Assembly (NCBI GenBank): GCA_017942035.1
Contig: JAGAVG010000055.1
Coordinates: forward strand, 1-52,558
Reading direction: 5' to 3'
Length of the DNA stretch: 52,558 nucleotides
Source: a bacterium
GTDB lineage: Bacteria; Cyanobacteriota; Vampirovibrionia; Gastranaerophilales; Gastranaerophilaceae
In this document: positions 1-52,558 of the stretch, one piece after another
How the letters are laid out: the number at the start of each line of letters is the position of its first letter
Position numbering within the stretch: position 1 is the first letter of the stretch
Translations under genes and position numbers: made by a program
Notes under the pieces: generated by a model
What the model was told of the DNA's origin: nothing
Database searches by the model: none
Seen by the model: the letters and a program-made list of their open reading frames with translations, nothing else

Positions 1-162
1 ATAATTTATATTTTGGTGCGAGTTGGCCTGAAACTCACTAAAACATACCCTTTCAAAATTCAAAAATTCCACAAAAAACAACAAAAGACCACTTGAAATG
101 TGCCGGAAAATATTGTATAATAAGGCTATAAAAAACTCGCATCAAAATATAAAATTTGGTGT
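1..162 (-). repeat. 167-bp inverted-repeat element, copy 1 (cut by window edge)
   Basis: This is the reverse-strand copy of an element found again at 20230, 39200 and 47761. The first five bases of the element lie outside the window; with them the length would be 167 bp, as in the other copies. Both ends carry a roughly 27-bp imperfect inverted repeat of the form GCACCA(n)TTTGGTGCGAG. The prepilin-like gene expected downstream of this copy would lie left of position 1, so it cannot be seen. The distal hairpin (139-162) keeps pairing through G-U changes (GCATCAAA against TTTGGTGT). Confidence 0.85.
93..121 (+). promoter_or_regulatory. Promoter inside element copy 1
   Basis: TTGAAA (93-98), a 17-nt spacer, then TATAAT (116-121). 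Initiation near 128 would run straight into the hairpin at 139-162 and a run of eight T (165-172), predicting an RNA of about 45 nt. The same box pair and spacing are present in all four element copies. Confidence 0.6.
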
Positions 163-193
163 ATTTTTTTTGCCCAAATTTGCATCAAAAAAT

Positions 194-213
194 GTTGGGC
201 AAGTATGCCCAAC
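194..213. repeat. GTTGGGCA palindrome
   Basis: Perfect 8-bp inverted repeat (GTTGGGCA / TGCCCAAC) around AGTA. It lies in a stretch present between element copy 1 and the palindrome at 238 but absent from the otherwise similar layout at copy 2, so it may be a small insertion. Confidence 0.6.
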
Positions 214-237
214 CTACTAGTCTTTAAAATTTTATAC

Positions 238-266
238 GATGTGGTAAATCATAAATTTACCACATC
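238..266. repeat. GATGTGGTAAAT palindrome
   Basis: Inverted repeat of 12-bp arms (GATGTGGTAAAT / ATTTACCACATC) around a 5-nt loop. A near-identical copy lies at 20169-20197, also beside the outer end of a 167-bp element. From 267 to 426 there is no gene; the stretch holds degenerate pieces of the TTGCGAGG-type and 'cgtcttagcgtc' dispersed repeats. Confidence 0.65.
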
Positions 267-426
267 ATACAGCTGCCTCCTCGCGCTCCGTCCGTACGCA
301 AATTCGCCTCGCAATGACGTAACTCCTTAGCGTCTTAGCGTCTTTTATGATATCGGTCTACCCTCCTGCTAACTCACTCCCTTCGCAAAGACTTGATATC
401 AGATTATTAATAAGTATAATTTGTAT

Positions 427-996
427 ATGGATAAGAGCTTGTATAATATTTTTAAAGTATTTTTTAAAGTTGGATTTCTGCTTTTGGGCGGTGGATACGT
501 TATTTTGCCGTTATTACAATCTGAACTTTGCGAGAAAAAAGGGTGGATTACAGAAGAAGAATTATGTGATTATTATGCACTTAGTCAGAGTATTCCAGGG
601 TTGATAGCAGCTAATGTCGCAATTTTTATCGGGTATAAGCTTCAAAAATTGCGTGGGGCATTTGTTGCAATTATTGCAATGATTTTGCCGGCGTTTGTTT
701 CTATTATCATTCTTGCCCAAATTTTGGCAGAAGTTATGAAGTTTAAATTTATTGAAAGTATATTCTGGGGTGTTGGAGTAGGAGTTTTGATGCTTTTATA
801 TCTGGCTGTTAAAGAAATGTGGAGAAAAAGTGTTGTAAACAAAACTACCGGATGCATATTTTTAGCCTCATTTATTTTGTCAGTAATAACAAAAATTCCG
901 CCGGCTGTGATTATTATTACGGCAATTATTGGTGCTGTTATCGCAGTAAAAACAGTTAAGTCCAAGAAGGAAGGAGAATTAGATGATTTATCTTAA
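427..996 (+). CDS. chrA: Chromate transporter, first half-size subunit
   Basis: A 189-residue membrane protein of the short-chain chromate transporter (CHR) family. It begins with the family hallmark GGGY (FLLLGGGYVILPLL) near residue 20, followed by ALSQSIPGLIAANVAIFIGY and four to five hydrophobic helices. I prefer the ATG at 427; an in-frame TTG lies two codons earlier, and neither has a clear Shine-Dalgarno. It overlaps the next gene, which is a second half-size member, so the two probably act as a heterodimer equivalent to one long ChrA. Chromate or a related oxyanion is the family substrate; the true substrate here is unknown. Confidence 0.88.
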   Translation: MDKSLYNIFKVFFKVGFLLLGGGYVILPLLQSELCEKKGWITEEELCDYYALSQSIPGLIAANVAIFIGYKLQKLRGAFVAIIAMILPAFVSIIILAQILAEVMKFKFIESIFWGVGVGVLMLLYLAVKEMWRKSVVNKTTGCIFLASFILSVITKIPPAVIIITAIIGAVIAVKTVKSKKEGELDDLS

Positions 997-1513
997 ATTA
1001 TTTCTAGAATTCTTCCATATCGGTCTTTTTTCTATAGGGGGCGGATATGCCACGATTCCGTTTTTATACCACATTGCTGATACGCAAAAATGGTTTACTT
1101 CCCAGCAGTTATCAGATATGATTGCGCTATCCTCCATAACACCGGGGCCGGTGGGGGTGAATGTCGCAACTTTTGCCGGATTTACAACAAGCGGGATTGC
1201 CGGAGCATTGATTGCAACGAGTTCTGTAATTCTGCCGTCATTTATTTTAGTTATTATGGTTTCCAAACTGCTTGAGCAATTCAAGCATAATAAATATGCA
1301 AAAGCTATAGTTTATACGCTAAAACCTGTAGGATGCGGACTTTTGGCATCTGTCGGGATTAAGATGTTCATAGATAACATAAACCTTCTTGGGTTGATGT
1401 TGTTCGGAATTTTATTAATTTTAAGCCGGAAGGAAAAACGCGATCCGCTTTTTTATCTAGGAGTTTCAGCACTTGTAGGGCTTGTCGGCGGATTTTTCGG
1501 GCTAATCCGATAG
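983..1513 (+). CDS. chrA: Chromate transporter, second half-size subunit
   Basis: A 176-residue CHR-family membrane protein with the motifs FSIGGGYATIPFL and ALSSITPGPVGVNVATFAGF, homologous to the gene just upstream. Its start lies inside the end of that gene (14-nt overlap) behind a good AGGAG (972-976), so the pair is translationally coupled. The preceding protein has a basic, charged C-terminus (KSKKEGELDD), as expected for two separate subunits, not one frameshifted gene. Inner membrane, probably a heterodimer. Confidence 0.9.
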   Translation: MIYLKLFLEFFHIGLFSIGGGYATIPFLYHIADTQKWFTSQQLSDMIALSSITPGPVGVNVATFAGFTTSGIAGALIATSSVILPSFILVIMVSKLLEQFKHNKYAKAIVYTLKPVGCGLLASVGIKMFIDNINLLGLMLFGILLILSRKEKRDPLFYLGVSALVGLVGGFFGLIR

Positions 1514-1520
1514 AACGAGG

Positions 1521-1670
1521 TTATTTCCTGTCGTTTTCGACCCATACAAGAGTAATATTGCGGGGTTTGAAAAAAGGGTTTGAGCGCATCATATCTAAGC
1601 TTTGTTTTGCGATATTATCGTAAAACATAATCTTTTTCGCTAATTTTTCTGTATAAAATAATAATTTCAT
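1521..1670 (-). CDS. Small protein of 49 residues, unknown
   Basis: Open frame starting ATG at 1670, preceded by CAGGA at suitable spacing, ending TAA at 1521. It begins MKLLFYTEKLAKKIMFYDNI and ends NITLVWVENDRK, a sensible mix of charged and aromatic residues with no low complexity. It lies convergent to the chromate transporter genes. I do not recognise the family. From 1671 to 1860 I see only AT-rich leader sequence for rubrerythrin. Confidence 0.5.
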   Translation of the reverse strand: MKLLFYTEKLAKKIMFYDNIAKQSLDMMRSNPFFKPRNITLVWVENDRK

Positions 1671-1860
1671 ATTTTTATTCCTGACTATTACCTGAGTGTA
1701 TTATCCTTTTATTTTTATCTGGAATAATCCCCAGAAAGTCCTATTTTTAAGTTAATATACTGCCGGATAAGATTAGTTAAAACTTCCGATTGAAATATTT
1801 GAACACTTTTCATAAATTTAAATTAAACAAATTGATATTATACAAAAGAAAGGCGCAACT

Positions 1861-2436
1861 ATGACAGAAATAAGAGGCTCACAGACAGAACAAAACCTTA
1901 TAAACGCATTTGCAGGAGAATCTCAGGCTCGAAACAGATACACATTTTTTGCAAAAGCCGCAAAAAACGAGGGATATGAACAGATAGCCGCAATTTTTCT
2001 TGATACGGCAGAAAACGAAAAAGAACACGCTAAACTTTTCTATAAACACATTTGCAACAATCCTCACGGGCATGTTAATGCCAGCTATCCTTTTGAATAC
2101 GGTACAACTGAAGAAAATCTTTTGAGCGGAATAAACGGTGAAAAGGAAGAGGCAGAAATTCTTTATGTAAATTCTGCAAAAATTGCAAAAGAAGAGGGCT
2201 TTAAGGATATTGCAGAAACCTTCAGCCGTATCACTGAAGTTGAAGTGCATCACATGAAAAGATATCAGGAATTATATAAAATAATTAAAGAAAAAAACGT
2301 ATTTAAAAAGGCAAAAGAAGAAATCTGGACTTGCCGCAAATGCGGATATCTCATAACTTCAACGGAAGCACCGAAAGAATGTCCTTGCTGTCATCATCCT
2401 CAAGGCTATTTTCAACTGCTCTGTGAAAAATTCTAA
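1861..2436 (+). CDS. rbr: Rubrerythrin
   Basis: 191 residues, the normal length for rubrerythrin, a cytoplasmic non-haem diiron peroxidase of anaerobes that reduces hydrogen peroxide. The N-terminal ferritin-like four-helix part shows the diiron ligands (AFAGESQARNRYTFFAKAA, ENEKEH, EVEVHHMKRY). The C-terminal rubredoxin part has two CxxC pairs (CRKCGYL near residue 158 and CPCC near 177). An AAAGG ribosome site precedes the ATG. It stands alone with its own leader. Fits an anaerobic lifestyle. Confidence 0.95.
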   Translation: MTEIRGSQTEQNLINAFAGESQARNRYTFFAKAAKNEGYEQIAAIFLDTAENEKEHAKLFYKHICNNPHGHVNASYPFEYGTTEENLLSGINGEKEEAEILYVNSAKIAKEEGFKDIAETFSRITEVEVHHMKRYQELYKIIKEKNVFKKAKEEIWTCRKCGYLITSTEAPKECPCCHHPQGYFQLLCEKF

Positions 2437-2506
2437 TCCGGCTAAATGATACGATTGATTTACAAACTTTTATTTTATCTTTTATAGTCGTATAATTAGT
2501 TTGAGA

Positions 2507-5500
2507 ATGAGAAAATACACAAAAATTTTAATAGCACCGCTCTGCTTAAGCGTGATGTATGGACTTTATTATTTTGGAATTCCCGCAGTTATAAATTCCA
2601 AATTGGATAATCCGCAGCTTCAAACTCTCATAAAAGAACAGAGCGGGTTTAAAATCGCATTTAAAAATCCGTCAGTGAAAATGGGAGTTTTGCCGGCTGT
2701 AATTTTTGATGCAAAAAATATTCAAGTTCTCAATGACGATGATTCAGCACCTTTGAATATTGAAAATCCGCATCTTAAAGTAAAACTTCTGCCTTTAATA
2801 TTCAAAAAAATTGAAATCTCCAGCTTAAACGCTGATAAATTTGATATCAAACTTTACCTGGACAAAGATTTTAAACTGAAATTAGGTCAGTATAACCTTG
2901 AATTTGAAAATAAAGATATCGCATTTGAACTTTCGCGGGCAAATATTAATATTGAAAAATACAATTTGAGCTTGAAAGACTTTATTGAGAACAAAGAAAT
3001 TTTCATAAAAAGTACCGGAAATACTCTTGTCTCATACAATGCAGATAAATATTTGAATGTTAAAGCCGATGCGATACTTTACGCAAATAAAAAGCCTTCT
3101 GTTATTGATATTGATACGACATTAAAACTTCCGCTAAACAAGATAGATACAGATAAAATAAATATAAAAGGAAAAATTCAAAATCTTAATCTTGCCGATT
3201 TCTCATCCTACGCAAAATATTTCAGCAAAGGGCAAATAACAAAACTTTCAGGCATAATTAATTTTGAAGCTTTTACAAATCACAATAATATAGAAAAACA
3301 AATTCTTTCAACACTTACTATAAAAGATTTAGGAATTTATCAGCAGGATAGTACAAAATCTGTCTATTGCAAAGACAAATTAACCGTCACATCTGATGTT
3401 TCGCCGGTTAACAATGCTCTTGAAATTAATGATATAAAAGTTTTTGCAAAAGATATCAATCTTCAATTTAACGGAAAAATTGACAAAATAAACACCTCCA
3501 GTCCTAATCTTAACATTACAACAACAATAAATAATTCAAGAACCGAGGCATTTATTCCGCTGATGCCGGGCATTGATATTCCGCCAGATTTGAACTTATA
3601 CGTCCTCAAACAAAATCCGTTTTACGGCAACATCGTCGGACATCTTCAAATATCCGGGAATCATTTAACACCGGATATAAACGGGAATATATTAGTCTCA
3701 AACGGTTATTTAATAAAACCTATACCAAACACAAAAGGCGCAACCATAAAACTTGCATTCAAAAAGAAAACAATGAATTTAGATGTTTTTGTCCCGACCG
3801 GAAACAACCAATCTGTATCAGTAAAAGGCCCGATAGACATCTACCCGCCGAAAACTGCTGATTTAAAAATCACAAGCAGTAGCAATGTAGATCTTGCAAC
3901 GGCTCAATTTGTGCTTAATCCCCTGCATGATATTCTTGAATTTGTAATTGGCCCCGTTCCGATAATGGATATAAAAGGTCAAGGCGGCATAGATTTAAGA
4001 GTTTTCGGAACAAAAGCAAAACCGCATGCTTTCGGAAAATTTCAGTTTCACAACGGAACCGTATCGTTTAACGATATTAATAATATGGTTATAAAAAATG
4101 CCTCAGGTGATTTAATTTTCAACGATACGGATACAACTTTTACCACAAAAACGGCATTGCTTAACGGAAAACCTGTAACGGTAAACGGAACATGCAATCT
4201 TGAAGGTAAGCTTAATTTTAAAGTAAATGCAGAAAATCAAGACTTGGGTGATTTTGTTAAAATTCTCGGGACCTCACCAATGACGGGAGATTTTTCAAAA
4301 ATCGTAACCCCTATAAATTATGCAAAAGGCCCTGCAAGTCTCAATTTAAATCTTACAGGCCAAATAATTGATCCAAGAGATGCTCAAATCGGCAAAAATA
4401 TTTTCGCAAAAGGAAATGTCATTCTCGCCGGGAATACGATTTCTCTCACTAATTCTCCTGCCAAATTAAAAAATATAACAGGTAAAATTGATTTCGATAA
4501 TATGGATGCAGTGTTGAAATTAAAAAGCAGTATTAACAAATCAACGATTAATGTAGAAGGTAAAATTAACAATCTGACAGCAGATTTAAAATTCAAATCC
4601 GCTAGTTTTTTAGCGGAAGATGGATTGTCACTTTTACCTGAAAATTTAAAAATTCCGTTTAAAAATGACATAAAAAAAGTAAAAACAAGCTTTTCCGGAC
4701 ATTATAAAGGAAATCTGGAAAATATTAATCTCAATAGTGTTTATTTAAAAGGAAAAATTTATTCAAACAACGTAAATCCTTCCGGACTTTTAATCGGAAA
4801 CTCTTCATACGAGCTTAATAATGGTAATTTTATACTAACACCTTTGAAAGGTAAAATTAAACAAAACCCTTACTATATTTCTTTGAACGCTAAAAACATA
4901 TTTTCTAAAAAGCAAAACATTAATGGGGAATTAAAACTCAAAGATTTTGATCTTTCGACAGCAGAAGAATTTGCAGAACTTCTTCCTGAAGATATGCGCG
5001 GAATTTTCACGGATTGCCAGAATGCAAAAGGAACTATAAATATAACCTCAAAAATTACCAACAATCAAATGAGAGCATACGCCGTTCTTGATGGAGTTGA
5101 ATTTGATTATATTCCGCAAAACCTTCACCTTGCAATAATCAGCGGAAACACGTTTTTGAACGGAAATCAAATAAACTTAAATAAATTAAACACCAAAATT
5201 GGCGGTATGCCAGTATTTTTGAACGGAAAAATTTCTAACGTATTCAAAGATCCTAATCTTGATATTTATATCAACGCGAAACCATCTCAAGATTTTATAG
5301 ACAGATTTTTTAACAACAAGCAGGTTTATCCGCTGAAATTAAAAGGAGACATCAATTTAACCTCTAAATTAAGAGGAACAGCAAAACATATTTTTACAAA
5401 TTCAAACCTCTATATCGCGGAAAATTCAAGCATTTACTATATGGGAGCCTCCATCGGCGATACTCAAAATCCGGTTACAATAACAACGGAAGCCGATATT

Positions 5501-6955
5501 TACGGAAATCATTTAAACTTAAAAAGACTTCAATATGACAAAATTATTTCGTCACAAAATAATAAACCGTTCGTTACGCCGCAGTTGAATGCCGCAGGCG
5601 GAATTACGTATTTAAATAATAATGACATCGCGTTTAAAAATTTCAGAATTAAAACTCTTGCCCCGACAGATGCCAAAATCTTTAATATTGTTTTTAGAAA
5701 ACCGATTATGAAACAGGGTGTTTTTACATCTGACATAGAACTGAACGGAACCTCTTCCAGACCGGCATTACAGGGCAGTCTTAACATTTCAAGTATTGAT
5801 ATGCCGTTTTATAATTCTTCGATTAACGACATTGACATGGATATAAAACCGGATAAAATATATGTTAAATCTCGCGGAAGAATTCTTTCAAACAATGTTA
5901 ATCTTGATGCAACTTTAAAAAACAAATTAACCCCGCCGTATGAAATTGAAAATGTTAACTTAAAATTCTCAACACTTAACATTGACGAAATAACCGATAT
6001 TTTAAGAGATTACGAAATTCAATCTGTCCAATCTCCATCTCTTTCTTTTCAAACGAATGATACATTAGTTCCTGATTTTTCAATGGCAACAATAAAACAG
6101 GCAAATGTAAAAGCCGACAAAATTAAGGTTAAAAGTATTGATGCAGAAAATTTCACATCAACAATTTCATTAAATGATAAAATGATTTTTGATGTTAAAG
6201 ATTACAATTTTGATATTGCACAAGGAAAAGTAAACGGCAGCGCGTCTTATAATCTTTTAACAGATAACGTCGGAATAAAAATGCACATGGAAAACGCCAG
6301 CGCTCAAATGATGTCTGAGGCATTATTTGATTTGAAAGGGCAGATTTTCGGACTTGTTACAGGCGATGCAAACCTCAAATGCAACGCCAAAACCAACTCA
6401 AAATGCATGCAAACTCTTTCCGGAGATACATATTTTATAGTTCAAGACGGAAAAATGCCGAAATTAGGCTCGCTTGAATACCTATTAAAAGCCGGAAATC
6501 TTATCACAAGCGGATTTACAAGTTTGAGCATAAACGGAATTATTGACTTAATCACTCCGCTTAAGACCGGCGAATTCGCAAGTATATCAGGTGATATGCA
6601 CATATCAGACGGTATTGCGCAGAAAATAAATATTTATTCGGACGGAAAAGACTTGAATATGTATATGACAGGCTCTTATAATCTTTCGACAGCAATTGCT
6701 GATATGAAGATTTTTGGAAGCCTTTCAAATAACGTAACAAATGTATTTTCAAAAATAAAAAACGTCTCTTTGAACACATTGTTTAACACAATCCCTTGGG
6801 TCGGTTCATCAGATGAGACCTTCTCATTCCAGAACGAAATCGCTAAAATTCCGACAAACAAAAATAAAAGCAGCATTTACAAAATTTTCCTTGTTGATAT
6901 TTACGGCGATATCAACGGATCAAATTATGTTAAATCATTTAAATGGATAAAATAG
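2507..6955 (+). CDS. Large AsmA/TamB-like envelope protein
   Basis: About 1483 residues. An N-terminal hydrophobic helix (residues about 7-28) acts as signal anchor, and the rest is almost entirely short beta-strand-forming repeats with no catalytic motifs. This is the look of the AsmA/TamB/YhdP class, which span the periplasm and are linked to lipid transport to, or assembly of, the outer membrane. Early residues (QSGFKIAFKNPSVKMGVLP... PHLKVKLLPLIFKKIEI) match the AsmA N-terminal pattern; the C-terminal third (GDTYFIVQDGKMPKLG, SGDMHISDGIAQ) matches AsmA-like C-terminal regions. I choose the ATG at 2507 over the TTG at 2501. Single gene. It implies a diderm envelope. Exact subfamily uncertain. 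Confidence 0.78.
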   Translation: MRKYTKILIAPLCLSVMYGLYYFGIPAVINSKLDNPQLQTLIKEQSGFKIAFKNPSVKMGVLPAVIFDAKNIQVLNDDDSAPLNIENPHLKVKLLPLIFKKIEISSLNADKFDIKLYLDKDFKLKLGQYNLEFENKDIAFELSRANINIEKYNLSLKDFIENKEIFIKSTGNTLVSYNADKYLNVKADAILYANKKPSVIDIDTTLKLPLNKIDTDKINIKGKIQNLNLADFSSYAKYFSKGQITKLSGIINFEAFTNHNNIEKQILSTLTIKDLGIYQQDSTKSVYCKDKLTVTSDVSPVNNALEINDIKVFAKDINLQFNGKIDKINTSSPNLNITTTINNSRTEAFIPLMPGIDIPPDLNLYVLKQNPFYGNIVGHLQISGNHLTPDINGNILVSNGYLIKPIPNTKGATIKLAFKKKTMNLDVFVPTGNNQSVSVKGPIDIYPPKTADLKITSSSNVDLATAQFVLNPLHDILEFVIGPVPIMDIKGQGGIDLRVFGTKAKPHAFGKFQFHNGTVSFNDINNMVIKNASGDLIFNDTDTTFTTKTALLNGKPVTVNGTCNLEGKLNFKVNAENQDLGDFVKILGTSPMTGDFSKIVTPINYAKGPASLNLNLTGQIIDPRDAQIGKNIFAKGNVILAGNTISLTNSPAKLKNITGKIDFDNMDAVLKLKSSINKSTINVEGKINNLTADLKFKSASFLAEDGLSLLPENLKIPFKNDIKKVKTSFSGHYKGNLENINLNSVYLKGKIYSNNVNPSGLLIGNSSYELNNGNFILTPLKGKIKQNPYYISLNAKNIFSKKQNINGELKLKDFDLSTAEEFAELLPEDMRGIFTDCQNAKGTINITSKITNNQMRAYAVLDGVEFDYIPQNLHLAIISGNTFLNGNQINLNKLNTKIGGMPVFLNGKISNVFKDPNLDIYINAKPSQDFIDRFFNNKQVYPLKLKGDINLTSKLRGTAKHIFTNSNLYIAENSSIYYMGASIGDTQNPVTITTEADIYGNHLNLKRLQYDKIISSQNNKPFVTPQLNAAGGITYLNNNDIAFKNFRIKTLAPTDAKIFNIVFRKPIMKQGVFTSDIELNGTSSRPALQGSLNISSIDMPFYNSSINDIDMDIKPDKIYVKSRGRILSNNVNLDATLKNKLTPPYEIENVNLKFSTLNIDEITDILRDYEIQSVQSPSLSFQTNDTLVPDFSMATIKQANVKADKIKVKSIDAENFTSTISLNDKMIFDVKDYNFDIAQGKVNGSASYNLLTDNVGIKMHMENASAQMMSEALFDLKGQIFGLVTGDANLKCNAKTNSKCMQTLSGDTYFIVQDGKMPKLGSLEYLLKAGNLITSGFTSLSINGIIDLITPLKTGEFASISGDMHISDGIAQKINIYSDGKDLNMYMTGSYNLSTAIADMKIFGSLSNNVTNVFSKIKNVSLNTLFNTIPWVGSSDETFSFQNEIAKIPTNKNKSSIYKIFLVDIYGDINGSNYVKSFKWIK

Positions 6956-7254
6956 AAGGCCGGAGGTCAAGACAAGCCGAGCAGAGGCATGAGCGAAGCG
7001 AAAGTCGAACAACAATAAGCGGAAACCGCGCTTTTCGCTATTGTTGTGAGCGGTGCCGTTTAGCGCGAGGCGCAGTAGGTAAGCAAATATCGTCATTGCG
7101 AGCGAACGTAGTGAGCGTGCAATCCAGTTATTAATGGTAGACTAAAGTCTACCCTACAAACTTTAAGACGTCAAATTCTTCATTTGTAACGCACTTATCG
7201 TCTTATCGTCCTAAGATACTAAGGCACTAAGTGTCATTGTCCCCCTTGTTAAAC
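6956..7254. repeat. Gap of dispersed repeats
   Basis: No gene seen. Contents in order: a degenerate 'GGTCAAGA..GCAAGCC' unit (6964-6980); the TCATTGCGAGCGAACGTAGTGAGCG-type repeat ending GCAATCCAG (7091-7127); an 18-bp palindrome GGTAGACTAAAGTCTACC (7136-7153), which also occurs at 20638 and 39508; and a 61-bp unit at 7171-7231 ending in ACTAAG iterations that is repeated almost exactly at 9415-9475. Confidence 0.75.
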
Positions 7255-7716
7255 CTACTTACGCATTTTTTCAATCGTATTTGTTGTAGATTTTCCTTCT
7301 ACGAAAGTTATAAACTCAACCCTTGTTCCGTTTTTACGCATAATATCTGCCTCCGGAAGAGTTTCCATCGTATAATCCGCACCTTTGGTATAAACATCCG
7401 GCTTAATTTCATCAAGAAGATTACGCGGACTGTCTTCATCAAACATTACAACGTAGTCTACACAAGCTAAAGCAGACAGAATTTCCGCCCTATCATCTTC
7501 ACAATTAATCGGACGGGTCGGACCTTTTATGGATTTGACCGATTTGTCCGAATTCAACAAAACAATTGAATAATCTGCAAATGTTTTTGTCTTTTGAAGA
7601 TACCTGACATGGCCAACATGCAAAATATCAAAACACCCGTTTGTACAAACAACGGTCTTGCCTTTGCTATGAATTTTATCTACAAGAGCTTTTATTTTAT
7701 TTCGTTCTATCAACAT
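7255..7716 (-). CDS. rfaE2: D-glycero-beta-D-manno-heptose 1-phosphate adenylyltransferase-like (RfaE2 type)
   Basis: 153 residues, one nucleotidyltransferase domain. The signature NGCFDILHVGHVRYL (residues about 26-40) contains the HxGH nucleotide-binding site, and the C-terminal FVEGKSTTNTIEKM supplies the second phosphate-binding motif. The family transfers AMP from ATP to heptose 1-phosphate, making ADP-heptose for the LPS inner core; the stand-alone length matches RfaE2 and not the fused HldE. Its ATG overlaps the stop of the 74-residue gene upstream (TAATG), so it is translationally coupled to it and to asd. Related cytidylyltransferases such as TagD are an alternative. Confidence 0.85.
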   Translation of the reverse strand: MLIERNKIKALVDKIHSKGKTVVCTNGCFDILHVGHVRYLQKTKTFADYSIVLLNSDKSVKSIKGPTRPINCEDDRAEILSALACVDYVVMFDEDSPRNLLDEIKPDVYTKGADYTMETLPEADIMRKNGTRVEFITFVEGKSTTNTIEKMRK

Positions 7717-7940
7717 TAAATATACAAACCTTCTTTTTTTAACTTGTCACATTTTATAGATTTTAAAGCTGTTCTAAATTCTGTCTGAGCAGGAATTGTT
7801 GTATCTATTAAATGAAGTCTTTCTTTTATAAATTCAGCTGCACGTTCAGCATCGACATTATTTAGTGATATAGAGCAAACTTTTTTGCTAATTCCGGGCC
7901 CTGTGTATATAGGGGAAATATTTAATTTATTTACAAACAT
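7716..7940 (-). CDS. Small protein of 74 residues in the asd-rfaE2 operon, unknown
   Basis: I do not recognise it. It begins MFVNKLNISPIYTGPGISKK, followed by a likely alpha/beta segment with AERAAEFIKERL, and ends in a lysine-rich tail. It has no signal peptide or membrane segment. Its ATG overlaps the asd stop and its stop overlaps the rfaE2 start, both as TAATG, so all three are translated in a coupled way. That makes it a real gene, but nothing shows its function. Confidence 0.7.
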   Translation of the reverse strand: MFVNKLNISPIYTGPGISKKVCSISLNNVDAERAAEFIKERLHLIDTTIPAQTEFRTALKSIKCDKLKKEGLYI

Positions 7941-8956
7941 TAGTATAATTCCATTTCTATTAATTTTTTACAAATTCTAACTGTATTCAATGCCGCACCG
8001 ATCCTCAAGTTATCGGCGACACACCATAGTGAAATTCCGTTATCGAACGCAAGATTTTTTCTGATTCTACCGGCAAAAACAGGGTTAACACCAGAGGCGT
8101 CACGCGTTGTCGGATATTCAAAATTATCAGGGTTATCAATAACAGAAATTCCGAAAGAATTTTCAAGAATTTCACGAACCTCTTGGGGCGTAATCTCTTT
8201 TTCGAATTCAATATCTACAGCCTCTGAATGTCCGTTAAATACCGGAACTCGTGCCGCAGTACAGGATATAGGAAGCTCTTCCGGAAGATGAAGAATTTTC
8301 TTTGTTTCATTCACAACCTTCATTTCTTCTTTTGTATAACCATTATCACAAAAGACATCAATCTGCGGAATTACATTGAAAGAAATCGGTTTCTTAAACG
8401 CTTTATTTTCAAATGTTCTACCTTCAAGATTGGCCTTTGTATCTTCTCTCAACTCGTTTATCGCAGCAAGTCCTGCGCCTGAAACTGCCTGATAAGTTGA
8501 AACAATAAGCCTTTTAATTTTTGCTCTTTCATGTAAAGGCTTTAATACCAGCATTAATTGAGATGTTGAACAATTCGGATTTGCAATAATTCCTTTATGT
8601 TTTTTCAAATCTTCATCATTAACATAAGCAATAACAAGCGGAACATCCTTTTCCATTCTGAAAGCCGAGGAGTTGTCAACCAACACACCACCGCGTTTTA
8701 CGATTTCCGGTGCAAATTTTTGAGAAGTTGAGCCGCCGGCAGATGCAAGTACTATATTTACACCATCAAAGCTCTCAGGGCAAGCTTCTTCAACAACATA
8801 AGTTTTACCCTGAAAATCAATTTTGGTACCAGCAGATTTTGCACTGGATAAAAATTTTATCTCATTAAATTCTATTTTTAACTCGTCAACAATTTTGGTA
8901 ATTTCTCTTCCGACAACACCGGTTGCACCTAATATAGCAATGTTTGGTTTTCTCAT
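7940..8956 (-). CDS. asd: Aspartate-semialdehyde dehydrogenase
   Basis: 338 residues, normal for the family. It reduces aspartyl phosphate to aspartate semialdehyde with NADPH, feeding lysine/diaminopimelate, threonine and methionine synthesis. The N-terminal GATGVVGREI is the NADP-binding loop. NPNCSTSQ (about residue 130) holds the catalytic cysteine, and VFNGHSEAVDIEF the later active-site histidine. A GGAGG-type ribosome site (TCTGGAGGAAAA) precedes the ATG. First gene of a tightly coupled three-gene operon. Diaminopimelate supply fits the peptidoglycan genes nearby. Confidence 0.95.
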   Translation of the reverse strand: MRKPNIAILGATGVVGREITKIVDELKIEFNEIKFLSSAKSAGTKIDFQGKTYVVEEACPESFDGVNIVLASAGGSTSQKFAPEIVKRGGVLVDNSSAFRMEKDVPLVIAYVNDEDLKKHKGIIANPNCSTSQLMLVLKPLHERAKIKRLIVSTYQAVSGAGLAAINELREDTKANLEGRTFENKAFKKPISFNVIPQIDVFCDNGYTKEEMKVVNETKKILHLPEELPISCTAARVPVFNGHSEAVDIEFEKEITPQEVREILENSFGISVIDNPDNFEYPTTRDASGVNPVFAGRIRKNLAFDNGISLWCVADNLRIGAALNTVRICKKLIEMELY

Positions 8957-9540
8957 TTTTCCTCCAGATTCTTAAGAAAATTATACCAGAAATAATCGAA
9001 AAATAGCATTTTATGTAAATTTATCTATACAAATGGAGTCCGAACAGCATAAAGAATTGGCAGGCAAGTTAATAGAGGAACAGAAGGCCAGATGTCAGGA
9101 AGGCAGGCTGGTATCGTAAAAAAGACGCTAAGATACTAAGACTTTAAGTTGCTAAGTTCTTTACAAAAAAGCTTTATCCCCTCTCCCCTTGTGGGAGAGG
9201 GTTAGGGTGAGGGGTTAAATAAAAGGCGTTAGGATACTAAGACGTTACGTAATAATATGTCATCTTGAACTCGTTTCAGTCATGGTAAGGATTTACGTCA
9301 TTGCGAGGAGTGCAGCAATCCAGTTAAACAATAGGCGCTAAGTCTTTAAGTCTTTAAGACGTTAAGTTCTTTACTGTAAAGAACTTAGCATCTTATCGTC
9401 CTAACGTCCTACCGTCAAATTCTTCATTGGTAACGTACTTATCGTCTTATCATCCTAAGATACTAAGGCACTAAGGATTTACGTAATGTAATCATGTCAT
9501 ACTGAACATCGGATTGCCCTCCGTATTTCTATATTACAAA
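8957..9540. repeat. Repeat-rich intergenic region
   Basis: No conserved gene seen. Contents: an orphan leader-like ORF (9033-9119, listed separately); a CCCTCTCCC..GGGAGAGGG palindrome with TTAGGGTGAGGGG (9177-9216); a TCATTGCGAGGAGTGCAGCAATCCAG unit near 9298-9323; a 12-bp-arm palindrome TAAGTTCTTTAC / GTAAAGAACTTA (9363-9387); the second copy of the 61-bp unit (9415-9475); and pieces of 'ATGTCAT.CTGAAC' repeats near 9258 and 9494. The same units recur around the prepilin-like genes. Confidence 0.75.
9033..9119 (+). other. Orphan ORF resembling the repeat-derived prepilin leader
   Basis: A 28-codon frame starting ATG, containing LIEEQKARCQEGRLVS. This closely resembles the first residues of the prepilin-like protein at 47971 (IEEQKARGQEGKPISS). 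No pilin follows. It is probably a stray copy of the dispersed repeat in which those prepilin genes start, not a functional gene. Confidence 0.5.
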
Positions 9541-9568
9541 AAACTTCATCTGATACCAGATGAAGTTT
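9541..9568 (-). terminator. Terminator after rpmA
   Basis: Perfect 12-bp stem (AAACTTCATCTG / CAGATGAAGTTT) with a 4-nt loop. A T-run follows on the minus strand, where it ends the rplU-rpmA operon; the plus strand also has a T-run, so it can work both ways. Confidence 0.9.
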
Positions 9569-9625
9569 TTTTATTGAATTATTTGTTGATTGGGCATAAC
9601 AAATTTTCGCCCAACAAGCTTGAAA

Positions 9626-9880
9626 TTAGTTTGCGTAAACGCTAACTTGTTTTCTGTCACGTCTGTGAGGTTCGAATTTTACTGTTCCGTCAATCAACGC
9701 GTATAATGTATCGTCAGATCCGATACCTACGTTGTTTCCAGGATGAACTTTTGTTCCTCTTTGACGCATAATAATGTTTCCAGCCTTAACTGTTTCTCCG
9801 CCGAATTTTTTAACGCCTAAACGCTTCGCTTCGGAGTCACGGCCGTTACGGGTTGAACCCATACCTTTCTTGTGTGCCAT
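9626..9880 (-). CDS. rpmA: 50S ribosomal protein L27
   Basis: 84 residues, the normal length. The N-terminus [20 protein letters not shown] is typical of L27, whose flexible N-terminal tail reaches the peptidyl-transferase centre. There is no Firmicutes-type N-terminal extension. Follows rplU by 47 nt in the usual rplU-rpmA pair and ends at a strong terminator. The obg gene that often follows is absent here. Confidence 0.98.
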
Positions 9881-9927
9881 TTTATACCTTCTTTCAAATT
9901 ATTTTACTTTTGTGTACCTTGTTTAAA

Positions 9928-10281
9928 TTATTCAGCAGCAGTTTCAGCTGTTGATGCTTTTTTCTGGGCTGAAGTTCTGATTTTGTTAATCATAACTCTT
10001 GTGTAACCCTGTCTGTGGCCTTGTTTTTTTCTATAGCCTTTTTTAGGTCTTTGTTTGTAAACGATGATTTTCTTAGCTTTGCCGTTACCTAAAATAGTTC
10101 CTTCTGCAGAAGCTCCTGAAACGTAAGGCTGACCTACTTTTGATTTTTTACCGTTAACAATCATAACGATTTTGTCAAATACGACTTTGCTGTCTTTTTC
10201 ACCTTCAAGCAGTTCAACGTCTAAGTAACGACCTTCTTCTACTTGATACTGTTTTCCGCCAGTTTCTACAATTGCGTACAT
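9928..10281 (-). CDS. rplU: 50S ribosomal protein L21
   Basis: 117 residues. MYAIVETGGKQYQVEEGRYL and the C-terminal KKGYRKKQGHRQGYT are characteristic of L21, a 23S-rRNA-binding protein. An Ala/Glu-rich tail (KKASTAETAAE) extends past the usual end. First gene of the rplU-rpmA operon, with a leader of about 80 nt from the promoter at 10370-10398. Confidence 0.98.
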   Translation of the reverse strand: MYAIVETGGKQYQVEEGRYLDVELLEGEKDSKVVFDKIVMIVNGKKSKVGQPYVSGASAEGTILGNGKAKKIIVYKQRPKKGYRKKQGHRQGYTRVMINKIRTSAQKKASTAETAAE

Positions 10282-10369
10282 TTTTTCTTCCTTTCATTTG
10301 AGGTTTTCGTAACTCCACAGAAAGTCCGCGGGGTTTTATAAACGAATTACCTAGTATAACATATTCATG

Positions 10370-10398
10370 ATTATCTACTACTCAATATGTCATGTCAA
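10370..10398 (-). promoter_or_regulatory. Promoter of rplU-rpmA
   Basis: On the minus strand TTGACA (10398-10393), a 17-nt spacer and GATAAT (10375-10370). Initiation would fall near 10363, leaving an 80-nt leader before the L21 start at 10281. A near-consensus match, as expected for ribosomal protein genes. Confidence 0.75.
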
Positions 10399-10427
10399 GT
10401 AGTGTTAATATTTATTAAATTTATGTT

Positions 10428-10457
10428 TTGACATTTTTGTTTGAAGTATCATTAACT
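10428..10457 (+). promoter_or_regulatory. Possible promoter immediately before murF
   Basis: TTGACA at 10428-10433. With 17-18 nt spacing the -10 would be ATTAAC or TTAACT (10451-10457), a weak match. That would start transcription at or within a few bases of the murF ATG (10462). No Shine-Dalgarno is visible, so a leaderless message is possible. Confidence 0.35.
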
Positions 10458-10461
10458 TGTT

Positions 10462-11802
10462 ATGAAATTTTTATTAGAAGAATTGATTAGGGCTGCTGGG
10501 GCAGAGGTTAAGGTTAATAGCGCCGATTTATCTTTGGAAACAATGATTTCAACGGATACAAGAACGATAAAAAAGGGTGATTTTTATCTTCCTTTAAAAG
10601 GGGAAAGTTTTGATGGGGAGGCTTTTTTAGATAAAGCAATAAATGCGGGGGCTTGCGGCTGTTTTATTACGGGTGAAAATTACCCTGAAAAAGCTCAGGT
10701 GGTACTAAAAGTTAACGATACAAAAGAGGCTTATTTAAAAATTGCAAATTATGCAAGAAAAAAATATAACCCGAAAACGATTGCCATTACAGGAAGTTCC
10801 GGTAAAACAACTACAAAGGAAATGGTTTACGCGGTTTGTGCTTCCAAATTTAAAACGCAAAAAACGCTTTCAAATCATAATAACGAAATCGGTTGTTGTC
10901 AGACAATTCTCGGGATGCCGGAAGGTTGTGAAGTTTTGATAGTTGAGATGGGAATGCGCGGATTTAAAGAGATTGAACCGTTATCGCTAACGGCAGAACC
11001 TGATATTGCAATTATTACAAATGCCGGCTCCGCTCATATCGGAAGGTTGGGTAGTCTTGATAATATTGCGATTGCAAAATGTGAAATTACTGCCGGATTG
11101 AAAAATGATGGAATTTTGATTGCAAACGCTTGTGAAAGGCTTAGAAAGTTTGCAAAATTTGAGGGTGAAAAGCTGTTTTATTCAATAAATGATGTTAAAA
11201 TTCTTGAAATGAAAGCCGGATATACAAAATTTGAATACAAAAAAGAAATTTATGAACTCAATGTAGAAGGGGAATATAACGTTGAGAATTCCCTTGCGGC
11301 AATAGAAGCCGGCAGGTGTCTTGGTATGAGTTATGAAGAAATAAAAGCCGGACTTTTGACGTATAAACCTATCGAAAAACGTTGGGAAGTTGAGGAAATC
11401 AGGAATTTTAAGGTTATAAATGACAGTTATAACGCAAATCCTGAATCAATGAAGGCTTCGGTTTCAACTTTTGTGAAATTATATGAAAATCCTTTTGTAA
11501 TCCTCGGCGATATGGGGGAATTAGGAGAGAATGAGGTTGAAATTCACAAGTCTGTCGGAGAGTATTTGGCAAAGACTGTGTCGAGAAATGTTAAATTTTT
11601 AACAGTTGGGAAACTTTCTGTATATATTGCTCAAATTCTTGAAAATAGCGGATTTGCGGTAAAAAGTTTTGTTAATAACAAAGATGCTGCACTTTACATT
11701 GTTGAAAATGTAAATGCGGGTACTACAATATTCTTAAAAGCATCCAGAGCGATGAAATTTGAAGAAATAATATCTGATTTAAAGGGAGAGATTAAGTTAT
11801 GA
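10462..11802 (+). CDS. murF: UDP-N-acetylmuramoyl-tripeptide--D-alanyl-D-alanine ligase
   Basis: 446 residues. A cytoplasmic Mur ligase that adds D-Ala-D-Ala to the UDP-MurNAc-tripeptide using ATP. The N-terminal substrate domain has STDTRTIKKGDFYLPLKG, followed by the P-loop GSSGKTTTKE (residues 111-120), SNHNNEIG, and the C-terminal domain with NDSYNANPESM. The N-terminus fits the family exactly from the ATG at 10462, although no ribosome site is visible. First gene of a compact murF-mraY-murD-ftsW-murG run with overlapping junctions (ATGA with mraY). Confidence 0.96.
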   Translation: MKFLLEELIRAAGAEVKVNSADLSLETMISTDTRTIKKGDFYLPLKGESFDGEAFLDKAINAGACGCFITGENYPEKAQVVLKVNDTKEAYLKIANYARKKYNPKTIAITGSSGKTTTKEMVYAVCASKFKTQKTLSNHNNEIGCCQTILGMPEGCEVLIVEMGMRGFKEIEPLSLTAEPDIAIITNAGSAHIGRLGSLDNIAIAKCEITAGLKNDGILIANACERLRKFAKFEGEKLFYSINDVKILEMKAGYTKFEYKKEIYELNVEGEYNVENSLAAIEAGRCLGMSYEEIKAGLLTYKPIEKRWEVEEIRNFKVINDSYNANPESMKASVSTFVKLYENPFVILGDMGELGENEVEIHKSVGEYLAKTVSRNVKFLTVGKLSVYIAQILENSGFAVKSFVNNKDAALYIVENVNAGTTIFLKASRAMKFEEIISDLKGEIKL

Positions 11803-12779
11803 TAATGTTGGCAGTGGCATTTTTATTAGGATTGATACTATGTCTGTTATTCGGTGTGCCATATATTGATTTTTTAAAAAAGAAAATGGTTGGTCAGTAT
11901 ATTAAAGATCTGGCGCCGGAATCTCACATGCAAAAGGCTGGAACCCCTACAACCGGCGGTGTTTTTATAATTCTAGCCGTAATATTATCTTCTGTCGTTG
12001 TTCTTGCATTGGCGCAAAGACTTTCAACAGAAGCGTTAATAATTATCTTAACCCTGGTCTTTTATTCAATTGCCGGATTTCAGGATGATTATTTAAAGAT
12101 AAAACAAAAGAAAAATGATGGGTTATCAGCTCGCGGTAAACTATTAAGACAGGTTGCGATTGCGCTTTTGCCGACACTTTACTTAATGATGACAAACCAT
12201 TCGGCCGGAGATTTTACAATCGGGCATTATGTATTGCATTTGGGCTGGTGGTATCCATTGCTTGCTGTATTTATCATAACAGGAGCTTCAAATGCTTATA
12301 ACCTTACTGACGGCTTAGACGGACTTGCCGCATCGACAGGGATGTTTGCATTTTTTGCCTGCTCTATAATCGCTTTATTTTCCGGACATCCAGAGGTTGC
12401 AATCATTGCATCAGCAGTTGCCGGCGCATTGTTAGGCTTCTTATATTATAATAAACCTAAGTCACAGGTGTTTATGGGCGATACAGGTTCTCTGGCACTC
12501 GGCGGACTTTTAGGAACGCTTGCGGTTATGGGCAAATTTGAGTTTTTGCTTATTTTTATCGGCGGAATTTTTGTGATGGAAACTTTATCTGTAATTATTC
12601 AGGTTGCAAGTTTTAAATCGACCGGAAAAAGAGTTTTTAAAATGGCTCCTATTCACCATCATTTCGAACTTTGCGGATGGAGTGAGAAAAAAGTTGTTAC
12701 TGTTTTTGCAATTGTATCAGCAGTTCTTGCGGCATTTGCACTTGTATTATTTTATTTGTTTAGCAGAGGAATTATATAG
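11799..12779 (+). CDS. mraY: Phospho-N-acetylmuramoyl-pentapeptide-transferase
   Basis: 326 residues, about ten membrane helices. It transfers phospho-MurNAc-pentapeptide to undecaprenyl phosphate, making lipid I. Key motifs: the aspartate pair in GFQDDYLKIKQKKNDGLSAR (D96, D97), NAYNLTDGLDGLA with the catalytic aspartate, GDTGSLALGG, and APIHHHFE. The start overlaps the murF stop as ATGA. Slightly shorter than the E. coli enzyme but complete. Confidence 0.96.
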   Translation: MIMLAVAFLLGLILCLLFGVPYIDFLKKKMVGQYIKDLAPESHMQKAGTPTTGGVFIILAVILSSVVVLALAQRLSTEALIIILTLVFYSIAGFQDDYLKIKQKKNDGLSARGKLLRQVAIALLPTLYLMMTNHSAGDFTIGHYVLHLGWWYPLLAVFIITGASNAYNLTDGLDGLAASTGMFAFFACSIIALFSGHPEVAIIASAVAGALLGFLYYNKPKSQVFMGDTGSLALGGLLGTLAVMGKFEFLLIFIGGIFVMETLSVIIQVASFKSTGKRVFKMAPIHHHFELCGWSEKKVVTVFAIVSAVLAAFALVLFYLFSRGII

Positions 12780-12781
12780 TG

Positions 12782-14134
12782 ATGACACAGTTTAAGGATA
12801 AAAAGGTCTTAGTTTTAGGACTTTCAAAAAGCGGTATTTCGGCAGCTAAAATGCTTGCAGGACACGGTGCAAAAGTTTTTTTAACGGAGAGCAGAGAGCA
12901 GAAATTTGAAGATATTCAAAAAATTGCTGATTTGAAATCTTATGGTGTCGAAGTTGAGATGGGCGGACATAGCAATAAATTTCTTGAAGGTGTTGATATT
13001 GCGGTGACAAGTCCCGGAATTCCTCCGCATTCTGAAATTATCCAGCGTTTGAAAGCTTCTAATGTCAAAGTTATATCAGAAATTGAAGCTGCTTATTTGG
13101 AGAGTGTAACTCCGTTTATTGCAATAACCGGAACAAATGGTAAAACGACAACAACGGCGTTAACAGATTTTATTTTTAAAACTAAGTTTAATAGTGAAGC
13201 CTGCGGAAATTACGGACTTCCGCCTTGCGATTTAGTTGATAAACATCTGGATTATTATATTTGCGAATGTAGTTCATTCCAGTTAGAGACGACAGAAAAT
13301 TTCACGCCTAAAATTTCTGTTTGGACTAATTTTACACCTGATCATATTGATTGGCATCAAGGATTGGAGAATTATTTCAAGGCAAAAGCAAAAATTTTCA
13401 CCGGCAGACAGACTCCGGCTTATTCGGTTTTGAATGCGAAGGATGAAAAACTTCTTGAATTTTCAAAAACTTGCGGCGGAAAAGTTTTTCTTTTCGGAGA
13501 AAATATTGGCGAGAATTGCTGTTATGTTGAAGACGGTATGATATATTTCAAAAAAGACGGATTAACGGAGCCAGTTATAGGATTAGCGGACTGTCCGCTC
13601 ATCGGAGAGCACAATTATCAGAATATCGAGTGTGCAATAATTTGCGCGAAACTCGAAGGGATTGAAAATAACAACATAAAGCGCGCAATTATGGAATTTA
13701 AAGTTCCTGAGCATAGATTAGAAAAATTTGCGTTTAATGAAAACACCGTTTTCTACAATGATTCAAAAGCTACAAACCCTGAAGCCTCACTTGTTGCAAT
13801 AAATTCTTTTAAAGAAGGTTCTGATGTCGTTTTAATAGCTGGCGGAAGAGATAAAAATACAGACTTAAAAGAGTTTTGTGAGGCGATAAAAAAACATATT
13901 AAAACTGTTATTTTAATCGGCGAAGCCGCTCAAAGATTTGAAGAAAATCTTCTTGCAAACGGTTTTTCCAACATAATAAAGGAAAGTTCAATGGAAAGCG
14001 CAATTGACAGAGCAATTTCATTGAAGCCGGAAGTTGTGTTGTTGTCGCCGGCATGCGCAAGTTTTGACATGTTTTCAGGATATGAACAGAGAGGAAAGGT
14101 TTTTAAAGAATATGTCTTATCAAAACTCAAATAG
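12782..14134 (+). CDS. murD: UDP-N-acetylmuramoylalanine--D-glutamate ligase
   Basis: 450 residues. Adds D-glutamate to UDP-MurNAc-L-alanine. Motifs: the N-terminal Rossmann loop VLGLSKSGISAAK, ATP P-loop ITGTNGKTTTT (near residue 117), CSSFQLE, PDHIDWH, EHRLE, NDSKATNPEA and LLSPACASFDMF. An in-frame GTG at 12779 overlaps the mraY TAG; the ATG at 12782 is equally placed behind AGAGGAA, so the two starts differ by only one residue. Confidence 0.96.
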   Translation: MTQFKDKKVLVLGLSKSGISAAKMLAGHGAKVFLTESREQKFEDIQKIADLKSYGVEVEMGGHSNKFLEGVDIAVTSPGIPPHSEIIQRLKASNVKVISEIEAAYLESVTPFIAITGTNGKTTTTALTDFIFKTKFNSEACGNYGLPPCDLVDKHLDYYICECSSFQLETTENFTPKISVWTNFTPDHIDWHQGLENYFKAKAKIFTGRQTPAYSVLNAKDEKLLEFSKTCGGKVFLFGENIGENCCYVEDGMIYFKKDGLTEPVIGLADCPLIGEHNYQNIECAIICAKLEGIENNNIKRAIMEFKVPEHRLEKFAFNENTVFYNDSKATNPEASLVAINSFKEGSDVVLIAGGRDKNTDLKEFCEAIKKHIKTVILIGEAAQRFEENLLANGFSNIIKESSMESAIDRAISLKPEVVLLSPACASFDMFSGYEQRGKVFKEYVLSKLK

Positions 14135-15305
14135 ATATGATAATTATAAAAATTCCGATAAGCCGTATTATGTAAGCAAACTTTCAGCTCCGGATATGAC
14201 GCTGTTGATAATTGTTGCATTCCTTGTAATAATCGGATTTCTGGCAATTTTTTCTGCTACAGCTCCAAAATGTCTTGAAGAAGGCGTAAATCCGATGGCT
14301 TTTTTGATAAAGCAGATTGCGGCCTTTGTTATAGGCTTTTTTGCGTTGAAATATTTCAGCAATTACGATTACAAAAAACTTCCGCAATGGAATAATATTG
14401 TTTCTTACGGAATTATACTTCTTTTGTTTCTTGTTGATTTCACCCCGCTCGGGGCAACTGTTAACGGCGCAACCCGATGGATTAACCTCGGCGGAATTCA
14501 AATTCAGCCTTCGGAATTCTCAAAACTGGGCGTTTGTATGCTTTTAGCCAGTGCATTTTTACATGATGCGGATATTATAGACAAAAAAAAGTGGACGTCA
14601 GCTTTTATTCCGATACTAATTATGGTCGGATTAATTTATAAACAGCCGAATTTAAGTATGATAATCCTATTGCTTGCAACGTCAGTTGTTATGTTTGCGG
14701 CAGCCGGAGGATCTAAAAAACTGTTTTTTAGCTGTGTTGCCGGTGGATTAGGAGCATTGCTTGTCGCATCAACTAAAATCTTGCACGGGTACCAGATTCA
14801 GCGTCTTGTAACCTGGGTCAATCCCGAATCAGACCCGCAGGGCGCAGGTTATAATATTATTCAATCTCTTATTGCTTTTGCCTCCGGTGGGTTAAGCGGA
14901 GTCGGCTATGGCGGATCTATTCAAAAACTTTCTTACCTTCCGGAATGTCATACCGATTTTATATTTGCCGTAATTGCCGAAGAACTCGGACTTGTTGGAT
15001 CTATACTTGTTATCGGATTGTTTTTTATGTTTATATACCGCGGATTTTTAATTGCCGCAAGATGTCCTGATATTTATGGAAAACTCCTCGCTATTGGTTT
15101 GACTTTTACAATAGGTTTTCAGGCCTTTTTGAATATGAGTGTTGCAAGTTCTTTCCTGCCGACAACCGGTGTTCCTCTCCCATTTATAAGCTATGGAGGG
15201 TCATCTCTAATCGTTTCTTTGACAATGGTTGGAATTTTGTTAAATATATCTAAAAAACGAATTAAAATGATAAAAGGAGAAAATAATTTTGGCAAAGCAA
15301 AATAG
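14112..15305 (+). CDS. ftsW: FtsW/RodA-family lipid II polymerase (FtsW)
   Basis: 397 residues, SEDS family, multiple membrane helices; polymerises glycan strands in the divisome with a partner class B PBP. Motifs: NGATRWINLGGIQIQPSEFSKL, TDFIFAVIAEELGLVG, LPTTGVPLPFISYGGSS. The open frame extends upstream inside murD, but the ATG at 14112 gives the normal cytoplasmic tail and overlaps the murD end by 23 nt. Context between murD and murG supports FtsW over RodA. The soluble tail (YQNSNRYDNYKNSDKPYY) is polar and Tyr/Asn-rich. Confidence 0.93.
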   Translation: MSYQNSNRYDNYKNSDKPYYVSKLSAPDMTLLIIVAFLVIIGFLAIFSATAPKCLEEGVNPMAFLIKQIAAFVIGFFALKYFSNYDYKKLPQWNNIVSYGIILLLFLVDFTPLGATVNGATRWINLGGIQIQPSEFSKLGVCMLLASAFLHDADIIDKKKWTSAFIPILIMVGLIYKQPNLSMIILLLATSVVMFAAAGGSKKLFFSCVAGGLGALLVASTKILHGYQIQRLVTWVNPESDPQGAGYNIIQSLIAFASGGLSGVGYGGSIQKLSYLPECHTDFIFAVIAEELGLVGSILVIGLFFMFIYRGFLIAARCPDIYGKLLAIGLTFTIGFQAFLNMSVASSFLPTTGVPLPFISYGGSSLIVSLTMVGILLNISKKRIKMIKGENNFGKAK

Positions 15306-16419
15306 GTCTTGTATTTTCGTTTCAGGCGGAGGAACCGGCGGGCATATCTATCCGGCAATTGCCATTTGTGATGAAATAAAGAAAAGGGACTTGTACGATA
15401 TTTTTTATATCGGAAACCCTCAAAATATGGAATATGGAATTGTTAAAGAAAAAGGTTTCAATTTTTTGCCTGTAAAAGTTAAAGGAATGCCGCGGCAGTT
15501 AAGTTTTTCGCTTTTAAAATGGTGTTTTCAGTTAATGATTGCCGTTTTTCAATCCTTGGTATATCTTTTGAAATATAGACCTGTTGCTGTATTTGGGACA
15601 GGAGGATATGTCTCTGCCCCTGTTTTAATAGCTTGCTCCGTTTTTAAATTTTTGCATATACCTTTTATGATGCACGATTGCGACGCCCAGCCGGGACTTG
15701 TTACAAGAAAAATTTCACCTTATGCAAAGTGCGTTTCTCTCGCATTTGAAGGGGCTAAGAAATTTATTAATAATAAAAATGTGTTCGTGTATGGCAACCC
15801 GATAAGAGAAGATTTTAAAACCCTCTCAAAATCAGATGCGCGTAAAGACCTGAACCTCGAAGATAAACTCACCATCTGCATAACCGGCGGGTCTCAAGGC
15901 GCAAAATCTATTAATAATGCGGCATGTGCAATACTGAAAAAACTTTCGCAAAATAATATTCAGGTGATTTTTCAGACCGGAAGAAGAAATTTTGAAAAGG
16001 TTATAGAAACTTTATTGATAAATTTTCCAGACTACGAGCGTGACAAAAATCTTGTTATCAGACCTTATTTTTCTGAAATGTCAAAAGCCTTAAAAGCCTC
16101 TGATATTGTTGTTTCAAGGGCAGGTTCATTAAGCCTTTCCGAAATCTGTGCAGTCCCTGCGGCTCCGATTTTAATCCCTTATCCTTATGCAGCTGCCGAC
16201 CATCAGAGAAAAAATGCTCAATTCTTAACTGATAAGAATGCCGCGATTTATATAGAAGATTCATCTTTGACTTCTGAAGTTTTGTTACAAAACATTTTAA
16301 CATTAGTTAATGACGAAAATCTTCTCAATACCTTGAAATCAAACGCTTTTCAGCTTGCAAATTATGACGCGGTGTCTCAGATTACTGATAAACTGTTCTC
16401 GATTGTAAAGAAAAGTTAA
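15289..16419 (+). CDS. murG: UDP-GlcNAc:undecaprenyl-PP-MurNAc-pentapeptide GlcNAc transferase
   Basis: 376 residues, GT28 family; makes lipid II on the inner face of the membrane. Motifs: SGGGTGGHIYPAIAI near the N-terminus, GTGGYVSAP, ITGGSQGAKSINNA, and ILIPYPYAAADHQRKNA in the UDP-GlcNAc site. Starts at TTG (15289) behind a strong AAAGGAG and overlaps the ftsW end by 17 nt. Last gene of the murein run; no terminator follows, and a 161-nt AT-rich gap leads to the next gene. Confidence 0.95.
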   Translation: MAKQNRSCIFVSGGGTGGHIYPAIAICDEIKKRDLYDIFYIGNPQNMEYGIVKEKGFNFLPVKVKGMPRQLSFSLLKWCFQLMIAVFQSLVYLLKYRPVAVFGTGGYVSAPVLIACSVFKFLHIPFMMHDCDAQPGLVTRKISPYAKCVSLAFEGAKKFINNKNVFVYGNPIREDFKTLSKSDARKDLNLEDKLTICITGGSQGAKSINNAACAILKKLSQNNIQVIFQTGRRNFEKVIETLLINFPDYERDKNLVIRPYFSEMSKALKASDIVVSRAGSLSLSEICAVPAAPILIPYPYAAADHQRKNAQFLTDKNAAIYIEDSSLTSEVLLQNILTLVNDENLLNTLKSNAFQLANYDAVSQITDKLFSIVKKS

Positions 16420-16580
16420 GCATATAGTATTGCTAAATATTAAAAAGCATGTTAAAATGAATATATTAAGTTAGAGTTGTTTTTTATTTAATATCATTTA
16501 TTGTGAGGAGCGACTGATTTTTTTATTAACCGATAGGAATTGTTGTTTGAGATATTTTATTTAATTAAGAGGCTATAATT

Positions 16581-17690
16581 ATGTATGTAAACAAGTGTAT
16601 CAAATGTGGTCGTGAGTTTGAAACGAAAAACCCCAAAAGAGTTATCTGTCCGGATTGTTTGTATCCGGATAAAAAGATGATGGTTAACCCATCCGAAAAT
16701 GTTCAACCGCAGGAATCTGAAAATACCCCGCAAAAACCGGCTGAGACAATGAATAGCTACAGCAGTGAAAATGTTCCGCGCTATTATAGTGCAGGCGGAA
16801 ATGATGAAAGATATGAGCGCCCGCAGAGAAATAATTACAATCAAGGTTATTCAAGAGATAATCAAGGTTATAGAAACAATTATAACAGACCTCAGAATAA
16901 TCGCGGAAATTATAATAACAATCGCCAACAGGGCGGCTATAACAGAGGTGGTTACAATAATAACCGACCGCAAAATAACCGCGGAGGATACAACAACAAT
17001 CGCCAGCAGGGCGGCTACAACAGAGGCGGATACAATAACAACAGACCTCAGAACAACCGTTTCAACAACAGACGTCCGATGCAAAACCGTAATAGAGCTC
17101 CAAAACAGCTTCTTGTAAGTAAAGAGCAGCTCGAACAGATAGAATTGTTGTATAAATTGATGCTTCCGCTGCCAAATCCGGATGCGCATGATGTTATCGG
17201 GGAAAAAATCGGGTTGGAACCAAGAAAAGTTTTCTTCGGAATTAACCTTGTAAGACAAAAAATGATGCTCCCGAAATTGCCGTTCCCGAAAAGAAAACTG
17301 GCAATTTCTCCGGATCAGTTATTTGCGATAAAGAATTTGTATGAACCTTTGCTTCCGCTCCCTCCAATCGGATGTCACAAGATTATCGCGGCGCAATTGA
17401 AAATGGATGAGTGGAGAGTGCATGTCGGTATAAAACTGATAAGAGCACAAATGGGATTGGAACGTTGGAATCCGGATAGAGCTGATGCACCTGAAGAGTA
17501 CAGAAATCAGGCCTCTTCAAGTTCTAATGCAGAAGTTGAAAACGCTGAGCAAACTCCGTCAAAGAAAACAAAGGCCAAAAAGGTTAAGTCTGAAGCTCCG
17601 GAAACTGAACCGGCCGCTGAAATTACAGAAGAACCGGCTGAAAAACCTAAACGTGGAAGAAAGAAAAAAACTGAAGAAACTGCTGAGTAA
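16581..17690 (+). CDS. Zinc-ribbon, Asn/Gly/Arg-rich low-complexity protein with two HTH-like repeats
   Basis: 369 residues; I do not recognise the family. In order: a zinc ribbon with CxxC pairs at C6/C9 and C23/C26; a Pro/Ser/Glu linker; an intrinsically disordered N/Q/R/G/Y-rich stretch (about 80-172) containing a 26-residue tandem repeat (near 111 and 137) with many RGG/NRG units; two homologous helical repeats (about 176-238 and 239-298) sharing 'L(5)LPLP..., ...IG/AQ...W/KV..GI.L.R..M', each with a helix-turn-helix look; and a Glu/Lys tail ending KPKRGRKKK. This suggests nucleic-acid, possibly RNA, binding and condensate formation. Its TAA overlaps the rimM ATG, linking it to ribosome maturation genes. 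Start chosen by AGAGG at 16567-16571. Confidence 0.75.
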   Translation: MYVNKCIKCGREFETKNPKRVICPDCLYPDKKMMVNPSENVQPQESENTPQKPAETMNSYSSENVPRYYSAGGNDERYERPQRNNYNQGYSRDNQGYRNNYNRPQNNRGNYNNNRQQGGYNRGGYNNNRPQNNRGGYNNNRQQGGYNRGGYNNNRPQNNRFNNRRPMQNRNRAPKQLLVSKEQLEQIELLYKLMLPLPNPDAHDVIGEKIGLEPRKVFFGINLVRQKMMLPKLPFPKRKLAISPDQLFAIKNLYEPLLPLPPIGCHKIIAAQLKMDEWRVHVGIKLIRAQMGLERWNPDRADAPEEYRNQASSSSNAEVENAEQTPSKKTKAKKVKSEAPETEPAAEITEEPAEKPKRGRKKKTEETAE

Positions 17691-18205
17691 TGACAAAATA
17701 TATTTCTGTCGGTAAAATTTTAAACTTTCACGGGATAAAAGGTGAGGCCCGCGTTGGATTTTCGAAAAATCAAGAGAATTTTATCTGCTCTCTTGAGAGT
17801 GTTTTCGTGAAATCTAAAAATAATAGCTATGATGAACTTTTTATTGAAAGCATAAGAATTCACAAAAATTTTGCAATAATAAAGTTTGAAGGAATTGACA
17901 CTGTTAATGATATTCTAGAGTTAAAAAGCGCATTGCTTTTTGTAGATGAAGAAACAATCAGAGAAAATCTTGAAGAAGATGAATTTCTGATTGATGAACT
18001 GGTTGGAATGGATGTGTTTGATACAGAAGGCAAAAAACTCGGGTTTGTAGTCGGGGTTTCGAATAACGGCGCTAATGATTTGCTTTCCGTTAAAGTAAAT
18101 TCTAAAAATATCTGCCTCATTCCGTTTGTAAAAGCGATAGTTCCGGAAGTACGCCTTAAAGAAAAAATGATTATAATCAATAATTTAGAGGGTTTGCTGG
18201 AATGA
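17690..18205 (+). CDS. rimM: Ribosome maturation factor RimM
   Basis: 171 residues, normal length. The N-terminal barrel begins ISVGKILNFHGIKGEARVG and the PRC-barrel domain shows LIDELVGMDVFDTEGKKLG and LIPFVKAIVPEV. RimM binds S19 and helps 30S head assembly. Overlaps the gene upstream by one base and trmD downstream by four (ATGA). The usual partner rpsP is not here but at 35805 on the other strand. Confidence 0.94.
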   Translation: MTKYISVGKILNFHGIKGEARVGFSKNQENFICSLESVFVKSKNNSYDELFIESIRIHKNFAIIKFEGIDTVNDILELKSALLFVDEETIRENLEEDEFLIDELVGMDVFDTEGKKLGFVVGVSNNGANDLLSVKVNSKNICLIPFVKAIVPEVRLKEKMIIINNLEGLLE

Positions 18206-18873
18206 AGTTTAATGTATTGACGCTTTTTCCTGAAATGATTGAAACATATACAAATTTTAGCATTTTAAAACGGGCGGTTGAGAATAATACATTGGAAATC
18301 AACACAATAAATCCGCGGGATTTCACTCTTGATAAACACAAAAAAGTAGATGACACACCTTACGGCGGCGGAGCTGGTATGGTTTTGATGGTTCAGCCGT
18401 ATGTTGATGCTTACGAAAGTTTCCAAAAGCCAGAAAACTCTCTGACTCTTATGATGACCCCTCAGGGAGAACCTTTTAAAGAAGAGCTTGCCGTTGAATT
18501 TTCCAAATATGACGAGATAAATATTTTATGCGGACATTATGAAGGGTTTGACGAGCGTATAAGAGAAATTATTAAGCCGCGCGAAGTTTCATTGGGTGAT
18601 TTTGTATTAACCGGCGGCGAACTTCCGGCACTGTGTCTTATTGATGCTGTTAGCAGAAAAATTGAAGGTACGCTGGGCAAAATTGAATCCGCCGATGAAG
18701 ATAGTTTTTCTAACGGCCTTCTTGAATATCCGCATTATACTAGACCCAGAGAATACAGAGGATTGAAAGTTCCGGAGGTTTTGTTGAACGGTAATCATAA
18801 AGAAATTGCAAAATTCCGTTATGAAGAGAGTCTCAAAAGAACAAAAATTAAACGTCCTGATTTGCTTAAATAA
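18202..18873 (+). CDS. trmD: tRNA (guanine-N1)-methyltransferase
   Basis: 223 residues. Methylates G37 of tRNAs with S-adenosylmethionine; SPOUT-fold knotted dimer. Motifs: TPYGGGAGMVLMVQP, LCGHYEGFDERI, and SLGDFVLTGGELPALCLIDA, which form the knot and SAM site. Slightly shorter at the C-terminus than E. coli TrmD (255) but all core motifs are present. Coupled to rimM. rplS, which usually follows, is absent. Confidence 0.96.
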   Translation: MKFNVLTLFPEMIETYTNFSILKRAVENNTLEINTINPRDFTLDKHKKVDDTPYGGGAGMVLMVQPYVDAYESFQKPENSLTLMMTPQGEPFKEELAVEFSKYDEINILCGHYEGFDERIREIIKPREVSLGDFVLTGGELPALCLIDAVSRKIEGTLGKIESADEDSFSNGLLEYPHYTRPREYRGLKVPEVLLNGNHKEIAKFRYEESLKRTKIKRPDLLK

Positions 18874-18984
18874 TAAACTGAATTTAAATACCAAAATGCA
18901 CCAGATTTAATATCCCGTATAATTTGGTTTGTGCTGTTTGTGCTTATACAAAACGTATATGAAAATTCTAGAAAAATAACCTAT

Positions 18985-19012
18985 TTGAAATCTTTCTGAT
19001 TTTTGATAGAAT
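18985..19012 (+). promoter_or_regulatory. Promoter of the M29 aminopeptidase gene
   Basis: TTGAAA (18985-18990), 16-nt spacer, TAGAAT (19007-19012). It lies about 24 nt before the ATG, with AAAAAAGGAG as ribosome site directly after it. The leader is very short. Confidence 0.55.
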
Positions 19013-19035
19013 GAGAAAAAAGGAGAGTTTTATTT

Positions 19036-20139
19036 ATGAAAACAATTTGGGACAAATACGCAGAAGTTCTCGTTGATTATTCAACAAACGTCAAAAAAGG
19101 TGATTTGGTTATAATCCGTTCAGAAAGTGATTATGCAAAAGATTTAATTCGAGCAGTATACAAACGAATCGTTCAGAAGGGTGGGAATGCCCTTGTAAGA
19201 ACTCCTATTGGTGAATTGACCGGAATTTTTTTGAAAAATGCATCTGATGAACAATTGGATTATATTGATCCTATTACAAAATTAGAATACGAAAAAGCTG
19301 ATGTTTTTATATCAATTGGTGCACCTTTAAATACAAAATCACTTGCACGTGCTGATGTTGCCAAATTGGCAAGAAGAGGAAAAGCGACGAAGCATCTTTC
19401 AGAACTTTTGCTTTCCCGCGCGGCAAAAGGTGATGCAAGATGGGTTGTGGCTGATGTTCCAACACATGCACTAGCACAGGAAGCAAAAATGTCGTTTGAT
19501 GAATACTCTGACTTTTTATTCAAATCCTGCTACCTTGATTTAGATAATCCTGTAGATAAGTTGAAGGAACTTGATGAAAAGCAGACTAATTGGGCAAATT
19601 ATTTGAATAATGTAAAAAACATACATATTGTTGGTGAAAACACAGATATTACATTTAATGTCGAAGGCCGCAAATGGATAAGCTGTTCGGGATTAAACAA
19701 TTATCCTGACGGTGAAGTTTTTACATCTCCGGTTGAAGATGGAATTAATGGAGAAATATATTTCGATTTTCCTCAAAATTATCGTGGAAATTCTGCAACG
19801 AAAGTTCATTTATGGATTGAAAAAGGCAAGATTGTAAAATTTGATGCAGAAACCGGACGAGATTATCTGGAAGCAATGTTTAATATGGATGAAGGTTCAA
19901 ATGGCATCGGCGAAATTGCTATAGGTACAAATGATGAAATTCAGGATGTTACCGGGAATATTCTTTTTGATGAAAAAATTGGCGGCTCTATTCACATGGC
20001 TGTGGGTGCATCTTATCCTGAAACCGGCGGGAAAAATGTCTCCGGACTTCATTGGGATATGATTAAAGGAATGAAAAACGGCGGCAAAATTTTTGCTGAT
20101 GGTACTTTAATCTATGAAAACGGTAAGTTTATTATCTAA
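19036..20139 (+). CDS. M29-family aminopeptidase (AmpS/AmpT type)
   Basis: 367 residues. Cytoplasmic dimetal exopeptidase that removes N-terminal residues from peptides. The N-terminal half (VDYSTNVKKGDLVIIRSE, ... VFISIGAPLNTKSLARAD) matches the M29 fold. The C-terminal half shows the expected metal ligands: Glu in PDGEVFTSPVEDGINGEI, Glu in GIGEIAIGTN, His in GGSIHMAVG, and His/Asp in GLHWDMI. Slightly shorter than the usual 400-410 residues. Single gene with its own promoter and a good AAGGAG site. Confidence 0.92.
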   Translation: MKTIWDKYAEVLVDYSTNVKKGDLVIIRSESDYAKDLIRAVYKRIVQKGGNALVRTPIGELTGIFLKNASDEQLDYIDPITKLEYEKADVFISIGAPLNTKSLARADVAKLARRGKATKHLSELLLSRAAKGDARWVVADVPTHALAQEAKMSFDEYSDFLFKSCYLDLDNPVDKLKELDEKQTNWANYLNNVKNIHIVGENTDITFNVEGRKWISCSGLNNYPDGEVFTSPVEDGINGEIYFDFPQNYRGNSATKVHLWIEKGKIVKFDAETGRDYLEAMFNMDEGSNGIGEIAIGTNDEIQDVTGNILFDEKIGGSIHMAVGASYPETGGKNVSGLHWDMIKGMKNGGKIFADGTLIYENGKFII

Positions 20140-20168
20140 AAAATCAGAATACAACCCAAAGCCTGTAG

Positions 20169-20197
20169 GATGTGGTAAATTTATGATTTACCGCATC
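20169..20197. repeat. GATGTGGTAAAT palindrome, second copy
   Basis: Inverted repeat of 12-bp arms with one mismatch (GATGTGGTAAAT / ATTTACCGCATC), matching 238-266. As there, it sits next to the outer end of a 167-bp element, followed by AAAATTTTATA-type sequence. Confidence 0.65.
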
Positions 20198-20222
20198 ACA
20201 TAAAAATTTAAAATTTTATAAT

Positions 20223-20262
20223 AAAACTCGCACCAAATTTTATATTTTGGTGCGAGTTTTTT
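20223..20262. terminator. Bidirectional terminator hairpin at outer end of element copy 2
   Basis: 15-bp perfect stem (AAAACTCGCACCAAA / TTTGGTGCGAGTTTT) followed by T6 on the plus strand, so it ends transcription from the aminopeptidase gene. On the minus strand it would stop transcription from the promoter at 20299-20271. Confidence 0.7.
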
Positions 20263-20396
20263 ATAGCCTTATTATACAATATTTTCCACCACATTTCAAG
20301 TGGTGTTTTGTCGTTTTTTGATGATTTTTTGAATTTTAAGAAGGTATGTTTTAGTGGATTTCAGGCCCACTCGCACCAAAATATAAATTATGGTGC
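20230..20396 (+). repeat. 167-bp inverted-repeat element, copy 2
   Basis: Bounded by 27-bp inverted repeats (20230-20256 and 20370-20396) matching at 25 of 27 positions. Inside are a CACCAC/GTGGTG hairpin and T-rich runs. It ends 44 nt before the start of a prepilin-like gene. Same length and arrangement as the copies at 39200 and 47761. Confidence 0.9.
20271..20299 (-). promoter_or_regulatory. Promoter inside element copy 2, pointing away from the prepilin gene
   Basis: On the minus strand TTGAAA (20299-20294), 17-nt spacer, TATAAT (20276-20271). The predicted start near 20264 is followed at once by the hairpin at 20260-20223 and TTTT, giving a predicted RNA of about 45 nt. Confidence 0.6.
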
Positions 20397-20440
20397 ATGA
20401 ATTTAAAGAGTCGTTTAAGTCTGAAAAGGAGGCTGAAAGG

Positions 20441-21340
20441 ATGAATATATTTGAAGAACAGAGGATTAGAGGTCAGGAAGGCAAGCCGATATCGTCATTA
20501 ACTACCCTCGCCCCTTGTGGGAGAGGGCAGGGTGAGGGGTCAAAATTGTTACATAAAACCCTCTCCCGAATTTGTAAGTTCGCATTCTGCTCACTAACAA
20601 ATTCAACCCTCTCACATAGAGAGAGGGTAAGAAGTAGGGTAGACTTTAGTCTACCGGAAAAACTGGATTGCCGCCTTGCTGGTCGTCGTAAAACCGCGTT
20701 TACATTGGCGGAAGTCTTAATCACTCTCGGAATAATTGGGGTTGTGGCGGCGATGACCATGCCAACTTTAATTCAAAAGCATCAGGAGCGGGTTACGGTT
20801 AATAAAGTTAAGAAGTTCTATTCTGTCATGTCGCAGGCGCAATTATTAGCAATCAAAGATCATGGTTATTTAGATGAGTGGGATGTGTCGGATGGACGTA
20901 CAAAAGAAAGTGCTGAAAAACTCGCGGAGTATCTTAAACCTTATTTAAAAATAGCCAAAGATTGTGGTACATCTAGCGGCTGTCTTCAATACGGCAAACC
21001 AATACAATTGCTAAATGGTGAAGAGCACTTCAATTACGATTCAGACAACAGATTTTATAAATTAATTTTAAACGATGGGAGTTATATATGGTTAAGGGCA
21101 TCTATGGGTGCATATTGTGCAAGTTTAGATAACAATATTTTAAATGCTTGCGGGGCTGTATGGATAGATATTAACGGTAAAACTCCTCCTAATACATTGG
21201 GAAGAGACATATTATATTTTATAATGACAAAAAATAGTCTTAAACCCTCGGCTATAAATGATTGTAATCTGAATTCTTATGGTTGGGATTGTGCTGGATG
21301 GATTTTAGAAAAAGGCAATATGGATTATTTGAAAAAATAA
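20441..21340 (+). CDS. Type IV prepilin-like protein with an 86-residue repeat-derived leader
   Basis: 299 residues from the ATG at 20441, which has AAGGAGG eight bases upstream; an earlier in-frame ATG at 20390 lies in the inverted repeat. The class III signal TAFTLAEVLITLGIIG starts only at residue about 85 (cleavage expected A^F, Glu at +5), followed by a hydrophobic helix and a globular domain with several cysteines (DCGTSSGCLQYG, NACGAVWIDINGK). The leader (EEQRIRGQEGKPISS..., HRERVRSRVD) is encoded by dispersed repeat DNA, and no ATG, GTG or TTG start lies closer to the signal. Close paralogue of the protein at 47971. Likely processed by a prepilin peptidase and exported as a minor pilin or pseudopilin. 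Confidence 0.8.
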   Translation: MNIFEEQRIRGQEGKPISSLTTLAPCGRGQGEGSKLLHKTLSRICKFAFCSLTNSTLSHRERVRSRVDFSLPEKLDCRLAGRRKTAFTLAEVLITLGIIGVVAAMTMPTLIQKHQERVTVNKVKKFYSVMSQAQLLAIKDHGYLDEWDVSDGRTKESAEKLAEYLKPYLKIAKDCGTSSGCLQYGKPIQLLNGEEHFNYDSDNRFYKLILNDGSYIWLRASMGAYCASLDNNILNACGAVWIDINGKTPPNTLGRDILYFIMTKNSLKPSAINDCNLNSYGWDCAGWILEKGNMDYLKK

Positions 21341-21346
21341 AACTGT

Positions 21347-21376
21347 TTGTATACTGTTTCTTTTTTGTGATAAAAT
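21347..21376 (+). promoter_or_regulatory. Probable promoter of purA
   Basis: TTGTAT (21347-21352), 18-nt spacer, TAAAAT (21371-21376), 37 nt before the purA ATG; AGAAAGGAT gives the ribosome site. Starts within seven bases of the preceding stop codon. Confidence 0.5.
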
Positions 21377-21412
21377 AGGCGGGTAATTGCAGATTTTTAG
21401 AAAGGATAGGAT

Positions 21413-22696
21413 ATGAACAGAGTTGTTGTTGGAGCGCAATGGGGTGATGAAGGTAAGGCAAAGATTACGGATTTGCTCGCAAATGATGCCGATTTAATAA
21501 TTAGATATCAGGGCGGCTGTAATGCAGGACATACAGTTGTTGTTGACGATAAAGTTTTTAAATTCCACCTTATCCCATCAGGAATTCTGTATAAAGGTAA
21601 AACCTGTCTTATAGGAGCCGGAACTGTTATTTTGCCGGAAACTTTTGAAAAAGAAGTTCAAGGTTTGATAGCGGAAGGTATTGATGTTAGCGGTTTAAAA
21701 GTTAGTCCTCTGGCTTCAATTACAATGCCTTATCATACGGAAGTTGACGGATATTCTGAAAACACTGCAACAAAAGGTAAAATCGGAACAACTAAAAAAG
21801 GAATCGGCCCGACTTATACAGATAAAATGGCAAGAATAGGCTTAAAAATCGAAGATTTATACAATCCGGAAACTTTATCCGAAAAGCTTGATGTAATTTT
21901 ACCGTTAAAAAATAAAACTTTGGAAAAAGTTTACGGTTTGGAACCGTATTCAAAAGAATGCGTGACCGCGTTATGCGAAAAATATGCAGAAATTTTCAAA
22001 CCTTATGTATGCTTTGAATGGCAGGAACTGTTGGAAAAACACAAACGTGATAAGTCTGTCGTTCTTTTCGAAGGTGCACAGGGTGTAATGCTCGACGTTG
22101 ATTATGGAACTTATCCATTCGTAACCTCTTCAAACCCGATAGCCGGCGGAGCTTGCACAGGTTCCGGTTATGGCCCGAAAATGATTGATGAAGTAATCGG
22201 GGTTGCAAAAGCTTATGTAACAAGAGTTGGGGAAGGCCCGTTTGTTACAGAATTAAACGATGAAGTCGGTGAAAAAATCCGCAACATCGGGCATGAATTT
22301 GGCACAACAACAGGCCGTCCGCGCAGAACCGGCTGGTTTGATGTTGTAACTATGAAATATGCCGTTTTGGTTGGTGGGTTAACTTCGGTTGCGCTTACGA
22401 AAATTGATGTTTTTGATGATTTTGATGAAATAAAAATCTGCACAGCTTACAAAGATACCAGAGATGGTAAAATTTATAAATCATATCCGACAAATGTCTT
22501 TATGCATAAATATCTTGAACCGGTTTACGAAACTCATACTGGTTGGAAAACTAACCTAACGGGGGTTAAAAAATATTCTGATTTGCCTCAAAATGCAAAA
22601 AATTATCTTTCAAGATTAGAAGAATTGTTAGAAGTTCCGATATCTATCGTTAGTGTCGGGCCGAACAGAGATCAGACTATTTTCAAGGAGGCATAA
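21413..22696 (+). CDS. purA: Adenylosuccinate synthetase
   Basis: 427 residues, full length. Joins IMP and aspartate with GTP to give adenylosuccinate on the path to AMP. Motifs: GAQWGDEGKAKITDLLA at the N-terminus (catalytic Asp; most family members have GKGK where this has GKAK), NAGHTVV with the catalytic His, GTTKKGIGPTYTDK, and TTTGRPRRTGWFD in the IMP-binding loop. The next small gene starts at the base after its stop. Confidence 0.96.
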   Translation: MNRVVVGAQWGDEGKAKITDLLANDADLIIRYQGGCNAGHTVVVDDKVFKFHLIPSGILYKGKTCLIGAGTVILPETFEKEVQGLIAEGIDVSGLKVSPLASITMPYHTEVDGYSENTATKGKIGTTKKGIGPTYTDKMARIGLKIEDLYNPETLSEKLDVILPLKNKTLEKVYGLEPYSKECVTALCEKYAEIFKPYVCFEWQELLEKHKRDKSVVLFEGAQGVMLDVDYGTYPFVTSSNPIAGGACTGSGYGPKMIDEVIGVAKAYVTRVGEGPFVTELNDEVGEKIRNIGHEFGTTTGRPRRTGWFDVVTMKYAVLVGGLTSVALTKIDVFDDFDEIKICTAYKDTRDGKIYKSYPTNVFMHKYLEPVYETHTGWKTNLTGVKKYSDLPQNAKNYLSRLEELLEVPISIVSVGPNRDQTIFKEA

Positions 22697-22927
22697 ATGA
22701 CAACAATTATAGGCATAAAACTGGAAAACAGACATCTTAATTCTGTTGAATTTCAGCGAGTATTAATGGAATCAGGCTGTGCAATCAGGACTCGAATAGG
22801 GCTTCATCAGGCTGATGAAAACAAATGTTCTGACACGGGGTTAATTCTTCTTGAGGTTATTGATAACGCGGAAGAACTTGTTTCAAAACTTATTCCGTTC
22901 GGGGATGTTAAGACAATGGAATTTTAG
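22697..22927 (+). CDS. Small ferredoxin-fold (ACT/TM1266-like) protein
   Basis: 76 residues. MTTIIGIKLENRHLNSVEFQRVL followed by IRTRIGLHQADENKCSDTGLILLEV and a final helix plus strand (ELVSKLIPFGDVKTMEF) give the beta-alpha-beta-beta-alpha-beta pattern of the TM1266 / 'iron-only hydrogenase system regulator' small proteins. Assignment is by pattern only. It begins directly after the purA stop (SD AAGGAGG inside the purA end) so it is co-transcribed with purA. Confidence 0.55.
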   Translation: MTTIIGIKLENRHLNSVEFQRVLMESGCAIRTRIGLHQADENKCSDTGLILLEVIDNAEELVSKLIPFGDVKTMEF

Positions 22928-23011
22928 TCTGTATTAAATTTTGTAAAGATTACAGTGACGAGTTAGCAAAAAATATTTTTGAGAAGTTTTCAATTCAAAG
23001 GGAACTTTTCT

Positions 23012-24502
23012 ATGATACAGCCCGTAAACTCAGCACCACAAAATACAATAAAGACAAGTATTTTCAATATAAATGATTTCCATGGCAAGTCAATCAATAT
23101 GGAGCGTGCAATTGCCGTATCCAATGCGTTTGATAACGATAAAAAAGACAAAGATGTGGATAAATTAAAGTTCTCATCAGGGGATATTATGCTGGGTGAG
23201 GTGGAACCGACAAATAAAGTGGCCATGCTTGCTCAGAATTATATGGGCGTAATGGCATGTACGCTCGGCAATCATGAGTATGACATGCTTGAAAAAGTCG
23301 GAAATCTTATTCCTGATATGAAATATCGACTTCTGGCATGTAATGTTAATCTTCCGCCGCAAAACCCGTATGCAAAAAAGGTTGAAAAATCTTACGTACA
23401 AAAGGTTAACGGCCACGAATACGGAGTTATCGGAACTTCTCCTTGTGACCTTTTTTCAAGACTGAAATATAGAAAAGTCTTTGATGATATGCATGTTCAC
23501 AATATAAGTGATACGATTAAAGATATTCAAAAAGAAATTGATAAGTTAAAAGCTAAAAATATTAATAAAATCATTTTGCTTTCTCATAGCGGATTTGCTT
23601 ATGATAGAAAGATAGCGGAAGAAACCGACGGTATTGATATTATTCTGGGCGGCCATTCGCACGATTTGATAAGAGATGTCGAGCCTGATTACAACCTTTT
23701 ATACTCAAAATCCGGAGAACCGGTTGTGATTACTCAAGCTGGCCGTGACGGGAAATATATTGATAAATTAGATGTTGAGTTTGATAAAAATACGGGTATA
23801 TTAACGAAAGTTCGAAATAGCGTAACGGGTACAAGAGGTTTTAAACGTAATGCGCCGGTTCGTTATGTGTTTGAGAAAATTTTAGGAAAACCGCATGTGG
23901 TAGGACAAATTGAATCTGTTCCGCCGCCTTTGGAAAACGATTTGATAGAACCAAATCCGCATGCTAATTTTGTTGTAGATTGTATAAGAGATGAATTGGG
24001 TACAGATATTGCACTTTTGTCAGCCGCAAACGTTAGAGGTTTCTTTGAAAGCGGAACTCTTGACAGTCGCGTACTGGATGAGATTTCACCGTTCAGAAAT
24101 AAATTGTGTGTTATTTCATATTCAGAAAAAGAAATTGTGGATGCGCTGAAAGCAACTTGTAAATCTATGGTCAGATCAAATAATAAGCCGGGACTTCTTC
24201 ACCCGTCAGGTCTTAAATATACGGTATCCCGCTCCGGCGAGTTGAAAAATCTTACATTTATATCAAAAGACGGTAAAGAACACCAAATAGATGTAAACAA
24301 TCCAGATTCTAATAAATTTTACAGAGTCGGAATAAACGATTATTGTGCGCAGGGAAATGACGGTCTCAAAATGCTTAAAAAATATGATAATGCCGAAAAA
24401 ATCTATGATTTTGACCTGATAAAATGTGTTGAAGATTACTTTAGAAAGAATCCGACACCAGTTACAATAAAAGATGACGGCCGCGTAACAATTGTTGATT
24501 AG
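23012..24502 (+). CDS. 5'-nucleotidase/UshA-type metallophosphoesterase
   Basis: 496 residues. The N-terminal calcineurin-like domain has INDFHGK, GDIMLGE, LGNHEYDM, LLSHSG and LGGHSHD, the dimetal ligands of the family; the C-terminal domain shows the 5'-nucleotidase features (ANVRGFFESGTLD, YRVGINDYCAQGNDG). Hydrolyses nucleotides or related phosphoesters. I start at ATG 23012 instead of TTG 22979. Unlike most relatives there is no signal peptide; the N-terminus (MIQPVNSAPQNTIKTS) is polar, so it may be cytoplasmic or exported in another way. Stands between purA and prfB. Confidence 0.85.
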   Translation: MIQPVNSAPQNTIKTSIFNINDFHGKSINMERAIAVSNAFDNDKKDKDVDKLKFSSGDIMLGEVEPTNKVAMLAQNYMGVMACTLGNHEYDMLEKVGNLIPDMKYRLLACNVNLPPQNPYAKKVEKSYVQKVNGHEYGVIGTSPCDLFSRLKYRKVFDDMHVHNISDTIKDIQKEIDKLKAKNINKIILLSHSGFAYDRKIAEETDGIDIILGGHSHDLIRDVEPDYNLLYSKSGEPVVITQAGRDGKYIDKLDVEFDKNTGILTKVRNSVTGTRGFKRNAPVRYVFEKILGKPHVVGQIESVPPPLENDLIEPNPHANFVVDCIRDELGTDIALLSAANVRGFFESGTLDSRVLDEISPFRNKLCVISYSEKEIVDALKATCKSMVRSNNKPGLLHPSGLKYTVSRSGELKNLTFISKDGKEHQIDVNNPDSNKFYRVGINDYCAQGNDGLKMLKKYDNAEKIYDFDLIKCVEDYFRKNPTPVTIKDDGRVTIVD

Positions 24503-24527
24503 AAAATTTTCGTGGTAAAATTTTGGT

Positions 24528-25614
24528 ATGGAAACAGAATTAAAACAATTGTTAAACGCTTTAACTTTGCGCTTTGAAAAAATAAAGGAGTGTCTTTGAC
24601 CCTGACAGCTTAAAAGAAGAATTAAGTAAGAATGAAGAAAAACTCCAATCTCCGGATGTCTGGTCAGATCAAAAACTTGCCTCTGATATTGGTGCAAAAG
24701 TTCGAGATATAAAGGAAAATTTAAATTTTCTTGAAAAATGTGAACAGGTGCTTTCTGATAGTGAAACAGCTCTTGAAATTTGTGATGACGAGCTGATTTC
24801 AGAATGTTTTGAACAGCTTAAATCGTTGGAAAAATCAATAGACAGTTTTGAAACAAAACAAATGCTGAGCGGCGAATATGACGCTGAAAATGCGATTTTG
24901 ACCATAAATGCAGGCGCCGGCGGAACAGATGCTCAGGATTGGGCAGAAATGTTATTGAGAATGTATTTCCGCTGGGCAGAACAAAAAGGTTGGAAAGTTG
25001 AACTTTTAGACAGACTTGACGGTGATGAGGCGGGAATTAAATCTGCGACATTTAAAATTACCGGACGTTACGCTTACGGCTATTCTAAGGCTGAAAAGGG
25101 AGTTCACAGGCTTGTCAGAATTTCGCCGTTTAATGCAAACGGAAAACGTCAGACGAGTTTTGCCTCGCTGGAGGTTTCACCGATAATTGCAGATTTTGAA
25201 AAGACAATAGTTATTCCGCCGGAAGAATTAGAAATTGATACAATGCGCTCAGGTGGTGCCGGCGGTCAAAATGTAAACAAAGTTGAGACAGCGGTCAGAA
25301 TTCTTCATAAACCGACCGGAATTGTTGTAAAATGTCAGCAGGAGCGCTCTCAATTGCAGAACAAAGCGAACGCAATGCAGATTTTGGCATCTAAACTTCT
25401 TGCAATACGGCAGGCTGAGCATGAAAAGAAACTCGCAGAGTTAAAAGGCGAAAATATGGATATAAATTTCGGCTCCCAAATTCGTTCTTACGTGTTTCAT
25501 CCATATAAAATGGTCAAAGACCACCGCACAGGCTACGAAGTCGGAAATGTTGACAGCGTTATGGATGGAGATTTAGACGGATTTGTCGAAAGTTTTTTGA
25601 GGATGAATAAATAG
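24528..25614 (+). CDS. prfB: Peptide chain release factor 2 (programmed +1 frameshift)
   Basis: 361 residues after a +1 frameshift. Codons 1-23 run from ATG 24528 to CTT, then an in-frame TGA (24597-24599); shifting by one base reads GAC at 24598 and continues to 25614. RF2 recognises UAA and UGA; the stop-recognition SPF motif is present ([16 protein letters not shown]) and the catalytic GGQ lies in [19 protein letters not shown]. The length matches RF2 (about 365). An annotation that starts inside the second frame would truncate the protein. Confidence 0.95.
24585..24600 (+). promoter_or_regulatory. prfB: prfB programmed frameshift site
   Basis: Internal Shine-Dalgarno AAGGAG (24585-24590), three bases, then CTTTGAC (24594-24600) with the in-frame TGA. 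This matches the classic RF2 autoregulatory site: low RF2 lets the ribosome pause at UGA and slip on CTT. Confidence 0.95.
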
Positions 25615-25857
25615 GCTAATGTGAATTTTGCGGGACTTGTTTATCATCGCTAAATTTATCATGGCTTTTATGTTACAATATTTAAAGAAGAGTTGGAAAT
25701 AATCAAAGTTTTTTGCTGATATTTCCGATTATCCAATAGTAAGCTTTAGACGTTCAAGTGTAAAGACATGTTAAGAAAACCTAAAAAACATGGCAATATC
25801 TGTACTTAACTTGTTTTTATATACATGTAGGTCTAAAGTAAAGTGAAAAGGAGAACT

Positions 25858-26136
25858 ATGCAGAATCCGCGCGATACTTTAGAGATGAATATAAAAAGGT
25901 TAGTCGATTTCTTGATATATTCAAAGAACTTTTTGATAAGAAAAAGTCCGCTCAAGTCAATGGCGGCATCGTTTGTAGAAGGTTTAAAAGACTTTTTGAC
26001 GATGCGGAAAAAGCAAAAAATGGCGATGTATAGATTGAATTATCACAGGCACCAGTTACAGAAAATGGAACAGTTGATAGCAGAAAACAATCAGCACACA
26101 TTCTTGAGGGGCAATAATCTTAACGAAACCAGATAA
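25858..26136 (+). CDS. Small basic helical protein, unknown
   Basis: 92 residues from ATG 25858, behind AAAAGGAG; a GTG at 25843 would overlap that ribosome site. Very basic and helical (KNFLIRKSPLKSMAASFVEGLKDF..., TMRKKQKMAMYRLNYHRHQL). No signal or domain recognised. It precedes the coiled-coil protein at 26149 by 12 nt, so the two form an operon. The 243-nt stretch before it (25615-25857) holds no recognisable gene. Confidence 0.6.
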   Translation: MQNPRDTLEMNIKRLVDFLIYSKNFLIRKSPLKSMAASFVEGLKDFLTMRKKQKMAMYRLNYHRHQLQKMEQLIAENNQHTFLRGNNLNETR

Positions 26137-26148
26137 AGGAAAAGTAGT

Positions 26149-26472
26149 ATGGGATTAATTGCAGCAACGATACGATTGAATTATTTACAGCAAACCCGAT
26201 TGGATTTAGAATATAAAATTCAATTGATAACTCAGGCAAGAATGAATCTTGCGCAATCGGTAACTGATTTAACTCAGGTCGGAACCGATTACGACGGCGA
26301 TAGTCCGGTTGCTAAGATGCTGGCTCAGCGGCAAGCAAAGTTGAAAATACTTGAGCAAAAGCTTGAACAGCAAATGCAAGAATATCAGCATAGGTTACAA
26401 ATGGTTGATACAGAATACGATTCCTGTCAAAAACTACTCGAGAAAAATATCAAATCGGCATTCCAGTATTAG
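26149..26472 (+). CDS. Small coiled-coil protein, short paralogue of the protein at 44021
   Basis: 107 residues, almost all helical: MGLIAATIRLNYLQQTRLD, then a Gln/Leu-rich coiled coil. Its C-terminus TEYDSCQKLLEKNIKSAF closely resembles TEYDAVKNVIDKNVEKTF at the end of the 423-residue protein at 44021, and the N-terminal patterns also align (RLxxE...Q.I..AR..L). It ends at a strong terminator. Family unknown; the pattern of short helical ends recalls self-assembling filament or secretion components, but that is only a guess. Confidence 0.7.
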   Translation: MGLIAATIRLNYLQQTRLDLEYKIQLITQARMNLAQSVTDLTQVGTDYDGDSPVAKMLAQRQAKLKILEQKLEQQMQEYQHRLQMVDTEYDSCQKLLEKNIKSAFQY

Positions 26473-26480
26473 ATATAAAA

Positions 26481-26511
26481 AATCCTCTCAATATCGAGAG
26501 GATTTTTTTTT
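26481..26511. terminator. Bidirectional terminator
   Basis: AATCCTCTC / GAGAGGATT stem with a 5-nt loop and T9 on the plus strand; A-run on the other side gives T's on the minus strand too. It separates convergent genes at 26149 (+) and 26510 (-). Confidence 0.92.
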
Positions 26512-27187
26512 AGTAATTATTTGTCTGAATAAAAAGACTGATTATATCATTTAAAACAGCATATTGTTTTTGATAAGTTTGAGATTGCTTTTCTAATAGT
26601 GCTATTTGTCTTTTGTATTCAATAATATTAGCCTGACATTCTCTTGATGAGTTGTTCAAACTTTCTTGAACCTGTTGAGCTTCCTGCAATACACTTTTCA
26701 TTGAAATACCAAGAGCTTCCATTGTTTGTTTAATAATCTGCGCTCCTGTTTGTTTGGTAACACCTGTTGGCAATTGCATTATAAGCTGTTTCAATACAGC
26801 AACATTTGTCGGCATATCAAAATCAAGATCAGAACTGTCAACATTAGATGTTGATGCAAAATTCATAACAGGAGTGAACGGCTGATTTATATTTTGCGGG
26901 TGAGAATCTGCTTGAATTTGAGGTTGTGCAAAACTTGCAGTATTTGGAATATATGTTTCTTGCGGTTTGAAATTTGCATCATTAGAATTTTCTGTTTGAA
27001 CACTATTATCAACTTCATAATTGTCAACTTCCGGTTCAACAAATTCAATTTCCGGTTCAGATTCTTCATTGGTTTGAGTAAAAGATACGTTTTCAGGTTG
27101 TACAGCGTCCTGTTCAAGCTCAGATTGTTTCTTTAAAGCTTCTACAATTTTTTTCCCCATTCCTTCTGTAATTCCAATGTTAGTCAT
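26510..27187 (-). CDS. Protein with acidic disordered middle and C-terminal coiled coil, unknown
   Basis: 225 residues. A short N-terminal helix (MTNIGITEGMGKKIVEALKKQ), a long Glu/Asn/Pro/Gln-rich disordered segment (about 25-120), a helical block (NVAVLKQLIMQLPTGVTKQTG...), and a C-terminal coiled coil (about 165-215). No signal peptide or membrane helix. I do not recognise it. It stands alone on the minus strand with a shared terminator and an 87-147-nt gap to the divergent purH-like gene. Confidence 0.7.
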   Translation of the reverse strand: MTNIGITEGMGKKIVEALKKQSELEQDAVQPENVSFTQTNEESEPEIEFVEPEVDNYEVDNSVQTENSNDANFKPQETYIPNTASFAQPQIQADSHPQNINQPFTPVMNFASTSNVDSSDLDFDMPTNVAVLKQLIMQLPTGVTKQTGAQIIKQTMEALGISMKSVLQEAQQVQESLNNSSRECQANIIEYKRQIALLEKQSQTYQKQYAVLNDIISLFIQTNNY

Positions 27188-27334
27188 ATTTCCCTCTACA
27201 AGTTTACTTCAATGTCATAATGATAGTATAAGAATAAAAATATTTCAACATGTTTAGTTTCCTGTATTAAGACTATGAAAATTTTCAAAGCCGTGGTACA
27301 ATTTTCCTATCAAGATTATATAAGGAAAGTATGT

Positions 27335-28840
27335 ATGAAAAGAAGAGCATTTATAAGCGTATATGATAAAGCCAGTTTAGAAGATTTTGCGCGCAATCTT
27401 GTAGAAAAATTTGATTACGAAATTGTATCAATGGGTGAAACTTATGAGTTGTTGAAAAGTGCAGGTATAGAGGTTATTGACATAAAAGATTTTGCCGGAA
27501 CTCCAAATGTGCTGTCAGGAAAGTTTAATGCTTTAACAGAAACAATTCTTGCCGGAATATTACAAAATACGCCAGATGTTGAAGCTTTAAATCAAGTCGA
27601 AAAGTTTGCAATAAAAAACTTTGATATGGTTGTTATCAACATGAAACCGTTTGAGAAAATTGCTCTGAGTTCAGGTAATATAGACGATATCGTTAAACAA
27701 GTTGATATAGTTGAAAGTACATTATTAAGAGCTGCAGCAAAGAATTATAAAAATGTTACTGTTATATGTGATAAAGTTGATTATTACGTTGCTCTTAACG
27801 CAAACGATTACGGACGAATGAAACTTGCCGCAAAAGCTTTTAAAATTGTTTCTAATTATGATAATGCCGTATGTTCGATTTTGTCTGATGAAATAGGTGA
27901 AAAACCTTTCAAAAATATTACGCTTGAAAAAATCTGCGACATGTCGCATGGCGAAAATGCTCATCAGAAAGCTCGTATGTATAAAGGTGACACAATGGTG
28001 GCATACGAAATTCTTAATGAAAAAGAACTTTCTTATAACGATATTCTAAATCTTACGGAAGTTACAAATATAGTTTCGGAATTTTATGATATGAACGCTG
28101 TTGCAATAGCAAGACATACCAAACCTTGCGGGGTTGCCTTCGGAAAATCTATATATGAAGCATATTCAAAAGCTTTTGATTGTGACCCTATGAGTTCCTA
28201 TTACGGAACTGTTGCATTTTCAAATACGGTTGATATTGATACCGCAAAACATGTAAATTCGATGTCTGTTGAAGCCGTTATTGCTCCGGATTATGATGAA
28301 AAGGCAAAGGAATTGTTATGCGAAAATCCTGATTTGAAGATTGTAAAATTAATTACTCCTCTTAAGGAATACAAAAAGATGTATGTTGAAGAAATTGCGG
28401 TAACTCCTTTTGCAATACTTATTCAGGATAGAAATTCAAGTGAATTGAATAAAGAAATGTTTAAGGTTGTAACGAAAGAAAAACCGAGTGCAGATCAGGT
28501 TGAGGACGCAATCTTCGGATGGAAAGTTGCAAAATATGCGAAAACAAATGCCGCGTTGATTGTAAAAAACGGCAAAACTCTCGCCATCAGTCAAGGTCAT
28601 ACAAATACGATTTCCGCAGTAGAAAGTGTGTTGAATATGGCTGCTGATGCGGCAAACGAAGCTGTGCTGGTTTCTGATTGCGCAATTTCTGCTGAAGATT
28701 GTATCTATGCGGCAATCCAAAACCGTGTAGGACTGATTATTCAGCCTGGCGGCACCGTAAAAGATTCCAGATTGATTGAACTCTGCGATAAATATGGTAT
28801 GGCTATGATTACTACTGGAATAAGAAATTATACTCACTAA
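27335..28840 (+). CDS. purH: Divergent PurH-like protein (AICAR transformylase / IMP cyclohydrolase)
   Basis: 501 residues from ATG 27335, which follows AAGGAAAG; the upstream 20 codons are unlikely. Overall order fits PurH: MGS-like domain (RRAFISVYDKASL, VVINMKPFEKI) then the transformylase part (HGENAHQKARMYKG, ARHTKPCGVAFG, SQGHTNTISAV, IIQPGGTVKDSRLI). However, several normally invariant motifs are altered: KTLHPKVHGGIL reads NALTETILAGIL, the Lys-His of VKHANPCG is Arg-His, and DAFFPFRD is replaced by DCAISAEDC. Either a diverged but active enzyme or a paralogue with a changed role. Confidence 0.75.
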   Translation: MKRRAFISVYDKASLEDFARNLVEKFDYEIVSMGETYELLKSAGIEVIDIKDFAGTPNVLSGKFNALTETILAGILQNTPDVEALNQVEKFAIKNFDMVVINMKPFEKIALSSGNIDDIVKQVDIVESTLLRAAAKNYKNVTVICDKVDYYVALNANDYGRMKLAAKAFKIVSNYDNAVCSILSDEIGEKPFKNITLEKICDMSHGENAHQKARMYKGDTMVAYEILNEKELSYNDILNLTEVTNIVSEFYDMNAVAIARHTKPCGVAFGKSIYEAYSKAFDCDPMSSYYGTVAFSNTVDIDTAKHVNSMSVEAVIAPDYDEKAKELLCENPDLKIVKLITPLKEYKKMYVEEIAVTPFAILIQDRNSSELNKEMFKVVTKEKPSADQVEDAIFGWKVAKYAKTNAALIVKNGKTLAISQGHTNTISAVESVLNMAADAANEAVLVSDCAISAEDCIYAAIQNRVGLIIQPGGTVKDSRLIELCDKYGMAMITTGIRNYTH

Positions 28841-28876
28841 TACTTTTAAAACAGTATAAATGAGAAAGGATAGATT

Positions 28877-29323
28877 ATGGAAATAAAAACTTGGGAACAA
28901 TATTTTTTGGATCTTGCAAAAACTTGTGCAGGCCGCTCGAATTGCTTGAGGGCACAGGTCGGAGCTGTTATTGTAGGGGAAGATAAAAAAATAAAAGCAA
29001 CCGGCTATAACGGAACACCTTCAAAAGTGGAATCTTGTTATGAGCGCGGTAAATGTTATAGAATGGAAAATAACATTCCATCAGGCACCTGTTACGAAAC
29101 CTGCCGTTCAATTCATGCGGAACAAAATGCCATAATTCAGGCAGGACAAGACAGATGTAAAAATGCAACAATGTATATTTACGGGCATAATTTTATTTGC
29201 ATACTCTGTAAACGTTTCATTGTTCAATCAGGAATTAAAGAAGTTTACCTTAAAAAAGATGAAAATTCGGATGTGATAAAGGTCACAGTGGATGATATAA
29301 GAAAAGAGCTGAACGCTCAATAA
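28877..29323 (+). CDS. dCMP deaminase family protein
   Basis: 148 residues. Zinc-dependent deaminase: HAEQNAI (His ligand and catalytic Glu) near residue 77 and CILC (two Cys ligands; CILC replaces the usual PCxxC) near residue 111; RAQVGAVIV and TGYNGTP in the N-terminal half are typical of dCMP deaminases of the ComEB type. Converts dCMP to dUMP, the dTMP precursor. Good GAAAGGA site. Downstream of purH by 36 nt. Confidence 0.9.
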   Translation: MEIKTWEQYFLDLAKTCAGRSNCLRAQVGAVIVGEDKKIKATGYNGTPSKVESCYERGKCYRMENNIPSGTCYETCRSIHAEQNAIIQAGQDRCKNATMYIYGHNFICILCKRFIVQSGIKEVYLKKDENSDVIKVTVDDIRKELNAQ

Positions 29324-29420
29324 GAAATTTTAAATTTTTTTAAAAATACTAGCAAAAAAAAATTTTCTTGTGTATTATATCATACATACTTTTATCAAAG
29401 CAGATAAAGAGTAAAAATTA

Positions 29421-30290
29421 ATGGAAAATTTAATGCAATTATTAATTGACAAAGAACTAAATTCAACAGATAAGATTTTGAAACCCGATTTCAATTCAAA
29501 AACGGGACGCGAACTTTTAGCGTTTTACCTCCAGACTAAATTCAAACAGATTTTAGCATACGACAAAAGATGTGACAATCCGGTATTTAAGGATGTAAAT
29601 CCGAATTTTATATCTAAATTTACAAAGAGATTGATAAACAATCCGTCAAGAAGACTGCTTGTCGGGATTACCGGTGAATCTGCGTCGGGCAAATCGACAA
29701 TCTGCCACAAAATAAAAGAGGTTATAGAAGAATTGTCAATGCCGGTTTCTGTTTTAAGCACTGATAATTATTTCAAAGATATCTCAAAATTGATTGAAAA
29801 ATACGGCACTTTTGATAATTTAAGAGATAATGGCTATGATGTAGATGCCCCTTCAAGTTTTCAGCTTGATATTTTAAAGGAAGATCTTGCGGATTTAGCG
29901 GAAGGACTTGATATAAAAGCGCCGATGTATCTTCCAAACGGAACCGGAGTTTCTCTGCCAAAAGCTTTTGATGTACATTCAGAAAAAATTATCGTTGTTG
30001 AAGGGATTGCAACAATGTATGAAGATGTTAAAGATGTTTTTGACATCAAAATATATATAGAAGCCCCTAATGAGATTAGAAAAGAACGATTTATAAAACG
30101 CGCGGTTGAAGAACGTAACCAGAGTGAAGAAAATGCTGAAAATCACTGGGTTTATCTCGCAAATGCCGGAGAAAAATATGTAAGACCTTTCAGAGGAGAG
30201 GCGGATTTTGTATTGAACGGAATTGCGGATTTGAAATATTGCGCGCAAATTTTAGAGTATATTTACACTGTTACAAATAATTTTAAATAA
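29421..30290 (+). CDS. Uridine kinase / phosphoribulokinase-family P-loop kinase
   Basis: 289 residues. Walker A GITGESASGKSTI near residue 82, STDNYFKD (substrate-binding DxxY), a hinge IIVVEGIATMYED, and an Arg-rich lid (RKERFIKRAVEERNQ). The family phosphorylates uridine/cytidine or similar alcohols. An extra N-terminal helical region of about 75 residues (KTGRELLAFYLQTKFKQIL) precedes the kinase core, unlike short Udk. Exact substrate not certain. Confidence 0.8.
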   Translation: MENLMQLLIDKELNSTDKILKPDFNSKTGRELLAFYLQTKFKQILAYDKRCDNPVFKDVNPNFISKFTKRLINNPSRRLLVGITGESASGKSTICHKIKEVIEELSMPVSVLSTDNYFKDISKLIEKYGTFDNLRDNGYDVDAPSSFQLDILKEDLADLAEGLDIKAPMYLPNGTGVSLPKAFDVHSEKIIVVEGIATMYEDVKDVFDIKIYIEAPNEIRKERFIKRAVEERNQSEENAENHWVYLANAGEKYVRPFRGEADFVLNGIADLKYCAQILEYIYTVTNNFK

Positions 30291-30305
30291 ATATCGCAAA
30301 GTTCC

Positions 30306-30478
30306 GGACTTATATACAAGTTTACACAGGAATAGTCCAAATATGTCATGCTGAACTCGTTTCAGCATCTCGTGATACAGAGATTCCGAAACAAGTTCGG
30401 AATGACATGAAACACGGAGGTCAATCCGACGTTCAGGGTGACATATAAGTAACGTTTTGTGTAAAATTGTATATAGAT
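30306..30478. repeat. MITE-like element, diverged copy
   Basis: Left end GGACTTATATACAAGTTTACAC followed by AGGAATAGTCCAAAT matches, in reverse, the right end of the element at 34697-34838. The right end is a decayed terminal repeat (GTGTAAAATTGTATATAGAT). The interior holds ATGTCATGCTGAACTCGTTTC-type repeats. No ORF; about 173 bp. Confidence 0.75.
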
Positions 30479-30485
30479 TTTTTAA

Positions 30486-31151
30486 TTAACAGCATTGCGC
30501 GTTAACCGGTATTGTTATTTCAAAAACTGTCTCGTTTTTGTCTGATTTGACAAGATTAAGGGAGGCGTCCTGCTCTTCAAGGTTAGATTTGCAGATATAT
30601 AAGCCCAGTCCGGTTCCTGTTTTTTTTGTTGTAAATCCTTGCGTGAAAATCTTTTTTTGCTGCTCTTTTGTAATAGGAGTTCCGTTATTTATTATTTTAA
30701 TCTTTGCAAGATTATCCTTAATTTTTAAAGATACGACAACTTCACCTTTTTCCGGAATTGCCTCTATAGCATTTTTGATTATGTTAACAACACAGGCCAA
30801 AAACTTGTTATCATCAAGCGTAACGTATGCGGTTTCGTTTATGTTAGTTGTAAGTTTTATCTGCTTGTCTCCGATGTAAATTTTTGCAAGGCCTACTGCC
30901 ATATCAAGAATACTTTTCAAATCGTAAGTGTCAAGGCAGATGTTATCTATGGATTTTAAGTCGATCAAATTATTCGCCATAATTTTTAAAGAGCGTTTAA
31001 TACAGTTGAGTGCATTTTCTATTTTTTCGGATTTAATGTTTTCCAGTTCAAGATTTTTTCTGATAATTTCAGAATATAATTCGCAAATTGATATATGATT
31101 TCTAATTTCATGTGCGGTGCATCTGGCTTGAAGTTGTATATCTGTATTCAT
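30486..31151 (-). CDS. Small soluble histidine kinase
   Basis: 221 residues from ATG 31151 (GAGAGGAAAATT upstream). No sensor or membrane segment: the phospho-acceptor box AHEIRNHISI begins at residue 13 (His14). The HATPase part has the N box NIIKNAIEAI and TTKKTGTGLGLYICK. It lies 88 nt after the response regulator gene at 31240, on the same strand, so the two probably form a two-component pair. Lacking an input domain, it must sense through partner proteins or through its N-terminus. Confidence 0.88.
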   Translation of the reverse strand: MNTDIQLQARCTAHEIRNHISICELYSEIIRKNLELENIKSEKIENALNCIKRSLKIMANNLIDLKSIDNICLDTYDLKSILDMAVGLAKIYIGDKQIKLTTNINETAYVTLDDNKFLACVVNIIKNAIEAIPEKGEVVVSLKIKDNLAKIKIINNGTPITKEQQKKIFTQGFTTKKTGTGLGLYICKSNLEEQDASLNLVKSDKNETVFEITIPVNAQCC

Positions 31152-31239
31152 AATTTTCCTCTCGTTTAAAAAATAAAAGGGTAAAACTGCATTTCCCAAT
31201 TTTACCCACAAATGTCTTTCAGATTTTGTTATGTCAAAT

Positions 31240-31935
31240 TTACGCGATTTTTACTTTTCTTCTTTTGTTTGAGAAACCGTTGTTCAGGGCATAAAGAACA
31301 GCTTGTGTTCTGTCATTTACCTGAAGCTTTTGGAAAATGTTATTTACATGGGTCTTAACTGTAGTTTCAGATATAAATAACTTAGATGCAATACCTTTGT
31401 AGTTATTACCCTGTGTAAGTAAGTCCAAAACTTCTTCTTCGCGAGCTGTAAGATAGTTGAGCAAGTTTTCTTCGGACATTGAAGTTTCTTCTTTGTAAGA
31501 AGCCTGAAAATATTCAAAGAATCTTGATGATAGTACAGCCGGAAGATAAACTTTTCCTTGAGAAACTTCATCCATTGCGCGAATCAACTGAGCTGAAGCC
31601 ATAGTTTTTAGAATATATCCTTTTGCTCCTAATTTCATTGCTCTGAAGATTAAATCTGAGTCATCATATCCTGAAAGTGCAATTACTTTGGTGCCGAGCT
31701 CAAGTTTTTCAATTTCTTGAATTGCTTGAAGGCCGTCTTTTTCCGGCATATTAATATCCATCAAAACCAAATCCGGATGGTATTTTTTAATTAAGTTAAT
31801 TCCGAGATTTGCGCTGGTAGTGGTACTGATTACCTCGTAACTGCTTTCGAGCGTAATAAGCTCCTTAACCCCTCTCAAGTGATCCTGATTGTCGTCTATT
31901 AATAATACTCTTACACTTTTTCTGAACTCTCTCAT
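31240..31935 (-). CDS. NarL/FixJ-family response regulator
   Basis: 231 residues. Receiver domain with acidic pair (LLIDDNQDHL), phospho-Asp in DLVLMDINMPEKDG and the Lys in GYILKTM; C-terminal LuxR-type helix-turn-helix LTAREEEVLDLLTQGNNYKGIASKLFISETTVKTHVNNIF. Linked to the histidine kinase downstream. The shared upstream region with rmuC has overlapping CCATGC inverted repeats that could be a binding site. Confidence 0.95.
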   Translation of the reverse strand: MREFRKSVRVLLIDDNQDHLRGVKELITLESSYEVISTTTSANLGINLIKKYHPDLVLMDINMPEKDGLQAIQEIEKLELGTKVIALSGYDDSDLIFRAMKLGAKGYILKTMASAQLIRAMDEVSQGKVYLPAVLSSRFFEYFQASYKEETSMSEENLLNYLTAREEEVLDLLTQGNNYKGIASKLFISETTVKTHVNNIFQKLQVNDRTQAVLYALNNGFSNKRRKVKIA

Positions 31936-32072
31936 TTTATTCCCCTCATCGTTTCTCTTCCCTACACTTTAAATACTACAACTTTTAGAGGGGATATTTC
32001 ATCCATGACTTGATTGATATTGGCATGCTTTCAGTTTGATAGTAATATTTAAATCTTTAGATTGATAAAAAG

Positions 32073-32123
32073 CCTCAACCATGCTCTACACCATGCTTTG
32101 AGGAATTTTCGCCGCATGGTTGA
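32073..32123. promoter_or_regulatory. Overlapping inverted repeats between response regulator and rmuC
   Basis: TCAACCATGC (32075-32084) pairs with GCATGGTTGA (32114-32123), while CCTCAA (32073-32078) pairs instead with TTGAGG (32098-32103); a direct repeat of CCATGCT lies in between. The two hairpins exclude each other. They could form a binding site or an RNA switch in the leader; no T-run follows. Confidence 0.4.
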
Positions 32124-32202
32124 TATTTGAAATAAATTTTTAATTTGTAATCTTTTTAGTCTAGTTTAATTGTGGTATTATAGATACAAAAGGGGGATAT
32201 TT

Positions 32203-33291
32203 ATGGAAAGTATGATAACAATTTTATCTTTTTTAGGCGGATTGATAACAGGAGCTGCGGCAGTCGGGATTCCGCTGTGGATTATTAATAAGAATTCAAA
32301 GACAAAGGATGAAACCTTAGACAAAATGATGAATGAGATGAAACTTCATTTTGAAAACACTGCGAACAAGATATTTAAAGAGAGTTCTCAGGAAATGTCT
32401 GAGACAAATAAGGAGAAATTAGAGGAATTTTTCAAACGATTTAGAGATAAGATTGAAGATTTTGAACGCAAAAATAACGAAAATTACGAACAAGAAAAGA
32501 AAAATTTTGTTGTTTTTGACCAGAATATCAAGAATTTTATCGAAGCCGGCAACAAGATTTCCGCGCAGACAACAGCATTATCTAATGTAATGAAATCCGA
32601 TAACAGAAAACAGGGAATATGGGGGGAAATAGTTCTTGAAAAAGTTCTTGAAGCCTCCGGATTGCGAAAAGATGAGGAGTATAAAATTCAATCGGGAATA
32701 GCAGAAGGCCGCCCGGACGCAACTATTTTTCTTCCTCAGGATAGATGTGTTTATATAGATGCAAAAACATCATTTTCATCCTGGGAAAGCTATATTAACT
32801 GCGAAGATGAAGACGAAAAAGCTATTCATTTGAAACAATTTACGGATTCAACAAAAGCCCATATAGCAGGACTTGCCAAAAGAGATTACAGTTCAGAAAT
32901 ACAATCTCCGGATTACGTTTTGATGTTCATTCCGATAGAAAGCTGTTATTCATTGTTGTTTTGTGAAGATTGCGCATTGTGGGAACTTGCCTGGAAAAAT
33001 AAAATCATGCCGGTATCACCTTCAACATTGCTTGCGGCACTAAAGATTATTAACGCATTCCATATTGTTGATCGCCAGAATAAAAATACAATTGAAATTG
33101 CAAATATTTGTTCATCAATGCTTGATAAATTTGCCGCACTTCTTACCGAATTGCTGAAAATCCGCTCAAACCTTGATACAACACTTAAAAAACTTAACGG
33201 AACCGGTAATATAATAAATCAGATAAAACGAATAGAAAAACTCGGAATAAAAATGACAAAAGATTTGCCGGAAATTCCGGAAGAAGAGTAG
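32203..33291 (+). CDS. rmuC: DNA recombination protein RmuC
   Basis: 362 residues from ATG 32203 (GGGGGATATTT upstream). An N-terminal membrane helix (ILSFLGGLITGAAAVGIPLWII), a coiled coil (about 40-130), then the RmuC nuclease-like domain with NRKQGIWGEIVLEKVLEASGL, GRPDATIFLP, DAKTSFSSWESY and LMFIPIESCYSLL. RmuC limits DNA inversions in E. coli. Followed directly by a decayed prepilin module. Confidence 0.92.
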   Translation: MESMITILSFLGGLITGAAAVGIPLWIINKNSKTKDETLDKMMNEMKLHFENTANKIFKESSQEMSETNKEKLEEFFKRFRDKIEDFERKNNENYEQEKKNFVVFDQNIKNFIEAGNKISAQTTALSNVMKSDNRKQGIWGEIVLEKVLEASGLRKDEEYKIQSGIAEGRPDATIFLPQDRCVYIDAKTSFSSWESYINCEDEDEKAIHLKQFTDSTKAHIAGLAKRDYSSEIQSPDYVLMFIPIESCYSLLFCEDCALWELAWKNKIMPVSPSTLLAALKIINAFHIVDRQNKNTIEIANICSSMLDKFAALLTELLKIRSNLDTTLKKLNGTGNIINQIKRIEKLGIKMTKDLPEIPEEE

Positions 33292-33293
33292 AG

Positions 33294-33424
33294 TAACAGA
33301 GGTCAAGAGGTCAGGAAGGCAAGCGAGTTACGTCATTAAATACCCTCTCCCACAAGGGGAGAGGGAGAAAAAGTGTGCTTTTACCCTAGCAGAGGTTCTT
33401 ATCACTCTCGGAGTTAAAAAATAA
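33294..33424 (+). pseudogene. Remnant of a prepilin leader module
   Basis: Starts with the dispersed unit GGTCAAGAGGTCAGGAAGG, then a CCCTCTCCC..GGGAGAGGG palindrome, then in one frame (33374-33424) CAFTLAEVLITLGVKK and a stop. The homology to prepilins breaks off after LITLG, where the helix should continue. There is no start codon in frame. It begins three bases after the rmuC stop. Confidence 0.75.
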
Positions 33425-33458
33425 AGATAATTCTTCAAATTGAAAAATTATCTTTATT
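33420..33458 (-). terminator. Terminator of the DUF1858 gene
   Basis: 13-bp perfect stem (AATAAAGATAATT / AATTATCTTTATT) with T-rich sequence following on the minus strand, 20 bases after the stop at 33478. Confidence 0.85.
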
Positions 33459-33477
33459 AAAAAATTTATTTTTAATA

Positions 33478-33678
33478 CTATTCGCCGATTAGCGCGTTAA
33501 TATCGGCAACCATTGCATCTGGATCAAATCCGTGAACTTTTGCGCCGGCTTCCAAATTTTCAAATCTTGCCGCTGCGCAGCCGATACAGCCCAAACCGTA
33601 TTTTTGAAATACTTCTATACTTTCAGGACACTGTTGAACAATATCCATAATATTCATATCCTTCGTAATCTTTGCCAT
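33478..33678 (-). CDS. DUF1858 domain protein
   Basis: 66 residues, one DUF1858 (hybrid-cluster-protein-associated redox disulphide) domain: MNIMDIVQQCPESIEVFQKYGLGCIGCAAA, with the CxxC-type pair GCIGC. Members are thought to be small redox or metal-binding modules in anaerobes. GGAGGAAAG ribosome site. Monocistronic with its own terminator. Confidence 0.9.
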   Translation of the reverse strand: MAKITKDMNIMDIVQQCPESIEVFQKYGLGCIGCAAARFENLEAGAKVHGFDPDAMVADINALIGE

Positions 33679-33757
33679 AAACTTTCCTCCTTTTATTGAC
33701 TATTTTTTAGATTTCATTAATAACATTATACAATGAAAAAAGAAAGTTGGGTAGTTT

Positions 33758-33928
33758 ATGGATTTATTGAAAAAAATTTTTAATGATGATGAGCAAGCTG
33801 TCGGATTGTGTGCATTCCAAAAACACTTTGCTTACAAAGTTTACGACAATGTGAAAAATTTTAACAGCGCAAAACCGGTCTTTTCAATAAATGAAAATCC
33901 GAATTTAAACATGTTTGCTCTGGGATAA
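33758..33928 (+). CDS. Small protein of 56 residues, unknown
   Basis: ATG 33758 to TAA 33928: begins MDLLKKIFNDDEQAVGLCAF and ends NENPNLNMFALG. Composition is ordinary and codons resemble neighbouring genes. The ribosome site is weak (GAAAG). It lies between divergent DUF1858 and the convergent small gene at 33930, one base from that gene's end. Family not recognised; similar in style to the other short Asn/Pro-rich proteins here. Confidence 0.45.
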   Translation: MDLLKKIFNDDEQAVGLCAFQKHFAYKVYDNVKNFNSAKPVFSINENPNLNMFALG

Positions 33929-33929
33929 T

Positions 33930-34166
33930 TTATGCGCAATAATCGCAGAATGCCGCTTTTTTAGGAGAACCTAAAAGTTCGTTTGCATTGCACCAATCGG
34001 CAGCCTGCGGGTGGTTTAAATTTCCTTTGATTCCGCCGACAGAACTTTGAACAAAGCCTGCTTCAGGTCTTCTTGCCGCGTGAACGGCACCCGTTTGAAA
34101 TCCGCCGGAGACTTTGCTGCTACCGTTAAAATATGTTTGTAATTGTTGAATTGGTGTTAATCCCAT
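33930..34166 (-). CDS. Small Gly/Asn-rich protein, unknown
   Basis: 78 residues: MGLTPIQQLQTYFNGSSKVS..., then a Gly/Ala/Pro-rich stretch and a Cys-containing end (FCDYCA). No signal peptide or membrane helix. I do not recognise it. It shares style (short helix, then extended Asn/Pro/His stretch) with the gene at 34296 on the same strand, 129 nt upstream. Confidence 0.5.
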   Translation of the reverse strand: MGLTPIQQLQTYFNGSSKVSGGFQTGAVHAARRPEAGFVQSSVGGIKGNLNHPQAADWCNANELLGSPKKAAFCDYCA

Positions 34167-34295
34167 GATAATTTTTCCCTATCAAAATTTCCCTATACTT
34201 TATTAAAGTATTTTATTCTAAAAAAATTGCTATATTTCCCCAAGATATTAAGAAATATTAATATGTAATTTTAAAATATTAGAATTTACTGCCGA

Positions 34296-34484
34296 TTAAG
34301 CTAATAAATCAAGTTTATTTGCACAAGTCGGACTTTGCATGTTAGGATGCTGTGGTGAATATATTCCCGTTTTTTGCGCAAAATTAACGGCAGATGAACC
34401 CTGTTCATACTTATTTGGTTCATTCCATTTTACCGGCTGAACTTTAAAAATATTTTGTTGTCTGATAGCTTCAATGTTATTCAT
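34296..34484 (-). CDS. Small protein of 62 residues, unknown
   Basis: Starts at ATG 34484 behind GAGAGAGAAA; an 18-codon upstream extension is AT-rich leader. It begins MNNIEAIRQQNIFKVQPVKW and ends CANKLDLLA, with an Asn/Gln/Pro-rich middle. No domain recognised. The region 34539-34862 above it holds a terminator and a MITE-like element. Confidence 0.5.
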   Translation of the reverse strand: MNNIEAIRQQNIFKVQPVKWNEPNKYEQGSSAVNFAQKTGIYSPQHPNMQSPTCANKLDLLA

Positions 34485-34600
34485 AAAAATTTTTCTCTCT
34501 CTGATTAAATAAAAAAAATTAAAAATATCAGATTTCAATTTATAGAAAATTTGTTACAAACTTTACAAATAAATTTAAATATTTTAATTACATAAAAAAA

Positions 34601-34628
34601 ACCGCCGAAAAGGAGTTTAAGCGGCGGT
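34601..34628 (-). terminator. Terminator downstream of the HD-GYP-like gene
   Basis: ACCGCCG / CGGCGGT stem around a 14-nt loop, with T7 on the minus strand. It would end transcription from the gene at 34863 (reading through the MITE-like element). Confidence 0.8.
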
Positions 34629-34696
34629 CTAAATCAGTAAAAGAGACATCACCAACATTATGGAACATGTTTTCGTGATGTCAAATATTTTTTTCT

Positions 34697-34838
34697 GGGA
34701 CTTATATACAAGTTTACACTAAAATTACCTCAATATGTCACCCTGAACTTGTTTCAGGGTCTCTTCATCATGAGATGCTGAAACGAGTTCAGCATGACAG
34801 ATTTGGACTATTCCTGTGTAAACTTGTATATAAGTCCC
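34697..34838. repeat. MITE-like element with perfect terminal repeats
   Basis: 142 bp with perfect 23-bp terminal inverted repeats (GGGACTTATATACAAG... at 34697-34719; reverse at 34816-34838). The interior has two opposed copies of the ATGTCA..CTGAAC..GTTTCAG repeat, so the whole element is one long fold-back. No ORF, no clear target duplication. A diverged copy lies at 30306-30478. Confidence 0.88.
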
Positions 34839-34862
34839 TTTTTTCTAACTTTTGACAAAGTT

Positions 34863-35654
34863 TTAGGAATTTGCTAACATTGGGTTTTTATTTACCGCTT
34901 TATTTTCGGCATTAACCAGTGCATTGAACACAAACGGATGAATATTGCCGTCTTTCACGTCTTTGTAAATTATTGTCAGAGCTTGTTTTGAGGTCATCGG
35001 TTCCTTATAGGCACGCTTTTCGAGAAGGGCGGAATATTTATCGGCAAGCGTAAGAATTTGCAGATTTATATCCGCATGAAAATCATCATTAACCTTCGGA
35101 TAGCCCGTGTGGTTTGGATTTTGATGATGATGTTTTATTAAATTAAGCGTTCGGGTATCAATATCGGAATTTTTCAAAAGTTCATAGCTTAAAAGCGAAT
35201 GTTTGTGCATAATTTTTTCTTCATCAGGGGTAAGCTTGCCAGGTTTGTTCAAAACTTCTTTCGGAATAAGAACTTTGCCGAGGTCATGGAGGTATGCGGC
35301 ATCCTGCAAGGATTTCAGATTAACCTGATTTTTCAAGCTTTGAGGAAGATTTTTTGCAATCGCCATGGCAATTTTTTTTGTTTCGGTTGCGTGTCCGCTT
35401 TGAAGTGCCCTCAATTCATCCATATTCAACACAATCGGGGCATTCATTTCTTTCATTATTTTGGAAATTTCGGGGTTAGACTTAATTTGAGAAATTATAT
35501 ATTTTTCAGAAGTGTATTTTCCCGTGGAATTGAATTCCGCACGGTCAGAAGCGATATCGTTTGCTTTGAATGTTGGAGCAAATCGAAACGGAGTTATCTG
35601 TATATTTGAATTAATTCCGCCCGAAAAAAGCGGTCTTATTGTTTCAAATCCCAT
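34863..35654 (-). CDS. HD-GYP-like domain protein
   Basis: 263 residues. N-terminal about 70 residues without a known domain, then an HD domain: SGHATETKKIAMAIAKNL, AAYLHDLGKVLIPKEVLNKPGKL, MHKHSLLSYELL, HHHQNPNHTGYP, ILTLADKYSALLEKRAYKEPMT. This follows the order of HD-GYP cyclic-di-GMP phosphodiesterases, but the HHExxDGxGYP motif reads HHHQNPNHTGYP, so a metal-ligand Glu is replaced. Activity may be altered. No signal peptide; no ribosome site visible. Confidence 0.85.
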   Translation of the reverse strand: MGFETIRPLFSGGINSNIQITPFRFAPTFKANDIASDRAEFNSTGKYTSEKYIISQIKSNPEISKIMKEMNAPIVLNMDELRALQSGHATETKKIAMAIAKNLPQSLKNQVNLKSLQDAAYLHDLGKVLIPKEVLNKPGKLTPDEEKIMHKHSLLSYELLKNSDIDTRTLNLIKHHHQNPNHTGYPKVNDDFHADINLQILTLADKYSALLEKRAYKEPMTSKQALTIIYKDVKDGNIHPFVFNALVNAENKAVNKNPMLANS

Positions 35655-35751
35655 TAAAATTTCACACTACAATTTTCTACTACACTACTATATTTATATA
35701 AAGGATTTTTGTTCGGAAAAATTGCCTGAAATTTATAAATGTTTACAAAAA

Positions 35752-35780
35752 AACAGAACCGGAAAAATTCCGATTCTGTT
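35752..35780 (-). terminator. Terminator after rpsP
   Basis: AACAGAACCGGAA pairs with TTCCGATTCTGTT (one mismatch), with T-runs on both sides; 25 bases past the rpsP stop. Confidence 0.88.
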
Positions 35781-35804
35781 TTTAATAATTTTGTTTGATA
35801 TTTA

Positions 35805-36167
35805 CTACGCTTCAGCCGGAGCTTCTTCAGCCGCTTGAGCTTCTGCCGCTGCTTTAGCTTCAGCTTCTGCTGCTGCCTTAGCTTGAGCTTTTTTAGAAAG
35901 TTTTGTAGTTTCTTTTTTAACGTAGTTCAAAGTACCGTCTTCCTTGCAGTTTTTGATTAAGAAAGCAACAGTTTCTGTAGGTTGAGCACCTTTTTTAATC
36001 CAATCTTGTGCTGATGCCAAATCCAATTTCATTTCTTTAGTTTTCGGATTGTAATGACCTAATTCTTCAATAGGTTTACCATCACGTTTTGAAGTTGAAT
36101 TAACTACAACCACTCTGTATGTAGGGTTTTTCTTAGCACCCAATCTAGTCAATCTAATTTTTAACAT
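35805..36167 (-). CDS. rpsP: 30S ribosomal protein S16
   Basis: 120 residues. [21 protein letters not shown] and [10 protein letters not shown] are typical of S16; the core ends near residue 90 and is followed by a 30-residue Ala/Glu/Lys tail ([18 protein letters not shown]) not found in E. coli. Here rpsP stands alone, 17 kb from rimM-trmD, with which it usually forms an operon. A 130-nt leader and its own terminator. Confidence 0.97.
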
Positions 36168-36361
36168 TTTAATTTTCCTTCTTTTTTTATTACATAATGC
36201 TTGAAATTCAAACGCCGCTTTTTGAATTTCCTGAACCTTAGGTCAAGAGGAAAGACCTTAGTTCGATACTATAAAAACACAAAAGCGCAGCTAAATCAAG
36301 TGCGCCGTAAAGAAAGATGAAGATGTGCCACACCGCAAGTGAATGACAATTGTTATGCGGT

Positions 36362-36396
36362 TGCCAGTATGTTTGTATTATACAAACATACTGGCA
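36362..36396. promoter_or_regulatory. Perfect 35-bp palindrome, probable operator
   Basis: Two exact 16-bp arms (TGCCAGTATGTTTGTA and its complement) around TTA. It lies 54 nt before the XRE regulator start at 36451 and 195 nt from the divergent rpsP start. No T-run follows, so it is unlikely to be a terminator. The likely ligand is the XRE protein itself. Confidence 0.6.
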
Positions 36397-36450
36397 TATA
36401 TGCTAAATTATTGGATTATATCATGCTTGATTATGTAATATTTTAATATT

Positions 36451-36780
36451 ATGAAAGTAAGAGATTTTTATAAGAAATTTGGCAAACGCCTCAAAGAGTT
36501 AAGATTACAAGCTAATATGTCTCAGGAAGATTTAGCTGAACATGTTGGAGTTTCAACTAAAACCGTTAGTTACTGGGAAAATGCACATAACCCTGTAACT
36601 CTAAACAAAATTCCTCTTATTGCAAATGCATTAAATATTCCTGTTTATAAATTGTTTGTATTTCTCGATGTTGAAGAAAAACAAGCTGATAAAGATTATG
36701 TGAGGTTGTTACAGGCAAAAACAGGACAAGAGCTTGAAACCCTTTTTAATGTTATTAAAAATTTTCAAAAAATTAACTAG
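36451..36780 (+). CDS. XRE-family transcriptional regulator
   Basis: 109 residues. The N-terminal helix-turn-helix (FGKRLKELRLQANMSQEDLAEHVGVSTKTVSYWENAHN) is the classic Xre/Cro pattern; the C-terminal 45 residues are helical (VRLLQAKTGQELETLFNVIKNF) and may dimerise. No clear ribosome site. The perfect palindrome 54 nt upstream suggests autoregulation. Confidence 0.92.
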   Translation: MKVRDFYKKFGKRLKELRLQANMSQEDLAEHVGVSTKTVSYWENAHNPVTLNKIPLIANALNIPVYKLFVFLDVEEKQADKDYVRLLQAKTGQELETLFNVIKNFQKIN

Positions 36781-36791
36781 CCAAAAACAAA

Positions 36792-36841
36792 AACCCTAGC
36801 GACTCTGCAAGCAGGACATCAATCTAGGGTTATCCATCTAT
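36792..36841 (-). terminator. Terminator of the kinase operon
   Basis: AACCCTAG / CTAGGGTT stem with a long loop that itself holds CTGCAAGCAG; on the minus strand TTTTTGTTTTT follows. It lies 77 nt after the stop at 36918. Confidence 0.7.
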
Positions 36842-36917
36842 ATTATAATCTATTTTGCATGATTTTTCAAGTCTTATAGAATAAAATTAATTTACCTTAA
36901 CATTGAAGATATGATTA

Positions 36918-37589
36918 CTAGTCCAGAATGCCCGTGTCGAGGATTTTTTGAACCTCTGACTGCATAATCTGGTGGATTTCTTTTATCGTTTTTGTACCAT
37001 CAATCGATTTGAAATCATATTCTTTTTTCATCCAATCATATTGCTCAAGGCATTTTTTCTGGTATATCTCGAAACTTTTATAAAAATCGGTAGAAAATCC
37101 TACGTCGCGGCCACTTTCGTAATAATCAAGACCGGTTGTGCCGATTATCCTTTTCAAAAGTGTATCTACAGGCATATCTAAATAAAACGTCAAATCCGGC
37201 TGAGGCGCGTATTCATAAAGGTTTTTCACCCAATCAATATCCTGTCCCCTTACAACGTCACGAGCAAGCGCCGTATAGAAATATCTATCCAAAAGTACGA
37301 TAAAACCTGATTTTAAAGCCGGAATAATCTGGTTTTCCAGTCTGTCCGCAAAGTCTGCCGCATACAAAAGACTGTATGTTGTTGCGTTAAGCAGGTTTCT
37401 GTCTTTCGCATCGTCAATTACATTTGCGATTAACCTTGAAGTTTTCCACTCCGAAACCATAACTCCGTAGGATTGATCTTGAATTGAACGCTTTAAAAGG
37501 TCTAATTGTGTGGATTTTCCGGAGCCGTCAGTCCCTTCTATTACTATCAAAAGCCCTTCGTAATCATGTTTTCTCTTGAATTTTTCCAC
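36918..37589 (-). CDS. Thymidylate kinase-like protein, second of a tandem pair
   Basis: 223 residues. P-loop VIEGTDGSGKSTQLDLLKR near residue 17, DRYFYTALARDVVRG (the DR(Y/F) motif of thymidylate kinases) near 100, and a lid region with Arg/Lys. It lacks the TRE/P motif order seen in E. coli Tmk after strand 2 (here SEWKTSRLI). Homologous to the gene just upstream (2-nt gap). Phosphorylation of dTMP is the family role; one of the two paralogues may have another substrate or they may form a heterodimer. Confidence 0.8.
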   Translation of the reverse strand: MEKFKRKHDYEGLLIVIEGTDGSGKSTQLDLLKRSIQDQSYGVMVSEWKTSRLIANVIDDAKDRNLLNATTYSLLYAADFADRLENQIIPALKSGFIVLLDRYFYTALARDVVRGQDIDWVKNLYEYAPQPDLTFYLDMPVDTLLKRIIGTTGLDYYESGRDVGFSTDFYKSFEIYQKKCLEQYDWMKKEYDFKSIDGTKTIKEIHQIMQSEVQKILDTGILD

Positions 37590-37591
37590 AA

Positions 37592-38266
37592 TTACACCTC
37601 AATTCCTTTTTCAATAAGAACATTTTTAAGCATTTCTCTTATCTTAACTTGTTTTGAATGAATGGAATCCATCGCGTTAAGCTTTACAAGCCCAAATTCA
37701 TCCACCATCGCGTTGTATTCCTTGATTACGCGGGATTGGAAGATAATATAGCTTTCGTACGGGTCACTGCTTAATTTCAAATCCATACCGGCCTCATAAA
37801 ATTTTGGCGCGCGGTTAAAACAAATTCTCTCCATTGCATCTTTCGGGTCGATATCAAAATATATTGCCAAATCGGGTTTTATGGCAAAATCGTAAACGTT
37901 ACGAACCCAGTTCGGGTCAACCCCTCTTGCGGCATCACGCGCAAAAGCTGTGTAAGCATATCTATCAGCAAGCACAATAAATCCGGCCTTTAGAGCTGGT
38001 GCAATAACCTGTTTTAACCTATCGGCAAAATCAACCGCATGCAACAGTGAAAAAGTTCGCGGCGAAAGCAGATTTTTTTTCTTCGCAAGCTTTGTAGTCT
38101 GACTGATTAAAGGTGAAGAATTCCACTCGGTAAAAATTACGTCCTGCCCGATTGATTTTAACCAATCCCGCAAAAGCGCAAGTTGAGTGGATTTTCCGGA
38201 ACCGTCAATCCCTTCCACGCAAACAAGTGTGCCTTTCAAATTGTGTTTTTCAGTCAATTTAGCCAA
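37592..38266 (-). CDS. Thymidylate kinase-like protein, first of a tandem pair
   Basis: 224 residues from TTG 38266, chosen because AGAAAGAGG precedes it and the length then matches its neighbour; a longer frame runs upstream inside the nuclease gene. Motifs: VEGIDGSGKSTQLALLRDW, TEWNSSPLI, DRYAYTAFARDAARG, and a C-terminal region similar to the next gene. Overlaps the end of the YhaM-like gene by eight bases. Confidence 0.8.
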   Translation of the reverse strand: MAKLTEKHNLKGTLVCVEGIDGSGKSTQLALLRDWLKSIGQDVIFTEWNSSPLISQTTKLAKKKNLLSPRTFSLLHAVDFADRLKQVIAPALKAGFIVLADRYAYTAFARDAARGVDPNWVRNVYDFAIKPDLAIYFDIDPKDAMERICFNRAPKFYEAGMDLKLSSDPYESYIIFQSRVIKEYNAMVDEFGLVKLNAMDSIHSKQVKIREMLKNVLIEKGIEV

Positions 38267-39110
38267 GTTTTGCCTCTTTCTGTTCAAGCATTGCCACATT
38301 TGTTTTCCCGAATTTTGCCGACAGATTATCAACAATATGAATCAAATACAATTCAGGTTCCAAATCTTTTTCGTTCAAATCAATGATTGCACCCCAATCA
38401 GCTCTGCCGTGATGCGCCGCAATCATTCTGGCAATCTCTTTAAAGCCATTATTCATGCATAGTGTAAAGCCGTATTGTGAATGAGTTATCCAATCTTTTC
38501 TGAAATCTTCATCGTAATCAATAAGGCCGTCTTCAAGGTTAATTTTATACTCGAAAATTTTGCCGATATCGTGAAGTATACAAGCCGCAATCACATTATC
38601 CTTATTGAATTTCCGCAAAAAATGGTCCATATTTAACTCTGCAAACTTAATAACTTCAAGAGTATGAACTAAAAGCCCTCCAATATAGTTATGGTGCATA
38701 ACTTTAGCGGCCGGAGCAACTTTTATTTTTGCCGCATTTTCCGCAAAAAATCCGGCAAGAAAATTTTGTAATTTTTCATCGCTTATAGAATTTATATAGT
38801 CCAAAACTTCGGCAAAAGCTTTTTCTCTCTCATTTTCATCAAGCCCCATTTTTGCTTCTTTTTTTACTTCCAGGGCAGAAATTAGACAGTTATTAAATTT
38901 TTCGTTAAAAGTTGCTGAAACAATTCTCACAAGATTGCCGCATCTAAAGACTTTTGAATCAAAGCGGTTAAGAGTTTCTTCCCATAATATGCAATTCAAA
39001 ATTGAATTATCTTCGGTATTTTTCAATTGAAGCTTTCCCATTTTTGTTCCGGCTTTTGTGTCTCCTATTGAAAAATTTAAAATCTCATAAATTGCTTCTG
39101 TGCTGAACAT
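38259..39110 (-). CDS. YhaM-like 3'-5' exoribonuclease (OB-fold plus HD domain)
   Basis: 283 residues from ATG 39110 (GAAGGAAATTT upstream). The N-terminal OB-fold (GTKMGKLQLKNTEDNSILNCILW... VRIVSATFNE) is followed by an HD domain: HHNYIGGLLVHTLEVIKFAE, AACILHDIGKIFEY, THSQYGFTL, AAHHGRADWGA. The order matches YhaM/Cbf1, which degrades RNA or single-stranded DNA from the 3' end. First gene of an operon with the two kinase paralogues. Confidence 0.87.
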   Translation of the reverse strand: MFSTEAIYEILNFSIGDTKAGTKMGKLQLKNTEDNSILNCILWEETLNRFDSKVFRCGNLVRIVSATFNEKFNNCLISALEVKKEAKMGLDENEREKAFAEVLDYINSISDEKLQNFLAGFFAENAAKIKVAPAAKVMHHNYIGGLLVHTLEVIKFAELNMDHFLRKFNKDNVIAACILHDIGKIFEYKINLEDGLIDYDEDFRKDWITHSQYGFTLCMNNGFKEIARMIAAHHGRADWGAIIDLNEKDLEPELYLIHIVDNLSAKFGKTNVAMLEQKEAKLG

Positions 39111-39192
39111 ATAAATTTCCTTCTCAATCTTATACATTGAAATTCTAACACAAATATATTAAATAATGCTTTTATTGTTAATATTAATTACT

Positions 39193-39232
39193 AAAAAACG
39201 CACCAAATTTTATATTTTGGTGCGAGTTTTTT
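39193..39232. terminator. Bidirectional terminator hairpin, element copy 3
   Basis: CGCACCAAA / TTTGGTGCG stem, flanked by A6 on the left and T6 on the right, so T-runs follow on both strands. Placed at the outer end of the element. Confidence 0.65.
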
Positions 39233-39366
39233 ATAGCCTTATTATACAATATTTTCCACCAATTTTCAAGTGGTGTTTTGTTGTTTTTTGTGAAATTTTT
39301 GAATTTTGAAAGGGTATGTTTTAGTGAATTTCAGGCCAACTCGCACCAAAATATAAATTATGGTGC
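39200..39366 (+). repeat. 167-bp inverted-repeat element, copy 3
   Basis: Terminal repeats at 39200-39226 and 39340-39366 are identical to those of copy 2. Homology to copy 4 continues past the element (ATGAATTTAAAGGATAATTT, then GGAGGATAAAAGT) into the start of the prepilin gene. Confidence 0.9.
39241..39269 (-). promoter_or_regulatory. Promoter inside element copy 3, pointing away from the prepilin gene
   Basis: Minus strand: TTGAAA (39269-39264), 17-nt spacer, TATAAT (39246-39241), followed by the hairpin and T6 at 39224-39193. Confidence 0.6.
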
Positions 39367-39409
39367 ATGAATTTAAAGGATAATTTAAGAAAATATGGAG
39401 GATAAAAGT

Positions 39410-40255
39410 ATGATAACAGAGGATCAGAGGGCAAGAAGACAGGAAGGCAAGCAGGTAAACCCCTCACCCCAGCCCTCTCCCACAAGGGGCGAGGGAGTAA
39501 ATAGTAGGGTAGACTTTAGTCTACCATTAATAACTGGATTGCCACGCTCACTCCGTTCGCTCGCAATGACGAAACCCGCGTTCACTTTGGCGGAAGTTTT
39601 GATTACTCTCGGGATAATCGGTATTGTGGCGGCGATGACGTTGCCGGCGCTTATTCAAAATCATAGAAATCAAGTAGCCGAAACAAGGCTTAAGAAATTC
39701 TATTCAGCAATCAATCAGGCGATTATTGCATCTGAAGCTGTTAATGGTGACAGGACAGAATGGCATTCTTCATCAGTATATGATGTTCCGGAAAGCGGGC
39801 GCAATGAGCAAGCTAAAGTCTGGTTTGACACTTATTTAAAGCCTTATATAAAGGTTATTGATGAGGGTTACAGCTCGGATAATCGCTTTATAGTTTACTT
39901 TTCTGATGGTTCAGCTTTAAAGTTTCTGAATGATGATTGTTTAAGAGATTTTTTATTTTATATAGGAAATCCGGAAAAGTGTGACAACAAAATATCTAAT
40001 CCGTATGGACGCTGTAAATTTGCTTTTCTTTATGCTCCCGGGTACTCTGATCACTCATACTGGAGCTATTCAGGCAGAAATTTTGAACCATATAAATATC
40101 TGTGGAACGGTAATATAACTTCATTATATACCGGTGAAGGAGTATATACCAGTACTGCTTGTAATAGTAGCGGCGACGGGAGATACTGTTCCGCAATTAT
40201 TCAATACAATAACTGGAAGATTCCGAAAGATTATCCGAGAAAAATTTTATACTAG
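39410..40255 (+). CDS. Type IV prepilin-like protein with repeat-derived leader
   Basis: 281 residues from ATG 39410, eight bases after GGAGG. The prepilin signal PAFTLAEVLITLGIIG has Phe at residue 58, so the leader would be 57 residues, encoded by the same dispersed repeats as its relatives (EDQRARRQEGK, ...PSPTRGEG, LPRSLRSLAMTK). A second ATG at 39566, supplied by the GCAATGACG end of a repeat, would give a classic five-residue leader (MTKPA) but has no ribosome site. The C-terminal domain (KFYSAINQAIIASEAVNGDRTEWHS, FIVYFSDGSALKFLNDDC) differs from the other two proteins. Probably a minor pilin or pseudopilin. Confidence 0.82.
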   Translation: MITEDQRARRQEGKQVNPSPQPSPTRGEGVNSRVDFSLPLITGLPRSLRSLAMTKPAFTLAEVLITLGIIGIVAAMTLPALIQNHRNQVAETRLKKFYSAINQAIIASEAVNGDRTEWHSSSVYDVPESGRNEQAKVWFDTYLKPYIKVIDEGYSSDNRFIVYFSDGSALKFLNDDCLRDFLFYIGNPEKCDNKISNPYGRCKFAFLYAPGYSDHSYWSYSGRNFEPYKYLWNGNITSLYTGEGVYTSTACNSSGDGRYCSAIIQYNNWKIPKDYPRKILY

Positions 40256-40424
40256 TTTGCCTTCCTAACCTCTTGCCTTTTGTTCCTCTGGTAAAATGGA
40301 TTGCCGCGTCGCTTGCGCTCCTCGCAATGACGTAAACGGCTTGCCTTCTTGACCTTTTGTATTCTGTTCCTCTGCTATCTGGATTGCCGCGCTCACTTCG
40401 TTCTGTTTTGAATTTGGTGCGAGT
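40256..40424. repeat. Inverted copies of the leader repeat downstream of the prepilin gene
   Basis: Two reverse-strand copies of the GAGGAACA..GGCAAGAGGTCAGGAAGGCAAG-type unit (about 40258-40294 and 40340-40378), two GGATTGCCGC...CGCAATGACG-type units, and at 40413-40423 TTTGGTGCGAG, a fragment of the 167-bp element's terminal repeat. The prepilin gene is thus flanked on both sides by parts of the same module. Confidence 0.65.
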
Positions 40425-40976
40425 TTAAAGTTGTTTTACAACATCTTTTATATATAATCTTATGGCCGGAGTTATGATTAAATCTGGTTCGTTACTGGCA
40501 AACGCATCCAGTGTTATAATTCCCCCTTTTAAATCGCCGCTTTCGATTTTTAGCAGCCCCAACATTATTTGGTTCAGGGGATTATCTGAATTTTTATATT
40601 CTTTCATTTTTTGAGGAATAATTTTTCGCGCTTTATAACATTTAGCCAAATCAATATAGTATTGAAAATTAAGACTGTATATTTTTATTGCTCTTTCGTA
40701 GCAATCCTGTGCCCAATCGGGGTATGCTATTGCCATATATGTATCGCCGAGGTTTTTATAATAAACTGATGTCGCCTGAGTTTCATCTGCAAGGCTTATT
40801 GCTATTTTGAATTCCTGAATTGCGGCGTAATAACATTTTTCGTTTAAATACATTAACCCTAAGTTATTGTGAGAAAACGCATTTTTTTCTGCATCAATCT
40901 TATACACATCCGGTTTCACGTAACCGGATGTCACAAGACTTATTAATATTAATGTTGCTAAAAAATATTTTTTCAT
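40425..40976 (-). CDS. Exported TPR protein
   Basis: 183 residues. Signal peptide MKKYFLATLILISLVTSGYV, then tetratricopeptide-type helix pairs (AFSHNNLGLMYLNEKCYYAAIQEFKIAI; YYKNLGDTYMAIAYPDWAQDCYERAI). Likely periplasmic, a scaffold for protein contacts. Last gene of a four-gene minus-strand operon (gap 21 nt). Confidence 0.82.
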   Translation of the reverse strand: MKKYFLATLILISLVTSGYVKPDVYKIDAEKNAFSHNNLGLMYLNEKCYYAAIQEFKIAISLADETQATSVYYKNLGDTYMAIAYPDWAQDCYERAIKIYSLNFQYYIDLAKCYKARKIIPQKMKEYKNSDNPLNQIMLGLLKIESGDLKGGIITLDAFASNEPDLIITPAIRLYIKDVVKQL

Positions 40977-40997
40977 TACTCAATTATTAATTATTAA

Positions 40998-41930
40998 TTA
41001 CAGCAAATCAATCTTCATTCCTTCATAGGCAAGCTGAACGTTTTCGCCCATCGGTTTGTAATGTTGTGCTATCGCGTCAAGTTTTTCATCGTTATAAGTC
41101 GGATCGAAATGGAAGAACACAAGTTTTTCGGCATTTGTTTGTTTTTTACATTCAATTGCCATATCATAAGTTGAATGACCGTAGCCTTGTTTTGGGACAA
41201 AGGAGTTCAGGTAATCTTCTGTTGTATACTGGGCATCGTGTATCAAAAGATTACAGTTTCTTGCGAAGTTTGCTAGTTTTTTATCTCCGCCTAGGTAACT
41301 TTCTTTGTCGGAGGCATACACAACAACTTTATCTTTGTAAGCTATTTTGAATATTAAAACACCCTCTTGCGGATGTGCGTATGAACGATAGCAGGTGATG
41401 ATAACCTCTTCACCTTGCGGAATGCTTTCTTCATCTTTTTCAAATCTTTTAATAACCGGATCTTTTCCTTTTTTCAGGATAATCCCTTCTGTTTCTTTCA
41501 AGTCATGAATATCCAGTTTCCCTGCAATATCTCCTAAATCCAATGGAAATGATTTACCAAACAGTAATCCGGCCAATTCATCAGATAATGTTTCGTTATA
41601 ATTTACATTGCCGAAAACATTTATTACAGTAGTTGGAATATGCAAAGGTCTGAAAAATGTGAATCCCTGAATATGGTCTTGATGGATATGAGAAAGTAAA
41701 AGTGTTGCCTTGACTGGAGTCCTGTCGCCGCGGTCAATTCCGGATTCTATGTATTCTTTTAACAAATCGTTTCCAAGGTCAATCAATCCTGTACCGGCAT
41801 CTATTATAATCAGGTTTCCGCCCGCGTTAATCTCGACACAAGCAGTGTTGCCGCCATATTTGAGATAATCCTTGTTTGCTATCGGATAACTGCCTCTTAC
41901 ACCTCTGAATTTTACTGTGAATTCGCCCAT
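40998..41930 (-). CDS. MBL-fold metallohydrolase (cyclic phosphodiesterase-like)
   Basis: 310 residues. The N-terminal KFRGVRGSYPIANKDYLKYGGNTACVEI and SHIHQDHIQGF (metal ligands) are typical of the metallo-beta-lactamase subgroup near PhnP/RNase Z-type phosphodiesterases; later YASDKESYLGG and LIHDAQYTTEDYLN complete the site. The usual HxHxDH reads HIHQDH, which keeps the ligands. No signal peptide, so probably cytoplasmic; the substrate is not evident. Confidence 0.87.
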   Translation of the reverse strand: MGEFTVKFRGVRGSYPIANKDYLKYGGNTACVEINAGGNLIIIDAGTGLIDLGNDLLKEYIESGIDRGDRTPVKATLLLSHIHQDHIQGFTFFRPLHIPTTVINVFGNVNYNETLSDELAGLLFGKSFPLDLGDIAGKLDIHDLKETEGIILKKGKDPVIKRFEKDEESIPQGEEVIITCYRSYAHPQEGVLIFKIAYKDKVVVYASDKESYLGGDKKLANFARNCNLLIHDAQYTTEDYLNSFVPKQGYGHSTYDMAIECKKQTNAEKLVFFHFDPTYNDEKLDAIAQHYKPMGENVQLAYEGMKIDLL

Positions 41931-41943
41931 AATTTTATTCCTT

Positions 41944-42915
41944 TTATTTTTTTATTGTAATTATAGCATTTCTGTCTTTTTCTTCTCCGGCATAAACAGA
42001 TGTTCCAAACGTCATTATTTTTGCCGCTTTTTGAAGGTTAACTTCATTAGTTTCTTTCATTTGAATATTAAAAGTCACGCTATTTCTATGATTTGAAACC
42101 GTTACAATTCTAAATGCGTTCGGGTAAGATACCAGAGCTGGTGCGCTTACGAAAAGAACGTTGTCCTCTTGAATGATTTTTGCGCCATGATAATGACCTT
42201 GAAATACTGCAATAGGGTTTTTATACTTTTCTATTACAGTCTTAACCTCTGAGGCATTTTTTAATCTATGTCCAGGACTGGAAAACGGTTCGACAATCGG
42301 AACATGTGTAAATATTAAAACGGTATCTTTTTGAGACTTTTTAAGTTCTTCATCAAGCCATTTTAACTGGGTTTCCGAAATTATGCCGTTTGAAGTTATT
42401 TTATCTCTTATAATTGAATCCAAAACTATAACTTTGTAACCTTTTTGAGGGATAAAGGAGTAATAATTTGTATCGAAATTAAAATTCGGATTATTTTCTT
42501 TAATAATGCCTCTATAAACCTCCGGAGTTAAGTATCCGCCGACGCATGTATCATGATTTCCGTATGCATAGTACCATTTATGTTTTAGGTTTGCCAAATG
42601 CGGCATTAAAGCTGTAAGCTGGTTTTCAAACGATTTGTCAATCAAATCACCTGTAAACATGACAAATTCAAGGTTCGGAATTTCATTCAGCTGATTGACG
42701 GCATCATCAATAAGAGCGGGAGAATCTCCTGTAAGTTTGAATGTTGTGTTTTTTCCGTATGTTGAAAAATGCACGTCTGATACTTGTGCAAACTTTAGCC
42801 CCTGCTGGGAATATGCATTCAATCCGCATAACATTAGTGCTGATAAAATCAGCGATATTGTCCAGTTTCTCATTTTTGTAAATATACTTTCCTTTTTTCT
42901 CTTTCTTCTCTTCAT
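41944..42915 (-). CDS. Exported calcineurin-like metallophosphoesterase
   Basis: 323 residues. After a basic N-terminus comes a signal peptide (WTISLILSALMLCGLNAYSQ), with an alternative ATG at 42873 giving a more usual length. Motifs: VSDVHF, FTGDLID, YGNHDT, FTHVPI and GHYHGA, all dimetal ligands. Probably periplasmic hydrolysis of phosphoesters. In an operon with an MBL-fold enzyme and two TPR proteins. Confidence 0.87.
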   Translation of the reverse strand: MKRRKRKKESIFTKMRNWTISLILSALMLCGLNAYSQQGLKFAQVSDVHFSTYGKNTTFKLTGDSPALIDDAVNQLNEIPNLEFVMFTGDLIDKSFENQLTALMPHLANLKHKWYYAYGNHDTCVGGYLTPEVYRGIIKENNPNFNFDTNYYSFIPQKGYKVIVLDSIIRDKITSNGIISETQLKWLDEELKKSQKDTVLIFTHVPIVEPFSSPGHRLKNASEVKTVIEKYKNPIAVFQGHYHGAKIIQEDNVLFVSAPALVSYPNAFRIVTVSNHRNSVTFNIQMKETNEVNLQKAAKIMTFGTSVYAGEEKDRNAIITIKK

Positions 42916-42946
42916 TTGAATTTACTTTTCTAAATTCATTACTCTT

Positions 42947-43846
42947 CTAGCTTTTCTCTAAAAGCATTCTGACCTCATTATATTTCATTCTTAAATTTTT
43001 GTCGTCATCAGAGAGGATGATTGCTTTATCTAAATTCAATAGGGCGTTTGCATAATTTTTCAATTTATACTGGCAAAGCCCTAAATCGGCGTAAGTTTCC
43101 GCCGTCGGGAATGTATTAACAAGTTTTTCAAAAATATCACGGGCTTCAAGATAATATCCGATAGAATATAAAATTTTGCCTTTAATTAACCTATATTCTG
43201 CATTATCCGATATTGAAAGTGCTTTATTTATATTATCCAAAGCTTCAGGGTATCTTTTTAGGTTTAAAAGACATTCCGCCTTCAAGGCAGATGCAGTATC
43301 CGAATTTGGCCGGTAAGTTAAATAAGTATTGAGATTTTTCAATGCAGCATCATATTGAGTGCTATATACTTGTGCAGAGGCCATTGACAGATAAACCGGC
43401 TGAAAATCCGGCTTTAAATAAAGAGCTTTTTGATAATAAGCTATTGCATTGAGATAATCATTCATATTGCTGTATGTATTTCCCAGAATATAAGCCGCCC
43501 AATGGTTTCCTTTATTAACATTTTCTTTAAGTATTTCAATCACCTGAGTTTTATTACCCTGTTTATAAGCATTTCTAACAGTATGCAAATATGGATTTGC
43601 AGAGGTTAAAATAGACTGAAATCCCGGGTTTAAAATTCCAACTAGAGTATTTTTGAGCTGTAGAATTTCGGCATCATTTCCTGATACGGCAAGTGCTTTA
43701 TTTACAAAATCAAGCGCATCTTTATACTGGCCGGAGGCGGCATAACTTGTTGCCATATCAACATAATCCTCAGCCATTTCATTTGCGAAATTAACTCTGC
43801 AGGTGCAAAAAAACAATATTAAAACTAGGATTAATATTTTTCTCAT
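42947..43846 (-). CDS. Exported TPR-repeat protein
   Basis: 299 residues. Signal peptide MRKILILVLILFFCTCRVNFA, then about seven TPR units (for example AAYILGNTYSNMNDYLNAIAYYQKALYLKP; AETYADLGLCQYKLKNYANALLNLDKAI). Cys residues near the cleavage site lack a clear lipobox. Periplasmic or membrane-attached scaffold. First gene of the four-gene operon. Confidence 0.88.
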   Translation of the reverse strand: MRKILILVLILFFCTCRVNFANEMAEDYVDMATSYAASGQYKDALDFVNKALAVSGNDAEILQLKNTLVGILNPGFQSILTSANPYLHTVRNAYKQGNKTQVIEILKENVNKGNHWAAYILGNTYSNMNDYLNAIAYYQKALYLKPDFQPVYLSMASAQVYSTQYDAALKNLNTYLTYRPNSDTASALKAECLLNLKRYPEALDNINKALSISDNAEYRLIKGKILYSIGYYLEARDIFEKLVNTFPTAETYADLGLCQYKLKNYANALLNLDKAIILSDDDKNLRMKYNEVRMLLEKS

Positions 43847-44020
43847 AGTGAAATTATATCATAAAAGATTAAAAGAATTCAGTCTACATAAATTACAAGC
43901 CAAGCAGCCTTAAAAGTATTGTTACATTTTCTTAATAATTTTAGTAAAAACCTCAAAGTTTTAGAGAAAAATGCCGATAAGCGTAATATAAGTTACGAAC
44001 TATGAAAGGAATAAGCCTTT

Positions 44021-45292
44021 ATGGGAATGTCAGCGTCACAGGCAAGACTATTAAGCATAACCGCAAGAATGAGCGACAATGAAAACAGTGCTCAAGGGCT
44101 TTCTTATGCAAAACAAAGGCTTTCTGATGAAACTCAGCAGTTGAATAATGAATACAATGAATCGTTAAATGCTACAAAACTTACTGTTATAACAGGTTAT
44201 AACAACGGTGAAGCGGTTTACACAGATATTTCATACAATCTATTAACAGATACGCAAATGTTGAGTGGAAAACAGTATGTAGTTACCGATAACAAAGGAA
44301 AACTTATCGTTGACAGCAAGATTGCAAAAGCTTATGAATTAGGCAATGGTGATTTTAACGTATTTCTTGCAGAAATGGGTTATTCACAAGCAAATCTTTT
44401 ATACGATATTAAATATGATTCAAAAACTTTTGAAAAAGACACAAAGCAGCAAGAAGTTGCCCAACAGGTTCATGAAGCCTGGGATAAATACTTTGCATCA
44501 GTCGGAATTAATGTGGGTGATGAAGAACATGATAACGGCGCAAGTGTATGTTTCGGATTTACAACCTTGACTGATGGCAACTATCCGGCAGGTTTTCCGG
44601 CATACGCAAAACATGACGGAAAGGGTAATTACTTAGATGCAGATGGACAGGTAACAACAGACCCGTCAAAATTTGTATATGAACCTATAAATTATGAGGG
44701 TACAACAAAAGAACAAAGAGAATACTACGACTACGCAACATCTCTGACCGCATCATTTATAAGCGGCGGAACTTACAAAAATTCCAAAGGTAAAACTCTC
44801 AATCTGAAAGATGCTTCAGATGCCAATAATAAATCAATGATTGCATATTATCAAAACCTTTTTAACAGAATGCAGCAAGGTGATTATATGGCATACACAA
44901 CAACTCTTGAAGACACAAAAGGCGAAAACGGCCGTCATTATGAATATGTGGAAGATTTGAGCAAATCCATAATGAAAGATAATTCTCTTTTTGAAGGAAA
45001 ACTTAAAAAAGGTGAAATCCTTCTCGAAAGTTTTTCAACAACTGCAAATCAATTTGTATCAGCTTCTTTAGGTTCTGATCAAACAATTGTGGAAGTTGAG
45101 GACGAAAGAGCAATTGCACGTGCCGAAAGAGAATACGAGCAGAATTTGACCGCATTAGAAAATAAAGATAAAAAATTCGACCTTGAATTAAACAAACTCG
45201 ATACCGAACATAATGCACTACAGACTGAATATGATGCAGTTAAAAACGTTATAGATAAAAACGTTGAAAAAACTTTCAATATATTTTCATAA
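44021..45292 (+). CDS. 423-residue protein with helical ends, long paralogue of the protein at 26149
   Basis: I do not recognise the family. N-terminal helix (MGMSASQARLLSITARMSDN ... QRLSDETQQLNNEYNESLNATKL), a middle of about 250 residues that looks globular, with Tyr/Asp/Gly-rich stretches (YAKHDGKGNYLDADGQ), and a C-terminal coiled coil ending TEYDAVKNVIDKNVEKTF. The helical ends resemble the whole 107-residue protein at 26149, as if a domain were inserted between them, the layout seen in flagellin-like filament proteins. No signal peptide. AAAGGAATAAG ribosome site; a strong terminator follows. Confidence 0.72.
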   Translation: MGMSASQARLLSITARMSDNENSAQGLSYAKQRLSDETQQLNNEYNESLNATKLTVITGYNNGEAVYTDISYNLLTDTQMLSGKQYVVTDNKGKLIVDSKIAKAYELGNGDFNVFLAEMGYSQANLLYDIKYDSKTFEKDTKQQEVAQQVHEAWDKYFASVGINVGDEEHDNGASVCFGFTTLTDGNYPAGFPAYAKHDGKGNYLDADGQVTTDPSKFVYEPINYEGTTKEQREYYDYATSLTASFISGGTYKNSKGKTLNLKDASDANNKSMIAYYQNLFNRMQQGDYMAYTTTLEDTKGENGRHYEYVEDLSKSIMKDNSLFEGKLKKGEILLESFSTTANQFVSASLGSDQTIVEVEDERAIARAEREYEQNLTALENKDKKFDLELNKLDTEHNALQTEYDAVKNVIDKNVEKTFNIFS

Positions 45293-45350
45293 AAAACTAA
45301 TAACTACTTTATATTATTTATTTTCCCCTACACAAAATCGTAACTTTTCC

Positions 45351-45378
45351 TGCCGCTTTTCCCGAGCGGCATTTTTTT
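45351..45378 (+). terminator. Terminator of the 423-residue protein gene
   Basis: TGCCGCT / AGCGGCA stem with a seven-base loop and T7. The T-run touches the end of the convergent gene at 45377. Confidence 0.92.
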
Positions 45379-45703
45379 ATTCAAGCCCCAATTCTTTTAA
45401 AAATCTTTTGTTATCTGCAAGTTTTGAAAGTTTTTCATCCTCATACGGATCAATTATTCCGCGATTGAACAAATCCTGCATAATGTCATCTTCAGAAGTG
45501 TTATCCATGTCAGAAAGGGCAAGTTTTGTGAATTTTTTTATGTCGCATTGTTTTTGATATAAATTAAGGGCAGAATTCGTAAGAGATTTAAAAAATTCTT
45601 TTTTCTTATTGTCAAAGTCTACATCCAGAGGGTTAATCGCCGCTCCGTTTGTCGCTGCGTGTTTCTTAACTTCATTTAACCGTTTTGATAGCTTTTTAAA
45701 CAT
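45377..45703 (-). CDS. Small charged helical protein, unknown
   Basis: 108 residues from ATG 45703 (AAGGGGTG upstream; a GTG at 45712 is too close to it). Rich in Lys, Asp and Leu: MFKKLSKRLNEVKKHAATNG..., DIMQDLFNRGIIDPYEDEKLSKLADNKRFLKELGLE. No signal, membrane segment or known motif. Convergent with the gene at 44021. Confidence 0.6.
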   Translation of the reverse strand: MFKKLSKRLNEVKKHAATNGAAINPLDVDFDNKKKEFFKSLTNSALNLYQKQCDIKKFTKLALSDMDNTSEDDIMQDLFNRGIIDPYEDEKLSKLADNKRFLKELGLE

Positions 45704-45798
45704 TAAATACACACCCCTTATTTACATTATACACGATATTTATTTTTTTTGCATAATATTAATTTTTGTAATGGGACTAATATACTCTTGATTATAAC

Positions 45799-45827
45799 TT
45801 GTATTTGCACTATCATTTATTTATAAA
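45799..45827 (+). promoter_or_regulatory. Promoter of serS
   Basis: TTGTAT (45799-45804), 17-nt spacer, TATAAA (45822-45827), 23 nt before the ATG, with AAGAGG as ribosome site. Confidence 0.55.
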
Positions 45828-45849
45828 GAATTAAGAAAAGAGGTTAAAG

Positions 45850-47115
45850 ATGCTTGATATTAAACTAATTCGTGAAAATCCGGAAAAAATTAATGAACTT
45901 TTAAAACGTAGAAATCCTGAACTATCCATAGATGAAGTTATTAAGATAGATGAAGAAAGACGAAAAATTCAAGCATTAGCTGACGAATTGAGAGCAAAAC
46001 GAAAAAAAGAATCTCAAATAATCGGTGAATTAAAGAAAAAAGGTGAAAATACCGATGCAGTTCAAGCCGAAGTTAAAAAAATAGGCGATGAGATTAAAGC
46101 TCTTGAAGACAAACAGGCCGTTTTGGATGAAAAACAGCGCAGCATACTTCTTCATACCCCGAATATTCCTGATGAAACAACCCCTATCGGCTCATCTGAT
46201 GCTGATAATGTGGAAGTTTATAAATGGGGCGAACCGAGAAAATTCGATTTTGAATTCAAAGCTCACTGGGATTTGTGTGAAGAAAAAAATCTTGTCGATT
46301 TTGAACGCGGCGTTAAGCTTTCACAATCAAGATTTACTCTATATAGAGGCAAAGGCGCAAGATTAGAGCGTGCAGTTATAAATTTCTTCCTTGATTTCCA
46401 TACCGAAAAACAAGGTTATGAAGAAATTCTTCCGCCGTTTATGGCAAACTCTGCAACTATGACCGGCACAGGACAACTTCCTAAATTCAAAGAAGATATG
46501 TATAAATGCGAAAATGAAGATTTGTTCCTTATTCCAACCGCGGAAGTCCCGGTTACAAATATTTATTCCGGAGAAATTCTATCAGAGGATGATTTGCCGA
46601 AATACATGACGGCCTATACTCCATGCTTCAGACGAGAAGCCGGTTCCGCCGGAAAAGATACAAGAGGTTTGATTAGAGTTCACCAGTTTAACAAAGTTGA
46701 GCTTGTTAAACTTACTACTCCGCAATCAAGCAAAGATGAACATGAAAAATTAACTCAAGATGCAGAAGAAATGCTTAAGGCTTTAAATCTTCCATATCGC
46801 CGCGTTGCACTTTCAACAGGAGATATAGGATTTTCAGCAAATAAATGCTGGGATTTAGAAGTTTGGATGCCGTCTTACGGAACTTATAAAGAAATTTCAA
46901 GCTGTTCGAATTTCGGTGATTATCAGGCAAGACGTGCAAATATAAGATACCGTGATAAAGAAACCGGTAAAGTTCAGTTTGTCCACACAATTAATGGTTC
47001 CGGACTTGCTGTAGGGCGTACTGTTGCCGCTATAATCGAGAATTTCCAGCAGGCTGACGGAACAATTATCGTTCCTGAAGTCTTGAGAAAATACACAGGA
47101 TTTGATAAAATATAA
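45850..47115 (+). CDS. serS: Seryl-tRNA synthetase
   Basis: 421 residues, full length. N-terminal tRNA-binding coiled coil (about 30-105), then the class II core: [29 protein letters not shown], motif 2 [41 protein letters not shown], and motif 3 [23 protein letters not shown]. Charges tRNA-Ser. Followed after 26 nt by a small membrane protein gene. Confidence 0.97.
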
Positions 47116-47141
47116 TTGTACAACCATTTAAGGATATAATT

Positions 47142-47735
47142 TTGCCGTACGATTTTGAGGCCAGTAAAAATAAGCTAAAAAAAGAAACAGAAATCGCCGC
47201 TGAGCAAAAAGCTTTTGAGGATGAAAAAATTCAAACTGAAAAGTTTGTTACTTTAAATTTTTGGCGTCCTCTTTGCTCCAGTATCCTGATAATGTTTTTA
47301 TTTTATCTGATTGTTTTTGACGTGTTGACTCTTCCAAATATATACGCAAACCTTGGCTTGTGGCTTTATTTGTCATATCCGTCTGTATCGATAATTGCAG
47401 AAATTCTTTTTACAAAAAAAGTTAAATATCGTTATTATGAAGGCACTTTGTACGTAGGAGATACAAAATATGAACGCGGCGACATAAAAAAAGCGGCGAT
47501 TACAGAGTATTCTCCATACTATTGTAAGAATTCTTTATTCCGAATTCCCGCAGTGAATTTTGCCGGCTACCGCGAATATTATGTAAACCTCACTCCGGTA
47601 AAAGGTAAACCCGAAGCCTTTTTCTTTTTATGCAATAAAGATAGCGCGGAAAAATTTATGACCTTTTTGTATAAACACAACATTCCTTATGGCATCGTTG
47701 AAAAAGAATTCCGAAAATTTTTTTTCTATTATTAA
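47142..47735 (+). CDS. Membrane protein with two helices, unknown
   Basis: 197 residues from TTG 47142, which has AAGGATAT upstream and no better start nearby. A charged N-terminal helix, then two membrane helices (LCSSILIMFLFYLIVFDVLTL and an adjacent aromatic one), followed by a C-terminal soluble part (YYEGTLYVGDTKYERGDIKKA...) resembling a PH-like beta domain. Probably co-transcribed with serS. Not recognised. Confidence 0.65.
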   Translation: MPYDFEASKNKLKKETEIAAEQKAFEDEKIQTEKFVTLNFWRPLCSSILIMFLFYLIVFDVLTLPNIYANLGLWLYLSYPSVSIIAEILFTKKVKYRYYEGTLYVGDTKYERGDIKKAAITEYSPYYCKNSLFRIPAVNFAGYREYYVNLTPVKGKPEAFFFLCNKDSAEKFMTFLYKHNIPYGIVEKEFRKFFFYY

Positions 47736-47753
47736 ACTTTAATTTTTTTTAAT

Positions 47754-47793
47754 AAAAAACGCACCAAATTTTATATTTTGGTGCGAGTTTTTT
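47754..47793. terminator. Bidirectional terminator hairpin, element copy 4
   Basis: CGCACCAAA / TTTGGTGCG stem, A6 before and T6 after. Serves the gene at 47142 on the plus strand and the element's own promoter on the minus strand. Confidence 0.65.
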
Positions 47794-47927
47794 ATAGCCT
47801 TATTATACAATATTTTGGGACACTTTTCAAGTGCTCATTTTGATTTTTTAGGTGATTTTTTGAATTTTGAAATGGTATGTTTTAGTGAGTTTCAGGCTTA
47901 CATGCATCAAAATATAAAAAATGGTGC
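47761..47927 (+). repeat. 167-bp inverted-repeat element, copy 4
   Basis: Left terminal repeat 47761-47787 is identical to copies 2 and 3; the right one (47901-47927) has diverged (CATGCATCAAAATATAAAAA...). Same length. The inner hairpin differs in sequence (CACTT / AAGTG), yet the -35 and -10 boxes are unchanged. Confidence 0.88.
47802..47830 (-). promoter_or_regulatory. Promoter inside element copy 4, pointing away from the prepilin gene
   Basis: Minus strand: TTGAAA (47830-47825), 17-nt spacer whose sequence differs from the other copies, TATAAT (47807-47802), then the hairpin and T6. Confidence 0.6.
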
Positions 47928-47970
47928 ATGAATTTAAAGGATAATTTAAGAAAATACGGAGGATAAAAGT

Positions 47971-48813
47971 ATGAATATAGAAGAACAGAAGGCAAGAGGT
48001 CAGGAGGGCAAGCCGATATCGTCATTAAATACCCTCGCCCCTTGTGGGAGAGGGCAGGGTGAGGGGTCAAAGTCATTACATAAAACCCTCTCCCGAATTT
48101 GTATGTTCGCATACTGCTCACTAACAAATTCAACCCTCTCACAAAGAGAGAGGGTAAATAGCAAGGCCGCATTCACTTTGGCCGAAGTTTTAATCACCCT
48201 AGGGATAATCGGGGTTGTTGCGGCGATGACGTTACCTTCTTTAATTCAAAAGCATCAAGAGCGGGTTACGGTTAACAAGGTTAAGAAATTTTATTCTGTC
48301 ATGTCTCAGGCACAATTATTAGCAATCAAAGACCATGGTTATTTAGATGAATGGGATGTGCCTGACGGAACAACAAAAGAAAGTGCAGAAAAATTCATGA
48401 GTTATCTCAAGCCGTATTTAAAAATAGCAAGAGATTGCGGTACTTCTGCAGGATGTCTTGAGTATTCTCAAACTACTGTTAAATATCTTAATGGTACTCC
48501 AAGAAATTTAAATTATGATACAAATAATAAGTACTATAAATTAATTTTAAACGATGGAACTTATATGTGGTTAAGAACTGTAACAGGTGCGTATTGTGCA
48601 AATCCAGAGAGTAAAGAATCTTGTGCGACTGTATGGATCGATGTTAATGGAAAAAATCCGCCTAATACAATAGGACGTGATATTTTTAATTTTGGGATTA
48701 ATAAAAATAATGTGAGACCTACGGGTAATAATGGTGATTGCAGGCTTAATGGCGCCGGTTGGAGCTGTGCTGAATATGTTTTACAAGGCAATATGGATTA
48801 TTTGAAAAAATAG
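47971..48813 (+). CDS. Type IV prepilin-like protein with repeat-derived leader, paralogue of 20441
   Basis: 280 residues from ATG 47971, eight bases after GGAGG. The signal AAFTLAEVLITLGIIG has Phe at residue 68, giving a 67-residue leader. An internal ATG at 48103 would give a 23-residue leader but lacks a ribosome site and is a Lys codon in the paralogue. The mature part is very similar to the protein at 20441 (QKHQERVTVNKVKKFYSVMS, YLKPYLKIA, DCGTSAGCLEY), but diverges in the C-terminal third (NNVRPTGNNGDCRLNGAGWS). Four cysteines may form disulphides after export. Confidence 0.82.
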   Translation: MNIEEQKARGQEGKPISSLNTLAPCGRGQGEGSKSLHKTLSRICMFAYCSLTNSTLSQRERVNSKAAFTLAEVLITLGIIGVVAAMTLPSLIQKHQERVTVNKVKKFYSVMSQAQLLAIKDHGYLDEWDVPDGTTKESAEKFMSYLKPYLKIARDCGTSAGCLEYSQTTVKYLNGTPRNLNYDTNNKYYKLILNDGTYMWLRTVTGAYCANPESKESCATVWIDVNGKNPPNTIGRDIFNFGINKNNVRPTGNNGDCRLNGAGWSCAEYVLQGNMDYLKK

Positions 48814-48825
48814 CAATAAATAGGA

Positions 48826-48854
48826 AATGACCGGACATTTGCCGGTCATTTTTT
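48826..48854 (+). terminator. Terminator after the third prepilin-like gene
   Basis: AATGACCGG / CCGGTCATT stem with a 7-nt loop and T6; 12 bases after the stop codon. Confidence 0.92.
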
Positions 48855-48883
48855 AGGTGAAAGTGATGACATTATAGATTATT

Positions 48884-49606
48884 TTAGACCATGCCTTCTT
48901 TTACGGCTTTTACCGCTGCTTGAACCCGATCGTTTACGCACATTTTCTGTAGAATTGAACATACGTGAGCTTTTGCGGTATGAACACTTACGATTAATTC
49001 TTTTGCAATTTCAGTGTTGCTTTTTCCGGCAACGAGATGCTTTAAGACTTCAAATTCTCTTTCTGTTAAAGGAATTCTGTTTTCATTATTGATAGAACAA
49101 GGCATAAATGAGAGATTTTCAGATTTTGGAAGTGAATTCAAAACTAATTGTGCAACAACCGGATCTATCCAGCAGACACCGTCTGCGGCATCTCTTACAA
49201 CATCTGCAAGTTTATTAGGGTCGATATCTTTGAGACAATAAGCGTTAGCACCGGAGCTTAGTGCCGCGATAACTTCTTCCGCTCTGTCATGGGAAGTTAG
49301 GGCAATGACCTTTACCTCAGGCATTTTTTCCTTAACTTTAGCCATGGCTTCAATACCGTTCATTCCCGGAAGTCCTAAATCCATAAGGACAATATCCGGT
49401 TTTGTTCTTTCTATAATTTTTAAACCTGTAACGGCGTCTTCTGCTTCTCCTATTACTGTCATATCAGGATTGCTGTTAAGTGCGCATCTGAGGCCTACTC
49501 TTGTTAATTTGAAATCTTCAACGATAACAAGCTTTATTTCTTTTGTTGTGCTTGCCGGTAAATTTTGACTTTCCATTACTGCTGATGTTGAACTTTTGTC
49601 TTTCAT
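48884..49606 (-). CDS. NarL/FixJ-family response regulator
   Basis: 240 residues. After a 23-residue polar N-terminus comes the receiver (VIVEDFKLTRVGL, phospho-Asp in DIVLMDLGLPGMNG, Lys in YCLKDIDP) and a LuxR-type helix-turn-helix (LTEREFEVLKHLVAGKSNTEIAKELIVSVHTAKAHV). No kinase gene is next to it. GAAGGA ribosome site. Related to, but distinct from, the regulator at 31240. Confidence 0.95.
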   Translation of the reverse strand: MKDKSSTSAVMESQNLPASTTKEIKLVIVEDFKLTRVGLRCALNSNPDMTVIGEAEDAVTGLKIIERTKPDIVLMDLGLPGMNGIEAMAKVKEKMPEVKVIALTSHDRAEEVIAALSSGANAYCLKDIDPNKLADVVRDAADGVCWIDPVVAQLVLNSLPKSENLSFMPCSINNENRIPLTEREFEVLKHLVAGKSNTEIAKELIVSVHTAKAHVCSILQKMCVNDRVQAAVKAVKEGMV

Positions 49607-49802
49607 TTTTGTCCTTCTTTCTTTTCAAATATGACTCTATGTTTTATATGCTTTATTTAATATTAGCCAAATTAATTAATCTATTACCCGCTTGTCTAAT
49701 CTTGATAAAAAAATATTTTAACAATTGTTCTGGATTTATACTTTTTAATTCTTGTTATGATATAATTTAAATACGTCAGATTAGAGGAGAGGACAAATAT
49801 TT

Positions 49803-52088
49803 ATGTTTGAATTTTTGTTTGCGAGAAAACAGCCTAAAATTGATAAAGTTGATTATATAAACGAAATTTATTCCAAATTAAAAGAAAATATTTCATTTGA
49901 TAGTATTTCTCAAGAGCGCAAAAAAGAGTTGAGCCGAATGATGAAAGAATACGGCTACTTGAATATTTCGTATCAGAGAGCATTGGAAGAACTTAGCGAT
50001 GCCGAGATTTTGTACGCTCTGGAGTTCAAATGGACTAAAAACGGAGTGTTTAAAGATAATAAATTTATTTTTGACGATAAGAATATAAGCGTTTTAGCAA
50101 GAAACAATGCAAAAACTTCCGATTGGATAAAAAAAGAAGGTCATGACATAAAGCTCATAAACCTTGCGGCGCTAAAAGACGGGAATGTTACGGAAGAAAC
50201 CGGCAAGTTTATAGATTGGCTCCGTCAGCTTGTGATACTTCCGAGCGGAAATCTTGCAAATGATATTTATTCAACGACAATATATCTTATTCCTTTTCAT
50301 CCGCGTGAATTTGGATGTGCTTATCTTCCGAAAAGTTCGGATATCAGTGAAAAACTGTATGATGAAAATATTTTCAATCTTACCGGTATGGATTCTAAAG
50401 CTCAGGTGAAAACTTTTATTACTCTTGCTCAGCTTGCGGGACATCCGGTGATTTATGATATTCTGCCTCAAACCGGAAGGTTTTCAAAAGCCGTTCTTGC
50501 TAATCCTTCAATTGCAAGATGGTTTGATATAAGTAAATTGCAGGAAGAAATTAACGCTAAAATAGACGAAATTGTCCTGAAACTTTCTAAAAAATATGAA
50601 AAAGAGGATGTTGAATTAGTTAAGGATATTTATAAACAGAATAACGGTTCAGGCGAATTGAGTCCGCGCTATAAAGAAATCTATGATGATTTTGAACTTG
50701 AACTTGACGAAATCAAGATTAAACTCTCAAATCGCATGATGCTTAGAGCAAATCAGATAAAAATTCAAAATCAGGCAAGAGAGGTTATTACTCAGAAACT
50801 TGGGGTAAAATTAAATGCGAAGTTGACTGAGGATGACATAAAAGATCAGATAGATATTATATCATCTCTTATTCAAAAAGATTTATGGCCGGCACCGGGC
50901 GGAGCATGGTGCTCATCAGGGGTTCCGGTGTATGATAAGATGAGTGATTGCGGAGGATATCCGACATTCAAGCATTACGATTATAAGGGCTGCGACGTTA
51001 CGAATTTTGCAAATCTTGATTGTCAAACACCTTACTATTTTGCGTTTTTAGAAAATGGAATGTTAAATGAACCGGTCATAAAAGAGTTTATAAATTATAT
51101 GAAAAAACTTCAAAAAGAATATAACTTTGATGGGTTCAGAGTTGACCATATTGACCATATAGTGGATAGAGTTTCTGAAAATTGTAACAGACCTATAAGT
51201 TATAGGGCTCCGCGTGTGGTTTTAGGACGTTTGAATTCTGAATTAAAAAAGCAGACTCCTTATTTTGCAACGCTTGCTGAGTACATGCTCTGGGATGATT
51301 TTTTGAAGGAATACCATCAGGATATGCATTTTGACCTTCTTTGGGGAAATGATATTGTGTCTCAAAATGAGAAAAATCCGGAAAAAATTGTTGAGGATAA
51401 CCAGCATCTTGCAAATTATAATGTTAATTATAAAAAAGGTGAAAAATTGTCTATTTTGAAAACTTACAACAATCAAGATGGAGAATTCCGCTGTATTGAT
51501 CAATATCCGGGACAATTAGGCGAAAATGGTGCCCTTTTCAAATGGTTTAAATACAAGTTCCTTCCCGGGGGTAAGTTTGCTCAGCGGCCGGTTTTGTATG
51601 TAGATGGTGATGAAAGTTATACTGCCCGCGGTATAGAAAAGGTTATCGGGGAAGAAATCTCTATGAAAAGAGATAACAACATAATTTTCTATAACAAATT
51701 TGATGCAATTGATCGTTTTGTTAAGAATAATGAAATAATTTCCGGCGGCGAAGCTCAAATAATTGATCAGGAACAAGAAGGATTTGCTGCATGGCTTATT
51801 TCTAAAGAACCATTAAAAAAGGCATTTTTGGTTGTTACAAATTATAAATACCCGACAGAAAAAGGGCTTATGACTGATGAAAATGGTGAACAATACACAA
51901 TAACAACAAACGGTAAGCCTGTATATGACAAGACTTTAAAATTGCCGGGCGACTTCTTTGTCAAAGGTGAATATGTTTTAAAAGATAAAGATTTTGAATA
52001 TGAAAAATTTTCTGAAGAAACATCTGAATTACACTTTGATGTGCTTGAACCATCAAAGTTTAAGGTGTTTTTGTTAAATAAATTTTAA
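49803..52088 (+). CDS. GH13-like (alpha-amylase superfamily) glycosidase
   Basis: 761 residues, no signal peptide, so cytoplasmic. The TIM-barrel motifs can be followed: GHPVIYDILPQTG (region I), DGFRVDHIDHIVD (region II, nucleophile Asp), FATLAEYMLWDD (region III, acid Glu), and VDGDESYTARG (possible region IV). About 200 N-terminal residues precede the barrel and a helical insert (about 240-350, charged) separates regions I and II, which is unusual. C-terminal beta domain. May act on intracellular glucan or a disaccharide; the substrate cannot be read from sequence. Confidence 0.75.
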   Translation: MFEFLFARKQPKIDKVDYINEIYSKLKENISFDSISQERKKELSRMMKEYGYLNISYQRALEELSDAEILYALEFKWTKNGVFKDNKFIFDDKNISVLARNNAKTSDWIKKEGHDIKLINLAALKDGNVTEETGKFIDWLRQLVILPSGNLANDIYSTTIYLIPFHPREFGCAYLPKSSDISEKLYDENIFNLTGMDSKAQVKTFITLAQLAGHPVIYDILPQTGRFSKAVLANPSIARWFDISKLQEEINAKIDEIVLKLSKKYEKEDVELVKDIYKQNNGSGELSPRYKEIYDDFELELDEIKIKLSNRMMLRANQIKIQNQAREVITQKLGVKLNAKLTEDDIKDQIDIISSLIQKDLWPAPGGAWCSSGVPVYDKMSDCGGYPTFKHYDYKGCDVTNFANLDCQTPYYFAFLENGMLNEPVIKEFINYMKKLQKEYNFDGFRVDHIDHIVDRVSENCNRPISYRAPRVVLGRLNSELKKQTPYFATLAEYMLWDDFLKEYHQDMHFDLLWGNDIVSQNEKNPEKIVEDNQHLANYNVNYKKGEKLSILKTYNNQDGEFRCIDQYPGQLGENGALFKWFKYKFLPGGKFAQRPVLYVDGDESYTARGIEKVIGEEISMKRDNNIIFYNKFDAIDRFVKNNEIISGGEAQIIDQEQEGFAAWLISKEPLKKAFLVVTNYKYPTEKGLMTDENGEQYTITTNGKPVYDKTLKLPGDFFVKGEYVLKDKDFEYEKFSEETSELHFDVLEPSKFKVFLLNKF

Positions 52089-52108
52089 ATAAAAAATCAT
52101 GCAAATGC

Positions 52109-52137
52109 TTGACACATTTTGAAAATATTGATATTAT
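52109..52137 (+). promoter_or_regulatory. Strong promoter of the terminal pilin gene
   Basis: TTGACA (52109-52114), 17-nt spacer, TATTAT (52132-52137); an overlapping TATAAT lies at 52135-52140. Leader of about 58 nt with GAAAGGTG before the ATG. Confidence 0.75.
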
Positions 52138-52201
52138 AATACCAGAGAAGAGAAATTAATTTATATTAGTTAAAAGATTCGAAAAAGAAAGGTGAATTCA
52201 C

Positions 52202-52558
52202 ATGACAAAAAGATTCGGTTTTACCTTGGCAGAGGTATTGATTACTCTAGGTATCATCGGTGTAGTAGCCGCAATGACAATGCCAACATTGATGAACCAA
52301 ACAAACGGTGCACAGTACAGAACTGCGTACAAAAAAGCATTATCAGCAATTTCTCAGGCTGTAACATTGAACGTAGCATTGGATGAATGGAACTTTGCAG
52401 ATGCAACAGTAACATCCACAGGTGCAGATGATACATCAATTTATTCAATGTTGAATAAGAGAATGAATGTAGTAAGAAAAGAAACAGGTACAATCTCCGG
52501 TTACAACGTAGCAATGCGCAGCAGCTTGACAGGAGTAGGAACTCCGGCAGCTCAGGGA
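52202..52558 (+). CDS. Type IV pilin-like protein, partial at window end
   Basis: 119 residues seen; no stop before the edge. It has a classic short leader, MTKRFG, then FTLAEVLITLGIIGVVAAM, with Gly at -1 and Glu at +5 as prepilin peptidase prefers. The mature part starts TYKK/YRTAYKKALSAISQAVTLNV and is rich in Ala, Thr and Val. Codon choice is narrow (aca, gta, gca dominate) and the promoter is near consensus, both suggesting high expression, so this may be the major pilin or a major pseudopilin. Confidence 0.88.
   Translation, partial: MTKRFGFTLAEVLITLGIIGVVAAMTMPTLMNQTNGAQYRTAYKKALSAISQAVTLNVALDEWNFADATVTSTGADDTSIYSMLNKRMNVVRKETGTISGYNVAMRSSLTGVGTPAAQG

Follow-up and report, generated by a model that had tools for sequence, protein, structure and literature searches.

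A 167-bp element preceding prepilin-type genes in a Gastranaerophilales genome: a probable invertible promoter

The fimS switch of Escherichia coli is a single 314-bp locus with 9-bp repeats, which is served by FimB/FimE and belongs to chaperone-usher fimbriae. In Bacteroides fragilis, about a dozen polysaccharide promoters are reportedly inverted by Mpi, an invertase of the serine type. The Mpi regulon (Coyne 2003) and an inversion of the type IV pilin coding sequence at one locus of Moraxella bovis (Marrs 1988) are both cited in PMC11868660, as are the invertible promoters, or invertons, of gut bacteria (Jiang et al. 2019; see also PMC11892184). PhaseFinder has yielded 4686 invertons across 54,875 genomes (PMC11868660). 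The median is 8.5 per Bacteroidota genome and the maximum 181 in any genome, with mixed kinds represented (PMC11892184).

The element described here was found in a window of 52,558 nucleotides, the whole stretch of DNA that was analysed, which constitutes contig C4 of an 84-contig, 1.99-Mb Gastranaerophilales assembly. It is very probably an invertible promoter (inverton) that phase-varies approximately 100 or more prepilin-type surface proteins. The original prediction had overlooked the two traits that lead to this reading, namely terminal repeats resembling recombination sites and a promoter directed away from the gene. As in the invertons of gut bacteria, a promoter lies between inverted repeats, the targets are surface-related, both orientations are seen and a site-specific recombinase is found nearby, in this case in relatives. 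Known inverton sets differ in two respects: here one element is repeated about 110 times, always before the same gene family, and the sites double as terminators. With the Mpi regulon it would share the inversion of many surface-gene promoters in trans by one recombinase, the candidate here being a tyrosine rather than a serine enzyme and the targets being about 110 pilin genes rather than polysaccharide promoters. The likeness to fimS and FimB/FimE lies in the candidate enzyme, a tyrosine recombinase with one domain, and in a flippable promoter before a pilus subunit gene; unlike fimS, the element has many copies of 167 bp, its sites are palindromic and its targets resemble type IV prepilins. 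Moraxella bovis likewise varies a type IV pilin through DNA inversion, but of the coding sequence at its one locus, whereas promoters would be inverted here at many loci. The original prediction that no described element has these properties was too strong, as invertons are a described kind; what is new is this scale and the dedication to pilins. The literature searched contained no paper linking Gastranaerophilales with phase variation, an absence that is not proof of novelty.

Three complete copies of 167 bp had been predicted in the window, and all are real: copy A (20230–20396), copy B (39200–39366) and copy C (47761–47927), each on the plus strand and in the orientation termed OFF below. 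The fourth, copy D (1–162), is a minus-oriented copy truncated at the contig edge, with its gene expected beyond base 1. The genome-wide number is larger than these four, at about 110, and 110 distinct contexts were collected. The conserved 24-mer core gives 59 + 53 matches in the genome at up to three mismatches, against 0 for a reversed-pattern control. The aligned length is 165–168 bp, and the shorter examples (110–162) are truncated by contig ends. The earlier suggestion that constant length with a variable interior reflects functional constraint is supported. In the stretches analysed, those surrounding the copies and the prepilin genes, neither a spread of many lengths nor a lack of prepilin enrichment was seen.

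The 167-bp element is absent from 58 relatives and from 382 other genomes of the family, as searched by blastn or pattern. It is also absent from a genome contig database, with the genome’s own records left out, and from viral contigs. In G001 and G002, two genomes of the same genus, the regions upstream of the prepilin genes hold no comparable element. Among relatives, the sole version found is a diverged one that was reached through the recombinase.

Both ends of the element are 24-bp palindromes with a central spacer. The left end of copy A (20230–20253, plus strand) has the form GCACCAAA-8-TTTGGTGC, in full GCACCAAA-TTTTATAT-TTTGGTGC, and together with a T-run reaching 20262 it also makes a terminator hairpin. 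The right end (20373–20396, minus strand) is inverted relative to the left one. Core sites of tyrosine recombinases are expected to be built in this way, as a palindrome around a central spacer, which makes the ends candidate loxP-like recombination sites in mutually inverted arrangement. Inverted repeats bounding a short segment at both ends are what an inverton should show. The 27-bp terminal inverted repeats of the original prediction are therefore real as inverted repeats but understated, each repeat being itself a palindrome with a spacer. The conserved unit extends past the element into a leader with the ribosome-binding site AGGAGG (20397–20440, plus strand).

Between the sites lies the promoter TTGAAA-N17-TATAAT, which matches 11 of 12 consensus bases and is located on the strand leading away from the gene (20271–20299, minus strand, in copy A). 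The equivalent positions are 39241–39269 and 47802–47830 on the minus strand in copies B and C, and 93–121 on the plus strand in copy D. TTGAAA at the N17 spacing is kept in 96 of 98 copies, and in the copy alignment the promoter columns are 99.7–100% identical compared with a mean of 92.9%. A promoter shared by the copies had been predicted and is present; the strong one faces away from the gene, on the opposite strand. A one-way promoter within the segment is a further property of invertons. A second strongly conserved block, GGTATGTTTTAGTGANTTTCAGGCC, occupies element positions ~115–138 (for example, 20344–20367 in the window); it may serve as an operator, as an accessory site for the recombinase or as a weak promoter in the forward direction.

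The left site carries TTTTTT on its inner side and an A-run on its outer side. This outer AAAA is present in 99 of 104 copies versus 11 of 103 control stretches, and only 4 of 98 copies have a T-run on the gene side. Apart from the A-run, the left flanks are mutually unrelated; the right flanks correspond to one of two conserved leaders. A left-type flank on the right side occurs in four copies (L115, L068, L073 and L092). In the common orientation, the short transcript is predicted to form a strong hairpin followed by a U-run (−16 kcal/mol, z −5.1), and read-in from upstream is predicted to do likewise (−17.4 kcal/mol, z −6.1). When the element is flipped, the predicted hairpin lacks the U-run. 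The common orientation is called OFF because its promoter would fire into the predicted terminator.

The proposed mechanism begins with a strong promoter of the sigma-70 type, flanked by two palindromic loxP-like sites that are inverted relative to each other. While OFF, this promoter would fire away from the pilin gene, and transcription would halt almost immediately at the hairpin and A/T-run terminator formed by the site. The same left site, with its inner T-run, would also block read-through arriving from the upstream gene. A tyrosine recombinase would invert the segment between the sites. In the resulting ON state, the promoter would point toward the leader, the terminators would be without T-runs and the pilin gene would be transcribed. 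What we infer from sequence extends to inversion in vivo and its rate, to actual transcription and to a purpose in pilin variation, antigenic or adhesive. A wider scheme, for which the chances appear evenly balanced, is that one single-domain tyrosine recombinase runs the ~110 near-identical switches in trans with nearly all of a diverse set of pilins silent and one or a few on per cell, that the sites serve as bidirectional terminators and that sister genera use poly-G/C slippage instead.

The genome encodes one single-domain tyrosine recombinase, of 181 amino acids (C69:88232), with PF00589 at residues 24–167. A single catalytic domain of ~180–200 amino acids is characteristic of the FimB/FimE type, and this protein has that size. 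It falls under the NCBIfam cut-offs for tyrosine-type DNA invertases (48 bits vs 222 for PRK09871; 30.9 vs 221 for PRK09870), and is at most FimB/FimE-type in its way of working. With this protein as the query, 48 loci were recovered in named genomes, most of them labelled Candidatus Gastranaerophilales. Many have an inverted-repeat pair just 3′ of the recombinase gene, mostly spanning ~130–220 bp. These pairs usually precede glycan or other genes; in the closest relative, the yak abomasum metagenome-assembled genome (MAG) RGIG9312, a prepilin gene follows. RGIG9312 has two recombinase-inverton-prepilin loci together with further related copies. Its recombinases share 108 and 112 identical residues with the C69 protein over 185 and 193 columns (~58–61%), and its site is identical to the right site described here at 18 of 24 positions. 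By this association with similar sites, the C69 protein is likely to be the invertase of the element. A second, diverged recombinase-like gene of ~175 amino acids follows the inverton next to the small recombinase at loci of relatives (L301, L313, L314, L317, L332 and L343), and is perhaps a partner or regulator.

It is conceivable, if rather doubtful, that the inverton is flipped by XerC/XerD, a longer integrase or a large serine recombinase in place of the C69 protein. Such enzymes are encoded in the genome, namely a pair of Xer-like proteins, a pair of longer integrases and several large serine recombinases, and the C69 gene adjoins no copy of the element there. Set against this are the C69 homologues that adjoin inverted-repeat pairs in many Gastranaerophilales, and the yak MAG homologue beside an inverton-prepilin pair with a similar site.

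The orientation could be resolved at 87 loci, of which 86 are OFF and one, L115 (C77:56946), has its promoter directed toward its gene. The gene side of the L115 copy (1200–1367) bears the left-type outer half-site (AAATTTGGTGC), which counts against the inversion model because simple strand exchange in the spacer predicts otherwise. At the contig ends L068 and L073, the element has its left flank on either side, and the reverse-complement flanks match perfectly over 112 and 90 bp as far as the contig end. An assembly graph yields such double junctions where both orientations occur, although there is some chance that these palindromic ends are artefacts of assembly. L092 adds a third left junction of the ON type. 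In RGIG9312, the flanks of L345 and L346 are 93% and 89% identical; the 133-bp interiors reach 94% identity if one of them is inverted but 51% if not. Among 12 prepilin loci examined in that genome, the promoter faces the gene only in L345. Both orientations between constant flanks, as expected of an inverton, are thus present in assemblies: in L115 versus the other 86, at the contig ends and in L345/L346. The locus L046 was discarded as an ON example, since the gene there is divergent and has a promoter of its own. Contigs that end at element positions 140–150 were ambiguous as evidence of inversion and left unused.

The predominance of one orientation would also suit a fixed module copied with the prepilin genes, in which the ends are terminators or operators and a weak forward promoter in the GGTATGTTTTAGTGA block drives the gene. 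The strong conservation of positions ~115–138 fits such a module as well. This explanation is improbable in view of the flipped L115, the presence of both junctions at two contig ends and the clean between-site inversion that separates the two RGIG9312 loci. Moreover, the sole strong and invariant promoter is turned from the gene toward a terminator, an arrangement that would be hard to understand if the segment did not invert.

The element is tied to a single kind of gene. Of the copies with the usual leader, 79 have 480 bp or more assembled on the gene side, and a prepilin-type gene follows every one of them (79 of 79); this count comprises 78 scored copies and L089, where FALAEVLITLGIIGIVAAM appears further on. 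In the window, these genes are at 20441–21340 (copy A), 39410–40255 (copy B, P0001) and 47971–48813 (copy C, P0002), all on the plus strand. The start codons are mostly ~40–45 nt after the element, in agreement with the predicted distance of 43–44 nt. Of the two proposals in the original prediction, a regulatory cassette associated with prepilin-like genes is upheld and a MITE is not. A MITE or other non-autonomous transposon that lies near pilin genes by chance would be present, as is seen here, in numerous nearly identical copies that share one length and end in inverted repeats, yet it was rejected as very improbable given the non-random placement before one gene family in every testable copy, flanks listed for all copies without visible target duplications, a right flank that is a conserved gene leader and no copies elsewhere in the bacterial family (382 other genomes).

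P0001 and P0002 score above the cut-off for the prepilin cleavage/methylation domain TIGR02532, and P0001 is also matched by DUF6613. The prepilin N-terminus has 133 matches in the 2-Mb genome. Across 76 pilins compared, mean identity is 63% over the first 50 residues of the mature protein and 23% over the remainder, where no pair exceeds 90%.

The same gene family carries a different feature in two other genera, G003 (L253–L266) and G008 (L267–L296), where poly-G/poly-C tracts of ~8–11 bases are located near prepilin start codons. In G003, 10 of 11 prepilin genes with poly-G near the RBS and ATG have their pilin frame one base off that ATG, and these 10 frames become open immediately ahead of the tract. 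Of 23 prepilin loci inspected in G008, most have poly-G or poly-C near the start. Slippage in the tract would be expected to switch such genes. The occurrence of these tracts at the same gene family supports phase variation as a common theme.

These observations suggest that uncultured gut Gastranaerophilales may run a very large phase-variable pilin repertoire. The ~110 switches provide a natural replicate set for the study of inversion bias, a concrete recombinase-site pair is available for testing and phase variation would gain a lineage.

Several minor features of the prepilin genes were recorded. In-frame repeats (CCCTCTCCC...GAGAGGG and CTCGCAATGAC types) are located between the start codon and FTLAEV, at 20470–20690, 39440–39570 and 48000–48160 in the window, and encode long variable leader peptides that prepilin peptidase presumably removes. 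In the leaders of L046, L187, L168, L195 and L198 the cleavage motif itself is partly repeated in tandem (FTLAEVFSSHFAGxRK before FTLAEVLITL). A minority of prepilin genes have no element and an ordinary upstream region (33380 and 52220 in the window; L018, L180, L191, L198 and L200). Several of these element-free genes apparently adjoin a divergent regulator-like gene, a putative regulator.

Follow-up and report, generated by a model that had tools for sequence, protein, structure and literature searches.

A predicted invertible promoter of prepilin genes, present in at least 111 near-identical copies in a Gastranaerophilales genome

Promoter invertons, tyrosine invertases and their control of surface genes are already known. 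In Bacteroides fragilis, a single enzyme, Mpi, reportedly controls many dispersed surface-gene promoters in trans, and an arrangement of this kind, one enzyme and many dispersed surface promoters, is proposed below for the genome analysed here. According to passages of one report (PMC6083910), the Escherichia coli promoters at fimS (FimB/FimE), ipuS and hyxS are inverted by small tyrosine recombinases and control surface structures; the switches there number one or a few, lie near their recombinases and act on chaperone-usher fimbriae or an autotransporter. Passages of another report, on a defined gut community (PMC11892184), describe groups of invertons that share an inverted-repeat sequence and are tied to tyrosine recombinases and surface genes; the largest homologous group comprises 72 invertons community-wide, and a single genome carries up to 181 of all kinds. 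The terms 'Pilin' and 'Melainabacteria' are absent from the main text of the latter.

The window, that is, the whole stretch of 52,558 nucleotides that was analysed, is one complete contig (C4) of a draft genome assembly, here called G000 (1,994,118 bases in 84 contigs). With a probability that we put at about 90%, the element at 39200-39366 is an inverton, an invertible promoter by which expression of a prepilin gene varies in phase, and it belongs to a set of at least 111 nearly identical switches. This reading is preferred because promoter inversion accounts for all parts of the element. The inverted pair of sites, a conserved predicted promoter, asymmetric T-runs, both orientations within one assembly and the downstream prepilin genes can be read directly from the DNA. 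As with the E. coli switches, a small tyrosine recombinase is present in G000 and the promoters appear to serve surface structures. Unlike those switches, as described in the cited passages, the elements form one large group, their targets are type IV prepilin-like, and their sites are longer and different. At least 111 members of one group are present in one genome, as opposed to the 72 given for the whole gut community in those parts of PMC11892184.

Within the literature searched, four features are new: the occurrence in this lineage, prepilin genes as targets, a homologous group this large inside a single genome, and a recombination site used as an OFF-state terminator. No inverton reports for Gastranaerophilales or Melainabacteria were found in that literature, subscription journals lying mostly outside its scope. 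One flagellin paper contains both 'Melainabacteria' and 'phase variation'.

Paired sites, copy number and orientation

The ends of the element, taken for terminal repeats in an earlier note on this DNA, are a pair of inverted recombination sites, each consisting of two 9-bp arms around TTTATA (Table 1), and a predicted promoter lies in the segment between them, the layout of an inverton. The note had overlooked both this pairing and the fact that some copies in the genome are inverted. Read inward, the right end is GCACCATAA-TTTATA-TTTTGGTGC; both ends have the inner arm and core in common, and the outer arm is set by the flank, with a fixed difference by side. Core-to-core distances in the 89 complete OFF copies range from 148 to 150 bp, and 85 of these copies have 149 bp. 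The note had also remarked that the complement of the hairpin occurs near the prepilin starts, which made antisense control seem plausible. The complement is present, but the antisense meaning falls away: both ends copy one nearly palindromic recombination site, so that each end is approximately its own complement. Sites of this 9-6-9 form with CATAA beside the core resemble dif. The chromosomal dif motif was tried as the origin of the sites and rejected (11 matches versus 9 in the control).

Table 1. Features of the element at 39200-39366, of the other copies in the window and of the candidate recombinase (window positions unless a contig is named)
Feature	Position	Strand	Remarks
Copy 1 of the putative inverton	1..162		Reversed in window; contig end cuts gene-side site; far-side site 139-162
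Copy 2 of the putative inverton, OFF	20230..20396		Sites 20230-20253 and 20373-20396
Prepilin ORF of copy 2	20390-21340	+	
Neighbouring gene past 39193	38259-39137	-	
Outer T6 run	39193..39198	-	Would end the OFF-state RNA; from sequence
Left (far-side) site	39200..39223		GCACCAAAT-TTTATA-TTTTGGTGC; would double as terminator stem of the parked promoter
Putative invertible segment, OFF here	39209..39357		149 bp core to core
Inner T6 run	39227..39232	+	Would move with the promoter; from sequence
Predicted -10 box	39241..39246	-	TATAAT; predicted start near 39234
Predicted -35 box	39264..39269	-	TTGAAA; consensus match
Right (gene-side) site	39343..39366		GCACCAAAA-TATAAA-TTATGGTGC; no outside T-run
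Prepilin gene of the 39200-39366 copy	39410..40255	+	DUF6613; N_methyl just under cut-off
Copy 4 of the putative inverton, OFF	47761..47927		Sites 47761-47784 and 47904-47927
Prepilin ORF of copy 4	47971-48813	+	
Small tyrosine recombinase	C69:88163-88705		181 aa, FimB-sized; PF00589, little beyond the catalytic domain

A 32-nt core pattern of the element gave 112 matches in G000 with up to three mismatches and none when reversed as a control; from stretches fetched around the listed matches, 111 cores were read, that is, at least 111 copies in 1.99 Mb. The exact core had no match in genome_contigs or viral_contigs, collections from which the species itself may be absent. Among relatives, 4 of 38 gave weak and short DNA matches only (26-45 nt); two such matches, L145 and L146, were considered as the same element and dismissed, as they look like ordinary promoters. 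Identical 80-nt interiors are common to nine sets of loci (C4/C11/C60/C84, C9/C23/C53/C84 and three copies in C75 are among them), with 89 distinct interiors among 103 copies, which indicates that copies exchange or convert sequence; such exchange could be the source of some odd junctions. Contigs C1 and C17, which have a common interior and, by our own count, a 141-nt overlap, may be two sides of one locus, but identical interiors occur at several loci. The window also holds repeats of other kinds: a 63-nt direct repeat (7169-7231 and 9413-9475, 2.2 kb apart, 95% identical), a 103-nt inverted repeat (30306-30408 and 34735-34837, 4.3 kb apart, 90% complementary) and, beside the latter, a close inverted pair of 67 nt (34697-34763 and 34772-34838).

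When the 111 cores were sorted, 89 proved to be OFF (far-side end, then gene-side end), one ON (C77), two had the far-side end twice (C29 and C82), and 19 were cut or unclassed at one end or at both. Among copies with two distinct ends, then, 89 of 90 have the promoter aimed away from the prepilin gene and into a terminator. The exception, in the interior of contig C77, is a complete inverted copy with its promoter toward the gene; a prepilin gene lies on one side of it and, on the other, a gene that we take from its sequence to encode a YchF-like GTPase. Further inverted junctions are found in C1, where the promoter half is joined to the gene side, and C47, where the far side is joined to the non-promoter half (both among the 19), as well as in C27, which resembles C1 but has too little core to be counted among the 111. 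In C29 and C82 one flank is joined to both ends of the same segment, exactly at the core, and in C29 the two flanks agree throughout the 103 bases that remain before the contig ends. Only with both orientations among the reads could such a path be assembled; that an amplification fold-back should land exactly on the core at two loci would be unexpected. Both orientations are thus seen between loci and by assembly. Counted by pattern, OFF junctions number 98 on the flank side and 88 on the gene side, and ON junctions 4 and 3, each including C77; most of the inverted junctions are at contig ends of the draft assembly, where errors are commonest.

Promoter, terminator and prepilin targets

The predicted promoter (39269-39241, minus strand) has 11 of 12 matches to the sigma-70 consensus, the best of the region. 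The earlier note had found TTGAAA-17-TATAAT kept in the four elements of the window. Examined genome-wide for loss of the boxes, the other copies retain them: all 110 scored copies have TATAAT (111 cores read, of at least 111), and 109 of these 110 have TTGAAA at spacer 17, the promoter being called by consensus only. Toward the gene, the best sigma-70 score as assembled is 8/12 (67 copies) or 9/12 (22 copies); after inversion it is 11/12 in each of the 89 complete OFF copies.

The first feature after the promoter is the hairpin at 39199-39224, a terminator-like match on both strands, after which the minus strand has T6 (39198-39193). The outward anatomy that had been described, promoter, terminal-repeat hairpin, T-run and short RNA, is therefore borne out, with a predicted RNA of about 40 nt, and the changes in the copy 1 hairpin do preserve pairing through G-U. 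Since an inner T6 also adjoins the left site, its hairpin would act as a terminator in the opposite direction too. Beyond the outer arm, T-runs of four or more are seen in 101 of 105 far-side ends and in 0 of 96 gene-side ends; by this asymmetry, a parked promoter meets a terminator, whereas a flipped one would read through. That a promoter which apparently makes nothing is nevertheless conserved would be explained by the recombination site doubling as a terminator. Furthermore, the neighbouring gene past 39193 has the same orientation as the parked promoter, and the terminator would therefore shield this neighbour as well. A palindrome, CACTTTTCAAGTG, overlaps the -35 box (39252-39275, at the same place in other copies) and is exact in 44 of the 111 copies; it could be an operator through which one regulator acts on every copy.

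We propose that a small tyrosine recombinase would recombine the two inverted sites (arm-TTTATA-arm) and flip the 149 bp between them. In the OFF form, that of the window copies, the promoter would face away and transcription would end about 40 nt on, at the left site and the outer T-run; the resulting RNA may be a by-product of this state. In the ON form, the promoter would face the gene and the transcript would pass the right-site hairpin, which has no T-run, into the prepilin gene. Inversion would in this way switch prepilin expression, with few copies ON at any one time.

The next gene is a prepilin in all 82 copies with a readable gene side (79 called by a motif script and three variant motifs by eye); 14 further copies were too short. 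For the copy at 39200-39366, the start of the gene was deduced from GGAGG at 39397-39401, the ORF being listed from 39395. Pfam N_methyl is above its cut-off in two of the three window prepilin genes and narrowly below it in the third. At prepilin genes of relatives, no invertons were found in 29 loci at two stringencies; the laxer of these recovered 42 of 48 G000 copies as a positive control. Dispersed repeats (the CCCTCTCCC...GGGAGAGGG type and GGTAGACTTTAGTCTACC) are seen at 20480-20660, 33289-33365, 39440-39570 and 47978-48166. Placed in prepilin coding frames after the start but ahead of the N-methylation motif, they make the leader peptides very long.

A candidate recombinase and its relatives

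G000 has five matches to PF00589 and six to PF00239. A small serine invertase of the Mpi or Hin type has about 200 aa; the frames with PF00239 matches are 373 to 618 aa long, which sets the genome apart from B. fragilis, where Mpi is a serine recombinase acting on polysaccharide promoters. The PF00589 matches comprise two XerC/XerD-like proteins, two other larger tyrosine recombinases and the small enzyme of contig C69. The alignment of the latter shows the conserved tyrosine-recombinase residues: an Arg, a His-x-x-Arg, a His and a Tyr. NCBIfam models named 'tyrosine-type DNA invertase' match it below their cut-offs. It is thus a small tyrosine recombinase as in fim-type systems; no inverted-repeat pair or inverton was found beside it, and for this reason the system is filed as a variant and not as a fim-type locus. 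Judging from relatives that stand beside nearly the same sites, the C69 enzyme is likely the invertase of these sites, and we infer that it works in trans on all copies.

Close homologues of this enzyme are patchy among relatives, and most of the named ones are from Candidatus Gastranaerophilales, which suggests the same lineage for G000. An inverted-repeat pair directly follows the homologue in 24 of the 52 loci with at least 450 nt downstream (0 in shuffles), although the pair at L253, of greater length and more distant from the gene, may be of another kind. Beyond these pairs, several genes look by eye like glycosyltransferase or other polysaccharide genes; a second small recombinase is present at L243, L244, L247 and L262, and a prepilin gene at L269 and L227. 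A tree of 53 recombinases places the G000 enzyme in a group of ten (support 97/84), eight of which adjoin such sites; five of these eight are near-copies, and the site-bearing L300 and L246 fall outside the group. A small tyrosine recombinase followed by an inverted-repeat pair is found at L190, L191, L194, L228, L237-L240, L243, L244, L246, L247, L249, L255 and L258-L263, many of these with polysaccharide-type genes or a second recombinase; they are probably phase-variable surface loci in many Gastranaerophilales.

Two loci of bacterium RGIG9312, from yak (L269 and L227), have the order recombinase, inverton, prepilin. Their recombinases are 59-61% identical to that of G000, the site arms are near-identical, and the promoter inverton lies directly before the prepilin gene; the site beside the L269 recombinase, ACATCATAA-TATTTA-TTTTGATGT, is close to the G000 site. 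L269 is ON-like; in its OFF-like form, the L227 promoter likewise points into a terminator-like hairpin. The difference is that each recombinase there adjoins its own inverton, whereas the G000 enzyme stands alone, with at least 111 dispersed invertons.

Across the order, the site pattern CAYCATAA-N6-TTTTGRTG is present in 26 of 383 genomes (reversed control in 4), with 95 matches in G000 versus 1 to 7 in each other pattern-bearing genome. Outside G000, 29 site loci were found, seven with a small recombinase within 700 bp and 22 with none so near. Some of the seven have a partner site 143-165 bp off, and some sites among the 22 may be unrelated. One genome, G245, has seven sites with one identical spacer, including L287, which has a partner site 145 bp away; these are perhaps a smaller dispersed family.

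Alternative explanations and implications

The regulatory or antisense RNA suggested earlier, about 40 nt long, produced from the promoter-terminator pair and functional through pairing with prepilin leaders, seems to us highly improbable. A promoter and terminator suited to a short RNA are indeed present and conserved, and the fold is stable (-14.4 kcal/mol for a 49-nt stretch versus a shuffle mean of -4.2; z -5.4). However, the complementarity is a consequence of the palindromic site, inversion fully explains the promoter, the sites and the T-run asymmetry, and for a trans-acting RNA it would be odd to have 111 gene copies, every one ahead of a prepilin. The inverted copy C77, the further inverted junctions and the recombinase evidence also favour inversion. 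A small RNA or riboswitch was accordingly rejected, the window having no Rfam match. The alternative suggestion of a decoy promoter came near to what we call the parked promoter, but its function is best explained by promoter inversion. Equally slight is the chance that a MITE-like mobile element or other dispersed repeat lies before the prepilin genes and carries an outward promoter by accident. Dispersion in at least 111 copies with inverted ends would suit such an element, as would the unrelated far-side flanks (mean identity 30%); yet the flanks beyond the gene-side site are on average 59% alike, which would follow from joint duplication of promoter and gene, and together with the prepilin gene that is next in every assessable copy this indicates that the two spread together. 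The outer arms, moreover, differ by side in a fixed manner.

It is also very unlikely that the system is a relic or an artefact, with sites that have lost the capacity to recombine and a few inverted copies that stem from old events or from faulty assembly. The preponderance of OFF copies and the position of most ON junctions at contig ends would fit this. Against it stand the tight conservation of promoter, sites and T-runs, the junctions of one flank with both segment ends, exact to the core, in C29 and C82, the position of C77 within its contig, and the presence in G000 of an intact recombinase with the conserved residues. A rather unlikely variant keeps the same inverton and assigns it to XerC/XerD or to one of the two larger tyrosine recombinases in place of the C69 enzyme. 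The dif-like form of the sites and the presence of XerC/XerD-like proteins in G000 argue for it; against it, Xer-like proteins also occur in relatives, yet the site pattern is confined to a small share of the order's genomes, and it is relatives of the C69 enzyme that adjoin such sites.

Returning to an inverton served by the C69 enzyme, we would give slightly less than even odds to a fuller scenario. One unlinked, FimB-sized recombinase would flip more than 110 prepilin promoters at a low rate, and each cell would show one or a few of more than 110 surface pilins, which would make the system a combinatorial repertoire generator; the far-side sites would silence the parked promoters as terminators. 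If the switch works as read, the outcome would be a very large, shuffled display of pilus-like proteins, and a pilin repertoire of this size bears on how a little-studied gut lineage meets its hosts, phages and neighbours.
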